The position numbers and the translations under genes are program-made. Positions 1 to 64,000 of a stretch of DNA of 64,000 bases are shown piece by piece. Each line of letters begins with the position of its first letter. Position 1 is the first letter of the stretch. The stretch lies in NCBI RefSeq assembly GCF_001425785.1, contig NZ_LMDI01000013.1, positions 63,606-127,605 of the forward strand. Direction: 5' to 3'. The notes under the pieces are model-generated. The model was not told where the DNA came from and did no database searches. It was given only the letters and a program-made list of their open reading frames with translations. The stretch comes from Rhizobacter sp. Root1221 (lineage in GTDB: Bacteria > Pseudomonadota > Gammaproteobacteria > Burkholderiales > Burkholderiaceae_C).

Positions 1-1214
1 TGTCCGACCTCACCATCGTGCGCACGCTCAACAGCGGCCTGGCGAACAACCCGCACCTCTCCGAGCAGCGTGGGGTGTTCAGCGAACCGCTGGTGTTGTT
101 GCCCACGCGCACCGACGTGCCCGAGCGGTTCTCGCTGCACGTGGGCGACGTGGGGCACTTCATGGTGGTGGGCCCGGCCGGCGCCGGCAAGACCACGTTG
201 ATGAACTTCCTGATCACGCACTGGCAGCGCTATGCACCGTGCCGGGTGATCGTGGTCGACAAGGGGTTCTCCAACTACATCACGCTGAAGGCGCTGGGTG
301 GCGAGTACATCAGCCTGCAGGACGGGCAGGTCGATGCCGCGATGAACCCGGCCCGGTGGATCGCGCGCCCGGCCACGGTGCCGAAGTTCCGCCGCTGGGT
401 CGAACTGGCGTTGCGGGCGTTCGACGACACCCCGCTCACGCCCGAGAACGTGCAGGTGCTCGACAAGGCCATCCTTCTCGCCGCCGGCCAGGGCGGTGCC
501 CACACGCTGTCGAAGCTCTACATGCTGATCGCGGGGCAGGACAAGGCGCTGGCGAGCCGCCTCCATGCGTGGACCCGTGCCTCCGATCGCTATGGCATGT
601 TCTTCGACAACCCGGAGGACCGCTTCGCGCTGTCCGACGTCACCGGCATCGAGGTGGGGGGGCTCCTGGCCGACCACAGCCTCGCGCCGGCCATGCTCGC
701 GTACCTGTTCGAGGTGGTGGAAGAAAAGGTGGACGACGCCACCCGCCCCACGCTGATCTACCTCGAGGAAGCCTGGTACCTGCTGCAGAACGCAGCGTTC
801 CGCCACATGTTCGAAGACTGGATCAAGACCATGCGCAAACGCAACGCGTGCGTGGGCATCGCCACCCAGTCGCTGAAGGACGTGCGTGACAGCCCCATCA
901 GCGCCACGTTGAACGACAACATCAAGACGCGCATCTTCCTGCCCAACCTCCAGGCCTTCGACAGCCGCGACGTGTACCGCGACATGCTGGGCCTGCAGGA
1001 CCACGAGATCGAGGTGATCCGCAACGCACGGCAGAAGCGCGACTACTACATCGTGCAGGACACCCGCCGGCGGCTCGTCGACGTGCAACTGCCGCCCGAG
1101 ATCCTGTCGCTGACCCGCAGCGATGCGCGGGCAAAGAAGATCTTCCAGCGCGAACTGGCGCGTGGTGGTGACAACTGGTTGGCCAGGTACATGCAGGAGG
1201 TGATTCATGGTTGA
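1..1214 (+). CDS. Conjugal-transfer ATPase VirB4/TrbE, 5' truncated by window edge
   Basis: This is the C-terminal half of a VirB4/TrbE-family ATPase, the motor that energises pilus assembly and substrate transfer in type IV secretion at the inner membrane. The reading frame is already open at base 3 with no stop, so the true start lies before the window; about 400 of the usual roughly 800 residues are visible. Walker A is GPAGAGKTTL (bases 172-201) and Walker B is TLIYLEEAW (about 750-776). The later Q-rich motif (GIATQSLKDV) and the terminal region also fit VirB4. Its stop overlaps the start of the VirB5/TrbJ gene by 8 bases, as in trb/virB operons. VirB4 and TrbE are hard to separate without the N-terminus. 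The family call is firm; the subtype is not. Confidence 0.9.
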   Translation, partial: SDLTIVRTLNSGLANNPHLSEQRGVFSEPLVLLPTRTDVPERFSLHVGDVGHFMVVGPAGAGKTTLMNFLITHWQRYAPCRVIVVDKGFSNYITLKALGGEYISLQDGQVDAAMNPARWIARPATVPKFRRWVELALRAFDDTPLTPENVQVLDKAILLAAGQGGAHTLSKLYMLIAGQDKALASRLHAWTRASDRYGMFFDNPEDRFALSDVTGIEVGGLLADHSLAPAMLAYLFEVVEEKVDDATRPTLIYLEEAWYLLQNAAFRHMFEDWIKTMRKRNACVGIATQSLKDVRDSPISATLNDNIKTRIFLPNLQAFDSRDVYRDMLGLQDHEIEVIRNARQKRDYYIVQDTRRRLVDVQLPPEILSLTRSDARAKKIFQRELARGGDNWLARYMQEVIHG

Positions 1215-1980
1215 TGTGAAACGTGCGGTGGCGACGGCGCTGGTCCTGTCGCTCGGTCTGGGCGTGGCGCCCGCGCGGGCCTTCCCGGTCATCGACGCGG
1301 CGAACCTGATCCAGAACTTCATGGCCGCGTACCAGTCCCTCCAGCAGGTGACCACGCTCTATTCGCAACTGCAGACGCAGTGGCAACAGCTTCGAACCAT
1401 GCAGCAGCAGCTCAAGACGATGGACCCGTCGCAGATCGCCGGCATCGTGGGCGACATCACCGGCATCGAGGAGCTGCACCAGATCGAGCGCGCGCTGGCC
1501 GCCCACCGTGACCTGCTCGGTTCGATCAAGAAGGTCAAGGACGGTTTCGACGAGCGGCTCGACACCGCGAAGCTGATGAAACTCACTTGGAAGGAGTACG
1601 TGGCGTGGGAGCAGAACCGCCTCGCCCGGCGGGAGGAGGGCGCGATGGCGAGGGTCAACGCCGAGATCCATGCCATGAAACGCATCGAGAGCGACTACGA
1701 GTTCGCTCGCGAGCAGGCGTCGAAGATCGCCAGCACGTCCGGCACACACGAGGCGGTGCAGCAGATGAACGTGCAGATGAACCGCGTGATCCAGCAGAAC
1801 GCGGAGCTGATGCGCCAGCTGTCAACCGCGTTCGGCCGGGCCACGGCCGAGCGCGAGATGCAGGAGGCCGAAGACAAGGCCCGGGCGAAGGCCCAGGAAG
1901 ACGCCTACCGCGCGGTGGCCGAGGCCGCGCGGGTGGCCGACCGGGCCGCCATCGAAAAATGGTCGGCCGGGCGTCGGTGA
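1207..1980 (+). CDS. VirB5/TrbJ-type conjugation protein
   Basis: A 257-residue secreted protein, probably the minor pilus component VirB5/TrbJ acting in the periplasm or at the pilus tip. Residues 1-25 form a signal peptide ending in an ARA-F cleavage site. The next stretch (FPVIDAANLIQNFMAAYQSL) is characteristic of TrbJ/VirB5 N-termini. The rest is long amphipathic helix rich in Gln and Glu, with coiled-coil character up to an Ala-rich C-terminus. A strong Shine-Dalgarno (AGGAGG) lies just before the ATG inside the end of the VirB4 gene. The stop codon TGA shares its A with the ATG of the next gene. Gene order (VirB4, VirB5, VirB6) supports the call more than sequence identity does. Confidence 0.82.
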   Translation: MVDVKRAVATALVLSLGLGVAPARAFPVIDAANLIQNFMAAYQSLQQVTTLYSQLQTQWQQLRTMQQQLKTMDPSQIAGIVGDITGIEELHQIERALAAHRDLLGSIKKVKDGFDERLDTAKLMKLTWKEYVAWEQNRLARREEGAMARVNAEIHAMKRIESDYEFAREQASKIASTSGTHEAVQQMNVQMNRVIQQNAELMRQLSTAFGRATAEREMQEAEDKARAKAQEDAYRAVAEAARVADRAAIEKWSAGRR

Positions 1981-3335
1981 TGCCAAGGCCCTCTGGCGGC
2001 GCATGGGTCGCACCGGCCGTGTTTGCCCTGTGCCTGCTGTGCCTGGCCCGGCCGGTCGCGGCGGCCGAGGATGCCGCCGCTGCGGCGGCCGCGGTCACCC
2101 ACCTGCGCGACATCTTCCTGCACATCACGTCTGCGATCGACGCCTTCGCGGCCGGCAACGCCGACCTGATCGCCGTGGGCCGGCGTACGGCGGTCACGCT
2201 GTTCGGTGTGCTGCTGGTCTGGGGGCTGGTGAAGTCGTGGATCCTCGGCAAGGGCATGGCCCAATTGCTGCCGGAGTTCATCCAGCCGGTGATCATCCTG
2301 GGCCTGGCGTTCTGGTCCGTCGAGCACCTGGGGCCCACCGTGAAAGCGTCGGTGGAAGCGCTCGGCCTCGTGTTCTCCAGCACGCTGTTCCAGGCCAACG
2401 GCCCGCCCACCGAGGCCGACATCCTCGACCGCATGGCCGCGGCCAGCTTCGAGATCGTCACGGCCACACCCACGCAGGGCGGCAGCTGGGTCAACGTGCC
2501 GAGCCTCGTGGCCCATGAGGCGGTGGGCTTCCTCTACCGGCTCGTGGCGGCCGTCGTGCTCATGCTGGCCGGCGTGATCGCGGCGGGGGTGATGATGATC
2601 GCCAAGGTGCAGACGGCGCTGGCCATCCTGTTTGCCCCGGTCATGATCCCGTGGGCCATGTGGCAACCATCGGCCTTCCTGTTCAATGCCTGGTTGAGCT
2701 TCCTCATCGGCGGGGCCATGCAGGGGGTGATGGCCCTGGCCATCGCGTCGCTGTCCGCCCAGGTGGTCGACCAGGTCGTCGGTGTGGCCAAGTCCATGGG
2801 CACCAACGACGGCATGTCTTTCGTGACGTGCTGTGTCATCCTGCTGATGGCCTTGCTGATCGCGTTCCTGTTCCTGAAGGTGCCGAGCCTGGCCAGCGGA
2901 TTGGTCGGTGGGGCCACCACGAGCCTGGATGGCTGGCGGGCGGTCAGCCATGGCGGGGGGCAGGGGGCTTCCGCGCTCGGGCAGGGGGTGAAGTCCGCGG
3001 GGGGCGCGGCATATCAGTTCGGGAAGGGCGCCTGGCAAGGGTTCGGTCGCATGCCGGCGGGTGCCACCGGGTCGCCCGGTGCCACGGCAACCGGGCGTGC
3101 GCTGCCGGCGCCGCCCTCGGCGCCTCGGGCCTCGGGAATGGCGGGCGGGCTGGGCCACGGGGCCGGCCGGCTGGCCGTAGCGGCGGCCCGTTCGGTGCGG
3201 GGAGGCCCTGCGCCGGCCTATCCATCGGCCGCGCCGACGGTTGCGGGTCCTGCCTCATCGAAGCCGCAGCACAAGCCGTTCCGGCCCAAACCGGGCACGC
3301 GCCCGGTCAACCGCCCCGTGGACCGCGCACCGTGA
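1980..3335 (+). CDS. VirB6/TrbL-type inner-membrane conjugation protein
   Basis: A 451-residue polytopic membrane protein of the TrbL/VirB6 type, which forms part of the inner-membrane channel of a type IV secretion system. The start was set at the ATG overlapping the TGA of the preceding gene (TGATG); a GTG one codon earlier is also possible. A signal-like hydrophobic segment ends at residue 28 (VAAAE). About six hydrophobic spans follow between residues 65 and 310, and then comes a long low-complexity Gly/Ala/Pro tail with basic clusters (FRPKPGTRPVNRP). Long polar tails are common in TrbL. The gene ends by overlapping a small downstream gene by four bases. The family call rests on topology and gene order. 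Confidence 0.82.
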   Translation: MPRPSGGAWVAPAVFALCLLCLARPVAAAEDAAAAAAAVTHLRDIFLHITSAIDAFAAGNADLIAVGRRTAVTLFGVLLVWGLVKSWILGKGMAQLLPEFIQPVIILGLAFWSVEHLGPTVKASVEALGLVFSSTLFQANGPPTEADILDRMAAASFEIVTATPTQGGSWVNVPSLVAHEAVGFLYRLVAAVVLMLAGVIAAGVMMIAKVQTALAILFAPVMIPWAMWQPSAFLFNAWLSFLIGGAMQGVMALAIASLSAQVVDQVVGVAKSMGTNDGMSFVTCCVILLMALLIAFLFLKVPSLASGLVGGATTSLDGWRAVSHGGGQGASALGQGVKSAGGAAYQFGKGAWQGFGRMPAGATGSPGATATGRALPAPPSAPRASGMAGGLGHGAGRLAVAAARSVRGGPAPAYPSAAPTVAGPASSKPQHKPFRPKPGTRPVNRPVDRAP

Positions 3336-3616
3336 GGCCCTCGCTGCTGCGGGCGTTCAAGGAAGTGCTGGCCTGTTACGCCGCCTCGCGGCAGGCGCTG
3401 GCCGCGAATGGCAAGGGGGAACTCGACGACGACGCGTTGGCTGTCCGCTTGCGGCACATCGAGCAGCGCATGGCCGTGCTGCGCGGTGCCCATTGGTCGC
3501 TCGGTGGGTTGGTGTCGTGGCTCGGCAGGCCGGCGTGGCTGCCTCGGCCGGTGGGCCTGTTGCTGCTGCTGGCCGCGGCGTCGTTGCTTGTTCGGTGCGT
3601 GGGGGCGGCCGGTTGA
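3332..3616 (+). CDS. Small single-span membrane protein at the end of the transfer operon
   Basis: A 94-residue protein with a GTG start that overlaps the stop of the VirB6-like gene (GTGA), so it is probably translationally coupled to it. The N-terminal 50 residues are charged and helical (FKEVLACYAASRQAL, then an Asp-rich DDDALAVRL segment). The C-terminus carries one strong hydrophobic span (PVGLLLLLAAASLLVR) ending at residue 94. I do not recognise a family. Its position suggests an accessory conjugation or entry-exclusion role, but nothing in the sequence proves that. No trbF, trbG or trbI homologues follow; the next gene is a metabolic enzyme. Confidence 0.6.
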   Translation: MRPSLLRAFKEVLACYAASRQALAANGKGELDDDALAVRLRHIEQRMAVLRGAHWSLGGLVSWLGRPAWLPRPVGLLLLLAAASLLVRCVGAAG

Positions 3617-3755
3617 TGGCGGGGCAGGGCACGGCTGCCGCGGGCCGGTCGGTGACGTCCGGCAATTTTCCGCAAGCCGGCATACAGTTCGTGATCTGTC
3701 GGCCCCGGCCCCGGCCGGGGCTCTCTCCTCCGACCCACACACAGGACGTCCAGCC

Positions 3756-4736
3756 ATGACCACCGCCCGCGCCATCCGCCTCACCGAATTCGGCGGCCCG
3801 GAAGTGATGCACCTCGACACCGCCGAGGTGCCGGCACCGGCTGCTGGCGAGGTGCAGCTCCGCCAGACCGCCATCGGTTTCAACTTCATCGACGTGTATC
3901 AGCGCATGGGTCGCTACCCGCTGCCGTCGCCCACGGGCCTCGGGCACGAGGCGGCCGGCGTGGTGGACGCCGTGGGTGCGGGGGTGACGGACCTGAAGGT
4001 GGGCGACCGGGTGGTGTACATGAACGCCGGCGTGGGGGCGTACGCCGAGCGGCGCAACGTGCCGGCCGACAAGCTGGTGCTGCTGCCTGCAGGCATCACC
4101 GACGAGGACGCGGCTGCGGTGTTTTTCAAGGCCATGACGGCCCAGTTCCTCGTCAAGAAGACCTACCACGTGCAGCCTGGTGACATCGTGGTGGTGCATG
4201 CCGCCGCCGGTGGGGTGGGGCAGATCCTGTGCCGCTGGGCCAAGGCGCTGGGTGCCACGGTGATCGGCACCGCCGGGTCGGCGGCCAAGTGCGAGGTGGC
4301 ACGGGCCGCCGGGTGCGACGCCGCCGTGGACTACACGCAGGCCGACTGGGTGGCGCAGGTGGTGGCGGCCACCGGCGGGCGCAAGGCCCGCGTGGTGTAC
4401 GACTCGGTGGCGAAGGACACCTTCCTGGGTTCGCTCGACTGCACGGCACCGTTTGGCATGGTGGTGCTGTTCGGGGGCGCCTCGGGCCCGGCACCGCTGA
4501 TCGAACCCGAGCTGCTCAACAAGAAGGGCTGCCTGTTCCTCACGCGGCCCTCGGTGTTCCCGCACAACGCCGACACCGCCACCTTCCGCGCCAACGCGAA
4601 GGATGTGTTCGACGCGATGGCCAGCGGCGCTGTGAGGGCGTCCATCGGCGCGCGTTTCCGGCTGGACCAGGTGGCGGATGCCCACCGGATGGCCGAAGCC
4701 CGAGCGAACGCCGGCGCGATCGTGATGACGCCGTGA
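3756..4736 (+). CDS. qor: NADPH:quinone oxidoreductase (zeta-crystallin type MDR)
   Basis: A 326-residue zinc-independent medium-chain dehydrogenase/reductase, predicted to reduce quinones with NADPH in the cytoplasm. The N-terminal domain has the family pattern (FGGPEVMHLDTAEVP, FNFIDVYQRMGRYP, GLGHEAAGVV). The Rossmann domain has AAAGGVGQILCRWAKALGA, the nucleotide-binding loop of Qor proteins. The zinc-ligand cysteines of alcohol dehydrogenases are absent, as expected. The length matches E. coli QorA (327). The start is the ATG at 3756; the frame stays open further upstream but has no family similarity there. It stands alone: a 139-base gap separates it from the transfer genes, and a decayed gene follows. 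Confidence 0.9.
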   Translation: MTTARAIRLTEFGGPEVMHLDTAEVPAPAAGEVQLRQTAIGFNFIDVYQRMGRYPLPSPTGLGHEAAGVVDAVGAGVTDLKVGDRVVYMNAGVGAYAERRNVPADKLVLLPAGITDEDAAAVFFKAMTAQFLVKKTYHVQPGDIVVVHAAAGGVGQILCRWAKALGATVIGTAGSAAKCEVARAAGCDAAVDYTQADWVAQVVAATGGRKARVVYDSVAKDTFLGSLDCTAPFGMVVLFGGASGPAPLIEPELLNKKGCLFLTRPSVFPHNADTATFRANAKDVFDAMASGAVRASIGARFRLDQVADAHRMAEARANAGAIVMTP

Positions 4737-4855
4737 CGGCGCGAACGCTGTCCACGGTGGGGGCCATGCGGGTCCTGCCGATGGAATGAGCGCAACCTGA
4801 TGCACCGTCTCTGGCGGTGCCAGTCATCCCTCGACCCTTTGGATCGGCCAGGCCC

Positions 4856-5012
4856 ATGGAACTGACACCTCAGGACATTGCCGAACTGACCTCCCTCGAG
4901 GAAGCATGGCGTGGTCGAGCACGCGCGGCGCAGTTCACTGTGGACGAAGGCGCACGGTGTGTGGCGCATGCGGTTTCACCAAGGTACCCCGTACGAGCCT
5001 GAGTCGACATGA
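4856..5012 (+). pseudogene. Collapsed NTF2-like (DUF4440-type) gene remnant
   Basis: The 354-base gap 4737-5090 holds no intact gene but carries both ends of an NTF2-like protein. From the ATG at 4856 one frame reads MELTPQDIAELTSLEEAWR. After a shift of one base near 4915 the next frame reads VEHARRSSLWTKAHGVWRM and then RFHQGTPYEPEST before a stop at 5010-5012. The HARRSSLW ... WRMRFHQGTP ending is typical of DUF4440/SnoaL-like proteins of about 125 residues, and the start resembles their first helix. About 75 middle residues are missing, so this looks like an internal deletion with a frameshift. The family assignment is from memory of the motif. Confidence 0.6.
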
Positions 5013-5090
5013 ATCGGATGCAACGGGACACTCGACCCGATCCACCGGCCGTTTGAGATACTGCCGCGTCCTGCACCGAACGCCCCGCCC

Positions 5091-5879
5091 ATGATTCCCT
5101 TGCCTGTTCGCACCGAGATCCTGCACCGAATCCAGAAGGCCGAAGCCGAGCACGACGTCAAGGTGCTGCTGGCGGTGGAGTCGGGCAGCCGGGCCTGGGG
5201 CTTCGAGTCCCCGAACAGCGACTTCGATGCCCGCTTCATCTACGTGCACCGGCCCGACTGGTACCTCGCCGTGGGCCTGGAAGAGCAGCGCGACGTGATC
5301 GAATACCCGATCGTCGACGACATCGACCTCAACGGCTGGGACCTCCGCAAGGCCTTGCGACTGCTCTGGAAGTCGAACCCTGCGTTTGTCGAATGGGTGC
5401 AGTCACCGATCGTCTACACCCAGGAAGGCCGCTTCGCCGAGGACGCGCGCGCGCTGCTGCCCGATGTGTACCGCTGCGACAGCGGCATCCACCACTACCG
5501 CAGCATGGCCAAGACGAACTACCGGGGGTACCTGAAGGCCGACCAGGTGCCGCTCAAGAAGTACTTCTACGTGCTTCGCCCACTGCTGTCGGTGCGGTGG
5601 CTGGAGCGGTACCAGACCCCGGCGCCCATCGAGTTCGGCAAGCTGCTGGCCCTGGTCGACGAGGGCGGCACGCTGCGCCGCGACATCGACGACCTGGTTG
5701 CCAGGAAACGCGCCGCGCCCGAGCTGGGGCTGACACCGCCGGTGCCCAGCATCGACGCGTTCATCGAGGCCGAATTGGCGCGGCTGGACGCCACGCACGT
5801 GCCGCATGTCAAACGGGGTGAAGTGCTGCCGAAGCTCGACCAGCTTTTTCGAACGGTGTTGCATGACACATGGGCGTGA
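5091..5879 (+). CDS. Nucleotidyltransferase, polymerase-beta fold (RlaP/YcgL-like)
   Basis: A 262-residue predicted nucleotidyltransferase of the RNA-repair-pathway polymerase-beta family (PF10127, RlaP). The signature is GSRAWGFESPNSDFDARFIY near residues 31-50, containing the GS...D.D metal-binding motif of this fold. Further typical segments are DIDLNGWDLRKALRLLWKSN and AKTNYRGYLKADQVPLKKYF. Related proteins transfer nucleotides to unknown RNA or protein substrates; the substrate here cannot be read from sequence. The start ATG follows a poorly conserved leader and agrees with family length (about 250-270). The neighbours are unrelated single genes, so context adds nothing. Confidence 0.8.
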   Translation: MIPLPVRTEILHRIQKAEAEHDVKVLLAVESGSRAWGFESPNSDFDARFIYVHRPDWYLAVGLEEQRDVIEYPIVDDIDLNGWDLRKALRLLWKSNPAFVEWVQSPIVYTQEGRFAEDARALLPDVYRCDSGIHHYRSMAKTNYRGYLKADQVPLKKYFYVLRPLLSVRWLERYQTPAPIEFGKLLALVDEGGTLRRDIDDLVARKRAAPELGLTPPVPSIDAFIEAELARLDATHVPHVKRGEVLPKLDQLFRTVLHDTWA

Positions 5880-5966
5880 ACCTTCCGTCGCCCTTCGACT
5901 GATTGCCTGGGCAGCGGCCCGGCGGCTTTGGCCCGCCTGCGGCCGCCGCCAGACACCGGAGTGCAC

Positions 5967-6470
5967 TTGAACTCTCGCGTCCACATCCGCCCGCCGGCTT
6001 CCACCGACCAGCGCGAGTTCACGCGTTCGGCGCGTGCGAGCTTGAGCCTGCATGGCCCGTGGACCGCCGCGCCGTCGTCTCCGCTGGCGTTTCGGGCCTG
6101 GCTCGACCGCATGGCGCAACCTGGCAACGTTGCGCTGCTCGTCTGCCGGCGCGACAGCGGTCAGATCGTCGGGGTGTTCAACCTGACGAACATCGTGCTC
6201 GGTGCCTTTCGCAGTGCCTACCTCGGCTATTACGCGTTCTCTGGCCACGAGGGGCAAGGCCTGATGCGCGAGGGCCTTCAGGCGGTGGTGCGTCACGCCT
6301 TCGTGGGGTTGAAGCTTCACCGGCTCGAGGCCAACATCCAACCGGACAATGCCCGCTCGCTCGGCTTGGTCAAGGCTTGCGGGTTCCATCAGGAAGGGTA
6401 CTCGCCGCGTTACCTGAAGATCCGCGGGCGCTGGCGGGATCACGAGCGTTGGGCCATGCTGGCTTCGTAG
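5967..6470 (+). CDS. GNAT N-acetyltransferase, RimJ/RimL-like
   Basis: A protein of about 167 residues of the GNAT family, predicted to move an acetyl group from acetyl-CoA to an amino group, possibly a ribosomal-protein N-terminus. The acetyl-CoA loop appears as GHEGQGLMREGLQAVVRHAF. The C-terminal EANIQPDNARSLGLVKACGF is the classic RimJ/RimL motif. I chose the TTG at 5967 because a GGAG sequence lies five bases before it and the protein then begins MNSRVHIRPP, as relatives do. An ATG at 5928 and a GTG at 5961 in the same frame are alternatives. It sits between two unrelated genes and shows no operon partner. Confidence 0.85.
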   Translation: MNSRVHIRPPASTDQREFTRSARASLSLHGPWTAAPSSPLAFRAWLDRMAQPGNVALLVCRRDSGQIVGVFNLTNIVLGAFRSAYLGYYAFSGHEGQGLMREGLQAVVRHAFVGLKLHRLEANIQPDNARSLGLVKACGFHQEGYSPRYLKIRGRWRDHERWAMLAS

Positions 6471-6595
6471 GCGGAATCCACGCAACGCGCGGACAGCGAC
6501 AACCCGCTCGAGACCCCGCCAACCACAACGATCCCGGACAGTCGATCTATCATGTGATTCTCAGGGCCGCCGGGGCCGAAGGAGCGTCGTGAACC

Positions 6596-7033
6596 ATGTC
6601 AACGCTTGAACGTGCCATCGCCATCGCCGCCGAGGCCCATGCAGGGCAAACCGACAAGGCAGGCCAGCCCTACATCCTGCATCCGCTTCGGGTCATGCTT
6701 CGTGTCGAAAGCCCGACCGAGCGGATGGCGGCGGTGCTCCACGATGTCGTCGAGGATTCACCTGTCACGCTCCAACAGTTGGCCACCGAGGGCTTCTCCG
6801 AGGACGTTCTCCATGCAGTCGACGCGTTGACGAAGCGTCCGGGCGAGACGCGGGTGATCGCCGCCCGGCGAGCCGCCGCGAACCCCATCGCACGCACCGT
6901 CAAGCTGGCCGACAACGCCGAGAACATGGATCTCTCCCGGATCAGCAACCCGACACCGAGGGACCATGAGCGCCTGGAAGAGTACAAGCAGGTCCGTGCC
7001 ATTCTGCTGGCGGCGGTCGCGGGAGGCGGCTGA
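6596..7033 (+). CDS. Small HD-domain hydrolase (MESH1/SpoT hydrolase-like)
   Basis: A 145-residue stand-alone HD-domain protein resembling the hydrolase half of RelA/SpoT and small ppGpp hydrolases. Visible metal-site motifs are AAEAHAGQTDKAGQPYILHP (first His), then MAAVLHDVVEDS (the HD dyad followed by ED). The later VKLADNAENMDLSRI has the conserved Asp-Asn pair of SpoT-type hydrolases. No synthetase or TGS domain is present. The likely role is hydrolysis of a nucleotide phosphate such as (p)ppGpp or NADPH; the substrate is inferred from the family only. It lies downstream of the GNAT gene on the same strand with a 125-base gap. Confidence 0.82.
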   Translation: MSTLERAIAIAAEAHAGQTDKAGQPYILHPLRVMLRVESPTERMAAVLHDVVEDSPVTLQQLATEGFSEDVLHAVDALTKRPGETRVIAARRAAANPIARTVKLADNAENMDLSRISNPTPRDHERLEEYKQVRAILLAAVAGGG

Positions 7034-7161
7034 CCCTGTTCGATCGGACAGCACCCGGGATTCCGCCGAATGCCGAGGGCATGCAACGTGGCCCCCCGGC
7101 TCCTTGACCAATGCACGGCCCTGCGGCGCATGCCGCCTTGATTTTTCCAAGGAAGAAACAC

Positions 7162-7632
7162 ATGTCACGTGACACCGAGTTCTCGAACGCCGCGGCCTCG
7201 CTGGGCTACGCGTTCGACGGCGAGATCAAGATCGGCGGCAACTACGTGCCCCTGGTGCGCGACGGTCGCCACGTGTACCTCAGCGGCCAGATCCCGCGCG
7301 TGGGCGATGCGGTGGTGGTCACTGGCCGTGCCGGGGCGGACGTGCCGCTGGCGGCGGCGCAGCTGGCCGCGAAGGTCTGCGTCATGAGGGCGCTGGCGCT
7401 CCTTCAACGTTCGCTGGGCACCCTCGACAAGGTCAGCGCCATCCTGCGGATCACGGTGTACGTGCAGTCGGCAGAAGACTTCACCCAGCAGAGTGAAGTG
7501 GCCGATGGTGCGTCGGAACTGCTGTACCGCATCCTCGGTGCCGCAGGAGCCCACACCCGGACGTCTGTCGGCGTATTCCAGCTGCCGAAGAATGCGACCG
7601 TCGAACTGGACCTCGTGGCTGCCGTAGCGTAG
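7162..7632 (+). CDS. RidA/YjgF family protein
   Basis: A 156-residue RidA-family protein. Canonical members hydrolyse reactive enamine/imine intermediates released by PLP enzymes in the cytoplasm; this subgroup is longer and poorly characterised. Typical family segments are YVPLVRDGRHVYLSGQIPR, the long central helix, and the C-terminal HTRTSVGVFQLPKNATVELD, whose Arg corresponds to the carboxylate-binding residue. The start is the ATG at 7162, preceded by AAGGAAG at good distance. An in-frame ATG at 7111 would add 17 residues unlike the family. The small DUF4287 gene follows after 47 bases and may be cotranscribed. Confidence 0.88.
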   Translation: MSRDTEFSNAAASLGYAFDGEIKIGGNYVPLVRDGRHVYLSGQIPRVGDAVVVTGRAGADVPLAAAQLAAKVCVMRALALLQRSLGTLDKVSAILRITVYVQSAEDFTQQSEVADGASELLYRILGAAGAHTRTSVGVFQLPKNATVELDLVAAVA

Positions 7633-7679
7633 CGGTTCATCCATCGGGCGCCGGGCTGCCCACCTGACGAAAGAGCACC

Positions 7680-7889
7680 ATGCCAGAAGCAGAAAAGGTC
7701 AAAGGTCCCGCCTCCTACTTCCCGTCCATCGAGAAGCAGTACGGCCATCCCATCGCCCATTGGATGACCGTGCTGGCCCAGGCCGGGCCTCTAAAACACA
7801 TGGAGCTGGTGAACTTGCTCAAGGCGCAGCACGAGATGGGGCATGGCCACGCGAACGCGCTGGTGGCGGCCTTCGTTGCCAAGAAGTGA
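7680..7889 (+). CDS. DUF4287 domain protein
   Basis: A 69-residue protein matching the DUF4287 pattern: an N-terminal SYFPSIEKQYGHPIAHWM, then LLKAQHEMGHGHANALVAAF at the C-terminus. Proteins of this family are small, cytoplasmic and of unknown biochemical role, and are often found as single genes in Proteobacteria and Actinobacteria. The gene has its own weak ribosome site (AAAGAG) and lies 47 bases after the RidA-like gene. The length agrees with the single-domain form of the family. Confidence 0.8.
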   Translation: MPEAEKVKGPASYFPSIEKQYGHPIAHWMTVLAQAGPLKHMELVNLLKAQHEMGHGHANALVAAFVAKK

Positions 7890-8016
7890 CGGCGTGTGAC
7901 GCTGGCGCTTGACGGGTCTCCCCCTGGGTGACGCTGCTCCCAGCATGCGGGTCGCGCGCCATGCCTTGTGAAAGAATGGATGTCTCCCTTGTCAACGAAG
8001 CGGGCCTTTCGATCTC

Positions 8017-8364
8017 ATGCGCAACATCCTGTTTGGCAGCGCCGCTGTGAACCATCGCCGCTGGAGGCTGTGCGCATACGGGGTGGTTGCATTGCTCGCC
8101 ATCGTGCTCGGACTGAACCTTTTTGCACCTGAACCGGAACCCGGATCGCCGGGGGTGGAGCCGTTCGTCTACTACCTGATGGTGGCGGTGGGCGGCCTGG
8201 CCATCTACTGGATGAGCCTGCTTCTCAAGCTGTGCGAAGTGCTGGGAATGCATGCGGTGTTCTGGATGCTCCTGTCGGTGACGTTTTTGCCGTTGAGCCC
8301 GGTGATCATCCACATCCTCGTTGCATCCAAGCTCGAGGTGTATTTGAGCGAGGGGGGGACCTGA
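8017..8364 (+). CDS. Small three-span membrane protein, unknown
   Basis: A 115-residue protein with three clear hydrophobic segments: about residues 21-40 (LCAYGVVALLAIVLGLNLF), 52-72 (VYYLMVAVGGLAIYWMSLLL) and 78-103 (GMHAVFWMLLSVTFLPLSPV). The short N-terminus is basic and the C-terminal tail acidic. I do not recognise a family. It is flanked by 127 bases upstream and 167 bases downstream that contain nothing I can name, so it is probably a single transcription unit. Confidence 0.6.
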   Translation: MRNILFGSAAVNHRRWRLCAYGVVALLAIVLGLNLFAPEPEPGSPGVEPFVYYLMVAVGGLAIYWMSLLLKLCEVLGMHAVFWMLLSVTFLPLSPVIIHILVASKLEVYLSEGGT

Positions 8365-8531
8365 CGCCGAACCTCAGGCCTCGGATCCAACGGCCGGCCG
8401 CACCCTTCCGCGGTACATGCACACCCCCGGCGCAGCCGCCTCCCCAACGCGGGGGATGTCCCGCGCGTCCGCCCGCCGGTCCAATCGCCGCCACGACCGG
8501 GCGATTTCCCGGGTGACCCGGGGCACTGCGC

Positions 8532-9203
8532 TTGATCTTCAACGGCATCATGACGTTCCTGTTCGCCAAGGCCTTCGCGGACCTGATGGTGGGGCAGGTG
8601 TGGCCCGTCTCCTATGGCGTGCAGTTGGCCACGTTCTGGGGCGTGTGGCTCGGCAGCCTTGGGCTGCTGCTGGTGCTCGACCTGGAAGCCCCGCGGCGCG
8701 ACACGGCACCGGTAGCGTTCGTGCTGTTCGAGCTGGCGCGGTGGGCGGGCCGGGCGCTCTGGTACGGGTTCCTGGTGCTGCTGGTGCTGGCGCCGGTGTC
8801 GTGTGTCTCCGGCCAGAAGAAGGAGCGCACGGTGGAGGTGGTGGGGGAGTGGACCCACCGCGACACACGGCTCGATTGCTCCGGCACGGATTGCTGGGAT
8901 ACCGGCTGGTGCGCCATCCAGCCGGTGCTGCGCGACGTGCTCACCGGCGAGACCTTCCGGGCCGAACTGCGGCGAGATCTGAAAGGGCGAAACGAGTTCC
9001 TGCCCTACCGCCTGTGTGATACCCCCGCCAGGCGCGAGCCGTTGGCCACCGCGTACACACGCGCCGCGGTGACGTTGGACGAACCCTGGTTCGGGGTTCG
9101 CCGCGTGGTGGCACTGAAGGATGCGGACCCCACCGCGGCCGCCACCGTGCCGTTGCCGTTGCGGCCGCGCCGGCCGGTCATCGACCCCGCCGCGCGGGTT
9201 TGA
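8532..9203 (+). CDS. Hypothetical membrane protein
   Basis: A 223-residue protein of unknown function, with hydrophobic spans in the first 100 residues (about 3-18, 33-50 and 75-97) followed by a soluble domain. The soluble part contains four cysteines in a short stretch (RLDCSGTDCWDTGWCAIQ), suggesting disulfides in an extracytoplasmic domain. The third span ends in APVSC, which resembles but is not a good lipobox. The TTG at 8532 gives the longest form; the ATG at 8550 is equally possible, and neither has a convincing ribosome site. The frame ends nine bases before the stop codon of the convergent hydrolase gene. Confidence 0.55.
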   Translation: MIFNGIMTFLFAKAFADLMVGQVWPVSYGVQLATFWGVWLGSLGLLLVLDLEAPRRDTAPVAFVLFELARWAGRALWYGFLVLLVLAPVSCVSGQKKERTVEVVGEWTHRDTRLDCSGTDCWDTGWCAIQPVLRDVLTGETFRAELRRDLKGRNEFLPYRLCDTPARREPLATAYTRAAVTLDEPWFGVRRVVALKDADPTAAATVPLPLRPRRPVIDPAARV

Positions 9204-9212
9204 GCGGCCCGC

Positions 9213-10115
9213 TCAGCGCGACGAGGATTCCGCCGCCGTGGCCACCCCGCACACCTCGCGCAGCGCGGCCAGCACAACCGCGCGCACTTCGGGCCGTTGC
9301 ATCGCATGCAGGTGTTGCCCTCCGTCGACAGGCACCCAGGTCTTGGGCTCGCGGGCGGCCTCGTAGAGGCGCCGGCCTTGCTGGAGCGGCACCACACGGT
9401 CGGCTTCGCCATGGATGATCCACACGGGCACCTGCAGGCGTGAGATGACGGTGACGGGGTCGTCCTCTTCGCCGGGCAGGGTGTTGCGCACGATGCCCGC
9501 CACGAGCTTGAGCACCTTGATCTCCTGGGCCACGTGGTGGGCCACGTCGCGGTAGCGGGCGAAGGCGGAGTCGACGATCAGGCCCTGCACGAGGCCGGGT
9601 CCCAGTTCATCGGCGGCGCGGATGGCGGTGGCGCCGCCCAGGCTCTGGCCGAACAGGGCGAGCCGGCCGGGTGTGGCGCCCGGCATCTTCAGCGCGGCGT
9701 GCACCGCGGCCTCGGTGTCGGCCACCACGCCGTCGAGCGACGGCTTGCCCAGCGACACGCCGAAGCCGCGATAGTCGAACATCAGCACGTTGATGCCCAG
9801 GGCGGGCAACCATGCCACGGCCTCCAGGTGCCGGCTGATGTTGGCGGCATTGCCGTGGGCGTGCACCACGGTGCACTGCGGTGGCCCGGCCTTGGGGTCG
9901 GCCGGGAACCACCAGCCGTCGAGCGGTGAACGGTCTTCCGCGCGGAAGGTGACGTCCACCACCGTGAGCCCGAGCTTCTCGGGCTCGCGGTACTCGCGGT
10001 CGTCGGGGTGGAAGAACAGCGCCTGCACGCAGCCGCCCAGCAAGAGCAGCGCGGCAGCCCCGGCGGGGTACACCACCTTGTCGATCAGGCCGGCCCCCCT
10101 GCGTGGCGCCGGCAC
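9213..10115 (-). CDS. Alpha/beta hydrolase lipoprotein (BEM46/YfhR-like)
   Basis: A 300-residue alpha/beta hydrolase, probably an esterase or peptidase-like enzyme anchored as a lipoprotein: a hydrophobic leader ends in the lipobox LLGGC with Cys29. The oxyanion region is HAHGNAANISRHL, the nucleophile elbow is GQSLGG, the acid is in HGEADRVVP and the catalytic His in DGGQHLHAM. The GTG start follows AGGAG at seven bases and lies only four bases after the gcvP stop, so it is likely the last gene of the gcv transcript. A link to glycine cleavage is not implied by the fold. The substrate is unknown. Confidence 0.85.
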   Translation of the reverse strand: MPAPRRGAGLIDKVVYPAGAAALLLLGGCVQALFFHPDDREYREPEKLGLTVVDVTFRAEDRSPLDGWWFPADPKAGPPQCTVVHAHGNAANISRHLEAVAWLPALGINVLMFDYRGFGVSLGKPSLDGVVADTEAAVHAALKMPGATPGRLALFGQSLGGATAIRAADELGPGLVQGLIVDSAFARYRDVAHHVAQEIKVLKLVAGIVRNTLPGEEDDPVTVISRLQVPVWIIHGEADRVVPLQQGRRLYEAAREPKTWVPVDGGQHLHAMQRPEVRAVVLAALREVCGVATAAESSSR

Positions 10116-10119
10116 CGGA

Positions 10120-13029
<2,910 letters not shown>

Positions 13030-13080
13030 GGCAAACAGATCCAGGCAGGGGGTGGCGCGGGCAGGGCAGGGGGGGGCAGG

Positions 13081-13449
13081 TCAGCTGTTCTTGACCAGTT
13101 CGTCGTACGCGGTGGCGTCGAGCAGCTTGGTCAACTGGCTGGCGTCGGCCACGCGCACCTTGAAGAACCAGCCAGTGTTCAGCGGGTCGCTGTTGGCGAG
13201 CGACGGGTCGGCGCGCAGCGCCTCGTTGACTTCCACCACCTCGCCGGTGACCGGCATGTACAGGTCGGCGGCGGCCTTGACGGACTCGACCACGCCGGCC
13301 ACGTCGCCCTGGTTGAAGGTGGCGCCCACGGCGGGCAGGTCGACGAACACGACGTCACCGAGCGCGTCCTGTGCGTGCACGGTGATGCCGACGGTGGCGG
13401 GGGTGTCGGTGGTGATCCACTCGTGTTCGGCCGTGAAAAGGGTCGTCAT
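13081..13449 (-). CDS. gcvH: Glycine cleavage system H protein
   Basis: A 122-residue lipoyl carrier of the glycine cleavage system, shuttling the aminomethyl group between GcvP, GcvT and the lipoamide dehydrogenase. The lipoylation site is in GVVESVKAAADLYMPVTGEV (the Lys of ESVKA). The N-terminus FTAEHEWI and the C-terminal NTGWFFKVRV are typical. The start ATG at 13449 has AGGAG eight bases upstream. A longer open frame exists upstream but is unlike the family, and the chosen length is close to E. coli GcvH (129). It lies between gcvT and gcvP with gaps of 102 and 51 bases. Confidence 0.97.
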   Translation of the reverse strand: MTTLFTAEHEWITTDTPATVGITVHAQDALGDVVFVDLPAVGATFNQGDVAGVVESVKAAADLYMPVTGEVVEVNEALRADPSLANSDPLNTGWFFKVRVADASQLTKLLDATAYDELVKNS

Positions 13450-13551
13450 GGTCAAAGCTCCTGGGTGGCCCGGTCCGCGGGAGCGGAGGGGCTGGTTCAA
13501 AGAAAACGGGAAAGAGGGGGACGCAGAAAGCGAAGAGCGGCAGGTCGCCGT

Positions 13552-14673
13552 TCAGCCGCGCACGTAGCGGTGCGGCACGAACGGCGTGGGCGCCACGCGC
13601 ATGGGCTGGCGCTTGCCACGCACCTCGGCGAACACCTCGTGGTGCGGCAGGGCGTGGTTGCTGGCCAGGTAGGCCATCGCGATGGGCTGGTTCACCGACG
13701 GCGCGAGCGTGCCGCTGGTCACGTGGCCCAGCTTGTGGCCGAGTGCGTCGACGAGCACGGCGCCTTCGCGCACCGGCAGGCGCTCGAGGCCCAGCAGGCC
13801 CACGCGCTTGTTGCTGGGGCCGGTGGCCAGTTGGGCGTCGATCACCGCGGCGCCGGGGTAGCCGCCGTGGCGGGCGCCGCCCGCGCGGCGCACCTTCTGG
13901 ATGGCCCAGGTGAGGCCGGCTTCGACCGGCGTGGTCTTGTCGTTGATGTCGTGGCCGTACAGGCACAGGCCCGCTTCCAGGCGCAGCGTGTCGCGGGCGC
14001 CGAGGCCCACGGGGCGCACTTCCGACATGGCGAGCAGCGAGCGGGCGAGTGCCTCGGCATCGGCGGCCGGCACGGAGATCTCGAAACCGTCTTCACCGGT
14101 GTAGCCGGAACGGGTGACGTAGCAGTCGGCGCCGGCCAGCGGCAGCGACTTGCCGGTCATGAAGGTGAGCGTGGCCACCTCGGGGTTCAGGCGGCGCAGG
14201 GCGTCGACCGCCTTCGGGCCCTGGAGCGCGAGCAGCGCACGGTCGGGCAAGGGCTGCACGGTGCAGCGGTGGCCGATGTTGGTGATGAGGTGGGTGATGT
14301 CGGCGGCCTTGCAGGCGGCGTTCACGATGAGCAGCAGGTCGTGCTCGCGGCGCGTGATCATCAGGTCGTCGAGGATGCCGCCGGAGGCGTTGGTGAAAAA
14401 CCCGTACCGTTGCTTGCCCACCGTGAGGCTGGCGACGTCGACTGGCATGAGGGTTTCCAGCGCGGCCGCGGCGTGGTCGCCCGAGAGGCGCACCTGGCCC
14501 ATGTGGGATACGTCGAACAGCGCGGCGGATTCGCGGCAGTGCTTGTGCTCCGCGATGATGCCGCCGGGGTAGTTCACGGGCATCTCGTAGCCGGCGAACG
14601 GGACCATCTTGGCGCCGAGCTCGAGGTGCAGCGCGTGGAGGGGGGTCTTCGAGAGGACAGCGGGCAGGGACAT
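13552..14673 (-). CDS. gcvT: Aminomethyltransferase, T protein
   Basis: The 373-residue T protein of the glycine cleavage system, which transfers the methylene unit from GcvH-bound intermediate to tetrahydrofolate and releases ammonia. Diagnostic segments are GAKMVPFAGYEMPVNYPGGI, the ALFDVSHMGQ motif carrying the catalytic-region Asp, and RSGYTGEDGFEISVP. The start ATG at 14673 has GGAG seven bases upstream. The frame is open further 5' but that part is riboswitch sequence. First gene of gcvT-gcvH-gcvP; the leader 14738-14983 folds as a tandem glycine aptamer. Confidence 0.98.
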   Translation of the reverse strand: MSLPAVLSKTPLHALHLELGAKMVPFAGYEMPVNYPGGIIAEHKHCRESAALFDVSHMGQVRLSGDHAAAALETLMPVDVASLTVGKQRYGFFTNASGGILDDLMITRREHDLLLIVNAACKAADITHLITNIGHRCTVQPLPDRALLALQGPKAVDALRRLNPEVATLTFMTGKSLPLAGADCYVTRSGYTGEDGFEISVPAADAEALARSLLAMSEVRPVGLGARDTLRLEAGLCLYGHDINDKTTPVEAGLTWAIQKVRRAGGARHGGYPGAAVIDAQLATGPSNKRVGLLGLERLPVREGAVLVDALGHKLGHVTSGTLAPSVNQPIAMAYLASNHALPHHEVFAEVRGKRQPMRVAPTPFVPHRYVRG

Positions 14674-14737
14674 GCGTTTCTCCGGCAGGGCAATCGTGCT
14701 ACCACCATGGTCGACCATGGTCGGTGGGGATGCCCTC

Positions 14738-14983
14738 GCTGTCCGCTTTACCTGAGAGATTGGCGGGGGTTCATGCCGACACCTGCCGCTTGCCCCTTCG
14801 GTGGACCGGCTCACCCGTTTCCGGGTCACCAGCCTCTCTCCAGTGAGGAACGCCCCTTCCCGATCACGTTTCCGTTTCCGTTCGCGAAGCGTTTGCCAGT
14901 CCTTTTGCCTGAGCGTTCTCGTCAGGGTTCCGGGGAACCCTGACTCGCCTTCGGCGGCACCCCGGGGGGCACTCTCTCCTGAC
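14738..14983 (-). promoter_or_regulatory. Tandem glycine riboswitch upstream of gcvT
   Basis: Read on the minus strand, two glycine aptamers are recognisable. Aptamer 1 (about 14983-14893) starts CAGGAGAGAGTGCC, contains GCCGCCGAAGGCGAG, and closes with CGCTCAGGCAAAAGGACTG. Aptamer 2 (about 14843-14738) starts CTGGAGAGAGGCTGG, contains CCACCGAAGGGGCAAGC, and closes with TCTCTCAGGTAAAGCGGAC. The paired GGAGAG ... CCGAAGG ... CTCAGGYAAA pattern is that of the gcvT riboswitch, where glycine binding switches on expression. About 50 bases separate the aptamers. Some 65 bases lie between aptamer 2 and the gcvT start. A TACACT (complement of 14991-14996) could be the -10 box, but no good -35 is visible. 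Confidence 0.93.
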
Positions 14984-15175
14984 GATCTGTAGTGTACCCC
15001 CGCGCCGCGTGCGTGGCATGCGTCACGCGGTTCACCGACGTTGCGTGTCGTCGCATTCGCTTACGGAAATGCGGTATCGGGGGGAGAGGGGCTGCCGTAA
15101 CAAGGGGCAGAGGCTGGTCCACCGCATTTTTTTCGAGGGATCGGCGCTGTCTTCCAACGAACCGGATGCCCTCGC

Positions 15176-16600
15176 ATGAAGCTCTACCCCGTGCCGATCC
15201 AGTCCCCGCTGATCTCCGCCCTCTTCGCGGCCCTGCTGCTCTCCGGTTGTGGTGGCGGCGACTCCGCCACCGACACGGACACCGCTGCACAGGCCGAGGC
15301 CGCGGCAGCAACGCCCGACACCCTCAAGGCCATCGCGGCGGCCCCCGAAAGCACCACGACGTCGTACACCGTCGTGCCCGACGAAAAGGTGCTCAACAAC
15401 CTGTTTGCCGACGGCCTCAACAACTGGTCCGTGGGCGATGCGGTGCTCGTGAACAGCACCCAGCGCGTGGGCGGCAAGTCGCTCAACGTGGGCTGGCGCG
15501 CGCTGCAGACGTTCACGAATGGCACGCTGGTGCCGAACGCTTCCTACACCGTGAAGTTCCGGGCTCGCAACGAAAACGCCACCGGCGTCACCACGGTGGC
15601 GATGAAGTTCCAGATCCCGCCGTACAACGAGGCGTTCCGCACCTACAAGACCACGGTGACCGGCACGGCCTGGAAGGACTACGAGTTCGAGTTCACCGCC
15701 CCTGTGTACACGAAGGGTGAGTTGAGCGTCCTCGCCAACGGCTCGCGCTCCGTGGTGGACACCGTGTCGATGAAGATGCGGTCGGCCATCGCCACCACCG
15801 AGCCGAAGGCGGATCCGTCCGGGTCGATCGTGCCGGCCGGTGGCTACACGATGGTGTTCAACGACGAGTTCAATGGCACCACGTTGAACCGGGCGAAGTG
15901 GCACACCCGCATGATCTACAACAGCGGCACCAGCGACCGCATGCACGACGAGAAGCAGCGCTACCGCGACAACGACAACCACCGCGTGGCCAACGGCGTG
16001 CTGAGCCTCGTGGCACGCAAGGTGTCGGAGACGGATCCGAACGGCGTCAACTACGAGTCCGGCATGATCCGCTCGGACTGGACGTCCCGCTACGGCTACT
16101 ACGAGGCCCGCGTGAAGATGCCGGCCGGCGTGGGGGTGTGGCCCGCGTTCTGGCTGAACTCCGACGTGTCCGCGACGGGCCGCCTGAGCTGGCCGCCCGA
16201 GATCGACATCTTCGAGTACGTGAACAACGGCGTGGAAGACACGTCCAACATGATCCACTCGAACGTGGTGACGATGGACCGCAAGCCGTCGCAGGTGTTC
16301 TACAGCGACCCGGCCTTCAACACGCAGTACACGTTCTGGCGCGCACCGTTCAACTTCAGCGACGGCTTCCACGTGATCGGGGCGGAATGGACGCCCACCA
16401 CGGTGACGATGTATGTCGACGGCCAGAAGATCTACACCCGCGCCGCCACGTGGAACTACGACGACGGCACCGCAGGCGGTCCGGCGCACATCCTGCTGAA
16501 CTTCGCGGTGGGCGGGGCCTGGGCCGGCCGGCACGGCATCGATGACGCGGCCTTCCCGCAGGAGATGCAAGTCGACTGGGTGCGCGTGTACCAGAAATGA
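15176..16600 (+). CDS. Glycoside hydrolase family 16 lipoprotein with N-terminal carbohydrate-binding module
   Basis: A 474-residue secreted GH16 enzyme, expected to cleave beta-1,3 or beta-1,3/1,4-linked glucans or a related galactan. The signal sequence ends in the lipobox LLSGC, so it is probably a lipoprotein. Residues about 65-200 form a beta-rich module resembling a CBM4/9-type domain (LFADGLNNWSVGDAV, NASYTVKFRARNENATG). The GH16 domain begins near residue 220 (YTMVFNDEFNGTTLNRAKWH). The catalytic motif is EIDIFEY with Glu342 as nucleophile, Asp344, and Glu347 as acid/base. The gene is divergent from the glycine riboswitch operon and convergent with etfD. The exact glucan cannot be called. 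Confidence 0.93.
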   Translation: MKLYPVPIQSPLISALFAALLLSGCGGGDSATDTDTAAQAEAAAATPDTLKAIAAAPESTTTSYTVVPDEKVLNNLFADGLNNWSVGDAVLVNSTQRVGGKSLNVGWRALQTFTNGTLVPNASYTVKFRARNENATGVTTVAMKFQIPPYNEAFRTYKTTVTGTAWKDYEFEFTAPVYTKGELSVLANGSRSVVDTVSMKMRSAIATTEPKADPSGSIVPAGGYTMVFNDEFNGTTLNRAKWHTRMIYNSGTSDRMHDEKQRYRDNDNHRVANGVLSLVARKVSETDPNGVNYESGMIRSDWTSRYGYYEARVKMPAGVGVWPAFWLNSDVSATGRLSWPPEIDIFEYVNNGVEDTSNMIHSNVVTMDRKPSQVFYSDPAFNTQYTFWRAPFNFSDGFHVIGAEWTPTTVTMYVDGQKIYTRAATWNYDDGTAGGPAHILLNFAVGGAWAGRHGIDDAAFPQEMQVDWVRVYQK

Positions 16601-16710
16601 GGCCCCCCAGTCGGCTGGCGCCTCCTGCCCCCAGGGGGCGACCCCGGGTCGGCCGGCGGAGCCGGTCCTCGCGGGTGGCTTGATCGGTCGCTCGCTTCGC
16701 TTGCTCCATC

Positions 16711-16743
16711 GACAAAGCGCCCGGGTTGACCGGGCGCTTTGTC
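16711..16743. terminator. Bidirectional terminator between GH16 gene and ETF-QO gene
   Basis: A perfect 14-base inverted repeat (GACAAAGCGCCCGG and its complement) with a five-base loop GTTGA lies between two convergent genes. The stem has a G+C core and A-rich/T-rich outer ends, so it can act as a Rho-independent terminator for both strands. Confidence 0.85.
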
Positions 16744-16750
16744 GTGGTCC

Positions 16751-18436
16751 TTACATCCCCGAATAGTTGGGGCCGCCGCCCCCTTCGGGGGTGACCCACA
16801 CGATGTTCTGCGTGGGGTCCTTGATGTCGCAGGTCTTGCAGTGCACGCAGTTCTGCGCGTTGATCTGCAGGCGGTCGGTGTTGTCCTCGTTCTTGACGAA
16901 CTCGTACACGCCGGCCGGGCAGTAGCGCGACTCGGGGCCGGCGTACTTCGCGAGGTTGACGCTCACCGGCACCGCGTTGTCCTTGAGCGTCAGGTGGGCC
17001 GGCTGGTGTTCCTCGTGGTTCGTGTTGCTCACGAACACGCTGCTCAGGCGGTCGAAGGTGATCTTGCCGTCGGGCTTCGGGTACACGATCTGCGGGAACT
17101 CCGACGCCGGGCGCAGCATGGCGTGGTCGGGGATGGTGCGGTGCCTGGTCCACGGTGGCGTCTTGATGCCCAGCAGCGGCAGCACGAAGTACTCGATGCC
17201 GTTCATCAAACCGCCCACCATGTTGCCGAGCTTGAACCAGGCCTTGAAGTTGCGCGAGGCGTGCAGTTCCTCGCGGAGCCAGCTCTTCTCGAAGGCCTCC
17301 GGGTAGGCGGTGAGTTCGTCTTGCTGGCGGCCGGCCGTGACGGCGGCGAACAGCGCCTCGGCTGCGAGCATGCCGCTCTTGATGGCGGCGTGGCTGCCCT
17401 TGATGCGGGCGCCGTTCAGGAAACCGGCGTCACAGCCCACGAGGCAGCCGCCCGGGAACACCGTTTTCGGCAGGCTCAGCAGGCCGCCGGTGGTGATGGC
17501 GCGGGCGCCGTAGCTGATGCGCTTGCCACCTTCGAGGTACTTGACGATGGCCGGGTGGGTCTTCCAGCGCTGCATTTCCTCGAACGGGCTGATCCAGGGG
17601 TTGGCGTAGTCGAGGCCGGTGACAAGGCCGAGCGTGACCTTGTTGTCCTCGAGGTGGTACATGAACCCGCCGCCATAGGTGCTGTCATCCATGGGCCAGC
17701 CGGCCGTGTGCACCACGAGGCCCGCGCGGTGCCTGGACGGGTCGATCTCCCAGAGCTCCTTCACGCCGATGGCATAGGCCTGCGGGTCCTTGCCCTGGTC
17801 GAGCTTGAACTTGTTGATGAGCTGCTTGCCGAGGTGGCCGCGGGCGCCTTCGGCGAACACGGTGTACTTGCCGTGCAGCTCCATGCCGAGCTGGAAGCTG
17901 TCATTGGGCTGGCCGTCCTTGCCGATGCCGAGGTTGCCGGTGGCCACGCCCTTGACGCTGCCGTCCTCGTTGTAGAGCACCTCGGCCGCCGGGAAGCCCG
18001 GGAAGATTTCCACACCCAGGGCCTCGGCCTGCTGCGCGAGCCAGCGCACCACGTTGCCGAGGCTGATGGCGTAGTTGCCCTCGTTGTGGAAGTTCTGCGG
18101 GATCAGCCACTTCGGGAAGTTGATGGCGCCCGTTTTCGTGAGCCACATCACCTCGTCTTCGGTCACCGGCTGGTTCAGCGGGGCGCCCTTTTCCTTCCAG
18201 TCGGGGATCAGTTCGGTCAGCGCCTTCGGGTCCATCACGGCCCCGCTCAGGATGTGCGCGCCGGGCTCCGAGCCCTTTTCCAGCACGACCACCGAGATCT
18301 CCTTGTCCTGCGCCGCGGCGAGTTGCTTCAGGCGGATGGCCGTGGCCAGCCCGCCGGGGCCGCCGCCTACGATGACGGCGTCGTACGCCATGGCCTCGCG
18401 CGGGCCATATTGGGCAAGAATTTCTGAGGGGGTCAT
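16751..18436 (-). CDS. Electron transfer flavoprotein-ubiquinone oxidoreductase
   Basis: The 561-residue ETF-QO (ETF dehydrogenase), a membrane-attached FAD and 4Fe-4S enzyme. It passes electrons from ETF, reduced by acyl-CoA and amine dehydrogenases, to ubiquinone. The FAD-binding motif VIVGGGPGGLATAIRLK is near residues 20-36. The ubiquinone/FAD region contains GCDAGFLNGARIKGSHAAIKS. The 4Fe-4S cysteines lie at the C-terminus: CPAGVYEF, then CVHCKTCDIKDPTQN. The length is that of bacterial ETF-QO. The start was set at the ATG with AAGGAG upstream; an in-frame TTG at 18454 contains that ribosome site. It ends eight bases before a strong terminator shared with the GH16 gene. Confidence 0.97.
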   Translation of the reverse strand: MTPSEILAQYGPREAMAYDAVIVGGGPGGLATAIRLKQLAAAQDKEISVVVLEKGSEPGAHILSGAVMDPKALTELIPDWKEKGAPLNQPVTEDEVMWLTKTGAINFPKWLIPQNFHNEGNYAISLGNVVRWLAQQAEALGVEIFPGFPAAEVLYNEDGSVKGVATGNLGIGKDGQPNDSFQLGMELHGKYTVFAEGARGHLGKQLINKFKLDQGKDPQAYAIGVKELWEIDPSRHRAGLVVHTAGWPMDDSTYGGGFMYHLEDNKVTLGLVTGLDYANPWISPFEEMQRWKTHPAIVKYLEGGKRISYGARAITTGGLLSLPKTVFPGGCLVGCDAGFLNGARIKGSHAAIKSGMLAAEALFAAVTAGRQQDELTAYPEAFEKSWLREELHASRNFKAWFKLGNMVGGLMNGIEYFVLPLLGIKTPPWTRHRTIPDHAMLRPASEFPQIVYPKPDGKITFDRLSSVFVSNTNHEEHQPAHLTLKDNAVPVSVNLAKYAGPESRYCPAGVYEFVKNEDNTDRLQINAQNCVHCKTCDIKDPTQNIVWVTPEGGGGPNYSGM

Positions 18437-18597
18437 GTTGTCTCCTTGAATCAAGCTCGAATCACATCGCCCCGCATTCTAGAGTGGGTGGGGGGTGAAA
18501 ATCGAACGATCGTGCTATCCGCGCCACGGTCCGTTTTCGCGGGTGCGCGTGCTATCTTCATCGCTCACCGACGAACGAAATGAACGAGGAGAAACGC

Positions 18598-19380
18598 ATG
18601 AGCTACAGCATCGATCTGTCCGGGCGCGTGGCGCTTGTCACCGGCGCATCGAGCGGGCTGGGCACGCAGTTCGCGAAGACGCTGGCCGGCGCTGGCGCCG
18701 CCGTGGTGCTGGCGGGGCGGCGTGTCGAACGGCTCAAGGCGCTGCGCGCCGAGATCGAGGCATCGGGCGGCGACGCCCACGTGGTCACCCTCGACGTGAC
18801 CGACCACGACAGCATCAAGGCCGCCGTGGCCCACGCCGAGACGGAGATGGGCACCATCGACATCCTCGTCAACAACTCCGGCGTCAGCACCACGCAGAAG
18901 ATCACCGAGGTGTCCCCGGAAGACTACGACTACGTGATGGACACCAACACCAAGGGTTCCTTCTTCGTGGCGCAGGAGGTGGGCAAGCGCATGCTGGCGC
19001 GCGCGCGCGGCGCGGCGCCGGGCACCTTCACCGGCGGGCGCATCGTCAACATCGCGTCCATGGCGGGGCTCAAGCCGCTCAGCCAGATCGGTGTGTACGC
19101 CATGAGCAAGGCCGCGGTGATCCACATGACCCGCGCCATGGCGCTCGAGTGGGGCCGCTACGGCATCAACGTGAACGCCATCTGCCCCGGGTACATCGAC
19201 ACCGAGATCAACCACCACCACTGGCAGACCGAACAGGGCCAGAAGCTGATCGCCATGACGCCGCGCAAGCGCATCGGCCAGCCGAAGGACCTGGACGCCG
19301 TGCTGATGCTGCTGTGCTCGAACGAGAGCCACTTCATCAACGGCGCGGTGATCCAGGCCGACGACGGGTTCGCGATCTGA
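18598..19380 (+). CDS. Short-chain dehydrogenase/reductase (FabG-like)
   Basis: A 260-residue classical SDR with the NAD(P) motif VALVTGASSGLGTQFAKTLA, the NNSG structural motif (ILVNNSGVSTTQK), the catalytic Ser in RIVNIASMAGL and the YAMSK Tyr/Lys pair. The Arg after the glycine motif (LAGRRVERL) favours NADP. The start ATG at 18598 has GAGGAG six bases upstream; an earlier ATG at 18580 contains that site and is less likely. The gene ends one base before yceH, so the two are probably one transcript. Its substrate cannot be told; the distance from etfD suggests lipid or acyl-CoA metabolism at most. Confidence 0.9.
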   Translation: MSYSIDLSGRVALVTGASSGLGTQFAKTLAGAGAAVVLAGRRVERLKALRAEIEASGGDAHVVTLDVTDHDSIKAAVAHAETEMGTIDILVNNSGVSTTQKITEVSPEDYDYVMDTNTKGSFFVAQEVGKRMLARARGAAPGTFTGGRIVNIASMAGLKPLSQIGVYAMSKAAVIHMTRAMALEWGRYGINVNAICPGYIDTEINHHHWQTEQGQKLIAMTPRKRIGQPKDLDAVLMLLCSNESHFINGAVIQADDGFAI

Positions 19381-19381
19381 C

Positions 19382-20047
19382 ATGAGGCCGTTGTCCCTGC
19401 TGGAAACGCGCGTCCTCGGTGTGCTCATCGAGAAGGCGCATACGGTGCCCGACAGCTACCCGCTGTCCCTCAACGCCTTGATGGCCGGCTGCAACCAGAA
19501 GACGGCGCGCGATCCGGTGCTCAACGCGTCGGAAGCCGAAGTGCAGACCGCCGTCGATGCACTGAAGGTGCTGCACCTGGTGTTCGAATCAAGCGGGTCG
19601 CGGGTCACGCGTTACGAGCACAACATGGCACGCACCATGGCGCTGCCCGGCGCGGCCGTGGCGCTGCTCAGCGTGCTGATGTTGCGCGGGCCGCAGACCA
19701 GCTCCGAGCTGCGCGCCAACTGCGAGCGGCTGCACAAGTTCGCCGACGTGTCCTCGGTGGAGGCCTTTCTAGAGGAACTGGCCGAACGCTCGGACGACAA
19801 GGGCGGCCCGCTGGCGGTGAAGCTGCCGCGTGCCCCGGGCGCACGGGAGGCTCGCTGGACCCACCTGCTGGCCGGCGAGATCGACCTCTCGGCGCTGCCG
19901 GTGGCCGCCGAGTCCGCCGACTTCGTGGCCGCCAGCGAACTGGCGGCGTTGAAAGCCGGGCAACAGGCCATGCAGCGTGACATTGACACGCTGCGGGCGC
20001 TTGTCGATCGCCTCTACGACGAGTTGGGGGTAAGCCGCAACGCGTGA
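19382..20047 (+). CDS. YceH family protein (DUF480)
   Basis: A 221-residue YceH-family protein built of two winged-helix-like repeats. Diagnostic sequences are LLETRVLGVLIEKAHTVPD and YPLSLNALMAGCNQKTARDP in the first unit, and LLSVLMLRGPQTSSELRANC in the second. A C-terminal coiled region (ALKAGQQAMQRDIDTLRALV) is usual. The family has no settled function; a regulatory or nucleic-acid-related role is guessed from the fold. It begins two bases after the SDR stop, indicating translational coupling. Confidence 0.93.
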   Translation: MRPLSLLETRVLGVLIEKAHTVPDSYPLSLNALMAGCNQKTARDPVLNASEAEVQTAVDALKVLHLVFESSGSRVTRYEHNMARTMALPGAAVALLSVLMLRGPQTSSELRANCERLHKFADVSSVEAFLEELAERSDDKGGPLAVKLPRAPGAREARWTHLLAGEIDLSALPVAAESADFVAASELAALKAGQQAMQRDIDTLRALVDRLYDELGVSRNA

Positions 20048-20114
20048 GCCCCGGGCCTTGCGCTACAGTGGTTCGCACCAGGATCCACATGGGGCGGGCG
20101 ACCGCGTACGGGCC

Positions 20115-22616
20115 ATGAAACAAGGGGCAGGGCGGTTGCGCGTGCGGCTGGCGGGGGCGGCATGCCGAGCCGGCCTGGCCTGTGCACTGCTGTGGTGCCT
20201 GGCCGTGGGCCAGGCAGTGGCCCAGCACCTGCACCTCACCGAAGCGGAAACCCGCTGGATCGCCGACCACCCCGTGGTCAAGTTCGGCTGGTCGAGCGGC
20301 CTGCCACCTTACTTCACGTTTGACGCCGGTGCGGCCGAGCCGCAGGGATACGCCGTCGAGGTGATGGGCCTCGCCCTGGAGCGCGTGGGCCTGCGCGCCA
20401 CCTACCGCCGCTACCCGAACCTGCCGGCCGCATTCGATGCGGTGCGCCGCGGCGAGGTGGCGGGTGTGCCGTTCGTGTCGACGCCGGCGGACGCCGCGGC
20501 CGGTGACCTGTTGGCCACCCGCCCGATGATCGCGGCCAACATGGTGCTCGCGGTGCGCCGCGACATCCCCGACATCTCCCCCACGGCGGATTTCGGCGGC
20601 TACCGGGTGGCCGTGGAAAACGCCTCCGGCGCCGACCAGTTGCTGCGCCGCCGCTTCACTGGGGCCCGTGTGCTGCGGTACGACACCCCCGAGGCCGCGC
20701 TGCGGGCGGTGGCCTCGGGTGACGCAGACCTGTTCATCGGCTACAGCCACGTGGCGGTGCACTACATCGAGTCCCTGCTGCTGGCGAACGTGCAGGTGCG
20801 GGGCATGCTGGGGCCCGGACTGTCCTCGCTCGGCCCCGCCATCTCGCGCGACCAGCCGGTGCTGCATGCCATCCTCGACAAGGCGATGGACAGCATCACG
20901 CAGCGCGAACGTGCCCAGTTGGCTGCACGCTGGCTGCCGCCTGAGGTCGGGGTGGACCGCGAACGCCCGAAGGTGGCGCTCTTGCCGGCCGAACGCGACT
21001 GGGTGGACCGCCACGGGCGCATCCGCATCGGCTACGACGCCTCGTTCGCTCCCATCACCGCACAGACCGACATGAGCGAACTGCGGGGCCTGGGCGCCGA
21101 CTTCATGCGGCTGGCGGCCGGCAAGGTGGGCCTCACCATCGAAAGCGAAAGTGGCGGCAGTTTTGCCGAGATGTACCGGCGCGGCGTCGGCGGCGACCTC
21201 GACGTGCTGGTTGGCGCGGCACGCACCAGTGCCCGGCGCAGCCATTACGACTTCGTGGGGCCGTTCCTGCGGGTGCCCACCGGCATCGTGACGGCCAGCA
21301 ACAACGGCCTGTTGGTGACCCGGCTCGACGAACTGGGCCGGCGGCGCCTGGCGCTCCTGGACGAGCACTTCCTGCTGCCCCAGTTGCGCACGCGGTACCC
21401 GTCGCTGCAGTTGCTGACCCTGCCCACGCAGGACGCCGTGCTCGAGGCGGTGGCCGACGGCCGGGCGGATGCGGGCATCGGCAACCTCAAGGTCGTCAAC
21501 CAGCTCATCAACGACCACTACACCGGGCGGGTGAAGGTCACCGGCACCGTGCCGGATGCAGACAGCGAGCTGTACTTCGCGGTGCGCCAGGACCGGCCGG
21601 AACTCACGCGACTGTTGCGCAAGGGACTGGATGCCGTCACCGAGGACGAGACCATCGAAATCGAACGCCGCTGGCTCGTGGCCAACCCGGAGCCGGGTGT
21701 GGCGATGCCGCAGGTGTTGCGCATCGTGGGGGGGAGTGCCGCGGTGGTGCTGTGGCTGGGCACGTGGGCCTACTTGTTGCGCCGCGGCAACCGCCGCCTT
21801 CTGGCGGCGCGGCAGATCGAACTGGACGCCCGCGAGCTGGCGGAGGCGGCGGCCGCGTCGCGCGGGCGGTTCCTCGGGTACCTGTCGCACGAGTTGCGGG
21901 GCACGCTGGGCGCCATCGCGTCGGGGGCGGCCATGGCCAAGAACGACCTGCCGGCCTCCACGCGCGATCGCATGCTCGACGCCATCAACGCCTCGGCCGA
22001 AGGGTTCCAGAGCCTCCTCGAAACCACGCTGCAATATGAACAGCAGCTCGAGCGGCCCATGGTGCTGCAGCCCGAGCCGGTGGACCTGGTGGCGCAATGG
22101 GCGCAGATGCTGGCACCGTTCGAGCTCAGCGCCTTGGCGAAGGGGCTCGCCCTCCACGCCCGGCTGGACGGCGCCGAAGCCCTCACCCAACTGGTGCTGC
22201 TCGATGCCTCCCGCCTGCGCCAGGTGGTGAACAACCTGGTGGGCAACGCCGTCAAGTTCACCCGCCAGGGCGAGGTGTCCGTCGCGGGACGGGTGACCGG
22301 CAGTGGCGCCGGGCGGCGTTTCGACATCGTGGTGGAAGACAGTGGTCCGGGGTTGTCGGCCGAAGACCGGTCCACGCTGTTCCAGCCGTATGCGCAGGGC
22401 GCCCAGGGGCAGCGGTTGCGCCAGGGGGCGGGCCTCGGCCTCGCGATCTCCCGGCAGATCGTCGATGCGATGGGTGGCCGCATCGACGTGGGCGAGGCGG
22501 CTGCAGGGGGTGCGCGGTTCACGGTCAGCTTGCCGCTGGTGGTGCAGCGGGACATGCCCGTGCCGGTGCGCGGGGCCGACGCGGTTGACAGCACGGGGCC
22601 CTCGCGTCAGACTTAA
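20115..22616 (+). CDS. BvgS-like sensor histidine kinase with two periplasmic solute-binding domains
   Basis: An 833-residue membrane sensor kinase. After a signal segment (residues 1-35) come two tandem family-3 solute-binding (VFT) domains, about 45-275 (WIADHPVVKFGWSSGLPPYF) and 295-530 (WVDRHGRIRIGYDASFAPIT). One membrane span follows at about 548-568, then a HisKA domain with LSHELRG (His592). The ATPase domain has the N box VVNNLVGNAVKFT, then VEDSGPGLSAEDR and GAGLGLAISRQIVDAMGG. Unlike BvgS it ends after the ATPase domain, with no receiver or Hpt and no PAS or HAMP. No response regulator gene is adjacent, so it is an orphan. The ligand is probably a small solute; identity unknown. Confidence 0.92.
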   Translation: MKQGAGRLRVRLAGAACRAGLACALLWCLAVGQAVAQHLHLTEAETRWIADHPVVKFGWSSGLPPYFTFDAGAAEPQGYAVEVMGLALERVGLRATYRRYPNLPAAFDAVRRGEVAGVPFVSTPADAAAGDLLATRPMIAANMVLAVRRDIPDISPTADFGGYRVAVENASGADQLLRRRFTGARVLRYDTPEAALRAVASGDADLFIGYSHVAVHYIESLLLANVQVRGMLGPGLSSLGPAISRDQPVLHAILDKAMDSITQRERAQLAARWLPPEVGVDRERPKVALLPAERDWVDRHGRIRIGYDASFAPITAQTDMSELRGLGADFMRLAAGKVGLTIESESGGSFAEMYRRGVGGDLDVLVGAARTSARRSHYDFVGPFLRVPTGIVTASNNGLLVTRLDELGRRRLALLDEHFLLPQLRTRYPSLQLLTLPTQDAVLEAVADGRADAGIGNLKVVNQLINDHYTGRVKVTGTVPDADSELYFAVRQDRPELTRLLRKGLDAVTEDETIEIERRWLVANPEPGVAMPQVLRIVGGSAAVVLWLGTWAYLLRRGNRRLLAARQIELDARELAEAAAASRGRFLGYLSHELRGTLGAIASGAAMAKNDLPASTRDRMLDAINASAEGFQSLLETTLQYEQQLERPMVLQPEPVDLVAQWAQMLAPFELSALAKGLALHARLDGAEALTQLVLLDASRLRQVVNNLVGNAVKFTRQGEVSVAGRVTGSGAGRRFDIVVEDSGPGLSAEDRSTLFQPYAQGAQGQRLRQGAGLGLAISRQIVDAMGGRIDVGEAAAGGARFTVSLPLVVQRDMPVPVRGADAVDSTGPSRQT

Positions 22617-22628
22617 CCCTATGGTTTA
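22613..22628. promoter_or_regulatory. Candidate ArsR-type operator palindrome
   Basis: The sequence TTAACCCTATGGTTTA contains the inverted repeat AACC-N4-GGTT directly ahead of the ArsR-family gene, partly overlapping the stop codon of the kinase gene. Position and symmetry fit an autoregulatory operator. This is an inference from symmetry alone. Confidence 0.4.
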
Positions 22629-22633
22629 TTGAA

Positions 22634-23101
22634 ATGGGCTCCATGGTGAAGCGAAACGACCTCGACCTGGTGTTTGCCGCGTTGGCCGACCCCACGCGGC
22701 GCGAGGTGCTGCAAACCCTCGGCGAAGAGGGCAGCCGCAGCGTTGGCGAACTGGCCGAGCCGCACGAGATGTCGCTGCCGGGGTTCATGAAACACCTGGC
22801 GGTGCTGGAGGCGGCGGGGCTGATCTCGCGCGTCAAGCTCGGCCGGGTGGTGCATTGCGAGTTGACCGCGGCCCCCATGCAGGACGCCGCCGGCTGGCTC
22901 ACCCGCTACGAGCAGTTCTGGAACGATCGGCTCGATGCGCTCGGGCGGTTCCTATATCACCAGGAGGAGATCCAGCCATGCCCCAGTCCGAGCCCCAGCC
23001 ACACCGCGTCGACTCCGGCTCGCCGAAACTCCAGCTCCAGCGGCACTACCCCGTCGCCGTCGAAAAAGTCTGGCGGGCGTGGACCGACCCGGCGGCGCTG
23101 A
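22634..23101 (+). CDS. ArsR-family transcriptional regulator with unusual C-terminal tail
   Basis: A winged-helix ArsR/SmtB-type repressor of the subgroup that is paired with SRPBCC (AHSA1) proteins. The HTH segment is FAALADPTRREVLQTLGEEG ... PGFMKHLAVLEAAGLISRVK. No metal-binding ELCVCDL-type motif is seen, which is normal for this subgroup. Residues up to about 115 (NDRLDALGRFLYHQEEIQ) match the family, whose members usually end there. Here the frame continues another 40 residues of Ser/Pro/Arg-rich sequence to 155, running 124 bases into the next gene. That tail is probably a by-product of a lost stop. An alternative start is the ATG three codons later. Confidence 0.85.
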   Translation: MGSMVKRNDLDLVFAALADPTRREVLQTLGEEGSRSVGELAEPHEMSLPGFMKHLAVLEAAGLISRVKLGRVVHCELTAAPMQDAAGWLTRYEQFWNDRLDALGRFLYHQEEIQPCPSPSPSHTASTPARRNSSSSGTTPSPSKKSGGRGPTRRR

Positions 23102-23445
23102 CCCGCTGGTTCGGCCCTGGTGAGCCCGACTCGGTGGTGGTCGCCGACCTCGACCTGCGTGTGGGCGGCCGGTACCACATCGGCTTCACCACGCAAGACG
23201 GCGAGCGGCACGACGTCTCTGGCATCTACGAGGTGGTGGAGCCGCCGCACCGGCTGGTGTTTTCGTGGGCGTGGAAGAGCACGCCCGAGCGGGTGTCGCG
23301 TGTGGCGGTGGACCTGGTGGCAGCGCGCGGGGGCACCGACCTGACGTTCCTGCACGAACGCTTCCACGACCAGGAAGCCCGCGACAACCACCAGCGCGGC
23401 TGGCTGCCCACATTCGACAAGCTGGCGCAGTTCCTGGGGGCCTGA
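22978..23445 (+). CDS. SRPBCC/AHSA1-domain protein
   Basis: A 155-residue START-like protein of the AHSA1 family. Diagnostic sequences are the N-terminal HYPVAVEKVWRAWTDPAALT followed by RWFGPG, then DLRVGGRYHIGF, and SGIYEVVEPPHRLVFSWAW. These proteins form a ligand-holding cavity; the cognate ligand is generally unknown. A very strong ribosome site (AGGAGGAG) lies before the ATG at 22978, inside the reading frame of the ArsR gene. Pairing with an ArsR-type regulator immediately upstream is the common arrangement and suggests coregulation. Confidence 0.92.
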   Translation: MPQSEPQPHRVDSGSPKLQLQRHYPVAVEKVWRAWTDPAALTRWFGPGEPDSVVVADLDLRVGGRYHIGFTTQDGERHDVSGIYEVVEPPHRLVFSWAWKSTPERVSRVAVDLVAARGGTDLTFLHERFHDQEARDNHQRGWLPTFDKLAQFLGA

Positions 23446-23464
23446 TCGCTACACTGGCGGGGTG

Positions 23465-24499
23465 ATGCGCATCGACCATTTCCGTGAACGCCTGCGGGCC
23501 CACGGCGCCAAACCCTGCCACGAATTCCGCGTGTTGCGCCTGTGGGCCACCGCGCAGGACCAGGGCAGCGGCCGCCGCAAGCCGGAGGATTTCCTGCCGG
23601 CCAGCGTGCGTGCCGCCTTGCCCGAACTCACCGCCGACCTGGCGGCGCTGGCCCGTGTGCGATCCGAACACCCGGCCGACGACGGCTCGGCACGCCTGCT
23701 GGTCGAGCTGGCGGGCGGGCACACGGTGGAGAGCGTGCTGCTGCCCCGCGACGGTGTGTGCGTGTCCACGCAGGTGGGATGTGCGGTGGGCTGCCTCTTC
23801 TGCATGACCGGCCGCGACGGCCTGTTGCGCCAGGTGGGCAGCGCCGAGATCGTGGCGCAGGTGGTGCTGGCCCGCGCCCGCCGCCCGGTGAAGAAGGTGG
23901 TGTTCATGGGCATGGGCGAACCGGCCCACAACCTCGACAACGTGCTGGAGGCCATCGACCTGCTGGGCACGGCCGGCGGCATCGGCCACAAGAACCTCGT
24001 GTTTTCCACCGTGGGCGACCCGCGGGTGTTCGAGCGGCTGCCGCTCGGGGCGGTGAAGCCCGCGCTGGCACTGTCATTGCACACCACTCGCGCGGATTTG
24101 CGGGCGGAACTGCTGCCCCGCGCGCCGCGGTTCGATCCGGCGGACCTGGTGGCCGAAGGCGAGCGCTACGCCCGCACCACGGGCTATCCCATCCAGTACC
24201 AGTGGACGCTGCTCGAAGGCATCAACGACACCGACGAGGAACTCGAAGGCATGGTGCGGCTGCTGTCCGGCAAGTACGCCATCATGAACATGATCCCGTA
24301 CAACACCACCGAGGGCACCGGCTACCGGCGGCCGTCGTGGGAACGCGCGGCGGCGATGTCGAACTACCTGAACCGGCGTGGGGTGCTGGCGCGGCTGCGC
24401 CAATCGGCCGGGCAGGACGTGGACGGCGGCTGCGGCCAGCTGCGTGCGCGGTCGGCCAAGCCGGCGCGCGCCACCATCGCGATTCAGCCCGTGGCCTGA
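23465..24499 (+). CDS. RlmN-like radical SAM RNA methyltransferase
   Basis: A 344-residue radical SAM enzyme of the RlmN/Cfr family, which methylates C2 (or C8) of an adenine in 23S rRNA or tRNA. The iron-sulfur cysteines are in VGCAVGCLFCMTG (CxxxCxxC). KVVFMGMGEPAHNLDNVLEA is the GEP motif, and the C-terminal GQDVDGGCGQLR holds the methyl-carrying Cys. The N-terminal domain is short and divergent, so this may be the second RlmN-like paralog found in many Burkholderiales, not the housekeeping rlmN. I chose ATG 23465; a GTG lies one codon earlier. The integron cassette run begins right after its stop. Confidence 0.88.
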   Translation: MRIDHFRERLRAHGAKPCHEFRVLRLWATAQDQGSGRRKPEDFLPASVRAALPELTADLAALARVRSEHPADDGSARLLVELAGGHTVESVLLPRDGVCVSTQVGCAVGCLFCMTGRDGLLRQVGSAEIVAQVVLARARRPVKKVVFMGMGEPAHNLDNVLEAIDLLGTAGGIGHKNLVFSTVGDPRVFERLPLGAVKPALALSLHTTRADLRAELLPRAPRFDPADLVAEGERYARTTGYPIQYQWTLLEGINDTDEELEGMVRLLSGKYAIMNMIPYNTTEGTGYRRPSWERAAAMSNYLNRRGVLARLRQSAGQDVDGGCGQLRARSAKPARATIAIQPVA

Positions 24500-24570
24500 G
24501 CTGCTTGTCTTGGTCCGTGAACATTGGCGTGCCCCATTTGGCAGCCGCTTACCTTTTACGCTAGATCTCC

Positions 24571-25212
24571 ATGCGCACGCTCGACGAACTCATCAATCAA
24601 GACGACCCGGCAATTCCGTTCGTTCGGCAATGGCTCGCTGAAAGCAGCAGGCCCGTCGAGCTTCTCCCGCCTTCAGAGCGCAACGGCGAAGTTCTCGTCA
24701 ACCTCCAGATCACAACTCGGTCACCGATGGGTGCGATTGCCTATGAGACTGGCGGCATCCTGGTCGATCACGGGTGGCTGCGCATTCTTGGGTCTGGCCA
24801 TCCCAAGCTTCCACGAGACATCGCTCAGTGGAACGCCGGGCGTTCATCCGGTCATCTATTGGTCGCAGATGACGTGGCCGGCGGCTTCTTTTCGGTAAAC
24901 GGAGGCAGCCTGGGAGATGATCCTGGCTCGGTGTACTACTGGGCACCCGACACGTTGAAATGGGAGTCGCTTGGTCTCGGGTATACGGATTTCCTCTGCT
25001 GGGTGCTCAGCGACAGACTGTCTGCGTTCTACGAAGGTTTGCGGTGGAACAACTGGCAAGCCGACTTGCAAAGGGTAGACGGAGGCCAGTGCTTCAGCTT
25101 CTATCCACCCCTCTGGACCGCGGAAGGGACTGCTGAATCCAGCTCTCGCAAGCCAATCGGTGTCGCGGATCAGTACGCGCTCAATACTGAGGGCTGGAGC
25201 CAAACGGAATGA
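24571..25212 (+). CDS. DUF2625 family protein in integron cassette 1
   Basis: A 213-residue protein resembling the DUF2625 family, of unknown function. Characteristic parts are TLDELINQDDPAIPFVRQWL, a YETGGILVDHGWLRILGSGH segment, and FFSVNGGSLGDDPGSVYYWA followed by PDTLKWESLGLGYTDFL. No signal peptide or membrane span is seen, so it is cytoplasmic. It is the first complete cassette gene of the array; its stop lies seven bases before the attC site at 25219. The ATG has no strong ribosome site. Confidence 0.78.
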   Translation: MRTLDELINQDDPAIPFVRQWLAESSRPVELLPPSERNGEVLVNLQITTRSPMGAIAYETGGILVDHGWLRILGSGHPKLPRDIAQWNAGRSSGHLLVADDVAGGFFSVNGGSLGDDPGSVYYWAPDTLKWESLGLGYTDFLCWVLSDRLSAFYEGLRWNNWQADLQRVDGGQCFSFYPPLWTAEGTAESSSRKPIGVADQYALNTEGWSQTE

Positions 25213-25218
25213 ACCACA

Positions 25219-25288
25219 GGCCTGACCCTTTCATCGGGAGGGCGTCCCCCGGCAAGCTGGTCGCCGCTTCTCATATCACACGTTAGAC
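25219..25288 (+). repeat. attC site 1
   Basis: A 70-base attC-type recombination site. The left core is GCCTGAC (25220-25226) and the right core GTTAGAC (25282-25288), with a GGTCGCCGC inner arm. The middle is imperfectly paired, so it may be a weakened site. It ends six bases before the next cassette's ATG. Confidence 0.7.
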
Positions 25289-25294
25289 GTCACG

Positions 25295-25723
25295 ATGCCG
25301 CTCTCCGCTTCCGTAACAGTCCTGCAAGGCGATACTGCGGTCGACATCGAGGTACGACGACGCGCCGTGGAAGTACAACTGGGCTCGGCGCATGAGGAAC
25401 GGGCGTACGAGGCGTTGGACAGTGCATTGCGCGAGCGAACTCGCCAAGTATTCGAGTCCGAAGGGAGCGGTGTTCATGTCTTGGACGATTGGTGGCCCAA
25501 CCGAACAGCCGTCGTCGAAGCAGATGAACAGGTCGTCAATTCAGCCACTGTCGACGCGCTTCAACGCCTCCTCACGAACGAGTACGCAGAATGGTCCGTC
25601 GGGATAGAGGTCTACCGCGGCCTGGGTGGAGAGAGGCCAGAGAATCTTGGGCCTGTTCACATCTACGTCGACGCTATCCTTACCACCAAGCAACTACTTC
25701 ATCTGGTCGCCAGTGACGTCTAA
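25295..25723 (+). CDS. Unknown protein of integron cassette 2
   Basis: A 142-residue soluble protein I do not recognise. It is rich in Val, Glu and Asp, has a central VHVLDDWWPNRTAVVEADEQ segment and an Asp/Val-rich C-terminus (VHIYVDAILTTKQLLHL). There is no signal peptide or membrane span. It starts seven bases after the right core of attC 1, and its TAA stop lies inside the left core of attC 2 (GTCTAAC), the compact layout of integron cassettes. Cassette genes of this size are often stress, toxin-immunity or phage-defence functions, but nothing here proves any of these. Confidence 0.7.
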   Translation: MPLSASVTVLQGDTAVDIEVRRRAVEVQLGSAHEERAYEALDSALRERTRQVFESEGSGVHVLDDWWPNRTAVVEADEQVVNSATVDALQRLLTNEYAEWSVGIEVYRGLGGERPENLGPVHIYVDAILTTKQLLHLVASDV

Positions 25724-25795
25724 CCCTTCCATCGAGCGGACGTCTTCCAGCAGGCTTCGCCTGCATCCAGCCGCCGCTCATGTCCAACGTTAGGC
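25718..25795 (+). repeat. attC site 2, complete
   Basis: A well-preserved 78-base attC: left core GTCTAAC (25718-25724), inner arm CATCGAGCGG, a terminal hairpin GCAGGC-TTC-GCCTGC (25750-25764), inner arm CCGCCGCTCATG and right core GTTAGGC (25789-25795). Arms pair with the usual unpaired bases. The first bases after the left core are identical to those of the half site at 26300. Confidence 0.9.
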
Positions 25796-25814
25796 CTCAT
25801 CGCAGACGCACTAC

Positions 25815-26711
25815 ATGTCCGACAACATCCGATACGCACCGCCTACAGCACAGGTCGGAGACATCGCCGAGGCTTCGCCACGAGGTAGTCATGGCTTGAA
25901 GTTGAGTGTGTCGCTCTTCTGGCGATTGTTCTTACTTCACACCGTTCTGCTGCTGCCAGTAGCAGCTGTGCTAGGCCTTTCAGATCTCGGCCAAAGCGCG
26001 ATGTTCCTTATGCTGAAGCCATCGCTCTTCTTCGCAGTGGTTGCCGCCGTGCTGGCAAGCTCATTGCTGGTTTTTCGTCCTGGGCTTCTGTTTTTCGTTT
26101 GGGGGTACCGCCTCCACTTGCCATTTGGTAGCTGGCGCAAGTTCACTTGGAGTTTCTGCACCCTCTATCTAGTTCTTGGCATCGTGAATGTCGGGGTCGC
26201 GTTCACCACTCCTGTTGCCGTCTGGGTTCAATTCAAAACCTTCGTACCGTTTTTTGCGATCGTGGCACTTTGCGTCGCCGCTCCCCGTTTTCTCGCAAGG
26301 CCTAACCCTTCCATCGAGCCAAGCATGACTACCCCGCGCCCATTTGGTCTTGGGTCGTTCGCCGCTGCTGGCTTTGTTGGCGGTCCTCTTGCTGCCTTGT
26401 ACCTGGCGGCCCGCAACAGGATGAACCACGCACCTTCACGCGAGGCTTCAATGCTGTTGGGCTTCCATGTTGTTGCGTCAGGCGTGTGGCTCTGGACGAT
26501 CTTCAATGCCCCACGCGATGCGTTGTCTCAGCTTGTTGTACACCTGCCCCAAGTGGCGCTCTGGTCTCTTGTATCGTGGCCACTTCTACGCCGGAGCTTT
26601 GCGGCGTATTCCAAGGCGGGTGGGTCATTCAGATCAGTATGGGTCGCAGCCGGCATCGGGCTCCTGTTCGCAATCGGGCTGAGGCTAGTGTTTCGGCTTC
26701 TCTTTGCCTAG
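25815..26711 (+). CDS. Fused membrane protein made of two integron cassettes
   Basis: A 298-residue polytopic protein whose frame runs through an attC remnant. Residues 1-162 form one protein: a polar start (MSDNIRYAPPTAQVGDIAEA) and four or five hydrophobic spans. Residues 163-169 (PNPSIEP) are encoded by the left half of an attC site at 26300-26319. From Met171 (ATG 26325) a second protein begins (MTTPRPFGLGSFAAAGFVGG) with four more spans. The second part could still start on its own at 26325. The simplest reading is a deletion that removed the rest of the attC and joined two cassettes in frame. No family is recognised for either half; the joint product may or may not work. Confidence 0.7.
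   Translation: MSDNIRYAPPTAQVGDIAEASPRGSHGLKLSVSLFWRLFLLHTVLLLPVAAVLGLSDLGQSAMFLMLKPSLFFAVVAAVLASSLLVFRPGLLFFVWGYRLHLPFGSWRKFTWSFCTLYLVLGIVNVGVAFTTPVAVWVQFKTFVPFFAIVALCVAAPRFLARPNPSIEPSMTTPRPFGLGSFAAAGFVGGPLAALYLAARNRMNHAPSREASMLLGFHVVASGVWLWTIFNAPRDALSQLVVHLPQVALWSLVSWPLLRRSFAAYSKAGGSFRSVWVAAGIGLLFAIGLRLVFRLLFA
26300..26319 (+). repeat. Half attC inside a cassette gene
   Basis: The bases GCCTAACCCTTCCATCGAGC match the left core and left arm of attC 2 (18 identical bases after the first two), but no right arm or right core follows; an ATG comes five bases later. It marks the junction of two fused cassettes. Confidence 0.8.
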
Positions 26712-26745
26712 CCACTGAGGGCAACCTGAGTTTCACACCGGCGAG

Positions 26746-26810
26746 GCCTAACCCATCGAGCTGACGTGCCCGGCATGCCGGGTCACGCCGCTCATGTCAA
26801 ACGTCTAGGT
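26746..26810 (+). repeat. attC site 3 with altered right core
   Basis: A 65-base attC with left core GCCTAAC (26746-26752), a perfect central palindrome CCCGGCATGCCGGG (26769-26782), inner arm GCCGCTCATGTCAAAC, and a right core reading GTCTAGG where GTTAGG is expected. The extra or changed base may lower recombination. The right core also supplies the AGGTGG ribosome site of the next gene. Confidence 0.78.
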
Positions 26811-26816
26811 GGCATA

Positions 26817-27245
26817 GTGAATTATTCGAACCTCTTGCCAACCGTCTGCGTGGCTCTTCTGCAAGGCTGCATTCCAAGAACAGCTGTTGTGCATGACGGA
26901 CTGAAGTCGAAGATCGTGGATTCAGTCACCAAGGAGCCACTGAATGGCGCCTTTGTCTACGACTACGTGGATGGTGGAAAACCCCATGTCCTGGTGCTTG
27001 GCAATGAGAGCGGCGAGGTCACCCTCGATCCCAGTAGAAGATTGACACTGGGCGGCTTAATGGGCGAAGCACTCGTGCGCCAGAAACTTTGGGTGTGCAA
27101 AGAAGGGTATGTCCCTTACCTGGCTGGCTCACGTGGCGGCTGGAATGCTGACTATGGGCCGAGCAGAATCCACACGCCCACGGTGATTGAGCTCGCGAAG
27201 TCACCTCTCGCACCAGCGGAGAGTTGCCTGGCCATCAAATCCTAG
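26817..27245 (+). CDS. Putative lipoprotein of the last integron cassette
   Basis: A 142-residue protein with a short leader ending in the lipobox ALLQGC at Cys18, so probably an outer-membrane or inner-membrane lipoprotein. The mature part has a beta-sandwich look of carboxypeptidase-regulatory-like domains: IVDSVTKEPLNGAFVYDYVD, then GEVTLDPSRRLTLG and a KEGYVPYLAGSR segment. The GTG start follows AGGTGG in the attC right core; an ATG at 26766 lies inside the attC hairpin and is rejected. The cassette end has no clear attC; the array stops here or the last site has decayed. Confidence 0.72.
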   Translation: MNYSNLLPTVCVALLQGCIPRTAVVHDGLKSKIVDSVTKEPLNGAFVYDYVDGGKPHVLVLGNESGEVTLDPSRRLTLGGLMGEALVRQKLWVCKEGYVPYLAGSRGGWNADYGPSRIHTPTVIELAKSPLAPAESCLAIKS

Positions 27246-27308
27246 GTGCACATCGGGGCTTGACTCCGCGCTTGGCCTCGTCCCCGTCGTGGCCCGTCTC
27301 GATGTCAG

Positions 27309-27638
27309 TTATTTGCCGGACAGGACACCCAGGGCGTCCTCGATCTCGCGCTGGCCGGCGGGGCGCACCACGCGGGCCACTTCCTGGCCGTCGCGCAACA
27401 CCACGAGCGTGGGCCACAGCTTGACGCGGTAGGAACGCCCGAGCCGGCGGCCGGGGCCGTCCTCGATCTTCACATGGCGGAACTCGGGGTGGCCGGCCAT
27501 GGCAGCGGCCAGTGCCGGCTGGGCCGCCTGGCAGATGCCGCACCAGGGGGCGCCGAACTCGATGACCGACGAGCCGCTCAGCGCATCGATTTCCTCGCGG
27601 GGCGGCTCCACGGGGGCGTAGGTGGTGGTCATGGACAT
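27309..27638 (-). CDS. Thioredoxin-like protein with CGIC active site
   Basis: A 109-residue thioredoxin-fold protein. The active site is FGAPWCGICQAAQPALAAAM, with CGIC in place of the CGPC of classical thioredoxins, and the cis-Pro region is VKLWPTLVVLRDGQEVARVV. It should act as a cytoplasmic disulfide reductase or peroxide-linked redox partner. The start was placed at ATG 27638; another ATG is two codons later, and neither has a strong ribosome site. It lies 34 bases downstream of the MATE gene on the same strand and is likely cotranscribed. Confidence 0.85.
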   Translation of the reverse strand: MSMTTTYAPVEPPREEIDALSGSSVIEFGAPWCGICQAAQPALAAAMAGHPEFRHVKIEDGPGRRLGRSYRVKLWPTLVVLRDGQEVARVVRPAGQREIEDALGVLSGK

Positions 27639-27672
27639 GGTGTCATGGTCTGGCAACGGGCATGCCCGGCCG

Positions 27673-29064
27673 TCACGTGGCGAGCCGGCGCTGGGCCGAC
27701 ACCCGGCGGTGGGTGCGCCGTGCATGAGGCACCCAGCCATGGCGGTACCAGCGGGCCGCCATGGTCAGGCCCCGCACCCATTCGTCCGCGGCGTAGGCGA
27801 TCCATACACCCACGAGTCCCCAGCCCAGGTACACGCCGAGGAACCATGCGCCGCCCGCCATCACGAAGACCATCGAGGCCACGCCGGCCATCACCGGGAA
27901 ACGTGCGTCCCCCGTGGCGCGCAGCGAGTTGATGACGACCAGGTTGAAGGTGCGGCCGGGTTCGAGCAGCACGGTGATCCACAGCAGCGTGCGCGCCTGG
28001 GAGATCACCTCGGGGTCGCGGGTGAAGAACTGCAGCACCCAGGGCGCGCAGACGGCGGCGGTCAAGGCGAAGCAGAACGACGTGGACAGCCCCCAGCGCA
28101 GGCTCTTGCGCACCAGCTGGTGGGCGTCGTGCAGGTGCCCCGCGCCCACCATGTGGCCCACGAGGATCTCGCTCGCGAACCCGACGGCCAGGCCGGCCAG
28201 CAGCACGAGGTACATCACCTGCATCGTGTAGGTGTGGGTGGCCAGCGCGGTGGTGCCCATCTTGGCCACCATGGCCACGGTGAACACGAACGCGAGGCGG
28301 TAGGCGATGTTTTCGGCGGCACCGGGCAGGCCGATGTGAAGCACCGGGGCCAGGCGCTTCCAGTGCATGGTCCACCAGTCGGCGGCCTGCGGCACCAGGT
28401 GCAGCCGGACGCGCCACAGCGAGAGGTGGAACGCGATGCCGAACGCGCGGCTGGCCACCATGGCCAGCGCGAAGCCGGGCAGGCCCAGGCCATCCCACGA
28501 CCCCACGCCGTTCATCAGCGGCCAGCACAGCAGCAGGTGCACGCTGTGCATCGCGAGCATGTTGAGCAGCGCGTCGCGGGTGTGGAGGTGGGCGCGCATC
28601 ACGGCGGCCATGCTGGCGTTGCAGGCGTCGAGGGCCAGCGCGAGCGCGAGGATGCGCAGGTACGGCAGCGCTTGCGGCAGCACGTCGTCGGGCACGTTGA
28701 GCAGGCCCAGCAGCGGGGCGGCGAACGAGATGACCCCCACCGCGGTGATGACGCCCATCCAGCCGCTGGCCGCAAGGGACGCGCGTGCGGTTTCGTCCGC
28801 CCCGCGGCGGTTGGCCGCGCCCAGGTTCTGCGTGATGACCACGCTCAGGCCGAGGCTGATGATGCGAAAGAGGAGGAAGAACGTGGCCTGCACGTGGTTG
28901 GCCAGCGAAAACGCGGCCGCGGAGGCGTCGGATGTGCGGGATGCCAGCCAGAGGCCGGCAACGGCCACGAGCATGCCCAGACCGAACTCGGCAAACAGCG
29001 GCCAGGTGAGGGCGAACAACGCGGGCCGCGCGGCGGCCGCCCCGCTTTTTGAGATCGGTTCCAT
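27673..29064 (-). CDS. MATE family multidrug/toxin efflux protein
   Basis: A 463-residue inner-membrane transporter of the MATE family (DinF/NorM type), expected to export cationic compounds in exchange for H+ or Na+. About twelve hydrophobic spans are visible in two similar halves; the N-terminal half has LTWPLFAEFGLGMLVAVAGL and the second half IGLPGAAENIAYRLAFVFTV. The C-terminal tail is short and basic. A thioredoxin-like gene follows in the same direction after 34 bases. The substrate cannot be predicted. It is transcribed towards the integron cassette run. Confidence 0.92.
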   Translation of the reverse strand: MEPISKSGAAAARPALFALTWPLFAEFGLGMLVAVAGLWLASRTSDASAAAFSLANHVQATFFLLFRIISLGLSVVITQNLGAANRRGADETARASLAASGWMGVITAVGVISFAAPLLGLLNVPDDVLPQALPYLRILALALALDACNASMAAVMRAHLHTRDALLNMLAMHSVHLLLCWPLMNGVGSWDGLGLPGFALAMVASRAFGIAFHLSLWRVRLHLVPQAADWWTMHWKRLAPVLHIGLPGAAENIAYRLAFVFTVAMVAKMGTTALATHTYTMQVMYLVLLAGLAVGFASEILVGHMVGAGHLHDAHQLVRKSLRWGLSTSFCFALTAAVCAPWVLQFFTRDPEVISQARTLLWITVLLEPGRTFNLVVINSLRATGDARFPVMAGVASMVFVMAGGAWFLGVYLGWGLVGVWIAYAADEWVRGLTMAARWYRHGWVPHARRTHRRVSAQRRLAT

Positions 29065-29101
29065 TCCGCTCGCCAGTATGGCATGCAGCGGTGCGCCGCG
29101 C

Positions 29102-29665
29102 TCACGCGCTGAGCAGTTTGTGCACGAGCTCGTGGGTGGTGACGGCGCCGTACTTGCGCATCAGCCGTGCGCGGTACACGTCCACCGTGCGCGGGCTGAT
29201 GGTCAGGCGCTTGCCGATCAGCTTGCTGGTGAGCCCGTCGATCAGCAGCGCGGCGATCTCGCGCTCGCGCGGGGTGAGGTCTGCCTTGAGCTTGCGCTGG
29301 GCCGACAGGTCCTCGAACGACCAGATGCCGGCGGCGTGGGGCTGGGCGGGGTCGAGGGCCCGGCCCGACACGTGGCACCAGAACAGTTCGCCGCGCAGCG
29401 GGCCGTCCACCCGCTTCATGACCCGCTCGTCGGCGTACCAGCCTTGGTTGTCGAGGCTGGCGGTGATGCGCTCGCCAGTGCGCTCGAACTCGGCGTGGGT
29501 GGGATACAGCAGCTCGAAGGACTGGCCCACCAGCTGCTCCCGTGCGGCGCCGAACATCTCGAGCAACTGCTGGTTGCAGTCGATCATCAGGCGGTTGCGC
29601 GAGATCACCAACCCCACGGGGGCCAGGTCGAAAGCGGTGCGGTAGTCGAGGTCGATGTTGGGCAT
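29102..29665 (-). CDS. PAS-LuxR transcriptional regulator of the CoA-transferase operon
   Basis: A 187-residue regulator with an N-terminal PAS domain (about residues 5-120; FDLAPVGLVISRNRLMIDCN, then FELLYPTHAEFERTGERI) and a C-terminal GerE/LuxR HTH (LTPREREIAALLIDGLTSKL followed by TISPRTVDVYRARLMRKYG). It lacks a phosphoacceptor receiver, so a small ligand or redox signal in the PAS pocket may control it. It is transcribed divergently from the CoA-transferase genes with a 96-base gap holding a perfect inverted repeat, so it very likely controls them. The start ATG at 29665 gives the family length; the frame is open far upstream in the antisense of the neighbouring genes, which is not real. 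Confidence 0.9.
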   Translation of the reverse strand: MPNIDLDYRTAFDLAPVGLVISRNRLMIDCNQQLLEMFGAAREQLVGQSFELLYPTHAEFERTGERITASLDNQGWYADERVMKRVDGPLRGELFWCHVSGRALDPAQPHAAGIWSFEDLSAQRKLKADLTPREREIAALLIDGLTSKLIGKRLTISPRTVDVYRARLMRKYGAVTTHELVHKLLSA

Positions 29666-29679
29666 GTGCTTAGTGAATT

Positions 29680-29710
29680 CTACGTAATGAATACTTAATC
29701 CGTTACGTAG
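29680..29710. promoter_or_regulatory. Inverted repeat CTACGTAA / TTACGTAG, candidate LuxR operator
   Basis: CTACGTAA (29680-29687) and TTACGTAG (29703-29710) are perfect complements separated by 15 bases, between the divergent PAS-LuxR gene and the CoA-transferase genes. TACGTA cores are typical of NarL/FixJ-type HTH binding sites. The 23-base centre-to-centre spacing is about two helical turns, fitting a dimer. Confidence 0.65.
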
Positions 29711-29761
29711 TACGCTCCTGCTTCTGAGATTTCTCGCGATTTTTTGGTCCAGGAGGCGGCG

Positions 29762-30478
29762 ATGAACAAGGTCTACCCCAGCGCGGCAGAGGCACTCGAG
29801 GGTGTCGTGCGTGACGGGCAGTTGTTGGCGGTCGGAGGCTTCGGCTTGTGCGGCATCCCGGAGGCGCTCATCGCGGCGCTGCGGGACTCCGGCAAGAAGA
29901 ACCTCACGGTGATCTCCAACAACGCCGGTGTCGACGGTTTCGGCCTCGGCCAACTCCTCGAGACGCGCCAGATCAAGAAGATGATCTCGAGCTACGTGGG
30001 CGAGAACAAGGAGTTCGAGCGCCAGTACCTGGCAGGTGAACTCGAACTCGAGTTCACGCCCCAGGGCACGCTGGCCGAGAAGCTGCGCGCCGGTGGCGCC
30101 GGCATCCCGGCGTTTTTCACGAAAACCGGCGTTGGCACCCTCGTGGCCGAAGGCAAGGAGATCCGTGAATTCGACGGCGCCGCGTACGTGATGGAGCGGG
30201 CGCTGCTGCCCGAGGTGAGCCTCGTGAAGGCCCACAAGGCCGACCGCAGCGGCAACCTCGTGTTCCACCGCACCGCCCGCAACTTCAACCCGGCAGTGGC
30301 CATGGCCGGCAAGCTGACGGTGGTCGAGGTGGAGGAGATCGTGGCGACCGGCTCGATCGACCCGGACGACGTGCACCTGCCGGGCATCTACGTGCACCGC
30401 ATCGTGCTCAACGCCACGCCCGAGAAGCGCATCGAGAAGCGCACCCTCCGCGAAACCAACGCCCAAGCAGGAGCCTGA
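29762..30478 (+). CDS. scoA: 3-oxoacid CoA-transferase subunit A
   Basis: The 238-residue alpha subunit of a succinyl-CoA:3-ketoacid (3-oxoacid) CoA transferase, used to activate acetoacetate or related acids. The glycine-rich CoA-binding signature is DGQLLAVGGFGLCGIPEALI. ISNNAGVDGFGLG and the RAGGAGIPAFFTKTGVGTLV segment are standard. A strong ribosome site (AGGAGG) precedes the ATG. The B subunit starts three bases after this stop. Expression is probably controlled by the divergent PAS-LuxR protein through the inverted repeat at 29680-29710. AtoD and LpsI are alternative names for near relatives. Confidence 0.95.
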   Translation: MNKVYPSAAEALEGVVRDGQLLAVGGFGLCGIPEALIAALRDSGKKNLTVISNNAGVDGFGLGQLLETRQIKKMISSYVGENKEFERQYLAGELELEFTPQGTLAEKLRAGGAGIPAFFTKTGVGTLVAEGKEIREFDGAAYVMERALLPEVSLVKAHKADRSGNLVFHRTARNFNPAVAMAGKLTVVEVEEIVATGSIDPDDVHLPGIYVHRIVLNATPEKRIEKRTLRETNAQAGA

Positions 30479-30481
30479 ACC

Positions 30482-31120
<639 letters not shown>

Positions 31121-31163
31121 GAAGGTGACCTAAGATGGGGCCCTCCAACCCGAGGGACCCGTC

Positions 31164-31817
31164 ATGCCGATCGACTTCGCCGTCATCTCCTGGGCCACGT
31201 TCGCCACGTTCGTGATCGCGAGCCTGGTGCTCGCCATCACGCCGGGCCCGGCGGTGGTCTACATCCTGACCCGCACCGTCACCCAGGGCCGCCAGGCGGG
31301 GCTCGCGTCCGTCGCGGGCGTGGCACTCGGCAACCTGGGCAACGCGCTCGGCGCCTCGCTCGGGCTTGCGGCACTGCTCGCGGTTTCCGCCGTGGCGTTT
31401 TCCATCGTCAAGTTCGCGGGTGCTGCGTACCTCGTGTGGCTGGGCATCCAGGCGTTGCGTGCGAAGGGCCGCCCGGATGGCGCCGCCGATGCGCCCCGCG
31501 ACGCGGCGGCCCGCATCTTCCGCGACGGCTTTTTCGTTGCGCTGCTGAACCCCAAGACCGCGATCTTCTTCGCAGCCTTCCTGCCCCAGTTCATCGACCC
31601 GGCCCATTCGGCGCTGTCGCAGAGCCTGTTGTTCGGTGCCTTGTTCGTGGCCGTGGCAGGCACCACCGACACGGTGTGGGTGATGGCGGCCTCGGTGGCC
31701 GCGCCGCTGCTGTCGCGCCACGAAAGCGCCAGACGGGCCGGCCGGTACACCACGGCCGGTGTGTACTTCGGGCTCGGGTTGTTCACGGCGATGGGTGGGG
31801 CGCGCAAGGGGGCTTGA
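31164..31817 (+). CDS. LysE/RhtB family amino-acid exporter
   Basis: A 217-residue inner-membrane exporter of the LysE/RhtB family, six predicted spans. The N-terminal family signature is ASLVLAITPGPAVVYILTRT, followed by GLASVAGVALGNLGNALGAS. The central VALLNPKTAIFFAAFLPQFI is the second conserved block. Such proteins export amino acids or homoserine lactones; the substrate is not determinable. A GAGGGA ribosome site precedes the ATG. It may share the transcript of the CoA-transferase genes. Confidence 0.92.
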   Translation: MPIDFAVISWATFATFVIASLVLAITPGPAVVYILTRTVTQGRQAGLASVAGVALGNLGNALGASLGLAALLAVSAVAFSIVKFAGAAYLVWLGIQALRAKGRPDGAADAPRDAAARIFRDGFFVALLNPKTAIFFAAFLPQFIDPAHSALSQSLLFGALFVAVAGTTDTVWVMAASVAAPLLSRHESARRAGRYTTAGVYFGLGLFTAMGGARKGA

Positions 31818-31843
31818 ACTCCGGCGGTCCGGCAAAAACCAGT

Positions 31844-32032
31844 TGTCGCCCCGGCGAAGGCCGGGGTCTCCAGCGTGGCCGGGCACGCTGACCGTGGCGA
31901 CGGTCGGGCATGGGGTATCGCAAGTTCGCCGTGAGCAGGTGAGCCCCCGGGAACGCGGGGTGCCGACCGAGACGCTGGGAAGCGGCCTTTTCCGCTGACG
32001 GGTCGAGGTCCCGGCTTCCGCCGGGACGACGG
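31844..32032. repeat. Pair of inverted REP-like hairpin repeats
   Basis: The 263-base gap 31818-32080 lacks genes but is rich in hairpins. TCGCCCCGGCGAAGGCCGGG (from 31846) and, inverted, a CCCGGCTTCCGCCGGGAC copy (from 32009) are near-complements of each other with the same pattern Y-CCCGGCRRARGCCGGG. Between and beside them lie the perfect hairpins CAGCGTG-N6-CACGCTG (31871-31890), AGCGG-N6-CCGCT (31981-31996) and GACGGC-N5-GCCGTC (32035-32051). This looks like a REP/ERIC-type interspersed element between convergent genes and may also end both transcripts. Confidence 0.55.
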
Positions 32033-32080
32033 AGGACGGCGAGACGCCGTCGCTTCAGTACCGGGGTGGCGGGTGGCGGG

Positions 32081-32947
32081 TCACGACCCCGCCTTCTCCT
32101 GCCGCCGCATCTCCCGCCGCTTCATTTCCAGGTACGTTGCCTGCGCCATCTCGTGCAGCTGGCGCGGGTAGCGTTCGGACGCGACGAACCAGTCGAGCGC
32201 GCGGCGGTCGGCGTCGTCGGGGGCGTTGAGGTAGGCGTCGATGGCCAGGAAGTAGCGCATGGCGTTGCGCTCGATGACCCCTCGCACGCCGCCCACGTAC
32301 ACGGGGTCGCCGTTGGCCGGGCGGTCCGTCACGCTGAAACCGATCTTGTCGCTGCCGGTGGTGGCCAGGTAGCCCTGCATCGCGAGGCGGGCGGCCAGGC
32401 CGAACCCGTAGGCGTACGACAGGCGGATGAAGGCGTGCTGCGCATCGATGGGGATGGCTTCCACCACGATGCGGTAGTCGCGGGTGCCAAGCGGGCCCGC
32501 GGCGGCGTTGAGGTGCACCTCGATGTGGTTCGGGCTCTGGTCGACCATGCGGTACGTGAAGTCCACCTCGTAGGCGTCCTCCACCGGTTGGTCGAACTTG
32601 CGCCCGATGCGCACCTTCAGCGAACGCCCGTCGTCCGGTGCCAGGCACTGCTTGACGTTGAACGGCAGGATGAGGATGTCGCACCAGTTGCCGCGCGACT
32701 TCAGGGCATCCACCACGTCGGCGAACGGGTGCGCGACCACCGCGTGGACGTCGCCCTTGATGTCACCCGACGTTTCGGTGGATTCGATGTGCAGCGGCCG
32801 GCCGAAGGCGTTTTTCGCGAGCGCCTGCTGGAGGGCCGCCAGCCGCGCCTTCAGGGAGGGCGCGTCCGCCTGCACGGGGCCGGCGAGCGCCCAGCCGATC
32901 ACGGCGGCAAGGAAGGCGCGGGCGAAGGGTGGGAGCTTCATCGGCAT
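32081..32947 (-). CDS. Exported protein of unknown function
   Basis: A 288-residue protein with a signal peptide (residues 1-27, ending VQADA). The mature domain (FGRPLHIESTETSGDIKGDV, HPFADVVDALKSRGNWCDIL) resembles START/polyketide-cyclase-like lipid-binding folds; I make that comparison from general pattern only. Two cysteines lie close together (WCDILILPFNVKQC) and could form a disulfide. The C-terminus is a basic helix (EMKRREMRRQEKAGS). The start may be the ATG at 32947 or two codons later. It is downstream of the phospholipase D gene on the same strand after 46 bases. Confidence 0.7.
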   Translation of the reverse strand: MPMKLPPFARAFLAAVIGWALAGPVQADAPSLKARLAALQQALAKNAFGRPLHIESTETSGDIKGDVHAVVAHPFADVVDALKSRGNWCDILILPFNVKQCLAPDDGRSLKVRIGRKFDQPVEDAYEVDFTYRMVDQSPNHIEVHLNAAAGPLGTRDYRIVVEAIPIDAQHAFIRLSYAYGFGLAARLAMQGYLATTGSDKIGFSVTDRPANGDPVYVGGVRGVIERNAMRYFLAIDAYLNAPDDADRRALDWFVASERYPRQLHEMAQATYLEMKRREMRRQEKAGS

Positions 32948-32993
32948 GGGGCGTTGGGGTCGGCGCGGGGCGTCGGGTTCCCCGCGACTTTAG

Positions 32994-34391
32994 TCAGAGC
33001 CAGTATTCCCACGCCTTGCTGAGCGTTTCTCTGACACGCAGGCCGATGCCGCGGCGGCGCCAGGCCTCGAGCGTGATCTCGTTGGATTCGGCCAGGTCGC
33101 GGTCGAACAGCGCGCGCAACTGCTGGCCGAACGCCGGACCGAGGATCACGGCATTGACCTCGAGGTTGTGCAGGAAGCTGCGCCAGTCGATGTTGGTGGA
33201 GCCGATGGTGCTCCACACGCCGTCGATGAGTGCCGTCTTCGAGTGCAGCAGTGCGCCCTTGCGCTCGTGGATGCGGATGCCCGCCTCGAGGAGCTCGGTG
33301 TACGACGCACGCCCGGCATGGAACACGAGTTTCGAGTCCGTCTTGCTGGGCAGGATGAGCGTGACCTTCACGCCCCGGGCCACGGCGGCCTTCAACGCGA
33401 CCATCAGCTGCGGATCGGGCACGAAGTAGGCGTTGGTGATGAGGATGTCCGACTCGGCGCTGTCGATGGCCGAGATCAGGGTGGCGTAGATGAGGCTGTA
33501 GGGGTCCTTCGGCGAGCTGCCGATGGCGCGCACCACGTCGTCGCCCTTGGGGGCCAGCTTCGGGAAGTAGTTGCGCGTGGGCAGCGGGTCGCCTTTCTGC
33601 TGCGCCCAGGTGTCTGTGAACAGGCGCTGCAGGTCGGCCACCACGGGCCCGTCGATCTGCAGGTGGGTGTCGCGCCACGGCAGCTTTTCGCCCGTGGGGC
33701 CGCTGCGCGCGGAACGTTCGCTGAACGAACCCGCCTCGTAGACGCTGCTGATGTTGATGCCACCGAGGAAGGCGGTGCGCCCGTCCACGATGAGCAGCTT
33801 GCGGTGGTCGCGTTCGTTGACGTCCCAGCCTGCCTTGGCCGTGAGCGGGTTCACCGGGTTGTACTGGAGCGTGCGGATGCCGGCATCGCGCAACTGCTGG
33901 AAAAACTCCTTCTTCGTGCCGAGCGTGCCCACGCTGTCGTACATCACGTTGACCTGCACGCCCGCCCGCTGCTTGGCGACCAGGGCGGCGGCGAACTGCT
34001 GGCCGATCTCGTCGTCCTCGAGGATGTAGGTCTCGAGGTTGATGTGGTCGCGTGCCCCGCGGATGGCCGCGAGCATGGCCTTGTAGGTGTTGGGCCCGTC
34101 GACCAGCAGCGTGACCTGGTTGCCGGTGACGAGCGGTGTGCCGGGCAGGGCGTCTTCGAACGCCAGGTGGCGGTCGAAGATGCTGGTGGGTTTGCCGCCG
34201 GCCTTCAGGCGGTCGAGCACCGCCTTGCTCTGTGCGGCAGTGAGCGGGCCGGCAGCGCCCTCGACGGCCACGCGCGGATTCTTGCGCGAGAGGTCGGGCA
34301 CGATGGTGGGCAGCGAGCTGCATGCCCCCAGCAGCACGAGCTGCATCACCACCAGCCACCGGCCCCACGCGCCGCGCGAGAGATTCGACAT
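32994..34391 (-). CDS. Phospholipase D-family (cardiolipin synthase-like) lipoprotein
   Basis: A 465-residue protein with two HKD motifs: ERDHRKLLIVDGRTAFLGG and ALLHSKTALIDGVWSTIGS. Together these form one PLD active site. Family relatives make cardiolipin by transphosphatidylation or hydrolyse phospholipids. The leader ends in the lipobox VLLGAC, unlike classical ClsA with two N-terminal spans, so the enzyme is likely anchored outside the cytoplasm (ClsC/YmdC-like group). The start chosen is ATG 34391; an upstream in-frame ATG at 34442 would add 17 unusual residues. pyrD lies 47 bases upstream on the same strand. Confidence 0.88.
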   Translation of the reverse strand: MSNLSRGAWGRWLVVMQLVLLGACSSLPTIVPDLSRKNPRVAVEGAAGPLTAAQSKAVLDRLKAGGKPTSIFDRHLAFEDALPGTPLVTGNQVTLLVDGPNTYKAMLAAIRGARDHINLETYILEDDEIGQQFAAALVAKQRAGVQVNVMYDSVGTLGTKKEFFQQLRDAGIRTLQYNPVNPLTAKAGWDVNERDHRKLLIVDGRTAFLGGINISSVYEAGSFSERSARSGPTGEKLPWRDTHLQIDGPVVADLQRLFTDTWAQQKGDPLPTRNYFPKLAPKGDDVVRAIGSSPKDPYSLIYATLISAIDSAESDILITNAYFVPDPQLMVALKAAVARGVKVTLILPSKTDSKLVFHAGRASYTELLEAGIRIHERKGALLHSKTALIDGVWSTIGSTNIDWRSFLHNLEVNAVILGPAFGQQLRALFDRDLAESNEITLEAWRRRGIGLRVRETLSKAWEYWL

Positions 34392-34438
34392 GGACACTCC
34401 CGGCGCCGCCACGCGGCGCACCGCCCCAGTCTCGCAGA

Positions 34439-35476
34439 TCAACGCGTGGCTGTCGCCCGGGCAACCTCGGGGACGAGCGCCGGCCCCTTGTAGATGAAGC
34501 CGGTGTAGACCTGCACCAGGTCGGCACCTGCAGCGATCTTGGCGCGGGCGTCGGCGCCGCTCATCACGCCGCCAGCCCCGATGATGGGAAAGCCGGTGCC
34601 CAGTTCGGCACGCAGCTGCGCGATCACGCGGTTGCTGGCCTCGAACACCGGGGCGCCCGACAGGCCGCCCACTTCCTCGCCGTGCGGCAGGTGCCGCACG
34701 GCATCACGGGCGACGGTGGTGTTGGTGGCGATCACGCCGTCCATGCCCGTCTTCTTCAGCGTGCGCGCGATGAGCTGCACCTGGCTGTCGTCGAGGTCGG
34801 GCGCGATCTTCACGAAAATGGGCACGTGGCGGCCGTGTCGGGCGGCGAGTGCGCGGCCGCGGGCCTCGATGGCCGTGAGCAATGCATCGAGTGCAGCATC
34901 GGACTGCAGCTCGCGCAGGTTCTTCGTGTTGGGCGACGAGATGTTGACGGTGACGTAGTCGGCATGCGGGTACACGCCGTCGAGGCCGATCAGGTAGTCG
35001 TCCACCGCGTTTTCGATCGGCGTGGCCGCGTTCTTGCCGATGTTCAGTCCGAGGATGCCGCCTTGCTGGCGGAAGCGGCTGCGCCGCACGTTGGCGACGA
35101 ACACGTCGAGGCCGTCGTTGTTGAAGCCGAGCCGGTTGATGAGGCCCTGCGCCTCGGGCAGCCGGAACATCCTCGGCTTCGGGTTGCCCGGCTGGGCCTT
35201 CGGGGTCACCGTGCCCACCTCGACGAAGCCGAAGCCCATCGCACCGAAGGCGTCGATGCAGCGGCCGTTCTTGTCGAGGCCCGCCGCGAGGCCCACGCGG
35301 TTCGGGAACACGAGGCCGGCCACGGTGACGGGGCTCTCCACGCGCTTTTGCGCCACGGCGCAGATCAGGGGTGTGTGCTGGATGCGGGCGAGGGCGCCGA
35401 GGGTGATCTCGTGCGCGTGTTCGGGATCGAGGCCGAACAGGAACGGGCGGGTGAGGGCGTAGGGGACGAGGGCCAT
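34439..35476 (-). CDS. pyrD: Dihydroorotate dehydrogenase (quinone)
   Basis: The 345-residue class 2 dihydroorotate dehydrogenase, which oxidises dihydroorotate to orotate with FMN and ubiquinone at the inner membrane in pyrimidine synthesis. The N-terminal helix ([20 protein letters not shown]) is the membrane-associated part of class 2 enzymes. [35 protein letters not shown] (with the catalytic Ser) and [20 protein letters not shown] are all present. The length matches E. coli PyrD (336). It is divergent from rpiA with a 50-base gap that must hold both promoters. Confidence 0.98.
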
Positions 35477-35526
35477 GGGCAACGGTCTTGGATAATGGCG
35501 CCATTGTCTCAAACCCGAGTTTTTCC

Positions 35527-36186
35527 ATGACCCAAGACGAACTGAAGGTGCTGGTCGGCCAGGCCGCACTGGCCTACGTGGTGCCCGGCAGCGTGGTGGG
35601 AGTCGGCACCGGCTCCACCGTGAACTGCTTCATCGACGCGCTCGCCACGATGAAGGACCGCATCCAGGGGGCTGTCTCCAGCAGCGAGAAGAGCACCGAG
35701 CGCCTGCGCGCACACGGCATCGTGGTGCTCGACAGCAACACGGTGGCGAGCATCCCCGTCTACATCGACGGGGCCGACGAGATCGACCACCAGGGAAACA
35801 TGGTCAAGGGCGGCGGCGCGGCGCTCACGCGCGAGAAGATCGTGGCCGACACGGCCGAGCGTTTCGTGTGCATTGCCGATGAGTCGAAACTCGTGCCGGT
35901 GCTCGGCGCGTTCCCGCTGCCGGTCGAGGTGATCCCCATGGCCGCGGCCCAGGTGGCACGCCGCCTCGAGGCGCTCGGCGGGCAACCGCGCCTGCGCGAA
36001 GGTGTGGTGACCGACAACGGCTGCCACATCCTCGACGTGCGTGGCCTGCGCATCACCGATCCGGCCGCGATGGAACGCGACATCAACCAGTGGCCCGGTG
36101 TCGTGACCGTCGGCATCTTCGCGCGCAACCGCGCGAGCGTGTGCCTGCTCGGCACCATGTCCGGTGTCAAGACGATGACTTTCTAG
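35527..36186 (+). CDS. rpiA: Ribose-5-phosphate isomerase A
   Basis: The 219-residue RpiA, interconverting ribose 5-phosphate and ribulose 5-phosphate in the pentose phosphate pathway. The substrate loop is [16 protein letters not shown], followed by [14 protein letters not shown], the DGADEID motif with catalytic-site Asp residues, and [16 protein letters not shown]. The length equals E. coli RpiA. The ATG at 35527 is preferred over an upstream in-frame ATG because it matches the family start. It is divergent from pyrD. Confidence 0.98.
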
Positions 36187-36269
36187 GTCTTCTCTCGGGC
36201 GTCACGCACGAAAAGCGCGTACGCTCGGGCTGTTGCCACTTTTGCAACTTGCTGGAAGGATGTGCCCAT

Positions 36270-36464
36270 ATGGCCAAACCCAACTATTCGTTCGAGAAGC
36301 GCCAGCGCGAGCTGGCCAAGAAGAAGAAGAAAGAAGAGAAGCTGAAGGACAAGGCCGTTCGCAAGACGCATGGCGATGGCGATGGTTCCGCCAACGATGC
36401 CCAAGGTGCTGAAGCTCAAGGTGCGTCCGATGCCCCGTCCGCCGAAGGGCAGACCGCGCGCTGA
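36270..36464 (+). CDS. Small lysine-rich conserved protein
   Basis: A 64-residue protein starting MAKPNYSFEKRQRELAKKKK, a small basic protein that I recall as common in Burkholderiales and some gammaproteobacteria. The N-terminal half is a very basic helix, the C-terminal half a Gly/Ala/Asp-rich tail that differs between species. An AAGGA ribosome site lies before the ATG. No function is known to me; nucleic-acid binding would be a guess from the charge. It ends 12 bases before the stop of the convergent mnmC gene. Confidence 0.8.
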   Translation: MAKPNYSFEKRQRELAKKKKKEEKLKDKAVRKTHGDGDGSANDAQGAEAQGASDAPSAEGQTAR

Positions 36465-36476
36465 GTGACCGGGCGT

Positions 36477-38234
36477 TCAGCCCGAGGTGCCCGCGCGTCT
36501 TGCCGCCCGGGTGACGAACCGTGCCGGGTCCACCGCATCGAGCAGGCTGGCCGGCAACGGTGACGGAGCCCCGGCAATGGCTGCGGCCAGCACCTGCCCC
36601 CCCAGTGCACTCCACGTGATGCCGCGCGAACCCAGCGCGGTGAACACGAACAAGCCCTGACGGCGCGGCACGAAACGCGCCTGTTCCACAGTGGGCAGTG
36701 CCGTGCCGAAGTCCGGCACCTCTCCAATCAACGGCAGGCGGTCTTCCGCCACGCATCGCCACGCGGTGCGGCCGTGGAGCGCTTGGCGGGCGCCATCCCA
36801 GTGGTATCCGAGCAACCGCGCCAGCTGCGCCAGGTTGTGCGCGTGGTCTGCCATGCGCACCGACGGATCGGTGTCGCCCGCTTGCGCCGTGGCGCCGAAC
36901 ATCACCTCGCCGGCCACGTCCGGCATCACGTACCCGCCGCCTGCAATGGGCACCGTGGGCAACGCCAGGCCGTCAGGCCGCGGCGCCACCGTGAGCTGGC
37001 CGCGCACCGATTGCACGGGCCACGCCGGCTGGTCGAGCAGGCGCAGTGCGTCCATGGCATTGGCCAACACGAGCACTTCGGATTCGGCGATCACGCCACC
37101 CTCGGTGTCGAGCACCTGCCAGCGCGTGCCATCGCGCGTGATGCGGTGAACCTCGCGCCCGCCGAGGAACGTGCAGGCCGTGCCCGCCTGGGCGAGCATG
37201 GCGCGCACGAGGCCGCCGGGGTGCACCCAGCCGCCGTGCGGGTAGAACCACGCGGGTTGGTGCAGCGCGATGCCGCAAGCGGCACTGGCCGAGGTGGCAT
37301 CGAGGGCCTGCACATAGTCGGCCGGCAAGCCCAGCCGGTGCAGCAGCGACACCATGGCCGCCGGGTCGGTGGACGCGCTTTCCAGCCGCAGCAGCCCGGC
37401 GGTGCTGCCGGCCACCCCCTGCGCTTCGATGGCCTGCTGCACCACGTCGCGGGCGGCCCACGAGGCCGCGCGGTTGAAGCGGGCGTGTGGCCCGTCGTGG
37501 GCGTTGACGATCCCGTGGAACAGGCCGGCCGGGTTGCCCGAGGCGGCCTGGGCCGGCGTGTCGTGGCGGTCGAGCAGCGTGGTGGACCAGCCGTGGTGGG
37601 CCAGGGCCCGCACCGTGGCAGCGCCGGCGAGGCCCGCCCCCACGACAAGTGCGTGCCGCGTGCCCGATGCGGCGGCCACCTGGCGCACCGGCGCGCGGCT
37701 GGGCACGAACGCGGGCCGGTAGCGGGCCAGGGGCTGGCCCGCCTCGGCAAGCTCGAACCCACGGGCCCGCAGGCTGTCGCGCAGGGCCGGGGACGCATGG
37801 ATGGCCGTCACCGTGGAGCCGGGTGCGGCCAGGCGCACCAGCGCCTTGGGCAGTCCCACCGGGTCGGCGATGGGGGCATCGATCCGGAACGCATCGATGC
37901 GCGCCACCACCTCGCGCCATGCTCGGCGCGGGTCGCCCGCGGCGAGCAGCAGGTGCAGCCGGCCGCCGTCGAGCGCCAGGGAATGGAAGTCCGCAGTGGC
38001 GGGCGGCCACGCGGCGGGCAGGTCGAGCCCGAGGGCCGAGCACGCCTGCCGCAACGCGCCGCCGTCGAGCGGGCCGGGGGCCAGCAGCACTACGTCGAGC
38101 AGCACGCAGCGCTGCGGGTCGGCACGCCACGCGGCCCAGAGCGCGGGGAAGGGCGCCACGGTGTCGAGCATCACCGCGAACCGCTCACGGCCTTGCCAGC
38201 GTGCGGGGAGGTCCATCGTGCGGGCCGGGTTCAT
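36477..38234 (-). CDS. mnmC: MnmC-type tRNA-modifying FAD oxidoreductase with degenerate methyltransferase half
   Basis: A 585-residue MnmC homologue. The C-terminal FAD domain is intact (RHALVVGAGLAGAATVRALA; HDTPAQAASGNPAGLFHGIV; ending FTALGSRGITWSALGGQVLA) and should oxidatively convert cmnm5(s2)U to nm5(s2)U at the tRNA wobble position. The N-terminal 200 residues align in outline with the MnmC methyltransferase half, but the SAM-binding FGTGLNF is replaced by a LDTVAPFPALW stretch and the DGFAPxxNP catalytic motif by DAPIADPVGLP. Methylation of nm5U is therefore unlikely. I chose the ATG at 38234 because an in-frame GTG at 38264 lies within the efp terminator. Confidence 0.88.
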   Translation of the reverse strand: MNPARTMDLPARWQGRERFAVMLDTVAPFPALWAAWRADPQRCVLLDVVLLAPGPLDGGALRQACSALGLDLPAAWPPATADFHSLALDGGRLHLLLAAGDPRRAWREVVARIDAFRIDAPIADPVGLPKALVRLAAPGSTVTAIHASPALRDSLRARGFELAEAGQPLARYRPAFVPSRAPVRQVAAASGTRHALVVGAGLAGAATVRALAHHGWSTTLLDRHDTPAQAASGNPAGLFHGIVNAHDGPHARFNRAASWAARDVVQQAIEAQGVAGSTAGLLRLESASTDPAAMVSLLHRLGLPADYVQALDATSASAACGIALHQPAWFYPHGGWVHPGGLVRAMLAQAGTACTFLGGREVHRITRDGTRWQVLDTEGGVIAESEVLVLANAMDALRLLDQPAWPVQSVRGQLTVAPRPDGLALPTVPIAGGGYVMPDVAGEVMFGATAQAGDTDPSVRMADHAHNLAQLARLLGYHWDGARQALHGRTAWRCVAEDRLPLIGEVPDFGTALPTVEQARFVPRRQGLFVFTALGSRGITWSALGGQVLAAAIAGAPSPLPASLLDAVDPARFVTRAARRAGTSG

Positions 38235-38253
38235 GGGAGCGGGTTCACCATTG

Positions 38254-38276
38254 AAAAAGGGCACCGAGGTGCCCTT
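38254..38276 (-). terminator. Rho-independent terminator after efp
   Basis: On the minus strand a perfect seven-base stem GGGCACC/GGTGCCC with a TC loop is followed by TTTTTC. It lies 37 bases after the efp stop and just before mnmC, so mnmC probably relies on readthrough or its own promoter. Confidence 0.85.
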
Positions 38277-38312
38277 GATCGTGTGCCGTCATGCGGACGC
38301 CGGAGCTGAAGC

Positions 38313-38867
38313 TCAGACGCGCTTGCGGTACTCGTGTGTGCGGGTGTCGATTTCGATCTTGTCGCCGGTTTCCACGAACAGCGGCACCGAGATCTCGAAA
38401 CCGGTGGCCAGCTTTGCAGGCTTGAGCACCTTGCCCGACGTATCGCCCTTGACGGCCGGTTCGGTGTAGGTGACCTCGCGGACCAGGCTGGTGGGCAGTT
38501 CGACCGAGATGGCCTTGCCTTCGTAGAACACCACTTCGACGGGCATCGCGTCTTCCAGGTACTGGATGGCGTCGCCCATGTTTTCCGATTCGACTTCGAA
38601 CTGGTTGTACTCGGCGTCCATGAACGCGTACATCGGGTCGGCGAAGTAGGAGTAGGTGCACTCCTTCTTGTCGAGGATGATCTGGTCCATCTTGTCGTCG
38701 GCCTTGAAGACGACTTCGGTGCCGGAGCTGCTCAGCAGGCTCTTGAGCTTCATGCGCACCGTGGCGGCGTTGCGGCCGCCGCGGCTGTATTCCGTCTTCA
38801 GCACAACCATGGGATCCTTGTTGTGCATGATGACGTTGCCGGCGCGAATTTCTTGTGCGATCTTCAT
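38313..38867 (-). CDS. efp: Elongation factor P, arginine-32 type
   Basis: The 184-residue EF-P, which binds between the P and E sites of stalled ribosomes to relieve pausing at polyproline. All three beta-barrel domains are complete. The tip loop of domain I reads [17 protein letters not shown] with Arg at residue 32, the rhamnosylated type, not the Lys34 type modified by EpmA/B. The gene for the matching EarP glycosyltransferase lies directly upstream (106-base gap). The ATG at 38867 gives exactly the family length. Confidence 0.98.
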
Positions 38868-38973
38868 GGCGATTTCCGTGTTCGGTGCGTGGTGCGCAGG
38901 CACGATGCCTGGGCGTTCCGGACGCTGGTCTGCGCGCACCCGCAAAGTGCCAGAACGCGCAAAGCCTTGGATT

Positions 38974-40008
38974 TTAGCTCGATTTGCGGATGAACTGGCG
39001 CAAACCCGTGACGAGGTCCGCTTGCCCTGCGAGCGCCTCCCGCCAATTTTCGCACTGGGTGGCCCAGGCGTGGGTGTCGGGCAACCGCGCGGGCAAAGGG
39101 GCCTCGCCGTTCCAGCCGGCCCACCAGGCCCGCACGTCGGTGGCCAGCGTTGCCGGCGCCCCTGCCAGGAAGCGGTCGAGGAAGGCATCCAGCTTCGGCA
39201 CATGGGCGCCGTCGTCCTGCGGGTAGATGTGCCAGGTGAACGGGCGGCCCGCCCATTGGGCGCGCACGAACGAATCTTCCCCGCGCACGAAGTTCAGGTC
39301 GCACGCGCGCAGCAGCCGGTCGTATGACGCCTGCGGCAGGTAGGGCAGGGCCTGGGTGCGCACGCCGGCGGGCAACGGGCCGGGCACGGCCGCGCCCGGT
39401 GTCAGCAGCAACAGCGTGGGTTGCCCCGCCAGGCGGGCGGGCAGGCCGGCGAGTGCCGGGTTCGGGTAGCAAAAGACACTGACCAGCCGTTCACCCGGCC
39501 GCGGTTCGATGCCGTGGGCGGCCAGCCAGGCCGTGCGGTCGAGGCCGGCCAGCGCGTCCAGCAGCCCCGGTTCGCGGATCAGCCCGCCGGTGGCGGGCGT
39601 GAACCCGGGGTAGTAGAACCACTTGGTGAGTCCGCGGCCCGGGCCGCTCATCTGGGGCGACTGCAGCCGGTGCGACCGCTCCACATAGGCCTCGGCACTC
39701 AGGTACTCGAGGTTGATCCACACGGGCGCCACGCGCCGCGCCGCCATGGCATCCACGAACCCGTGCGGCAGGTCGCAGCCGAAGGCCTCGACGACCACGT
39801 CGCCCGGGGCGGCGGTGTCGGCATCGGCCGGCCAGGGGCGCACCTCGACGCGGGGTGAACCGGCCGGCGCCATCCACGCGAGCGCCGACGCGTCGTCGGT
39901 CCACAGCCGCGCGGTGTCGCCCCGCGCGGCCAGGTCGGCGCACAGGCGCCAGCAGACGCCGAGGTCACCATGGTTGTCTATCACGCGGCAGAACACATCC
40001 CATTGCAT
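38974..40008 (-). CDS. earP: EF-P arginine rhamnosyltransferase EarP
   Basis: The 344-residue EarP (formerly DUF2331), a GT-B enzyme that attaches rhamnose from dTDP-rhamnose to Arg32 of EF-P. The N-terminal catalytic segment is [20 protein letters not shown], with Asp11 and Asp15 corresponding to the essential pair of the Pseudomonas enzyme. The C-terminal donor-binding region includes [20 protein letters not shown] followed by [20 protein letters not shown]. It sits directly ahead of efp, the usual arrangement. The start ATG at 40008 is only 25 bases from the divergent uvrC start. Confidence 0.97.
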
Positions 40009-40033
40009 CGCGCGATTATCGGAGGACGGCAAA

Positions 40034-41974
40034 ATGGCGCCCTCCATGACCGAAGCCCAAGCCCCGACCCCTCCCGACGCCGGCGCCGATCCCGTGCGGC
40101 GCCAGTTGCTCAGCGACGTGGCGGCATTGCCGGGCCTGCCCGGCGTGTACCGCTACTTCGACGCGCAGGACCACGTGCTGTACGTGGGCAAGGCGCGCGA
40201 CCTGAAGAAACGCGTCTCGAGCTACTTCCAGAAGAACCATGGCGGTTCGCGCATCGGCCACATGGTGGGCAAGATCGTGCGGATGGAAACGACGGTGGTG
40301 CGCTCCGAGGCGGAAGCGCTGCTGCTCGAGAACAACCTGATCAAGACGCTCAACCCGCGGTACAACATCCTGTTCCGCGACGACAAGAGCTACCCGTACC
40401 TGAAGATCGCCTCGCACGAGTTCCCGCGCCTGGCGTACTACCGCGGGTCGGTGGACAGGCGGCACCGCTATTTCGGTCCGTACCCCAGCGCCTGGGCCGT
40501 GAAGGAATCCATCCAGCTGCTGCAGAAAGTGTTCCGCCTGCGCACCTGCGAGGACACCGTCTTCAACAACCGCACCCGCCCGTGCCTGCTGTACCAGATC
40601 AAGCGCTGCTCGGGCCCGTGCGTGGACTTCGTCTCGAAGGAGGACTACGCCCGCGACGTCTCGAACGCCGAGCGCTTCCTGCTGGGCGACCAGCAGCAGG
40701 TGATGGACCAGCTGCAGGCGCAGATGATGCAACACGCCGAGGCGCTGCAGTTCGAGCAGGCCGCGGAGATCCGCAACCAGCTGTCGGCGCTGTCGCTGGT
40801 GCTGCACCAGCAGTCGGTGGAAGACAACCGGGGGGGCGACACGAAGGACGCCGACATCCTGGCCGTGAAGGTGCAGGGCGGCCGCGCGTGCGTGAACCTA
40901 GCGATGGTGCGGGGCGGGCGCCACCTCGGCGACCGGCCGTACTTCCCCTCCCACGTGGACGACGCCACCGCGATGACGGCCGAGGACACCTCGGCCCGCG
41001 ACACGCTGCCGAGCCCGGAAGTGCAGGTGCTCGAGGCCTTCATCGCACAGCACTACCTGGACAGCACCGTGCCGCCGCTGCTGGTGCTGAGCCATGCGGT
41101 CGACAAGGCGCTGATCGACGCGTTGTGCGACCAGAGCGGCATCAAGGTCACGGCGCAGACGCAGCCCCGCGAGCCGCGCCGCGCGTGGCTCGACATGTGC
41201 ATCACCGGCGCCGACCTCAAGCTGACCCGGCTGCTGTCCGAGGAAGGCTCGCAGCAGGCACGCACCCGCGCGCTGGTGGACGCCCTCGATGTGGGCGGCG
41301 ACAATCTCGATATCTTTCGCATCGAGTGTTTCGACATCAGCCACACCGCTGGCGAGTCGACGCAGGCATCGTGTGTGGTGTTCGAGGGGCACAAGATGCA
41401 GAGCAGCCAATACCGCCGCTACAACATCGAAGGCATCACCGGTGGCGACGACTACGCCGCCATGCGCCAGGTGCTCACGCGCCGCTACAGCAAGATGGTG
41501 GCGGCCGCCGAGGCCGGCACGGCCCGGCTGCCCGACCTGGTGCTCGTCGACGGTGGCAAGGGCCAGGTCAGCATGGCCCGCGAGGTGTTCGCGGAACTCG
41601 GCATCGACCTGCGCCTGATCGTCGGGGTGGAGAAGGGCGAGGGCCGCAAGGTGGGCCTCGAGGAACTGGTGTTCGCCGACGGCCGCGACAAGGTGTACCT
41701 GGGGCACGATTCGGCGGCGCTGATGCTGGTGGCCCAGATCCGCGACGAAGCCCACCGGTTCGCCATCACCGGCATGCGGGCCAAGCGCGCCAGCGTACGC
41801 ACCGGCGGCAGCCGGCTGGAGGACATCGCCGGCGTGGGCCCGAAGAAGCGGGCGAAGCTGCTGCAGCGCTTCGGCGGGCTGCGCGGCGTGGGGGACGCGA
41901 GCGTGGAGGATCTGCTCAGCGTCGATGGCATCTCGAAGGAACTGGCCGAGGAGATCTACCGTGCATTGCATTGA
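40034..41974 (+). CDS. uvrC: Excinuclease ABC subunit C
   Basis: The 646-residue UvrC nuclease of nucleotide excision repair, making both incisions around a UvrB-marked lesion. The GIY-YIG domain is at the N-terminus ([20 protein letters not shown]). A cysteine-containing FeS region lies near residues 150-200 ([25 protein letters not shown]). The UVR helix pair, the RNase H-like domain ([20 protein letters not shown]) and the C-terminal helix-hairpin-helix ([20 protein letters not shown]) follow. GGAGG precedes the ATG at 40034. The end overlaps the next gene by 14 bases. Confidence 0.98.
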
Positions 41975-42443
41975 CAACCGCCGCCGGGCAGGGCTCGCCC
42001 TCGCTGCCGGCCTCTTGCTGGCGCTCTCCGGCTGTGCATCCGGGCGGTCGGGGCGGCCTTCGGGCAAGCCGCCGCTGTTTCCCGAACCGGCCGCGCGCCT
42101 GGGTGCACCCGCGCGGCTGCGCTCGATGAACGAGGTGCGGGTGCAGGCCGCCATGCGCATCGTCGATGCCAACCCGAACGGCACCTACGGCGACCGGCCG
42201 CCCGATGTGCTGCTCGCCATCCCGGTGCTCGAGGTCGAGCTCAACGCGAACGGTTCGGTGCGCCGCATCCGCGTGTCGCGCTACCCCGGCCAGGCGCCCG
42301 AGACCACGCAGATGGCCATCGACGCGGTGCACCGCGCGGCACCGTTCGGCGACGTGTCGCACCTGCCCAAGCCGTGGGTGTTCACCGAGGTGTTCCTGTT
42401 CCGGGACGACCGGCGCTTCAAGCCGCGCACGCTCGACAACTGA
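41961..42443 (+). CDS. Small lipoprotein with TonB-C-like domain
   Basis: A 160-residue protein with a leader ending in the lipobox ALSGC, so likely lipid anchored. The mature part ([40 protein letters not shown]) resembles the C-terminal domain of TonB/TolA-type proteins, where a VxVxLNxxGxV strand pair and a later AVRxAAPF helix occur. The GTG start at 41961 lies inside the last codons of uvrC and has GGAG upstream, so it is translationally coupled to uvrC. It separates uvrC from pgsA, which are adjacent in many proteobacteria. Confidence 0.8.
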
Positions 42444-42487
42444 CAAAGCATCAGGCCGCCGTGCCAGAACTTCGGCACAATGGCCTC

Positions 42488-43057
42488 ATGTTTTTCAATC
42501 TCCCCACCCTGTTGACCTGGGCGCGCATCGTCGCCATTCCGCTGATCGTCGGGGTGTTCTACCTGGAGATTCTGGCCGAGCCCACCCGCAACCTGATCGC
42601 CACGGTGCTCTTCGTCGTGATGGCCCTGACCGACTGGGCCGACGGCTACCTGGCCCGCCGCCTCAAGCTCACGTCGTCGTTCGGCGCGTTTCTCGACCCG
42701 GTGGCGGACAAGTTCCTCGTGTGTGCTGCGCTGCTCGTGCTGGTGCACCTCGGCCGCGTGCATTCGCTCGTGGCCCTCGTGATCATCGGCCGCGAGATCG
42801 CCATCTCGGCGCTGCGCGAGTGGATGGCCCAGATCGGCGCGTCGCGCAGCGTGGCCGTGCACATGGTGGGCAAGCTCAAGACCGCCGTCCAGATGACCGC
42901 CATCCCGTTCCTGCTGTACCACGGCACGCTGTTCGGCGTGCTCGACACGCAGCTGTGGGGGTCGGTGCTCATCTACATCTCTGCCGTGCTGACCATCTGG
43001 TCCATGGTGTACTACCTGCAGAAGGCGCTGCCCGAGATCCGCGCGAAGGCGCGCTGA
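42488..43057 (+). CDS. pgsA: CDP-diacylglycerol-glycerol-3-phosphate 3-phosphatidyltransferase
   Basis: The 189-residue PgsA, making phosphatidylglycerol phosphate from CDP-diacylglycerol in the inner membrane. The CDP-alcohol phosphotransferase signature is DWADGYLARRLKLTSSFGAF followed by LDPVADK, with the four conserved Asp residues. Four to five hydrophobic spans are present, and the N-terminal NLPTLLTWARIVAIPLIVGV is typical. It follows uvrC and the small lipoprotein gene by 44 bases; a DMT-type exporter follows after 16 bases. Confidence 0.97.
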   Translation: MFFNLPTLLTWARIVAIPLIVGVFYLEILAEPTRNLIATVLFVVMALTDWADGYLARRLKLTSSFGAFLDPVADKFLVCAALLVLVHLGRVHSLVALVIIGREIAISALREWMAQIGASRSVAVHMVGKLKTAVQMTAIPFLLYHGTLFGVLDTQLWGSVLIYISAVLTIWSMVYYLQKALPEIRAKAR

Positions 43058-43073
43058 CCGCCGGCCCGGCACC

Positions 43074-43964
43074 TTGACATCGTCCTCGCCTTCGTGGCTG
43101 TTGCGGGCCATGCCCGCGGTGTTCATCCCCGTGTGGAGCACCGGCTTCATCGTGGCGCGCTACGGCATGCCGCACTCGCCGCCGCTTGCCTTCCTGAGCG
43201 TGCGCTACGCGTTGTCGGTGCTGTGTTTCCTGATGTGGATCGCCTGGGCACGGCCTGCCTGGCCGCGCGGGCGGGCGCAATGGGGGCACCTCGCGGTCTC
43301 CGGCGTGCTGATGCATGGCGGCTACCTCGGCGGGGTGTGGGCGGCCGTGAAGGCCGGCATGGGGGCGGGCACCATCGCGCTGCTGGTCGGGTTGCAGCCG
43401 GTGCTCACCGCCGTGTGGCTGAGCCGCCAGGGCGCGTCGCACAAGGTGTCGCCGCGCCAGTGGCTGGGCCTCGGCCTCGGCTTGATGGGGCTGCTGCTGG
43501 TGGTGTGGCACAAGCTCGGCGCGGGGGAGGTCACGCGCGGCAACCTCGCGCTGGCGGTGCTGGCGCTGCTGTCCATCACCGCCGGCACGCTGTACCAGAA
43601 GCGGTTCGTAGGGCCGTGCGATGTGCGTACCGCCAACACGATCCAGCTCGCCGCGGCACTGGTGGTGACCCTGCCGTTCGTGCCGTTCGAGCCCGGTTCC
43701 GTCGAAGCCCATCCGCACCTCATCGGTGCGATGGCATGGTCGGTGATCGGGCTCACGGTGGGCGGCAGCTCGCTGCTCTACATGCTGATCCAGCGAGGCG
43801 CCGCCACGCAGGTGACGAGCCTGATGTACCTCGTGCCACCGTGCACCGCGCTGATGGCGTGGGTGCTGTTCAGCGAACCGGTCACCGCCACGATGGTTGC
43901 CGGGATGGTGTTGATCGCCGGGGCCGTGGCCCTGGTGGTGCGGGCGCCCGCGGCTGCGGCGTGA
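43074..43964 (+). CDS. DMT/EamA family transporter
   Basis: A 296-residue ten-span membrane protein with two EamA repeats, of the drug/metabolite exporter superfamily. Repeat 1 starts PAVFIPVWSTGFIVARYGMP; repeat 2 includes ITAGTLYQKRFVGPCDVRTA, and the end (SLMYLVPPCTALMAWVLFSE) is the usual closing motif. Substrates of this family include amino acids and their derivatives; none can be assigned. The TTG at 43074 gives the longest form; an ATG at 43110 would remove 12 residues. Its closeness to pgsA suggests cotranscription. Confidence 0.88.
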   Translation: MTSSSPSWLLRAMPAVFIPVWSTGFIVARYGMPHSPPLAFLSVRYALSVLCFLMWIAWARPAWPRGRAQWGHLAVSGVLMHGGYLGGVWAAVKAGMGAGTIALLVGLQPVLTAVWLSRQGASHKVSPRQWLGLGLGLMGLLLVVWHKLGAGEVTRGNLALAVLALLSITAGTLYQKRFVGPCDVRTANTIQLAAALVVTLPFVPFEPGSVEAHPHLIGAMAWSVIGLTVGGSSLLYMLIQRGAATQVTSLMYLVPPCTALMAWVLFSEPVTATMVAGMVLIAGAVALVVRAPAAAA

Positions 43965-44045
43965 CCTTGCTTGTCAAGCGTGGAAGCACGTGTCGCGCAC
44001 GCCCTGTGGATGCAGATGATTACGCATAGAATGCCCCTTCCGCGC

Positions 44046-44074
44046 TTGACACTGGGTTTTCCTGCGGCTGTAAT
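44046..44074 (+). promoter_or_regulatory. Sigma-70 promoter of hupB
   Basis: A perfect -35 box TTGACA (44046-44051) and a -10 box TGTAAT (44069-44074) are separated by 17 bases, about 80 bases before the HU start codon. This is the best match to the sigma-70 consensus that I noticed in the window. Confidence 0.8.
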
Positions 44075-44156
44075 CATTTGAGCCGCCTCGCTGCCGCCAT
44101 CCGGGCAAGCACCCGACCGAATTCTTGTGAGACACCTTCCATAACGAGGTACCTAC

Positions 44157-44429
44157 GTGAACAAATCCGAATTGATTGAGCACATTGCCAAGCAAGCCGA
44201 CATTTCGAAAGCTGCGGCAACGCGCGCGCTGGAAGCCTTGATCGGCGGTGTGAAATCAACACTCAAGAAAAACAACAGCGTCTCGCTGGTGGGCTTCGGA
44301 ACCTTCAGCGTCACGAAGCGCGCCGCACGTGCAGGCCGCAACCCGCGTACCGGTGCGACCATCAAGATCAAGGCCGCCAAGGTGCCGAAGTTCCGCCCGG
44401 GCAAGGCCCTGAAGGACGCGTTGAACTGA
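44157..44429 (+). CDS. hupB: DNA-binding protein HU-beta
   Basis: The 90-residue nucleoid protein HU, binding bent or nicked DNA as a dimer. The start [20 protein letters not shown] (GTG codon) and the DNA-arm motif with the Pro wedge ([12 protein letters not shown]) are canonical, ending [16 protein letters not shown]. An ACGAGG ribosome site lies 7 bases ahead. A consensus promoter lies at 44046-44074. The gene is followed by tRNA-Val, an arrangement often seen in Burkholderiales near ppiD. Confidence 0.98.
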
Positions 44430-44509
44430 TCGATCCCGGTTGTTAATCCCGGTCGTTTCGTGTCGCACCCACACGGACCCGTTGAACAGCTTTTGAATCG
44501 TTGTACTCC

Positions 44510-44585
44510 GGGTGCTTAGCTCAGTTGGTAGAGCGGCGCCCTTACAAGGCGTAGGTCGGGGGTTCGAGCCCCTCAGCACCCACCA
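44510..44585 (+). tRNA. tRNA-Val (anticodon TAC)
   Basis: A complete 76-base cloverleaf with the acceptor GGGTGCT pairing to AGCACCC, D-arm GCTCAGTTGGTAGAGC, anticodon loop CTTACAA (anticodon TAC) in the stem GCGCC/GGCGT, T-arm GGGGGTTCGAGCCCC and an encoded CCA end. Confidence 0.97.
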
Positions 44586-44654
44586 CTCGGGGCAACCCCA
44601 AGTTCTGCCAGGCATCCCCCGCCAGTAGACTAAAATCAAAAGCTACCCTGCAGA

Positions 44655-44678
44655 AGGCGAACCTCGGTTCGCCTTTGT
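44655..44678 (+). terminator. Terminator after tRNA-Val
   Basis: The stem AGGCGAACC/GGTTCGCCT with a TC loop is followed by TTTG. It lies 70 bases after tRNA-Val and ends the hupB/tRNA-Val region. A second hairpin, AAGGGCC-TCCC-GGCCCTT (44712-44729), lies in the ppiD leader and lacks a clear T run. Confidence 0.8.
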
Positions 44679-44757
44679 CGCATTTGGACAGCCGCAGCGC
44701 ACACAACCAGAAAGGGCCTCCCGGCCCTTCACATGACGCCCACCTCTCGAGGTCTTG

Positions 44758-46686
44758 ATGTTCGAAACCATTCGCTCCTATTCACGCGTCCTGATGTACA
44801 TCCTCGTGCCGTTGATCATCGGCTCGTTCGTGCTGGTCGGCGTCGACAGCTACTTCAACCTGCGTGACGGTGGCAACGCCACGGTGGCCAAGGTCAACGG
44901 CAAGGACATCAAGCAGACGGAATGGGACGCGTGGTTCCGCCAGTCGCTCGACCAGTTCCGCCGCCAGGCCCCGAACGTCGACCTGCGCATGTTCGAGACG
45001 CCCGAGATGAAGCGCCAGGCGCTCGATGAACTGGTGCGCGAGCGTGTGATGCGCGAAGCGGCCGTGAAGGGGGGGTACTCCACCACCGACGAACGCCTGA
45101 TCGCCTTCTACCGCAACGACCCGCAGTTCGCGCCGTTCCGCGGCCCGGACGGTGTCATCGACAAGGCACGCCTCGAGATGGCCGTGGCGGCCCAGGGCAT
45201 GTCGGTCAAGGGCCTGGAGGCCCAGATGCGCGACATGCTCGCGTTGCGCCAGGTCACGCTCGGCATGACCGGCTCGGTGGTGGCCCCTGAGGCGGCGGCC
45301 TCGTCGGCGCTCGACGCCATGTTCCAGCAGCGCGAGGTGCAGATCGAGAAGTTCGATGCCCGCACCTACGCCACGAAGGTGAGCCCCACCGACGCGGACA
45401 TCGACACCTACTACAAGGACCCCGCGAACCAGGCCCAGTTCAAGTCCGTCGAGCAGGCCGACATCGAATACGTCGTGCTCGACCTCGACGCGGTGAAGAA
45501 GTCCATCACCGTCGCGGAAGACGACCTGAAGAAGTACTACACCGAAAACCTGAAGCAGTACACCGCGCCCGAAGAACGCCGTGTGCGCCAGATCCTCATC
45601 AAGGGCGACGACCGCACTGCCGCCAAGGCCAAGGCCGAGTCGCTGCTGGCCGACCTGAAGAAGAACCCGGCCTCGTTCGCCGACGTGGCGCGCAAGAACT
45701 CGCAGGACGCCGGCTCCGCCGAACGGGGTGGTGAGCTCGACATCGCCATCGCACGCGGCGACACCGACAAGGACTACGAAGCCGCGCTGTTCGCGCTCAA
45801 GCCCACCGAGCTGAGCCCCGTGGTCGCCACGCCCGAAGGTTTCTACATCCTGCAACTGGTGTCGGCCAAGGGCGGCGAGGCGAAGAGCTTCGAATCGGTC
45901 CGTGCCGAGATCGAGGAGGCCGTCCAGAAGCAGCTGGCCCAGGTCCGCTACAACGAGACCGCCACCGAGTTCACGAACATCGTCTTCGAGCAGTCCGACA
46001 GCCTGAAGCCCGCGGCCGACAAGCTCAAGCTGCAGGTGCAGACCGCCAAGGCCGTGACGCGCCAGGCCGTGCAGGGCGCCCAGGGCCCGCTGGCGTCGGC
46101 CAAGCTGCTCGAGGCCGTGTTCGCCTCCGAGGCGCTGAACAACAAGCGCAACACCGAGGCCGTGGAAACCAAGCAGAACCAGCTCACCGCGGCGCGCGTG
46201 GTGGCGTACCGCCCGTCGGCGCTGCGCCCGCTCGCCGAGGTGCGCGACCAGGTGAAGGCGCGCCTCGTTGCCTCGCAGGCCGCCGCGCTGGCCCGCAAGG
46301 AAGGCGAGGCCCGCCTGGCCGCAGCCAAGGCTGCGCCGGCCACCGCGTTGCCGTCGGCGCCCGTCACGCTGTCGCGTGCCAAGGCCGCCGAGTTCCCGCG
46401 TGACGTGGTGGACACCGCACTGAAGGTGCCGGCCGCCACGCTGCCCGCCGTCGTGGGCGTGGACCTGGGCGACCAGGGTTATGCCGTGGTGCGGGTCACC
46501 AAGGTGCTTGGCCGCGACCCCGTGGCCGGCGACGCGAAACAGGCTGCCGCGCAGTACGCGCAGGCCTGGGGTGCCGCCGAGTCCGATGCCTACTACCAGG
46601 CCCTCAAGACGCGCTTCAAGGTCAAGGTCACGGCGCCTGTTGGCGCGGCGGAAGAAAAATCAACGGAAGCCGTTGCGTCGAAGTGA
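44758..46686 (+). CDS. ppiD: Peptidyl-prolyl cis-trans isomerase/periplasmic chaperone PpiD
   Basis: A 642-residue inner-membrane-anchored chaperone of the SurA/PpiD type, helping folding of exported proteins at the Sec translocon. A single span lies near residues 13-30 (VLMYILVPLIIGSFVLVGVD), followed by a SurA-N-like helical domain (NGKDIKQTEWDAWFRQSLDQ). A parvulin domain is at about 275-370 (RRVRQILIKGDDRTAAKAKA; ASFADVARKNSQDAGSAERG). The C-terminal half is helical. ATG 44758 has a GAGG site in front. The length matches E. coli PpiD (623). It lies between two tRNA genes. Confidence 0.95.
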   Translation: MFETIRSYSRVLMYILVPLIIGSFVLVGVDSYFNLRDGGNATVAKVNGKDIKQTEWDAWFRQSLDQFRRQAPNVDLRMFETPEMKRQALDELVRERVMREAAVKGGYSTTDERLIAFYRNDPQFAPFRGPDGVIDKARLEMAVAAQGMSVKGLEAQMRDMLALRQVTLGMTGSVVAPEAAASSALDAMFQQREVQIEKFDARTYATKVSPTDADIDTYYKDPANQAQFKSVEQADIEYVVLDLDAVKKSITVAEDDLKKYYTENLKQYTAPEERRVRQILIKGDDRTAAKAKAESLLADLKKNPASFADVARKNSQDAGSAERGGELDIAIARGDTDKDYEAALFALKPTELSPVVATPEGFYILQLVSAKGGEAKSFESVRAEIEEAVQKQLAQVRYNETATEFTNIVFEQSDSLKPAADKLKLQVQTAKAVTRQAVQGAQGPLASAKLLEAVFASEALNNKRNTEAVETKQNQLTAARVVAYRPSALRPLAEVRDQVKARLVASQAAALARKEGEARLAAAKAAPATALPSAPVTLSRAKAAEFPRDVVDTALKVPAATLPAVVGVDLGDQGYAVVRVTKVLGRDPVAGDAKQAAAQYAQAWGAAESDAYYQALKTRFKVKVTAPVGAAEEKSTEAVASK

Positions 46687-46717
46687 GGAAACCGGCTACA
46701 ATCAACGGCTTACGACG

Positions 46718-46793
46718 GTGGCTGTAGCTCAGTTGGTAGAGTCCAGGATTGTGATTCCTGTTGTCGTGGGTTCGAGCCCCATCAGCCACCCCA
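46718..46793 (+). tRNA. tRNA-His (anticodon GTG)
   Basis: A 76-base cloverleaf: acceptor GTGGCTG pairing with CAGCCAC, D-arm GCTCAGTTGGTAGAGT, anticodon loop TTGTGAT (GTG) in the CAGGA/TCCTG stem, T-arm GTGGGTTCGAGCCCCAT and CCA end. The base before it, G at 46717, can pair with discriminator C73 as the G-1 typical of tRNA-His. Confidence 0.96.
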
Positions 46794-46810
46794 AAAGACG
46801 TTAATAAAAC

Positions 46811-46832
46811 AGCCACTTCGGTGGCTTTTTTA
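46811..46832 (+). terminator. Terminator after tRNA-His
   Basis: The stem AGCCAC/GTGGCT with a TTCG tetraloop is followed by TTTTT, 17 bases after the tRNA. The stem sequence repeats part of the tRNA acceptor sequence. Confidence 0.92.
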
Positions 46833-46849
46833 TTGGCGACGTCAAAAGC

Positions 46850-47190
46850 GATTTGTGCCCGATCCGATCCGGGCCGCCGGGTTTGCAGCCCAGGCTGCAA
46901 CGTGGCTGACACCAAGGTGTGTGTATCTCCGCATCATGGCCAGGGAGGCCCGGCACCGGCAACATCGTGTCGGCCTGGACGTACCCGCTGGTCCAGGTGT
47001 GCCACAAGTCGTGGAACCGCACGGCCGGCAATTCGGCCCGAATGCAGGCCTGGCGCCAAGCGTGATTGCTACTGATCTTGCCGGTGGGTGAATCCAGCAC
47101 TTGCACCGCCTCCTCCTGGCCTTGGATGGACGCGGTTTTGCATTAAGCAGTGTTATTGCTGCGCTCGGATCCAGGCATTGGTCGAGCGCA
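46850..47190 (-). pseudogene. Decayed tyrosine recombinase (phage-type integrase) next to tRNA-His
   Basis: On the minus strand pieces of an integrase C-terminal domain appear in different frames. STNAWIRAQQ and AITLLNAK lie near 47150-47190. Then VQVLDSPTGKISSNHAWRQA, followed by RFHDLWHTWTSGYVQADTM, runs from about 47110 to 46970. Then LAMMRRYTHLGVSHVAAWA, with the catalytic Tyr, runs to about 46900. The order matches integrases (…HDLRHTWASWHVQ…RYAHL…), but the catalytic Arg of HxLRH is Trp and at least two frameshifts are needed. Its end faces tRNA-His, the usual attachment site for such integrases. The gap 46833-47649 has no intact gene. Confidence 0.72.
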
Positions 47191-47192
47191 CG

Positions 47193-47218
47193 CCAAGCCC
47201 AAGCCCAAGCCCAAGCCC
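47193..47218. repeat. Hexanucleotide tandem repeat
   Basis: CCAAGC is repeated four full times plus two bases. It lies at the 5' end of the decayed integrase. Slippage there could have helped disrupt the gene. Confidence 0.85.
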
Positions 47219-47502
47219 ATCGCGGTGCCGGCCGCCTCGTGCGCGCCGCGCCCTCGAGTGCGACGCCGCTCGAACGCGCTCCGGCCGCCAACCCCACCGA
47301 TGGAGATTCCCGCGATTCCTGCGTGTGTGGTCCTGAGGCTGATCCGGGTGCGCTGAGGGTGCATTCTCCTGGTTCGGCTGGTTTGGCTGCGGCTGGAACA
47401 CCGGGTGCCGCCATTTGGCTCATTCTGTCCCGCGGACGCGCTGCATCACGAATTGTTCGGGACCGACCCATTACATGTGGTTGCCAAACATACCCGGTAC
47501 TC

Positions 47503-47521
47503 CCCCCCAAGGATAGGGGGG
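47503..47521. promoter_or_regulatory. C6-N7-G6 palindrome upstream of the HTH gene
   Basis: CCCCCC-AAGGATA-GGGGGG forms a short perfect inverted repeat in otherwise A/T-richer DNA, about 130 bases before the HTH start. It could be an operator or a transcript hairpin; there is no T run, so a terminator is unlikely. Confidence 0.35.
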
Positions 47522-47649
47522 TGCAAACCCGCATCCACTCCTACACTGAATTTCGAACCCGACAAATGGGAATTTGGCCGCTGCTGATATTCGCACAGTC
47601 GCCGAAGCGGTCTTCGACGATCGCGTTGTCCGTCTTCAGGGAGAAAACA

Positions 47650-47919
47650 TTGCCGCCGAAAGGGATTGAGAAGCTCAGCGAGGCTGAGCGACAGGTATTC
47701 GATTGGCTGATCGCCGGAAAATCGAACTGGGAGATATCGATGATCCTCAAGAAAAGTACCTGGACCGTGAAGAACCAGGTCAAGAGCATCTATTTGAAGC
47801 TGGGTGTGAATAATCGGGTGTCGGCCATGCGCTGGTTCATCGATACCGAATCCGACGAATATGGCGATTCGCTGCCGGCCGCCACCGGGCACCGCCGCGA
47901 AGGCGTTACGCAGCCATGA
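47650..47919 (+). CDS. Orphan LuxR/GerE-type HTH protein
   Basis: A short protein consisting of a single GerE-type DNA-binding domain: KLSEAERQVFDWLIAGKSNW, EISMILKKSTWTVKNQVKSI, then YLKLGVNNRVSAMRWFI. The TTG start at 47650 has AGGGAG six bases upstream and gives 89 residues. An ATG at 47566 in the same frame would give 117 residues but lacks a ribosome site. There is no receiver, PAS or ligand domain. The stop overlaps the ATG of the following SDR (ATGA), so the two are coupled. It resembles the C-terminal part of EpsA/PEP-CTERM-associated regulators; the target is unknown. Confidence 0.72.
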   Translation: MPPKGIEKLSEAERQVFDWLIAGKSNWEISMILKKSTWTVKNQVKSIYLKLGVNNRVSAMRWFIDTESDEYGDSLPAATGHRREGVTQP

Positions 47920-48686
47920 GCCGCAGTCACCGGCGCGTAGCCGCCGTCACCGGCGCCACTTCCGGCATCGGCCGTGCCACCGCGCTCGAGCTGCTGGAGC
48001 AGGGCCACTGGTCCGTGGTGGGTTGCGGGCGCCGCGCACAACGGTTGTCGGAGCTGGAGGCCGAGGCTGCAAGGGCCGACAAGCTGTTCGCCGGCCTTGC
48101 GGCGGATGTGGCCGAAGCCAGCCTCGTGCAGCGGCTGTCGGACCTTGCGCAGCAGCGCACCGGCCTGGCGCCCACGCTGTTCGTGTTGAGCGCCGGCCGC
48201 GGCCTGCGCGGCACGCTGCTCACTTCCGACGAGCAGGCTTGGCCGCAGCTGTTCGAGACCAACGTGCTGGCGCTGTTCGGGCAGATGCGCGACTGCGCGC
48301 GGCTGCTGCTGGCCGACACCGCCTCTGCCGAAGCCGGCGTGCCGCGCGACATCGTCGTCATCGGCTCCACCGCCGGCCGCACCGTGTCGTCGGCCAACCC
48401 TGTGTACGGGGCTACCAAGTTCGCGCTGCATTCCGTGGTGGAGTCGCTGCGGCAGGAGGTCGCTCCCAGCGGCGTGCGTGTCACGCTGGTGGAGCCGGGC
48501 TTCGTGCGCTCCGGGTTCCAGGAGGTCGCGGCCTACGAACAGGCCTTCATGCGACAGGTCGAGGCCGACTGTGGCCCGCTGCTGGTGCCCGAGGACGTGG
48601 CGCGTGCGATCGCGTTCGCGGTGAGCCAGCCCGCCCACGTGCACATCGACGACATCCGCTTGAGGCCCACGCGCCAGAAAATCTAG
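47916..48686 (+). CDS. Short-chain dehydrogenase/reductase
   Basis: A 256-residue classical SDR: nucleotide motif VAAVTGATSGIGRATALELL, catalytic Ser in DIVVIGSTAGRTVSSANPVY, and YGATK Tyr/Lys pair, followed by VTLVEPGFVRSGF. The usual NNAG motif is changed to SAGRG (LFVLSAGRGLRGTLL), common in a subset of SDRs. Arg residues after the first strand (GCGRRAQRL) favour NADP. It overlaps the small HTH gene by four bases and precedes the Lgt-like gene by 59 bases. No substrate can be named. Confidence 0.88.
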   Translation: MSRSHRRVAAVTGATSGIGRATALELLEQGHWSVVGCGRRAQRLSELEAEAARADKLFAGLAADVAEASLVQRLSDLAQQRTGLAPTLFVLSAGRGLRGTLLTSDEQAWPQLFETNVLALFGQMRDCARLLLADTASAEAGVPRDIVVIGSTAGRTVSSANPVYGATKFALHSVVESLRQEVAPSGVRVTLVEPGFVRSGFQEVAAYEQAFMRQVEADCGPLLVPEDVARAIAFAVSQPAHVHIDDIRLRPTRQKI

Positions 48687-48745
48687 GGCCCGGAATGCCC
48701 CGCCGGAGCGGCTAGCATCGCCAACATTCACATACCGTTCATGCC

Positions 48746-49663
48746 ATGTCCTATCCCTACTTGAGCGACGCGCTGAAGGCCCTGACGGGCCTCGACATCC
48801 CGCTGCCCCTGCCGACCTTCGGGCTGTGCGTGGTGGGGGCGATGCTCGTCGCCACCGTGTTCTTCCGCCGCGAACTGCAGCGGCTGCGCCTCGCCGGCGA
48901 GTTGCGTCCGGTGAAGCCGCGGCCGCGCGACGACAGCCCGCTGCCGGTGGAAGACAAGCGCGGGCTCGACGAGTTCGTCTCCACCTTTGCCTGCGCGGTG
49001 CTGATCAGTGGCGTCCTCGGCGCGCGCATCTTTCACATCTTCGAGCACCTGCCCCAGTTCTTGGCCGATCCGTGGCCGATGATCTTCTCGCGCAGCGGGC
49101 TCAGCATCATGGGTGGCCTGATCGTCGGCACCTTCGCCGGCATCTGGGTGGTATGGCGCTCGGGCCTGCCGCTGCGGCCGGTGCTCGACGCCGCCGCGCC
49201 CACCATGATGATCGGCTACGGCCTCGGCCGCATCGGTTGCCAGATCTCGGGCGACGGCGACTGGGGCACGGTGGCCAACATGGCGCTCAAGCCCGACTGG
49301 CTGCCCACCTGGCTGTGGGCGCAGACCTACGACAACAACATCTACGGTGTCGTGATCCCGGCGCCTGGCGTGTACCCCGCGCCGATCTACGAGACCACGA
49401 TGGCGCTGCTGCTGTTCGGGCTGCTGTGGGCTGTTCGTCGTCATCCGTTCAGCAAGGGCTGGCTGTTCGCGGTGTACCTGCTGCTCGCAGGCGCGGAGCG
49501 GCTGCTGATCGAGCAGATCCGCGTCAACCCGGTGCTCGAATTCATCGGCGTCCGGGCCACCCAGGCCGAGATGATCTCCGGCGTGTTCATCGTGCTCGGC
49601 CTGGCCGGCATCGCGCTGCTGAGCCGCCGCTCGCCGCCGGCCGGCAAGCCGGTGCCTGCCTAG
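48746..49663 (+). CDS. Lgt-like prolipoprotein diacylglyceryl transferase family protein
   Basis: A 305-residue polytopic protein with the Lgt fold (GLSIMGGLIVGTFAGIWVVW, GYGLGRIGCQISGDGDWG, AGAERLLIEQIRVNP). True Lgt transfers diacylglyceryl from phosphatidylglycerol to the lipobox Cys. Here the essential His of the HGG motif is Met, and the GRIGNxxNGE signature is GRIGCQISGD with Asp in place of Glu, while the RxxxE pair is kept. It also carries an extra polar segment (residues 48-70). It is probably a paralog with altered activity, with the housekeeping lgt elsewhere in the genome. Family call firm, activity doubtful. Confidence 0.82.
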   Translation: MSYPYLSDALKALTGLDIPLPLPTFGLCVVGAMLVATVFFRRELQRLRLAGELRPVKPRPRDDSPLPVEDKRGLDEFVSTFACAVLISGVLGARIFHIFEHLPQFLADPWPMIFSRSGLSIMGGLIVGTFAGIWVVWRSGLPLRPVLDAAAPTMMIGYGLGRIGCQISGDGDWGTVANMALKPDWLPTWLWAQTYDNNIYGVVIPAPGVYPAPIYETTMALLLFGLLWAVRRHPFSKGWLFAVYLLLAGAERLLIEQIRVNPVLEFIGVRATQAEMISGVFIVLGLAGIALLSRRSPPAGKPVPA

Positions 49664-49824
49664 ACACGTTCGTCGCCGGCTCCGCAAAGGGGCCGCCATG
49701 TCGAGGCGTCGCTGGGGGTGGTGTCCGTGCCAAGGAGTGCGCGAAATCCTCGTGGTCCACGCCACGGAACGCCCCTGTCGGCGATGGCCGCTGGGTTGCG
49801 CCGGTGCAGGCGATCCACTGCGGC

Positions 49825-50000
49825 ATGAGCAAGACACTGACCGACACGCAGCACCACTGGCTCAAGTGGCGTCAGGTGGTCGAGCCGTCCATCGGCCATG
49901 CCAAGCACGACAACGACGGCATGCAGCGATGCGCTGCATGCCGTGTCGTACGCACTGAGCCGGCGACATCGAAATTTGCCGGCGCCGCCGTCTTTCCAGA
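49825..50000 (+). pseudogene. IS5-type transposase C-terminal remnant
   Basis: The 450-base gap 49664-50113 has no intact gene. From about 49838 one frame reads LTDTQHHWLKWRQVVEPSIG and then HAKHDNDGMQRC; a shifted frame continues GDALHAVSYALSRRHRNL. This matches the end of IS5-group transposases (…RRQAIEPVIGHxKxDxRMxRCxLKGxxGDALHAVLC…), including the catalytic Glu region, with several residues missing at the shift. No inverted terminal repeats or target duplication were found. The rest of the gap shows nothing I can name apart from a TATAGT at 50060-50065 that could be a -10 box for the downstream operon. Confidence 0.65.
49918..49942. repeat. Perfect 11-base inverted repeat inside the transposase remnant
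   Basis: GGCATGCAGCG and its exact complement are separated by ATG. It lies exactly at the point where the transposase reading frame shifts, about 170 bases before the first gene of the biosynthetic operon. Confidence 0.85.
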
Positions 50001-50113
50001 CCGGGGGCTGCGGGTCGGATAGCCCCTGAGGGCCATATACATGCACGGGGACCGCTTCCTATAGTGCCGCAGCTGTCGGCACATCGGCAGATGCACACCT
50101 GGAGGTATGGCAC

Positions 50114-50425
50114 ATGGATAGCGCAGCCCCGGCGCAATTGCTCGCGTCGGCCGAGACCCACGCTCACATCCACGGCGAGGCGCAGATCCGCGGCTGGATC
50201 GTGCACCGCCTGTCCCGCATGCTGGGCGTGAAGCCCGAGGCCATTGGCATCGATGACCCGCTGGCCGAGTACGGGCTCGACTCGGTGGAGGCCATCGCGC
50301 TGTCGGGCGAGCTGTCCGATCACCTCGGCCGCCGCTGGCCGCCCACGCTGGTGTGGGATCACCCCACGATTGCCGAGCTGTCGCGTTTCCTGGCGGTACA
50401 GATGAAGGGCGGGGCGGCACAGTGA
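50114..50425 (+). CDS. Stand-alone acyl carrier protein
   Basis: A 103-residue carrier protein with the phosphopantetheine site in EYGLDSVEAIALSGELSDHL (Ser of DSVE). Before it lies IRGWIVHRLSRMLGVKPEAI, and the last helix is HPTIAELSRFLAVQ. It is a type II-style ACP of a polyketide/NRPS system. The ribosome site GGAGG precedes the ATG. It overlaps the dehydrogenase gene by four bases and starts the operon. It may shuttle an extender, a starter or a substrate for the neighbouring dehydrogenase or dioxygenase. Confidence 0.92.
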   Translation: MDSAAPAQLLASAETHAHIHGEAQIRGWIVHRLSRMLGVKPEAIGIDDPLAEYGLDSVEAIALSGELSDHLGRRWPPTLVWDHPTIAELSRFLAVQMKGGAAQ

Positions 50426-51567
50426 TCAGCACCGATGCCTGGGTGCTGGCCGCCGGCACCTCGTTCCCCACCGCGCCGGGCCGGCTGCAGCGCGAGACCC
50501 TCCGCTTCGGCGAGATCGGCGCGAACGAGGTGCTGGCCGAGCCGCTGTATGGCTGCTGGGAAGGCAACATGTCGCATGCGCTGCTGCGCTCGCCGGTCGA
50601 CGTGTGCCGGCAGCGTGGCGAGGACCGCATCGTGCTCGGCAACGCCGGCGTCGTGCGCATCGTCGACACCGGGTGCGAGGTGGAGCACCTGCGGCCGGGC
50701 GACCTCTGCGTGCTGCTCAGCGTCGACCTGTGGGACGCGCACGGGTACCCGGTGAGGATCTTCGCCTACGACGCCCCCGGCAGCATCGGCCTGCTGGCCA
50801 AACAGGTGAAGCTGCGCGCCGACCAGGTCGTGCCGATCGCGCGCAACAGCCGCCATTCATTGCAGCAGTGGGCGGCCTTCTCGATCCGTTACGCCTCGGC
50901 CTGGGACAACTGGCAGGTGGCCCACGGCGCCTGGCGCCTGCAGATGAACGAGCCGGGCTTGACGCCCGAGGTCTGGGCCTGGGGTGGCGGCGTGGCATTG
51001 GCCGAGCTGCTGCTGGCCCGATCGCAGGGCTGCCGCGCGACGATGGTCACCTCCAACGACCAGCGCGCCGCGCTGTGCCGCAGCCTGGGGCTCGAGACGG
51101 TCGACCGCCGCGAGTTCCCCGACCTCTGGTTCGACGAGGCCCGCTTCGGCAGCGACCTCGACTACCGGCGGCGCTACATGCGCTCGGAGTCGGCCTTCCT
51201 GCAGCTGGTGAAGGAACGCACGGGCGGCGCCGGCGTGTCGATCTTCATCGACAACATCGGCGGCCCGGTGTTCCGCCCGACGCTGAAGGCGTTGGCGCGG
51301 CAGGGCGTGGTCGCCACTTGCGGCTGGAAGGAAGGCGAGAGCCTTGTGGTCAACCGCGCGGCCGAGTGCATCGGGCGCCACATCCATGTGTTCACCCACG
51401 GCGCCCGCCGCAGCCTCGAGGCCTTCCACTATGCCGAGCGGCACGACTGGCTCGCACCGCCCGACGGCAACGTGTGGGACTGGGAGCGCATCCCCGAGCT
51501 GGCTGACGAGTTCGCGGCCGGCCGCGTGGCGAGCTACTTTCCCCTGTTCCGCGTGAACGCCGACTGA
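50422..51567 (+). CDS. MDR-family enoyl reductase / crotonyl-CoA-reductase-like dehydrogenase
   Basis: A 381-residue zinc-free medium-chain dehydrogenase. The nucleotide-binding region reads EVWAWGGGVALAELLLARSQ, and the later TGGAGVSIFIDNIGGPVFRP plus GVVATCGWKEG is the MDR pattern. The long insert between (FPDLWFDEARFGSDLDYRRR) resembles crotonyl-CoA carboxylase/reductases, although the N-terminal half is divergent. It starts with GTG overlapping the ACP stop (GTGA). The downstream PKS has KR and DH but no ER, so this enzyme could act in trans as enoyl reductase or make an alkylmalonyl extender. Both roles are inference. Confidence 0.75.
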   Translation: MISTDAWVLAAGTSFPTAPGRLQRETLRFGEIGANEVLAEPLYGCWEGNMSHALLRSPVDVCRQRGEDRIVLGNAGVVRIVDTGCEVEHLRPGDLCVLLSVDLWDAHGYPVRIFAYDAPGSIGLLAKQVKLRADQVVPIARNSRHSLQQWAAFSIRYASAWDNWQVAHGAWRLQMNEPGLTPEVWAWGGGVALAELLLARSQGCRATMVTSNDQRAALCRSLGLETVDRREFPDLWFDEARFGSDLDYRRRYMRSESAFLQLVKERTGGAGVSIFIDNIGGPVFRPTLKALARQGVVATCGWKEGESLVVNRAAECIGRHIHVFTHGARRSLEAFHYAERHDWLAPPDGNVWDWERIPELADEFAAGRVASYFPLFRVNAD

Positions 51568-51612
51568 GTCTCCCCCTTCATTGCCGTCGCTCGCGGCACA
51601 GCAACCCTCCGC

Positions 51613-54600
51613 ATGAACCTCCACCTTGGCGCCCGACACCGCGACTTCTCCACGCTGACCGAGCTGCTGCACTGGCGGGCCGATGTCCAGGACGGCGAGC
51701 CGGCCTACACCTTCCTGGTCGACGGCGAACTGGAGGAGCAGTCCCTCACCTTCGGCGCACTGCACCGCGAGGCCTGCGCGCTGGCACACAGGCTGCTGGC
51801 CGAGGGGGCGGCCGGCCGGCCGGTGCTGATGCTGTACCCGTCCGGGCTGGCGTTCATCGTTGCCTTCTTCGCCGCGCTTTACGCGGGCGCGATCGCGGTG
51901 CCGCTGTATCCGCCGCACCGCCGCCGCCACGACGAGCGCGTGGCCGGCGTGATCGCCGACTGCGCGCCTGCACTGCTGCTGACCACTGCCGAGTTGGCGC
52001 GCGACCGCGCGCACTACGCCGAACACACGCCGGCACTCGGCGCGCTGCGGTGGCTGGCCACCGACGAGTCCGGTGCTGGCCTCGCCCGCGAGGCCAGCCT
52101 GCTGCCCCCCGTCGCGCCCGGGCAGCTCGCCTTCCTCCAGTACACCTCGGGCTCGACCGGCCAGCCCAAGGGCGTGATGGTCAGCCACGCCAACCTGATG
52201 ACCAACCTGCGGCTGATCGAGCGCTGCTTCGGCCACGGCCCGGGTACCCGCTTCGTCGGCTGGCTGCCGTTGTTCCACGACATGGGGCTGGTGGGCAACA
52301 CGCTGCAGACGCTGTACCTGGGCGCGCCCTGCGTGTTCATGGCGCCGGCGCATTTCCTGCAAAGCCCGGTGCGCTGGCTCCGCGCGATCTCGCGCTACCG
52401 TGCCACCACCAGCGGCGGCCCGAACTTCGCCTACGAGCTGTGCGTGAACCGCATTTCCGAGGCCGCCCGCCAGGGCCTGGACCTGAGCAGCTGGCAAGTG
52501 GCGTTCAACGGCGCCGAGCCGGTGCGCGCCGGCACGCTCGACCGCTTCGCGGAGGCCTTCGCGCCCAACGGCTTTCGCCGCTCGGCATGGCTGCCTTGCT
52601 ACGGCATGGCCGAGAGCACGCTGCTCACCGCCGGCGCGCCGCGCGGCGAGAGGCCGCTGCTGCTGGGCGTCGATGCGCAGGCGCTGCAACACCGCCGCGT
52701 CGAACTGCGGGCAGACGGTTTCCAGGCCGTGGGCTGCGGCAGCGCGGCCGAAGAGGAGACGCTGGCCATCGTCGACCTGGACAGCGGCACCGAGCGCAGC
52801 GATGGCGGGGTGGGCGAGATCTGGGTCGCCGGGTCCAGCGTCGCGCAGGGGTACTGGGGCCGGGAAGCGCAAACCGCCGAAACCTTCCGCGCCACGCTGC
52901 CGGGCCGCGCGCAACGCTTCCTGCGCACGGGCGACCTGGGCTTCGTGCACGACGGTGAACTCTACGTCGCCGGCCGGGTGAAGGACGTGGTCATCATCCG
53001 CGGCCGCAATCACTATCCGCAGGACATCGAGCGCTGCGTCGAGGCGGCGCATGCCGCGTTCGCCGGCCAGTGCTGCGCGGTCTTCTCGATCGAGGCAGAC
53101 GGCCAGGAGCGGCTCGCGGTGGCCGTGGAGCTGGCGCGCCAGCACCTGCGCCAGCCCGATGTCGACGGCCTGGTGAAGGCGGTGCAGCGCGCGGTGTTCG
53201 CCGCGCACGAACTGCGCCCGCACACGGTGTGCCTGCTGAAGCCGGGCATCATCCCCAAGACATCGAGCGGCAAGATCCAGCGCAGCGCTTGCAAGGCCCG
53301 GCTGCTCGACGGAACGCTGGAGGCCGTTGCGATCTGGCAGGAGACGCCGCGCGATGCGGCGGCGGTAGTGGCCGATGCACCCGTGACCGCCGACAAGCCC
53401 GATCGCGAGGTGTTGCGTGCCTGGCTGTCGAAGCGCCTCGGCTTGCCCTTGCACGATCTGCACGATGCCCGGCAGCTTGCTGAGCTGGGCCTCGATTCGT
53501 TGGCGGTCGTGGAGCTCAGCGCCGAGTTGCAGGCCATGCTGCAGGCGCCGGTGCCGCCGACGGTGTTCTTCGAGGACCCCACGATGGGCGGCCTGCTGGG
53601 GCGTTTGTGCCGCGAAGCCCCCGCCGTGCCTGCCTCCACGGAGATGCGCCAGGCCGGCGACGCGATCGCCATCGTGGGCATCGGTTGCCGCTTCCCCGGC
53701 GCCGATGGCACCGGTGCCTACTGGCAACTGCTGCGCGATGGCCTGGAATCGGTGGGCGAGGTGCCGCCCGAGCGCTGGGACCGCGACGCCTTCTACGACC
53801 CGCGGCCGCTGACGTCCGGCCGCATGAATACGCGCCGCGGCGGCTTCCTGTCGCGCATCGACGAATTCGACGCCGGCTTCTTCGGCATCGCGCCGCGCGA
53901 GGCGGCCTGCATGGACCCACAGCAGCGCGTGCTGCTCGAGACCGCCTGGGAAGCGATCGAGGACGCCGGCATCCCCGGCGCCACGCTGCGCGGCAGCCGC
54001 ACCGGCGTGTTCATCGGCCTGTGCCACAGCGACTACGCGGCGCTGGGCGCCGCCACGGGCCTCGCGCAGGATCCGCGCTGGACCACCGGCAACGCTGCCA
54101 GCATCGCGGCCAACCGGCTGTCCTACCTGCTCGACCTGCAGGGCCCCAGCCTCGCGGTGGACACCGCCTGCTCGTCATCGCTGGTCGCGGTGCACCTGGC
54201 CTGCCAGAGCCTGCGCGCCGGAGAGTCGTCGCTGGCCCTGGCCGGCGGCGTCAACCTGATCCTGCGGCCCGACGTCACGGTGAGCTTCTCGAATGCAGGA
54301 GGAACCAGTCCCGGTGGGCGCTGCCGCGCCTTCGATGCCGAGGCAGACGGCATGGTACGCAGTGAAGGCGTGGGCGTGGTGGTGCTGAAGCCGCTGGCCT
54401 GCGCGCTGGCCGACGGCGACCGCGTCTATGCCGTGGTGCGCGGCAGCGCGGTCAACCAGGACGGGCTGAGCAACGGCCTGACCGCGCCGCGCCAGCCGTC
54501 GCAGGAGGCCGTGATCCGTGCCGCGCTGCAGGCCGCTGGCTGCGCGCCGTCGCAGCTGCAGTACGTCGAGGCGCATGGCACCGGCACGCTCCTGGGCGAC

Positions 54601-57600
54601 CCGGTGGAAGCGCATGCGCTGGGGGCGGTGCTGGGCGGCGAAAGGGCCGAGGCCTGTCGCCTCGGTTCGGTCAAGAGCAACATCGGCCACACCGAGGCCG
54701 CCGCGGGCATCGCGTCGCTGATCAAGGTGGCGCTGTCGCTGCACCACGGCTGGTTGCCGGCGAGCCTGCATTTCGCGCGGCCCAACCCGCACATCCCGTT
54801 CGATCGGCTGAGGCTGCGTGTGCAGGCCGAGGGCGCGCCGTGGCCGGAAGGCGATGCGCGCATCGCGGGCGTCAGTGCCTTCGGCTTCGGCGGGACCAAT
54901 GCCCACGTGGTGCTGGCCCAGGCGCCTGCGGCGGAAACACCGGCCGAGCCGTTGCGGCCCGATGGCCATGTGCACCTGCTGCCGCTGTCGGCGCGTTCCG
55001 CAGCGGCATTGCGGCAGCGGGCGCAGGCGCTGCAGCAATGCCTGATGGCGGCGCCGCACGACACGCATCGGCTCGATGCGCTGTGCGCCGCCGCCGCCCT
55101 GCGGCACGACCATCACGAGCACCGGCTCGCGTTGGCCTTCCACACGCGGGATGAGTTGTGCGAGCAACTGGAGGCTTTCGCGCAGGGCGAACTGCTGGCC
55201 GGCGCTGCTGCGGCCCAGACCTCCGCACAGGCGCCGCAGGTCGCGTTCATCTTCTCTGGTCACCGTGCACAGCCGTGGTCGCTGTGCCGGAAGTTCCTGG
55301 CCAGCCAACCGGTGTTCGCCCAGGTGCTGGCCGACTGCGACCAGGCGCTGCGGCCGCACACCGGCTGGTCAGTGCTGGAGCGCCTCGCGGGGGAGGGCGC
55401 CGCGCCGTCGCCGCAGGAGGTGGCGGCCTACCATCCTTGTCAGTTCGCCTACCAGGTGGCGTTGGCCGCGATGTGGCGCTCGCTCGGCGTCGAGCCGGCG
55501 CTGGTGGTGGGCCACAGCTTCGGCGAGGTGGCCGCGGCCCACGTGGCCGGCGCGCTGAGCCTGGCCGATGCGGCGATGGTCATCGCGCTGCGCAGCCATC
55601 TGCTGCAGCAGGCGGCGCAACAGGCGAGCGATGCCAGCGCGATGGCTTCGGTCGACCTGCCGCGGGCCGATCTGCAGCGCCTGATCGACGCCAGCGATGG
55701 CGAGGTGTCGGTGGCGGTGAGCAACAGTGCCACGTCCAGCGTGGTGTCCGGTGCACGTGAGGCCGTGGAGCGCTTCGTGCAGCGGCTCAAGGCCGACGGC
55801 GTGTTCTGCAACCTGCTCGATGCGCCCGGTGCCGGCCACAGCCGCCACATCGATGCGAGCACGCTGAGCGAGGCGCTGGCCGGGCTGCGGCCGCAGCCCG
55901 CACGCATCGCGATGGTGTCCAGCGTCACCGGGGAGCGGATCGACGGCGTGGCACTCGACGGCGCCTACTGGGCCCGCAACGTCTCCCAGCCGGTTCTGTT
56001 CGGTGATGCGGCGGCCACGCTCCTGCGCCATGGCTGCAGCATCAGTGTGGAGATCGCACCCTATCCGCCGGTGCTGGCGCATGCCGTGGCGCAGACGGCC
56101 CGCGAACAAGGGCACGCCCTCACCACGCTGCCGGCATTGCGCCGACAGGCTGCCGAGAGTCTGCACCTCGCCGGCTCGCTGGCCCAACTGCACGCGCGGG
56201 GCGTGGCGATCGACTGGCGCCGGCTGCATCTGCAAGGCGCACGGCAGACGGCCTGGCCCCCCTACCCATGGCAGCGGCAACGCCATTGGCTGCCCGAGGC
56301 CCATGGTTTGCCGCCTGCCCGGCAGGGGGAGCATCCGATGCTGGGCCAGCGCCTCGACCTCGCCGAGGCCGAGGGCAGCCGCCATGTGTGGGACATCGCG
56401 CTCGACCTGAAACGCCATGCCTATGTGGGCGACCACCGGGTGCAGGGCGCGGTCATCCTGCCCACCACCACGTACGTGGAGCTGGCCTGGGCGGCAGCCG
56501 CGTCGGTGTGGACCGGCCGCCGCGTGCGGCTGGAGCGGCTGGCGATCGAGAGGGCGCTCTTCCTGGCCGACACCGAGCCGCGCCGGCTGCAATTGCAACT
56601 GAGCGTGCTGGGCGATGCGGCCCAGTTGAGTTTCTTCAGCCGGCCGAACTCGGCCTCCGCAGACGGGGCATGGACGTTGCATGCCAGCGTCGACATCGCG
56701 CAGTGCGCCGCCGATGCGCCTGCGCCTGCTGCTTTCCTGTCGCCGCCCGTTGGCGAGCCGCGCTTGAGCGCTGAGCAGCACTACGGGCACCTCCGTGAGC
56801 GCGGCATCGGCTACGGCCCGGCCTTCCAGGGATTGCGTGCGCTATGGCCGCAGGGATCCGCGCAGGTGGCCCGCATCGAGCTTCCGCAGGGGCTGGAGAC
56901 GGCCGGACACCGGTTTCATCCGGCACTGCTCGATGCCTGCCTGCAGGCCCTGGCCGGCGTGCTGCATGCTGGCGGCGAAGGCTCGCGCGACCTCTACCTG
57001 CCGGTCGGCGTCGACAGCATCAGCCTGCATGCCTGGCCTGCGCCCGGTGAGCCGCTGTGGAGCCGTGCACGGTTGGCGCCCGGGGCCCTTGAAGGCCAAC
57101 CAACGCTTGTGGGTGATGTGGAAGTGTTCGACACCGCGGGCCGCCTGCTCGCGAGCATCGACGGCTTCACGCTGGAGCGCGTGGGCTCTGGCGGCGCCAA
57201 GGCCTATCGGGATCCCGATGCGCTGCTGTACGCGCTGCAATGGGAGCCGGTGCCCAACGCCGCCACGCCACCGGCGCCCGAGGCGCGCCGCTGGTTGATG
57301 CTGTCCGATGCGGTGCTCGGTCCCGGGCTGGCCCATGCGCTGCGCGCGGCGGGTGACTGCTGCGTGCAGGTGGTGGCCGGTTGCGACTTCAATACCGGCG
57401 ACGAACGGGCGGTGTGGCAGGCCAATCCCGCCGATGCGATGCAGCTGGCCCGCATGCTCGATGCCGCCGCGGCGCTGTGGCCGGACGAGGCTTTCACGCT
57501 GCTGCATCTGTGGCGTCCGGCGGCCGGCGACGATGCGGTCGTGGGCCTGCTGCAGATGCTGCAGCACATTGCCACGGCCGGCCGGCGCGCGCGGATCACG

Positions 57601-59109
57601 ATCGTGACCTGCGGCGCGCAGTCGGTGGCGCGCGAGTCCAGCGTGGTCGGCGCCGCGTCGCTGTGGGGCCTCGGCCGCGTGATCGGCTTCGAGCATCCGG
57701 AGCTGGAAGGCGGTCTTGTCGACTTGCCGCTGCAGCCCGGCCGCGACGACGTGGCCGAGCTCGCCCTGCGGTTGCGCGACCCCTGGACGCCGATGCGCCA
57801 CCTCGCGATCCGCGGCGGCCGCTGCCTGCAGCCTCGGCTGCAGCGGCTGGCGCTGCCGCTGCAGCCGTCCGGCAAGGCCCAGCCGTTGGCGTTGCGCGCC
57901 GACGCCACCTACCTGGTGACGGGCGGGCTGGGCGGCATCGGGCTGCGGCTGGCGCAGTGGCTGTGCGACCGCGGCGCGGCCCACCTCGTGCTGGTGGGCC
58001 GCAGCGCGCCCGGCGCCGAGGCCGCTGCGCAGATCGATGCGCTGCGCGCCCGCGGCGTCAACGTGCAGGTGGTGTCGGCCGACGTGACGTTCGAAGGCGA
58101 GATGCGCGCGGTACTGGCGCGCGTGGATGCCGAGATGCCGCCGCTGCGCGGCGTACTGCATGCGGCGGCGGTGGTCGACCCGGGCCTGCTGCTGCAGATG
58201 AGCGAGGAGCGCCTCCATGCGGTGATGGCGCCGAAGGCGCGCGGCGCCTGGCACCTGCACCGGCTCACCGCCGAATGCCCGCTCGACTTCTTCGTCCTGT
58301 TCTCGTCGGTGGCCTCGCTGTTCGGCACGCCGGGGCAGGGCAACTATGCGGTGGCCAATGCCTGGCTCGACGGGTTGGCACACCACCGCCGCGCGCTCGG
58401 CCTGCCGGCGCTGAGCATCAACTGGGGCGGCTGGGCGCAGGTGGGCATGGTGGCACGCCACGGCCAGGCCGGTGACGTGTTCGCCGCCCGCGGCTTCTCG
58501 CCGATGGCACCCGAGCTGGCAATCGCACAGCTCGAGCGCCTGCTGCGCCATGACCAGGCGCAAGTCGCGGTGATGGACGTCGACTGGGTGCTGGCGGCGG
58601 CGGCCTATCCGCAGTTGTCGCGCATGTCCACCTTCGCCGGCCTGGTGCGCCGGGCAGAGCCGGCCTTGGCCGAAACGCTGCCGCGCGCCCAGCTGGCCGC
58701 GCTGCCCGCGGCGCAGCGCACCGGGCAGCTCGGGCAGTATCTGTGCGGCCAGCTCGCCCGCACGCTGGGCGTGGCCGCCGGGACGGTCGACGTGCGCCGT
58801 CCGGTGAACGAGATGGGCATCGACTCCCTGATGGCGCTCGAGATGAAGAACCGCATCGAGCCTGAGCTGGGCGTCGCGGTGCCGATCGTCAAGTTCCTTG
58901 AAGGTGCGAGCCTGCACGACCTGGCGGTGCTGCTGTCCGACGAGATCGGTCGCGCACCGGCCGCGCCCGCGCAGGTCCTCTCCGTGGCTGATCGAGACTC
59001 GCTCGACGGCGCAGAAGCCGCCAGCCTGCTGGAGGGGATCGACAACCTGTCCGACGACGAGGTCGATGCGCTGCTGGGCGAACTCGACCCGGACGCCCCC
59101 GCCGCATGA
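51613..59109 (+). CDS. Modular polyketide synthase FAAL-ACP-KS-AT-DH-KR-ACP
   Basis: A 2498-residue synthase. FAAL (about 1-575): YTSGSTGQPKGVMVSHANL and PLFHDMGLVGNTLQTLYLGA, activating a fatty acid as acyl-AMP. ACP1: GLDSL, Ser629. KS (about 683-1105): DTACSSSL Cys853, His988, His1026. AT (about 1208-1500): GHSFGE Ser1302 and GAGHS His1409, an unusual specificity motif. DH (about 1575-1850): His1608 in GDHRVQGAVILP, Asp1774 in LLDACLQAL. KR (about 2098-2280): VTGGLGGIG, Ser/Tyr2245/Asn, loop VVDP resembling the B-type LDD. ACP2: GIDSLMALE, Ser2405. There is no ER or thioesterase. The module should extend an activated fatty acid by one unit. The stop overlaps the NRPS start by four bases. 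Confidence 0.96.
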   Translation: MNLHLGARHRDFSTLTELLHWRADVQDGEPAYTFLVDGELEEQSLTFGALHREACALAHRLLAEGAAGRPVLMLYPSGLAFIVAFFAALYAGAIAVPLYPPHRRRHDERVAGVIADCAPALLLTTAELARDRAHYAEHTPALGALRWLATDESGAGLAREASLLPPVAPGQLAFLQYTSGSTGQPKGVMVSHANLMTNLRLIERCFGHGPGTRFVGWLPLFHDMGLVGNTLQTLYLGAPCVFMAPAHFLQSPVRWLRAISRYRATTSGGPNFAYELCVNRISEAARQGLDLSSWQVAFNGAEPVRAGTLDRFAEAFAPNGFRRSAWLPCYGMAESTLLTAGAPRGERPLLLGVDAQALQHRRVELRADGFQAVGCGSAAEEETLAIVDLDSGTERSDGGVGEIWVAGSSVAQGYWGREAQTAETFRATLPGRAQRFLRTGDLGFVHDGELYVAGRVKDVVIIRGRNHYPQDIERCVEAAHAAFAGQCCAVFSIEADGQERLAVAVELARQHLRQPDVDGLVKAVQRAVFAAHELRPHTVCLLKPGIIPKTSSGKIQRSACKARLLDGTLEAVAIWQETPRDAAAVVADAPVTADKPDREVLRAWLSKRLGLPLHDLHDARQLAELGLDSLAVVELSAELQAMLQAPVPPTVFFEDPTMGGLLGRLCREAPAVPASTEMRQAGDAIAIVGIGCRFPGADGTGAYWQLLRDGLESVGEVPPERWDRDAFYDPRPLTSGRMNTRRGGFLSRIDEFDAGFFGIAPREAACMDPQQRVLLETAWEAIEDAGIPGATLRGSRTGVFIGLCHSDYAALGAATGLAQDPRWTTGNAASIAANRLSYLLDLQGPSLAVDTACSSSLVAVHLACQSLRAGESSLALAGGVNLILRPDVTVSFSNAGGTSPGGRCRAFDAEADGMVRSEGVGVVVLKPLACALADGDRVYAVVRGSAVNQDGLSNGLTAPRQPSQEAVIRAALQAAGCAPSQLQYVEAHGTGTLLGDPVEAHALGAVLGGERAEACRLGSVKSNIGHTEAAAGIASLIKVALSLHHGWLPASLHFARPNPHIPFDRLRLRVQAEGAPWPEGDARIAGVSAFGFGGTNAHVVLAQAPAAETPAEPLRPDGHVHLLPLSARSAAALRQRAQALQQCLMAAPHDTHRLDALCAAAALRHDHHEHRLALAFHTRDELCEQLEAFAQGELLAGAAAAQTSAQAPQVAFIFSGHRAQPWSLCRKFLASQPVFAQVLADCDQALRPHTGWSVLERLAGEGAAPSPQEVAAYHPCQFAYQVALAAMWRSLGVEPALVVGHSFGEVAAAHVAGALSLADAAMVIALRSHLLQQAAQQASDASAMASVDLPRADLQRLIDASDGEVSVAVSNSATSSVVSGAREAVERFVQRLKADGVFCNLLDAPGAGHSRHIDASTLSEALAGLRPQPARIAMVSSVTGERIDGVALDGAYWARNVSQPVLFGDAAATLLRHGCSISVEIAPYPPVLAHAVAQTAREQGHALTTLPALRRQAAESLHLAGSLAQLHARGVAIDWRRLHLQGARQTAWPPYPWQRQRHWLPEAHGLPPARQGEHPMLGQRLDLAEAEGSRHVWDIALDLKRHAYVGDHRVQGAVILPTTTYVELAWAAAASVWTGRRVRLERLAIERALFLADTEPRRLQLQLSVLGDAAQLSFFSRPNSASADGAWTLHASVDIAQCAADAPAPAAFLSPPVGEPRLSAEQHYGHLRERGIGYGPAFQGLRALWPQGSAQVARIELPQGLETAGHRFHPALLDACLQALAGVLHAGGEGSRDLYLPVGVDSISLHAWPAPGEPLWSRARLAPGALEGQPTLVGDVEVFDTAGRLLASIDGFTLERVGSGGAKAYRDPDALLYALQWEPVPNAATPPAPEARRWLMLSDAVLGPGLAHALRAAGDCCVQVVAGCDFNTGDERAVWQANPADAMQLARMLDAAAALWPDEAFTLLHLWRPAAGDDAVVGLLQMLQHIATAGRRARITIVTCGAQSVARESSVVGAASLWGLGRVIGFEHPELEGGLVDLPLQPGRDDVAELALRLRDPWTPMRHLAIRGGRCLQPRLQRLALPLQPSGKAQPLALRADATYLVTGGLGGIGLRLAQWLCDRGAAHLVLVGRSAPGAEAAAQIDALRARGVNVQVVSADVTFEGEMRAVLARVDAEMPPLRGVLHAAAVVDPGLLLQMSEERLHAVMAPKARGAWHLHRLTAECPLDFFVLFSSVASLFGTPGQGNYAVANAWLDGLAHHRRALGLPALSINWGGWAQVGMVARHGQAGDVFAARGFSPMAPELAIAQLERLLRHDQAQVAVMDVDWVLAAAAYPQLSRMSTFAGLVRRAEPALAETLPRAQLAALPAAQRTGQLGQYLCGQLARTLGVAAGTVDVRRPVNEMGIDSLMALEMKNRIEPELGVAVPIVKFLEGASLHDLAVLLSDEIGRAPAAPAQVLSVADRDSLDGAEAASLLEGIDNLSDDEVDALLGELDPDAPAA

Positions 59110-62100
59110 GACCGGTCATGAGCGTTCCCTCCATCCCGAGCCTCATCCATCGCCTGCAGGACACGGCTGCCGAACATCCGCAGCGGCCTGCGCTGGTGGG
59201 CGACGACGCGCGCTTCAGCTATGCCGCGCTGCTGGTCCACTGCACCGCCATCGCCCACGGACTGCAGCACCAAGGCATCGGCCGCGGCGACGTGGTGGTC
59301 GTGTGCATGCCGCGCGGCGCGGGCCTGGTGGCGGCCGCATTGGGCGTGCTGGGCAGTGGCGCGGCCTACACGCTGCTGGAGGACGACGGCGCGGAGCCGC
59401 AGCTGGCGGCGCGGATGCGGGGCTTGCAGCCTGCTCCGGTGATCGCGCTGCCGGCGCGCGCGGCGGGGCTGATGGCGCAGGGAATCGCCGCATTCACGCC
59501 CGATGTGCTGGCCGCGGCAGGCCGCGCCCCCGATGCATTGCCGGCTTCCGGGGGGCTGGCCTATGTGTCCTACACCTCGGGCTCCACCGGCGGCCCCAAG
59601 GGCGTGGCGGTCACGCACGACAACATCGCGCACTACACGGAGTCGGCAGCCGCCCGGCTCCAGGTGGAGCCGGGCTGGTCGTATGCGCACGTGAGCACCT
59701 TCAACGCCGACCTGGGCCATACCGCGATCTTCCTCGCGCTGTGGACCGGCGGCACGCTGCACGTGGCAAGTGACGGCCTGCGGCAGGACCCGGCGGCGTT
59801 GTGCGCCTACCTGGTGGACCAGCGCATCGACCTGTTGAAGATCACGCCCTCGCACTGGCGCGCGGTGCTGGCTGCCGGCAGGGCCTGGCCGCATGCGCTG
59901 AAGCGGCTGGTGCTGGGCGGCGAACGGCTGGCGCCCGAACTGGTGCGCCACAGCTTCGCTGCGGGCGCGGCCGAGCAGGTGGCCAACCACTACGGTCCCA
60001 CCGAGACGACGGTGGGCGTCGCCATCCACCCGATGAAGCCGCATGACCTGGCCTCCCATGAAGGCCGGGCCTCGGTGCCGGTGGGGCGCGCGATCGGCTG
60101 CACCCGCTTCGCGGTCGAGACGGCGCCTGGCCGCTTCGGCGAGTGCGACTGCACCGGCGAGCTGTACATCGGCGGGCCGTCGGTGGCGCAGGGCTACCTG
60201 GGCGACGGCGAGCGCACGGCCGAGCGCTTCGTGCACATCGAGGGCCAGCCGGGCCGCTTCTACCGCACGGGTGACCTGGTGCGCATCGACGCGCAGGGAT
60301 GCGTCGAATGCCTGGGCCGCATCGACCGCCAGGTCAAGCTGATGGGCCACCGCGTGGAGCTGGAGGAGGTGGAGCTTGCGCTGCAGGGCTTCGACGGCGT
60401 GGCGGCCGCGGCGGTGGCGCTGTATCCGGTCAACGGACACGATCAGCTGGTGGCGCTGAGCGCGCCGCGTTGGCCGGCGGAGCGGGTGAAGGCGCTCCGC
60501 CAACTGGCCCGCGAACGGCTGCCGTCGCACATGGTGCCGGCCCACTGGTTCACCTGCGATGCGTTGCCACTCGATGCCAACGGCAAGGTGCACCACCGCG
60601 CGGTGCGCGAACGGGTGGTCGAAGCGCTGGCCTTGGTGCCGCAGGCGGACGCAGCGCTGCGCCCGCTGACGCCACTGGAGGCCGAAATCCATGCCGCCTG
60701 GTGCGAGCACCTCGGCGGCGGGGCCTACGATCCCGATACCGATTTCTTCGAGGCCGGCGGCGATTCGCTGTCGGCGATGCAGATCATCGCGGCGCTGCAG
60801 CTGCGCGGCCATCCGCTCACCGCGCGGCTGTTCGAGCAGCACCGCAGCATCACGTCGCTGGCGGCAGTGATCGAGCGGCTGGACAGCGTGCCGGCGGCGC
60901 GGGCGTTGCCCGAGGTGCCGCCGTCCCAAGGCCGGCTGTCGCCGGCGCAGGCCTGGTTTTTCGCGCAGGCCTTCGATGCACCCGACCACTGGAACCAGTG
61001 CCTGGTCCTGGAGAGCGCGGTGCCGGTCGACGTGGCGCGGCTCGCGCGGGCGGTGGGGCGCGTCCTGGCGGAGCATCCGATGCTGCGCACAGGCTACCGG
61101 CGTGAGGCATCGGACATCGTGCCGTTCGAGGTGAATGTGCAGCATCTGCCGCTGCCGCTGTCGCACGGCAGCGATGTGCAGGCCGACGAGGCCCACGTGC
61201 AGCGCGCAGTGGCCGAGCGTTGCGCCGTGCTCAATGCCGCGATCAGCATCGAGCGCGGCGAGGTGTTCAAGTTGCACTGCGCCGCGTTCGGCGCGCGGCG
61301 CTGGGTATTGGTGCTGGTGGCGCACCACCTGTGCATCGACGCGGTGTCGTGGCGAATCGTCGTCGACGATCTGGTGAGGCACCATGCCGACGATGCGGCG
61401 CCGATGCCGCGGACCTGCAGCTTCTGGCAGTGGACCGCGCACCTGCACGAGCGGCTGCCCGAGGCCTGGCACCGGGCCGTTCGGCCATCGGCCGTGGCGC
61501 CCGGCAGCCGCCGTGAGGGCCAGGCCCGCACGCTGTGGTGCGAGCTGTTCAGTGGCGAGGTGCCCGAAGCAGTCGCCCAGGCCTGCAGCCGCCACGAGGC
61601 CCACCTGGGCACGGTGCTGCTGGGCAGCTTCGCCCATGCCTGCGCGGCGCAGGCCGGGCAGCGCACCGTTGGCATCGACGTCGAGAGCCATGGCCGCGAA
61701 TGTCTGCGCGACGAGGTCGACGTGTCGCGCGTGGTGGGCTGGTTCACCTCCACCTTCGCGCTGTCGCTGCTGGCCGATGCGAGCGACGCCGGCGTGGCGA
61801 TCGCCTCGGCAGCGGCGGCGATGGGGCGGGTGCGCCATCTCGGCCATGGGCATGAGCCCACGGCGGCAACCGGCACGCCGCGGCTGTGCTTCAACTTCAT
61901 CGGCGACATCGGCTTGCGGCACGATCCGGCGCTGCCGCTGTCGGTCTCGCCGCTGGCGCCCGCGCCGGCGCGGGGCCCGTCGAACCGGCGTCCCTATGAC
62001 CTGGTGTTGACGGTCAAGCGCGCCGGCGCCAGCTGGGTGGCCGAGCTGTGCCATTCGGTCGACCGCTACCGGGACGACGAGGTGAAGGCCATTGCACTGC

Positions 62101-63365
62101 GGCTGCTGGCCGCGTTGCACGGGCAGGCGCCTGTCCGGGAGCCGCTGTGCCATGCGGCGCCGCTGGCCGCCGGCGGGTTGCTTGCCCACGTGCCGCCGAC
62201 GCTGCTGCAGGCCACCGTGCCGTCGCAAGCGCAGGGCGGCGCCTACGACTGCATCCTGCTGACCGGTGCCACCGGCTTCATCGGCGCGCACGTGCTGGCC
62301 GAACTGCTGCAGCAAACAACGGCGCAGATCCACTGCCTGGTGCGCGGCCGCCCCGGCCGGCCGGCGGCCGAGCGGCTGGCCGATGCGCTGCGCCGCGTGA
62401 GCCCCGCGCTGGCGGCGCTGCTGCGCGGCCGCGTGACCGTGCTCGACGGCGACGTGTCGCTGCCGCGCTTCGGCCTGTCGGCCGACCAGTACGGCCGGCT
62501 TGTCGCGCAGGCCGACGCGATCTACCACTTCGCAGCCGACGTGCGGCTGTTCGGCGAGGCGGGGCACTTCGAGCGCCACAACGTGGCAGGCGTCGAACAC
62601 GTGATCGCGCTGGCCGGCGCGGGGCGTGCCAAGGACATTCACTGCATGTCCACGCTGGCCGTCGCCGGCGTGGCGCCGCCCGGCCCGCCGTGGCGCTTCG
62701 ACGAGCACTGCCTCGACGGCGGGCAGCAGTTCCAGAACCCTTACGAGGCCTCGAAATACCGCGCCGAGCTGCGGCTGCGCCGCCATGCCGCCGAGGCGCC
62801 GCGCCGGGTGTCGATCTATCGCTCGGGCAACGTCACCGGCCATTCGCAGACGGGCCAGTTCCAGTGCAACGCGAGCGACAACCAGCTGGTACAGCTGCTG
62901 CGCGGCATCGTGGCGCTGGGCCGCTACCCGCGCCACACGCAGGAAGGTGTCGTGCTCAGCCCCGTCGATGTGGTCGCCCGGGGCATCGTCGAGATATCGC
63001 TGTCGCCTGGCCGTGGCGGCACCTTCCATGTCGACAACAGCCAGCCCACGCCGTATGCGCAGGTGTTCGAGGCGATGCGCGAGCTGGGCCTGCCCTTGCA
63101 ACCGCACGAGTCGCCCACGTTGCTGGCGCTGCTGTCGTCGGCCACGGACGCCGGCCAGCGCGACGCGGCGCTCGCGCTGTCGTGGGCTGCTCGGCCGCCG
63201 CGCAACGTGGCCTACGACCATGCGCGAAGCACCGCGCTGCTGGCCGGACTGGGCGTGCGCTTCCCGGCCATCGGCCGCGCTTGGCTGCACCAGTTCGTCG
63301 CCCACCTGATCGAGGCGCGCGCGTTGGCGCCCGCACCGTCCGAGCTGTCGCCCGCAGCTTCATAG
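59106..63365 (+). CDS. Nonribosomal peptide synthetase A-PCP-E-reductase, no condensation domain
   Basis: A 1419-residue synthetase. The adenylation domain (about 30-500) has YVSYTSGSTGGPKGVAVTH, the NHYGPTETTVG core and the A10 Lys in LDANGKVHHR; its substrate-code region reads STFNADLGHTAIF, two residues longer than the usual FDxS. The PCP has FFEAGGDSLSAMQ (Ser554). The condensation-superfamily domain at about 595-1010 carries epimerase signatures: LSPAQAWFF, HWNQ, VAHHLCIDAVSWRI (His741, Asp745), VESHGRE, VGWFTS, FNFIGDIG. The last domain is a thioester reductase (LTGATGFIGAHVLAELL; PYEASK with Tyr1213, Lys1217), releasing an aldehyde or alcohol. No C domain exists in the window. An alternative start is the ATG at 59118. 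Confidence 0.95.
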   Translation: MRPVMSVPSIPSLIHRLQDTAAEHPQRPALVGDDARFSYAALLVHCTAIAHGLQHQGIGRGDVVVVCMPRGAGLVAAALGVLGSGAAYTLLEDDGAEPQLAARMRGLQPAPVIALPARAAGLMAQGIAAFTPDVLAAAGRAPDALPASGGLAYVSYTSGSTGGPKGVAVTHDNIAHYTESAAARLQVEPGWSYAHVSTFNADLGHTAIFLALWTGGTLHVASDGLRQDPAALCAYLVDQRIDLLKITPSHWRAVLAAGRAWPHALKRLVLGGERLAPELVRHSFAAGAAEQVANHYGPTETTVGVAIHPMKPHDLASHEGRASVPVGRAIGCTRFAVETAPGRFGECDCTGELYIGGPSVAQGYLGDGERTAERFVHIEGQPGRFYRTGDLVRIDAQGCVECLGRIDRQVKLMGHRVELEEVELALQGFDGVAAAAVALYPVNGHDQLVALSAPRWPAERVKALRQLARERLPSHMVPAHWFTCDALPLDANGKVHHRAVRERVVEALALVPQADAALRPLTPLEAEIHAAWCEHLGGGAYDPDTDFFEAGGDSLSAMQIIAALQLRGHPLTARLFEQHRSITSLAAVIERLDSVPAARALPEVPPSQGRLSPAQAWFFAQAFDAPDHWNQCLVLESAVPVDVARLARAVGRVLAEHPMLRTGYRREASDIVPFEVNVQHLPLPLSHGSDVQADEAHVQRAVAERCAVLNAAISIERGEVFKLHCAAFGARRWVLVLVAHHLCIDAVSWRIVVDDLVRHHADDAAPMPRTCSFWQWTAHLHERLPEAWHRAVRPSAVAPGSRREGQARTLWCELFSGEVPEAVAQACSRHEAHLGTVLLGSFAHACAAQAGQRTVGIDVESHGRECLRDEVDVSRVVGWFTSTFALSLLADASDAGVAIASAAAAMGRVRHLGHGHEPTAATGTPRLCFNFIGDIGLRHDPALPLSVSPLAPAPARGPSNRRPYDLVLTVKRAGASWVAELCHSVDRYRDDEVKAIALRLLAALHGQAPVREPLCHAAPLAAGGLLAHVPPTLLQATVPSQAQGGAYDCILLTGATGFIGAHVLAELLQQTTAQIHCLVRGRPGRPAAERLADALRRVSPALAALLRGRVTVLDGDVSLPRFGLSADQYGRLVAQADAIYHFAADVRLFGEAGHFERHNVAGVEHVIALAGAGRAKDIHCMSTLAVAGVAPPGPPWRFDEHCLDGGQQFQNPYEASKYRAELRLRRHAAEAPRRVSIYRSGNVTGHSQTGQFQCNASDNQLVQLLRGIVALGRYPRHTQEGVVLSPVDVVARGIVEISLSPGRGGTFHVDNSQPTPYAQVFEAMRELGLPLQPHESPTLLALLSSATDAGQRDAALALSWAARPPRNVAYDHARSTALLAGLGVRFPAIGRAWLHQFVAHLIEARALAPAPSELSPAAS

Positions 63366-63384
63366 CAACCACAAAGGCATCCGC

Positions 63385-64000
63385 ATGACCGATTTTCCTG
63401 CCCGCCCGTTGCGCGACGACGCGCGGCTGCCGCTCGTCGTCGACGCGCCCGCCGCGGGGCGAGACCTTGCCGGCTTCACACGCACGCACCGCCAGGCGAT
63501 CGAGGCCCGGGTGCTGGCGCACGGCGCGGTGCTGCTGCGTGGCTTCGCGGTGGCTGACGTGGCGGCCTTCGACCGCTTCGTCGGCGCGCTCACCGACGAC
63601 CGGCTCGACTACCTCTACAGCTCCACGCCGCGCACCGCGCTGGGCGACCGGATCTTCACCGCCACCGAGTATCCAGCCGCGCTGGATATCCCGCTGCACA
63701 ACGAATGTGCCTACCAGCGCGACTGGCCGATGAAGATCAGCCTGTGCTGCCTGCAGCCCGCGGCCACCGGCGGCGAGACGCCCCTGGCCGACATGCGGGG
63801 CGTGGGCGCGCGGCTGGGCGAGGCGCTGCTCGACCGCTTCGAGTCGCGCGGCGTGCGCTACGTGCGGCACTACCACCCGCTGATGGACGTGCCGTGGCAG
63901 AAGTCGTTCCAGACCGACGACCGCGCCGAGGTGGAGCGCATCTGCCATGAACGCGGCATCGCGTGCGACTGGCTGGCCGGCGACGTGCTTCGCACCAGCC
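63385..64000 (+). CDS. TauD/SyrP-like Fe(II)/2-oxoglutarate dioxygenase, 3' cut by window edge
   Basis: The first 205 residues of a TauD/TfdA-family oxygenase. After an N-terminal GAVLLRGFAVADVAAFDRFV the iron-binding His-x-Glu appears in DIPLHNECAYQRDWPMKISL, followed by CCLQPAATGGETPLADMRGV. The HxE (in place of HxD) and the LHNExxYxRxWP pattern match SyrP-like enzymes, which hydroxylate amino acids bound to NRPS carriers. The second His and the 2-oxoglutarate Arg lie beyond the window. It starts 19 bases after the NRPS stop, so it belongs to the same operon and probably tailors the carrier-bound amino acid. Confidence 0.9.
   Translation, partial: MTDFPARPLRDDARLPLVVDAPAAGRDLAGFTRTHRQAIEARVLAHGAVLLRGFAVADVAAFDRFVGALTDDRLDYLYSSTPRTALGDRIFTATEYPAALDIPLHNECAYQRDWPMKISLCCLQPAATGGETPLADMRGVGARLGEALLDRFESRGVRYVRHYHPLMDVPWQKSFQTDDRAEVERICHERGIACDWLAGDVLRTS

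Follow-up and report, generated by a model that had tools for sequence, protein, structure and literature searches.

The five genes that end the window (the whole 64,000-base stretch under analysis, C13:63606-127605 in a genome of 6.9 Mb and 76 contigs) are only the left end of a larger cluster. We read this cluster, with belief and doubt about evenly weighted, as one that makes a branched-tail lipopeptide by way of a divergent crotonyl-CoA carboxylase/reductase (CCR)-like extender route, together with a side line starting from Asp. Open reading frames and domain profiles confirmed the five genes, their order and their coordinates as given in the sequence-only reading, including gaps of at most 45 bases and start/stop overlaps at two of the four junctions: the GTG of the MDR gene (50422) overlaps the stop of the free ACP gene, the ATG of the A-PCP-E-R gene (59106) overlaps the PKS stop, and the other gaps are 45 bases (MDR-PKS) and 19 bases (A-PCP-E-R-TauD). 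The domain matches are not chance hits, the best E-value being that of the KS domain. The features are as follows.

50114..50425, + strand: free acyl carrier protein (ACP), 103 aa (Pfam PP-binding, 4.9e-16)
50422..51567, + strand: divergent crotonyl-CoA carboxylase/reductase-like MDR enzyme, 381 aa, GTG start (family-model, residue, structure-model and neighbourhood comparisons)
51613..59109, + strand: FAAL-ACP-KS-AT-DH-KR-ACP synthase, 2498 aa (Pfam, NCBIfam; motifs by eye)
51649..53325, + strand: FAAL domain (NCBIfam PRK05850, 454 bits, and FadD32, 400 bits, both below cut-offs)
53662..54939, + strand: KS domain (Pfam, 6.3e-95)
55246..56208, + strand: AT domain (GAGH, at about 55828-55839, replaces HAFH/YASH; SGHRAQ replaces GQGxQ)
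56332..57195, + strand: DH domain (domain profile)
57904..58437, + strand: KR domain (domain profile)
59106..63365, + strand: stand-alone A(Asp)-PCP-E-R synthetase, 1419 aa (Pfam, NCBIfam, motifs by eye, A code)
63385..64000, + strand: TauD-family dioxygenase, 333 aa, ending 386 bases beyond the window (L001:2991-3992; Pfam TauD, 2.5e-36)
L001:4046-4615, same strand, beyond the window: DUF6817 protein, between TauD and the NRPS (Pfam, 1.9e-27)

The synthase has the make-up of a FAAL-primed type I PKS, with a FAAL fused to an ACP, a complete KS-AT-ACP module and active-site motifs recognised by eye in the translation (KS TACSSS/EAHGTGT/KSNIGHTE, DH HRVQGAVILP, KR GNYAVAN). Fatty-acid activation and a single chain-extension module, both proposed from the letters of the DNA, are therefore supported at the domain level.

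The prediction that the cluster runs past the window proved right. On the same strand, the remainder of the TauD gene is followed by the DUF6817 gene, whose family is present in 33 of 399 sampled family genomes, and by an NRPS beginning C-A, which is cut by the end of contig C13, 4.4 kb beyond the window, where Ns and a doubled 124-base stretch point to strained assembly. The downstream genes thus make the five part of a larger cluster, as the sequence-only reading had allowed for, but not of a known pathway that can be named; in agreement with its failure to match one, a literature search (subscription journals mostly outside its reach) found neither a description of this gene set nor a named cluster with it.

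The end of C13 shares 105 bases with the ends of contigs C64 (100%) and C61 (99%), and the other ends of these two each share 99 bases (100%) with the end of C31. C64 and C61 each encode PCP-C-A-PCP-C, with the last C cut, while on C31 the last part of a C domain precedes A-PCP-C-A-PCP-TE, after which come genes for an MFS exporter and an acyl-CoA dehydrogenase (ACAD). An N interrupts the NRPS reading frame of C31 between the first PCP and the second C, and Xs touch the A domains of C13 and C31. Judged by these overlaps, the assembly line would continue past the window and end in a thioesterase, with the contig joins and module order deduced from repeats of 99-105 bases common to four contig ends, where collapsed repeats may hide modules. 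Independent support for the C31 join comes from the AMP-55 MAG (L006), where an ACAD relative (37%) directly precedes ACP-MDR-FAAL-FAAL, so that the free ACP is located between ACAD and MDR, and from Janthinobacterium sp. CG3, where another relative (51%) adjoins a free ACP.

The A codes were placed by hand, and two domains were checked against LgrA. The C64 code, DILQLGLIWK, is presumably that of Gly, and for C61 (DAEGVGTVVK) we would guess a substrate with a basic side chain. The last A domain of C31 (VDYATGIADK) lacks Asp235, the residue that holds alpha-amino groups in A domains, so we take it to be of the beta-amino-acid type. According to the accessible text of PMC12283262, DLKNVGSDVK, found in C13, is listed for homoserine, and DLTKVGHVGK, common to the first A domain of C31 and to A-PCP-E-R, for Asp/Asn, mostly Asp; VDYATGIADK is absent from its main text.

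The genome holds other loci of related content. Contig C45 (L104:5585-12691) carries a second FAAL-like gene and a luciferase-like monooxygenase gene, both recognised by eye, with two ACADs (42% and 35% identical to the C31 ACAD). Another NRPS-PKS line with FAAL and TauD lies on C19, C55 and C62 (L052, L054, L057), whose ends share 98-155 bases, and further NRPS genes are found on C17 and C8/C60.

The A-PCP-E-R protein begins at its A domain and has no N-terminal condensation domain. Its E domain shows the motifs HHLCIDAVSWR, ESHGRE, RVVGWFT and FNFIG by eye (the Pfam label is simply Condensation, 6.6e-32), and by eye the R domain likewise has its motifs, TGATGFIG and YEASK, intact. The amino-acid activation and epimerisation foreseen for this protein thus find support, the E call being made by eye, and its code reads as that for Asp. 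The dioxygenase, earlier termed SyrP-like, has the TauD fold and shares the cluster with the Asp-coded A domains of A-PCP-E-R and C31, which agrees with a predicted Asp hydroxylation. A chain-terminating reductase module has a C domain before A-PCP-R; A-PCP-E-R has none and thus lacks an obvious means of receiving the polyketide chain. On the NRPS downstream is the closest relative (57%) of the C domain that comes directly after the PKS in Janthinobacterium CG3.

With the E-R part as query and two candidates scored per genome, A-PCP-E-R was found in its own genome only, both among 399 family genomes (1e-60) and among 398 phylum genomes (1e-80), which makes for soft negatives. Three plasmid records cover at least 80% of the protein, and full-length stand-alone relatives with Asp-type codes are encoded on Paraburkholderia phymatum pBPHY02 (37%) and Rhizobium leguminosarum p3 (32%). 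A Nostoc match (H28) was rejected as a stand-alone A-PCP-E-R, being part of a 1955-aa ORF. In P. phymatum (L098:11450-20058), A(Asp)-PCP-E-R is accompanied by a Ddl-like ATP-grasp ligase, a MATE exporter and an SDR, and no further synthetase is annotated in the 34 kb inspected. On plasmid p3 of R. leguminosarum GLR17 (L099:5611-25744), it stands beside serS, SDRs, TauD, A-PCP-R and a TPP enzyme, surroundings that suggest a cluster for a small-molecule antibiotic, complete with a (serS) resistance copy. All three settings would be accounted for if A-PCP-E-R converted Asp to a D-amino aldehyde or alcohol by a self-contained route, and in our cluster it is probably a side line whose product is an aldehyde or alcohol derived from D-Asp. 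The two plasmid neighbourhoods would also suit an unrelated pathway, for a bioactive D-Asp-derived amino aldehyde, whose A-PCP-E-R and TauD genes have landed inside a lipopeptide operon; we consider this somewhat improbable, since the A-PCP-E-R gene overlaps the PKS gene (59106) in a co-oriented operon and the unusual A code of the last module could use the A-PCP-E-R product.

The branched tail of our preferred reading depends on the MDR enzyme, which the sequence-only reading had named a CCR-like dehydrogenase. Against the CCR model TIGR01751, the MDR scores 49.5 bits, far below the curated cut-off of 378.55. When its own genome is scanned with that model it gets 48.4 bits, and higher scores (up to 77.9) go to nine of the 15 matching proteins, which are ordinary MDRs. 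Another protein of Janthinobacterium CG3 reaches 73.7 bits versus 43.9 for the CG3 MDR, and in genomes G829-G831 other proteins attain 110-131 bits, all below the cut-off. Because ordinary MDRs often outscore the clade, this score says nothing for a CCR: on the family model alone, nothing places the MDR closer to CCR than ordinary MDRs, and we do not class it as a canonical CCR. A canonical CCR passing the cut-off was found in none of the 14 genomes tested, most of which are MAGs of unknown completeness.

The CO2-binding residues of KsCcr, given in the accessible text of PMC10966969 as N81, F170, E171 and H365, align to N49, Y116, D117 and H326 of the MDR, so that Asn and His are kept, Glu is replaced by Asp and Phe by Tyr. 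The Asn, Asp and His are invariant in 35/35 aligned MDR sequences, and the F170 position is mostly Tyr; N49 lies inside the scan seed, which makes its conservation in the 34 scan loci partly a matter of construction, while the Asp and His lie outside. Among 13 ordinary MDRs of the same genome, used as a control, His occurs in none and Asp in one, the alignment around N49 being too poor to count there. Identity to canonical CCR is about 20%, with a distinct CWEGNM motif, and a structure model (pLDDT 83) has the CCR fold, its nearest structures being, narrowly, CCR/ECR. The clade of the MDR is divergent and scores far under the CCR cut-off; CO2 fixation is predicted for it.

A match to the MDR was obtained in 2 of 100 relatives, its own genome included, and among 369 class genomes in its own genome only. 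Genome contigs yielded 34 loci with MDR relatives, and ethylmalonyl-CoA-pathway-type genes adjoin the MDR in at least 12 of them (L012, L013, L014, L018, L020, L022, L023, L024, L025, L028, L029 and L037), mostly in Deltaproteobacteria/Myxococcota MAGs; the number is a minimum, because many contigs are truncated. The set comprises one member each of the CitE/malyl-lyase and methylmalonyl-CoA-mutase families, a 550-aa ACAD extended at its N terminus and a protein of the mesaconyl-CoA-hydratase type (PF19315, 6.8e-11, in L012), these families being identified by HMM only in L012, L014 and L037 and elsewhere by tblastn. All four genes stand in one row downstream of the MDR in L012 and L023, three occur in L013, with a mutase on the opposite strand, and ACAD and mutase are present in eight of these loci. 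The operons L012:10001-17288, L023:3852-9243 and L037:10001-14861, from Deltaproteobacteria/Myxococcota MAGs, contain MDR, lyase, 550-aa ACAD, hydratase and mutase, and in them the clade may replace the canonical CCR.

Eight other loci (L005, L006, L008, L027, L030, L034, L035 and L036) include a KS. Six Myxococcus/Pyxidicoccus loci form one clade, with KASIII genes in L015, the sole annotated one of the six. In the MDR tree, which has weak deep forks and a midpoint root, the ethylmalonyl loci occupy two places separated by PKS loci, a pattern that would agree with carboxylation being the ancestral function. A later protein search of plasmids added four MDR relatives (Embleya, Azospirillum and two Burkholderia); no PKS was seen near those of B. 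stagnalis and B. arboris within the 14 kb inspected, where the record allowed, so the MDR-PKS link is not general.

Where a PKS does accompany the MDR, its AT is usually atypical. The motif is GAGH in the window and in CG3, GPGH in AMP-55, RAGH in L030, TAGH in L034 and GAAH in L027; it is GAGH again in Embleya, where FAAL-ACP-KS-AT is followed by the MDR (a locus found after the pattern had been seen), and the Azospirillum B510 locus has one atypical AT (VAPH) and one malonyl-like (RAFH). Away from the MDR, the motifs are HAFH in the second PKS of CG3 (part of the same cluster as the CG3 MDR, at a distance of 34 kb), HAFH in C17 and HGFH in C19. Motifs other than HAFH/YASH, mostly of small residues, thus occur in 8/9 distinct ATs in MDR loci versus 0/3 elsewhere, in a count that leaves out Legionella L036, where no AT turned up, Herpetosiphon L008, whose AT is truncated, L035, almost a copy of L034, and L005, which is the CG3 locus again, and that may miss further ATs, since the pattern scan overlooked L030, recovered by alignment. 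By its small residues in place of HAFH/YASH, the window AT is a candidate for the alkylmalonyl-selecting type. In the accessible parts of the sources, SPGH is tied to bulky alkylmalonyl units (PMC6490886) and VPGH to a bulky, possibly ACP-tethered one (PMC3943440), while a substrate could not be predicted from VAGH (PMC10646177) and a motif swap was without effect (PMC6090053), the latter two advising caution because AT motifs predict substrates poorly. The same AT has SGHRAQ instead of the usual GQGxQ; GHR is common to the CG3 and AMP-55 ATs, and this variant may be a sign that the AT accepts units bound to ACP.

The MDR might instead act in trans as an enoyl reductase, completing the module so that its chain is saturated, with the AT taking malonyl-CoA and the tail remaining straight; this is unlikely in our estimation, as it leaves unexplained the ethylmalonyl-CoA-type neighbours, the conserved CO2-site Asn/His and the non-malonyl AT motifs.

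In the branched-tail reading, the FAAL would load a fatty acid as starter onto its fused ACP, and KS-AT-DH-KR would add one unit to give an alpha,beta-unsaturated acyl chain. The MDR, the free ACP and the C31 ACAD would convert a second acyl chain, on ACP or CoA, to the 2-enoyl and then the alkylmalonyl form, and the GAGH-type AT would accept this alkylmalonyl unit, leaving an alpha-branched tail. The acyl chain would pass to the homoserine-type C-A module and then through the Gly, basic-type, Asp and beta-amino-acid-type modules to the TE and the MFS exporter. Outside this line, A-PCP-E-R would load and epimerise Asp, perhaps beta-hydroxylated by TauD, and release it by reduction, either as an aldehyde derived from D-Asp or as 3-amino-4-hydroxybutyrate, a product that might serve the last module as its beta-amino acid. 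In a bolder version, which we regard as quite unlikely, the FAAL-loaded free ACP, the ACAD and an unrecognised CCR clade, shared with the Deltaproteobacteria/Myxococcota ethylmalonyl-CoA-type operons, would yield an ACP-bound long-chain alkylmalonyl unit, the PKS would join two chains into a mycolate-like two-tailed acyl lipopeptide, and A-PCP-E-R would give D-3-amino-4-hydroxybutyrate to the last module. That the PKS chain passes instead to A-PCP-E-R and leaves as a lipo-aminoaldehyde or alcohol, in the single collinear line with reductive release first proposed for the five genes, is very improbable: gene order and the start/stop overlap favour it, as does an R domain ending an NRPS in the related CG3 cluster, but A-PCP-E-R has no C domain, the CG3 R domain is on a C-A-starting protein and only 33% identical, the closest relative of the CG3 post-PKS C domain is encoded further downstream, and the linked line ends in a TE, so the reductase is probably not the lipopeptide release step.

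If the preferred reading is true, a whole carboxylase clade has been overlooked because it lies far below the CCR family cut-off, and this clade would span ethylmalonyl-CoA-type contexts and natural-product clusters of hosts as far apart as Burkholderiales, an Actinomycete and a Bacteroidota MAG. The MDR would then be a new enzyme for branched polyketide extender units, and its clade a direct genomic flag for branched-tail lipopeptides. The stand-alone Asp A-PCP-E-R, for its part, would offer a simple enzymatic way to make a chiral amino aldehyde or alcohol.

Among known systems, the siderophore lipopeptides cupriachelin and taiwachelin, also from Burkholderiales, have in common with this cluster a FAAL start and Asp with a TauD-type hydroxylase; we know of no CCR-like MDR, ACAD, stand-alone A-PCP-E-R or GAGH AT in their clusters. 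The P. phymatum and R. leguminosarum A-PCP-E-R proteins agree with ours in their four domains, full length and Asp-type code, but have quite different neighbours and no adjacent lipopeptide line. With the canonical CCRs KsCcr, AntE and CinF, the MDR shares the fold, the CO2-site Asn/His and, through its clade, an ethylmalonyl-CoA-type context; it differs by the Glu-to-Asp and Phe-to-Tyr replacements, the low identity and score, the CWEGNM motif and its position beside a free ACP and a FAAL. The polyoxypeptin extender operon, as described in the accessible text of PMC3943440, combines a CCR, a KSIII and an ACP, with VPGH in the PlyU AT, and its authors suggest an ACP-tethered alkylmalonyl unit; it resembles our cluster in pairing a CCR-type enzyme with an ACP and a small-residue AT motif, whereas here FAAL and ACAD replace KSIII and the MDR is from another clade. 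A parallel in gene order, the cluster of Janthinobacterium sp. CG3 (L005, L043-L046), departs from ours in that it has a pair of FAALs, an additional NRPS/PKS line (about 38 kb, with N stretches) whose last gene holds an R domain, and no close A-PCP-E-R, the best R match being the one on the protein beginning C and A; yet it shows the order MDR-FAAL-FAAL-ACP-KS-AT-DH-KR-ACP-C, an ACAD adjoining the free ACP, and identities of 66% for the MDR, 56-59% for FAAL, 71% for KS, 53% for the AT with its GAGH, 71% for KR and 57% for C.
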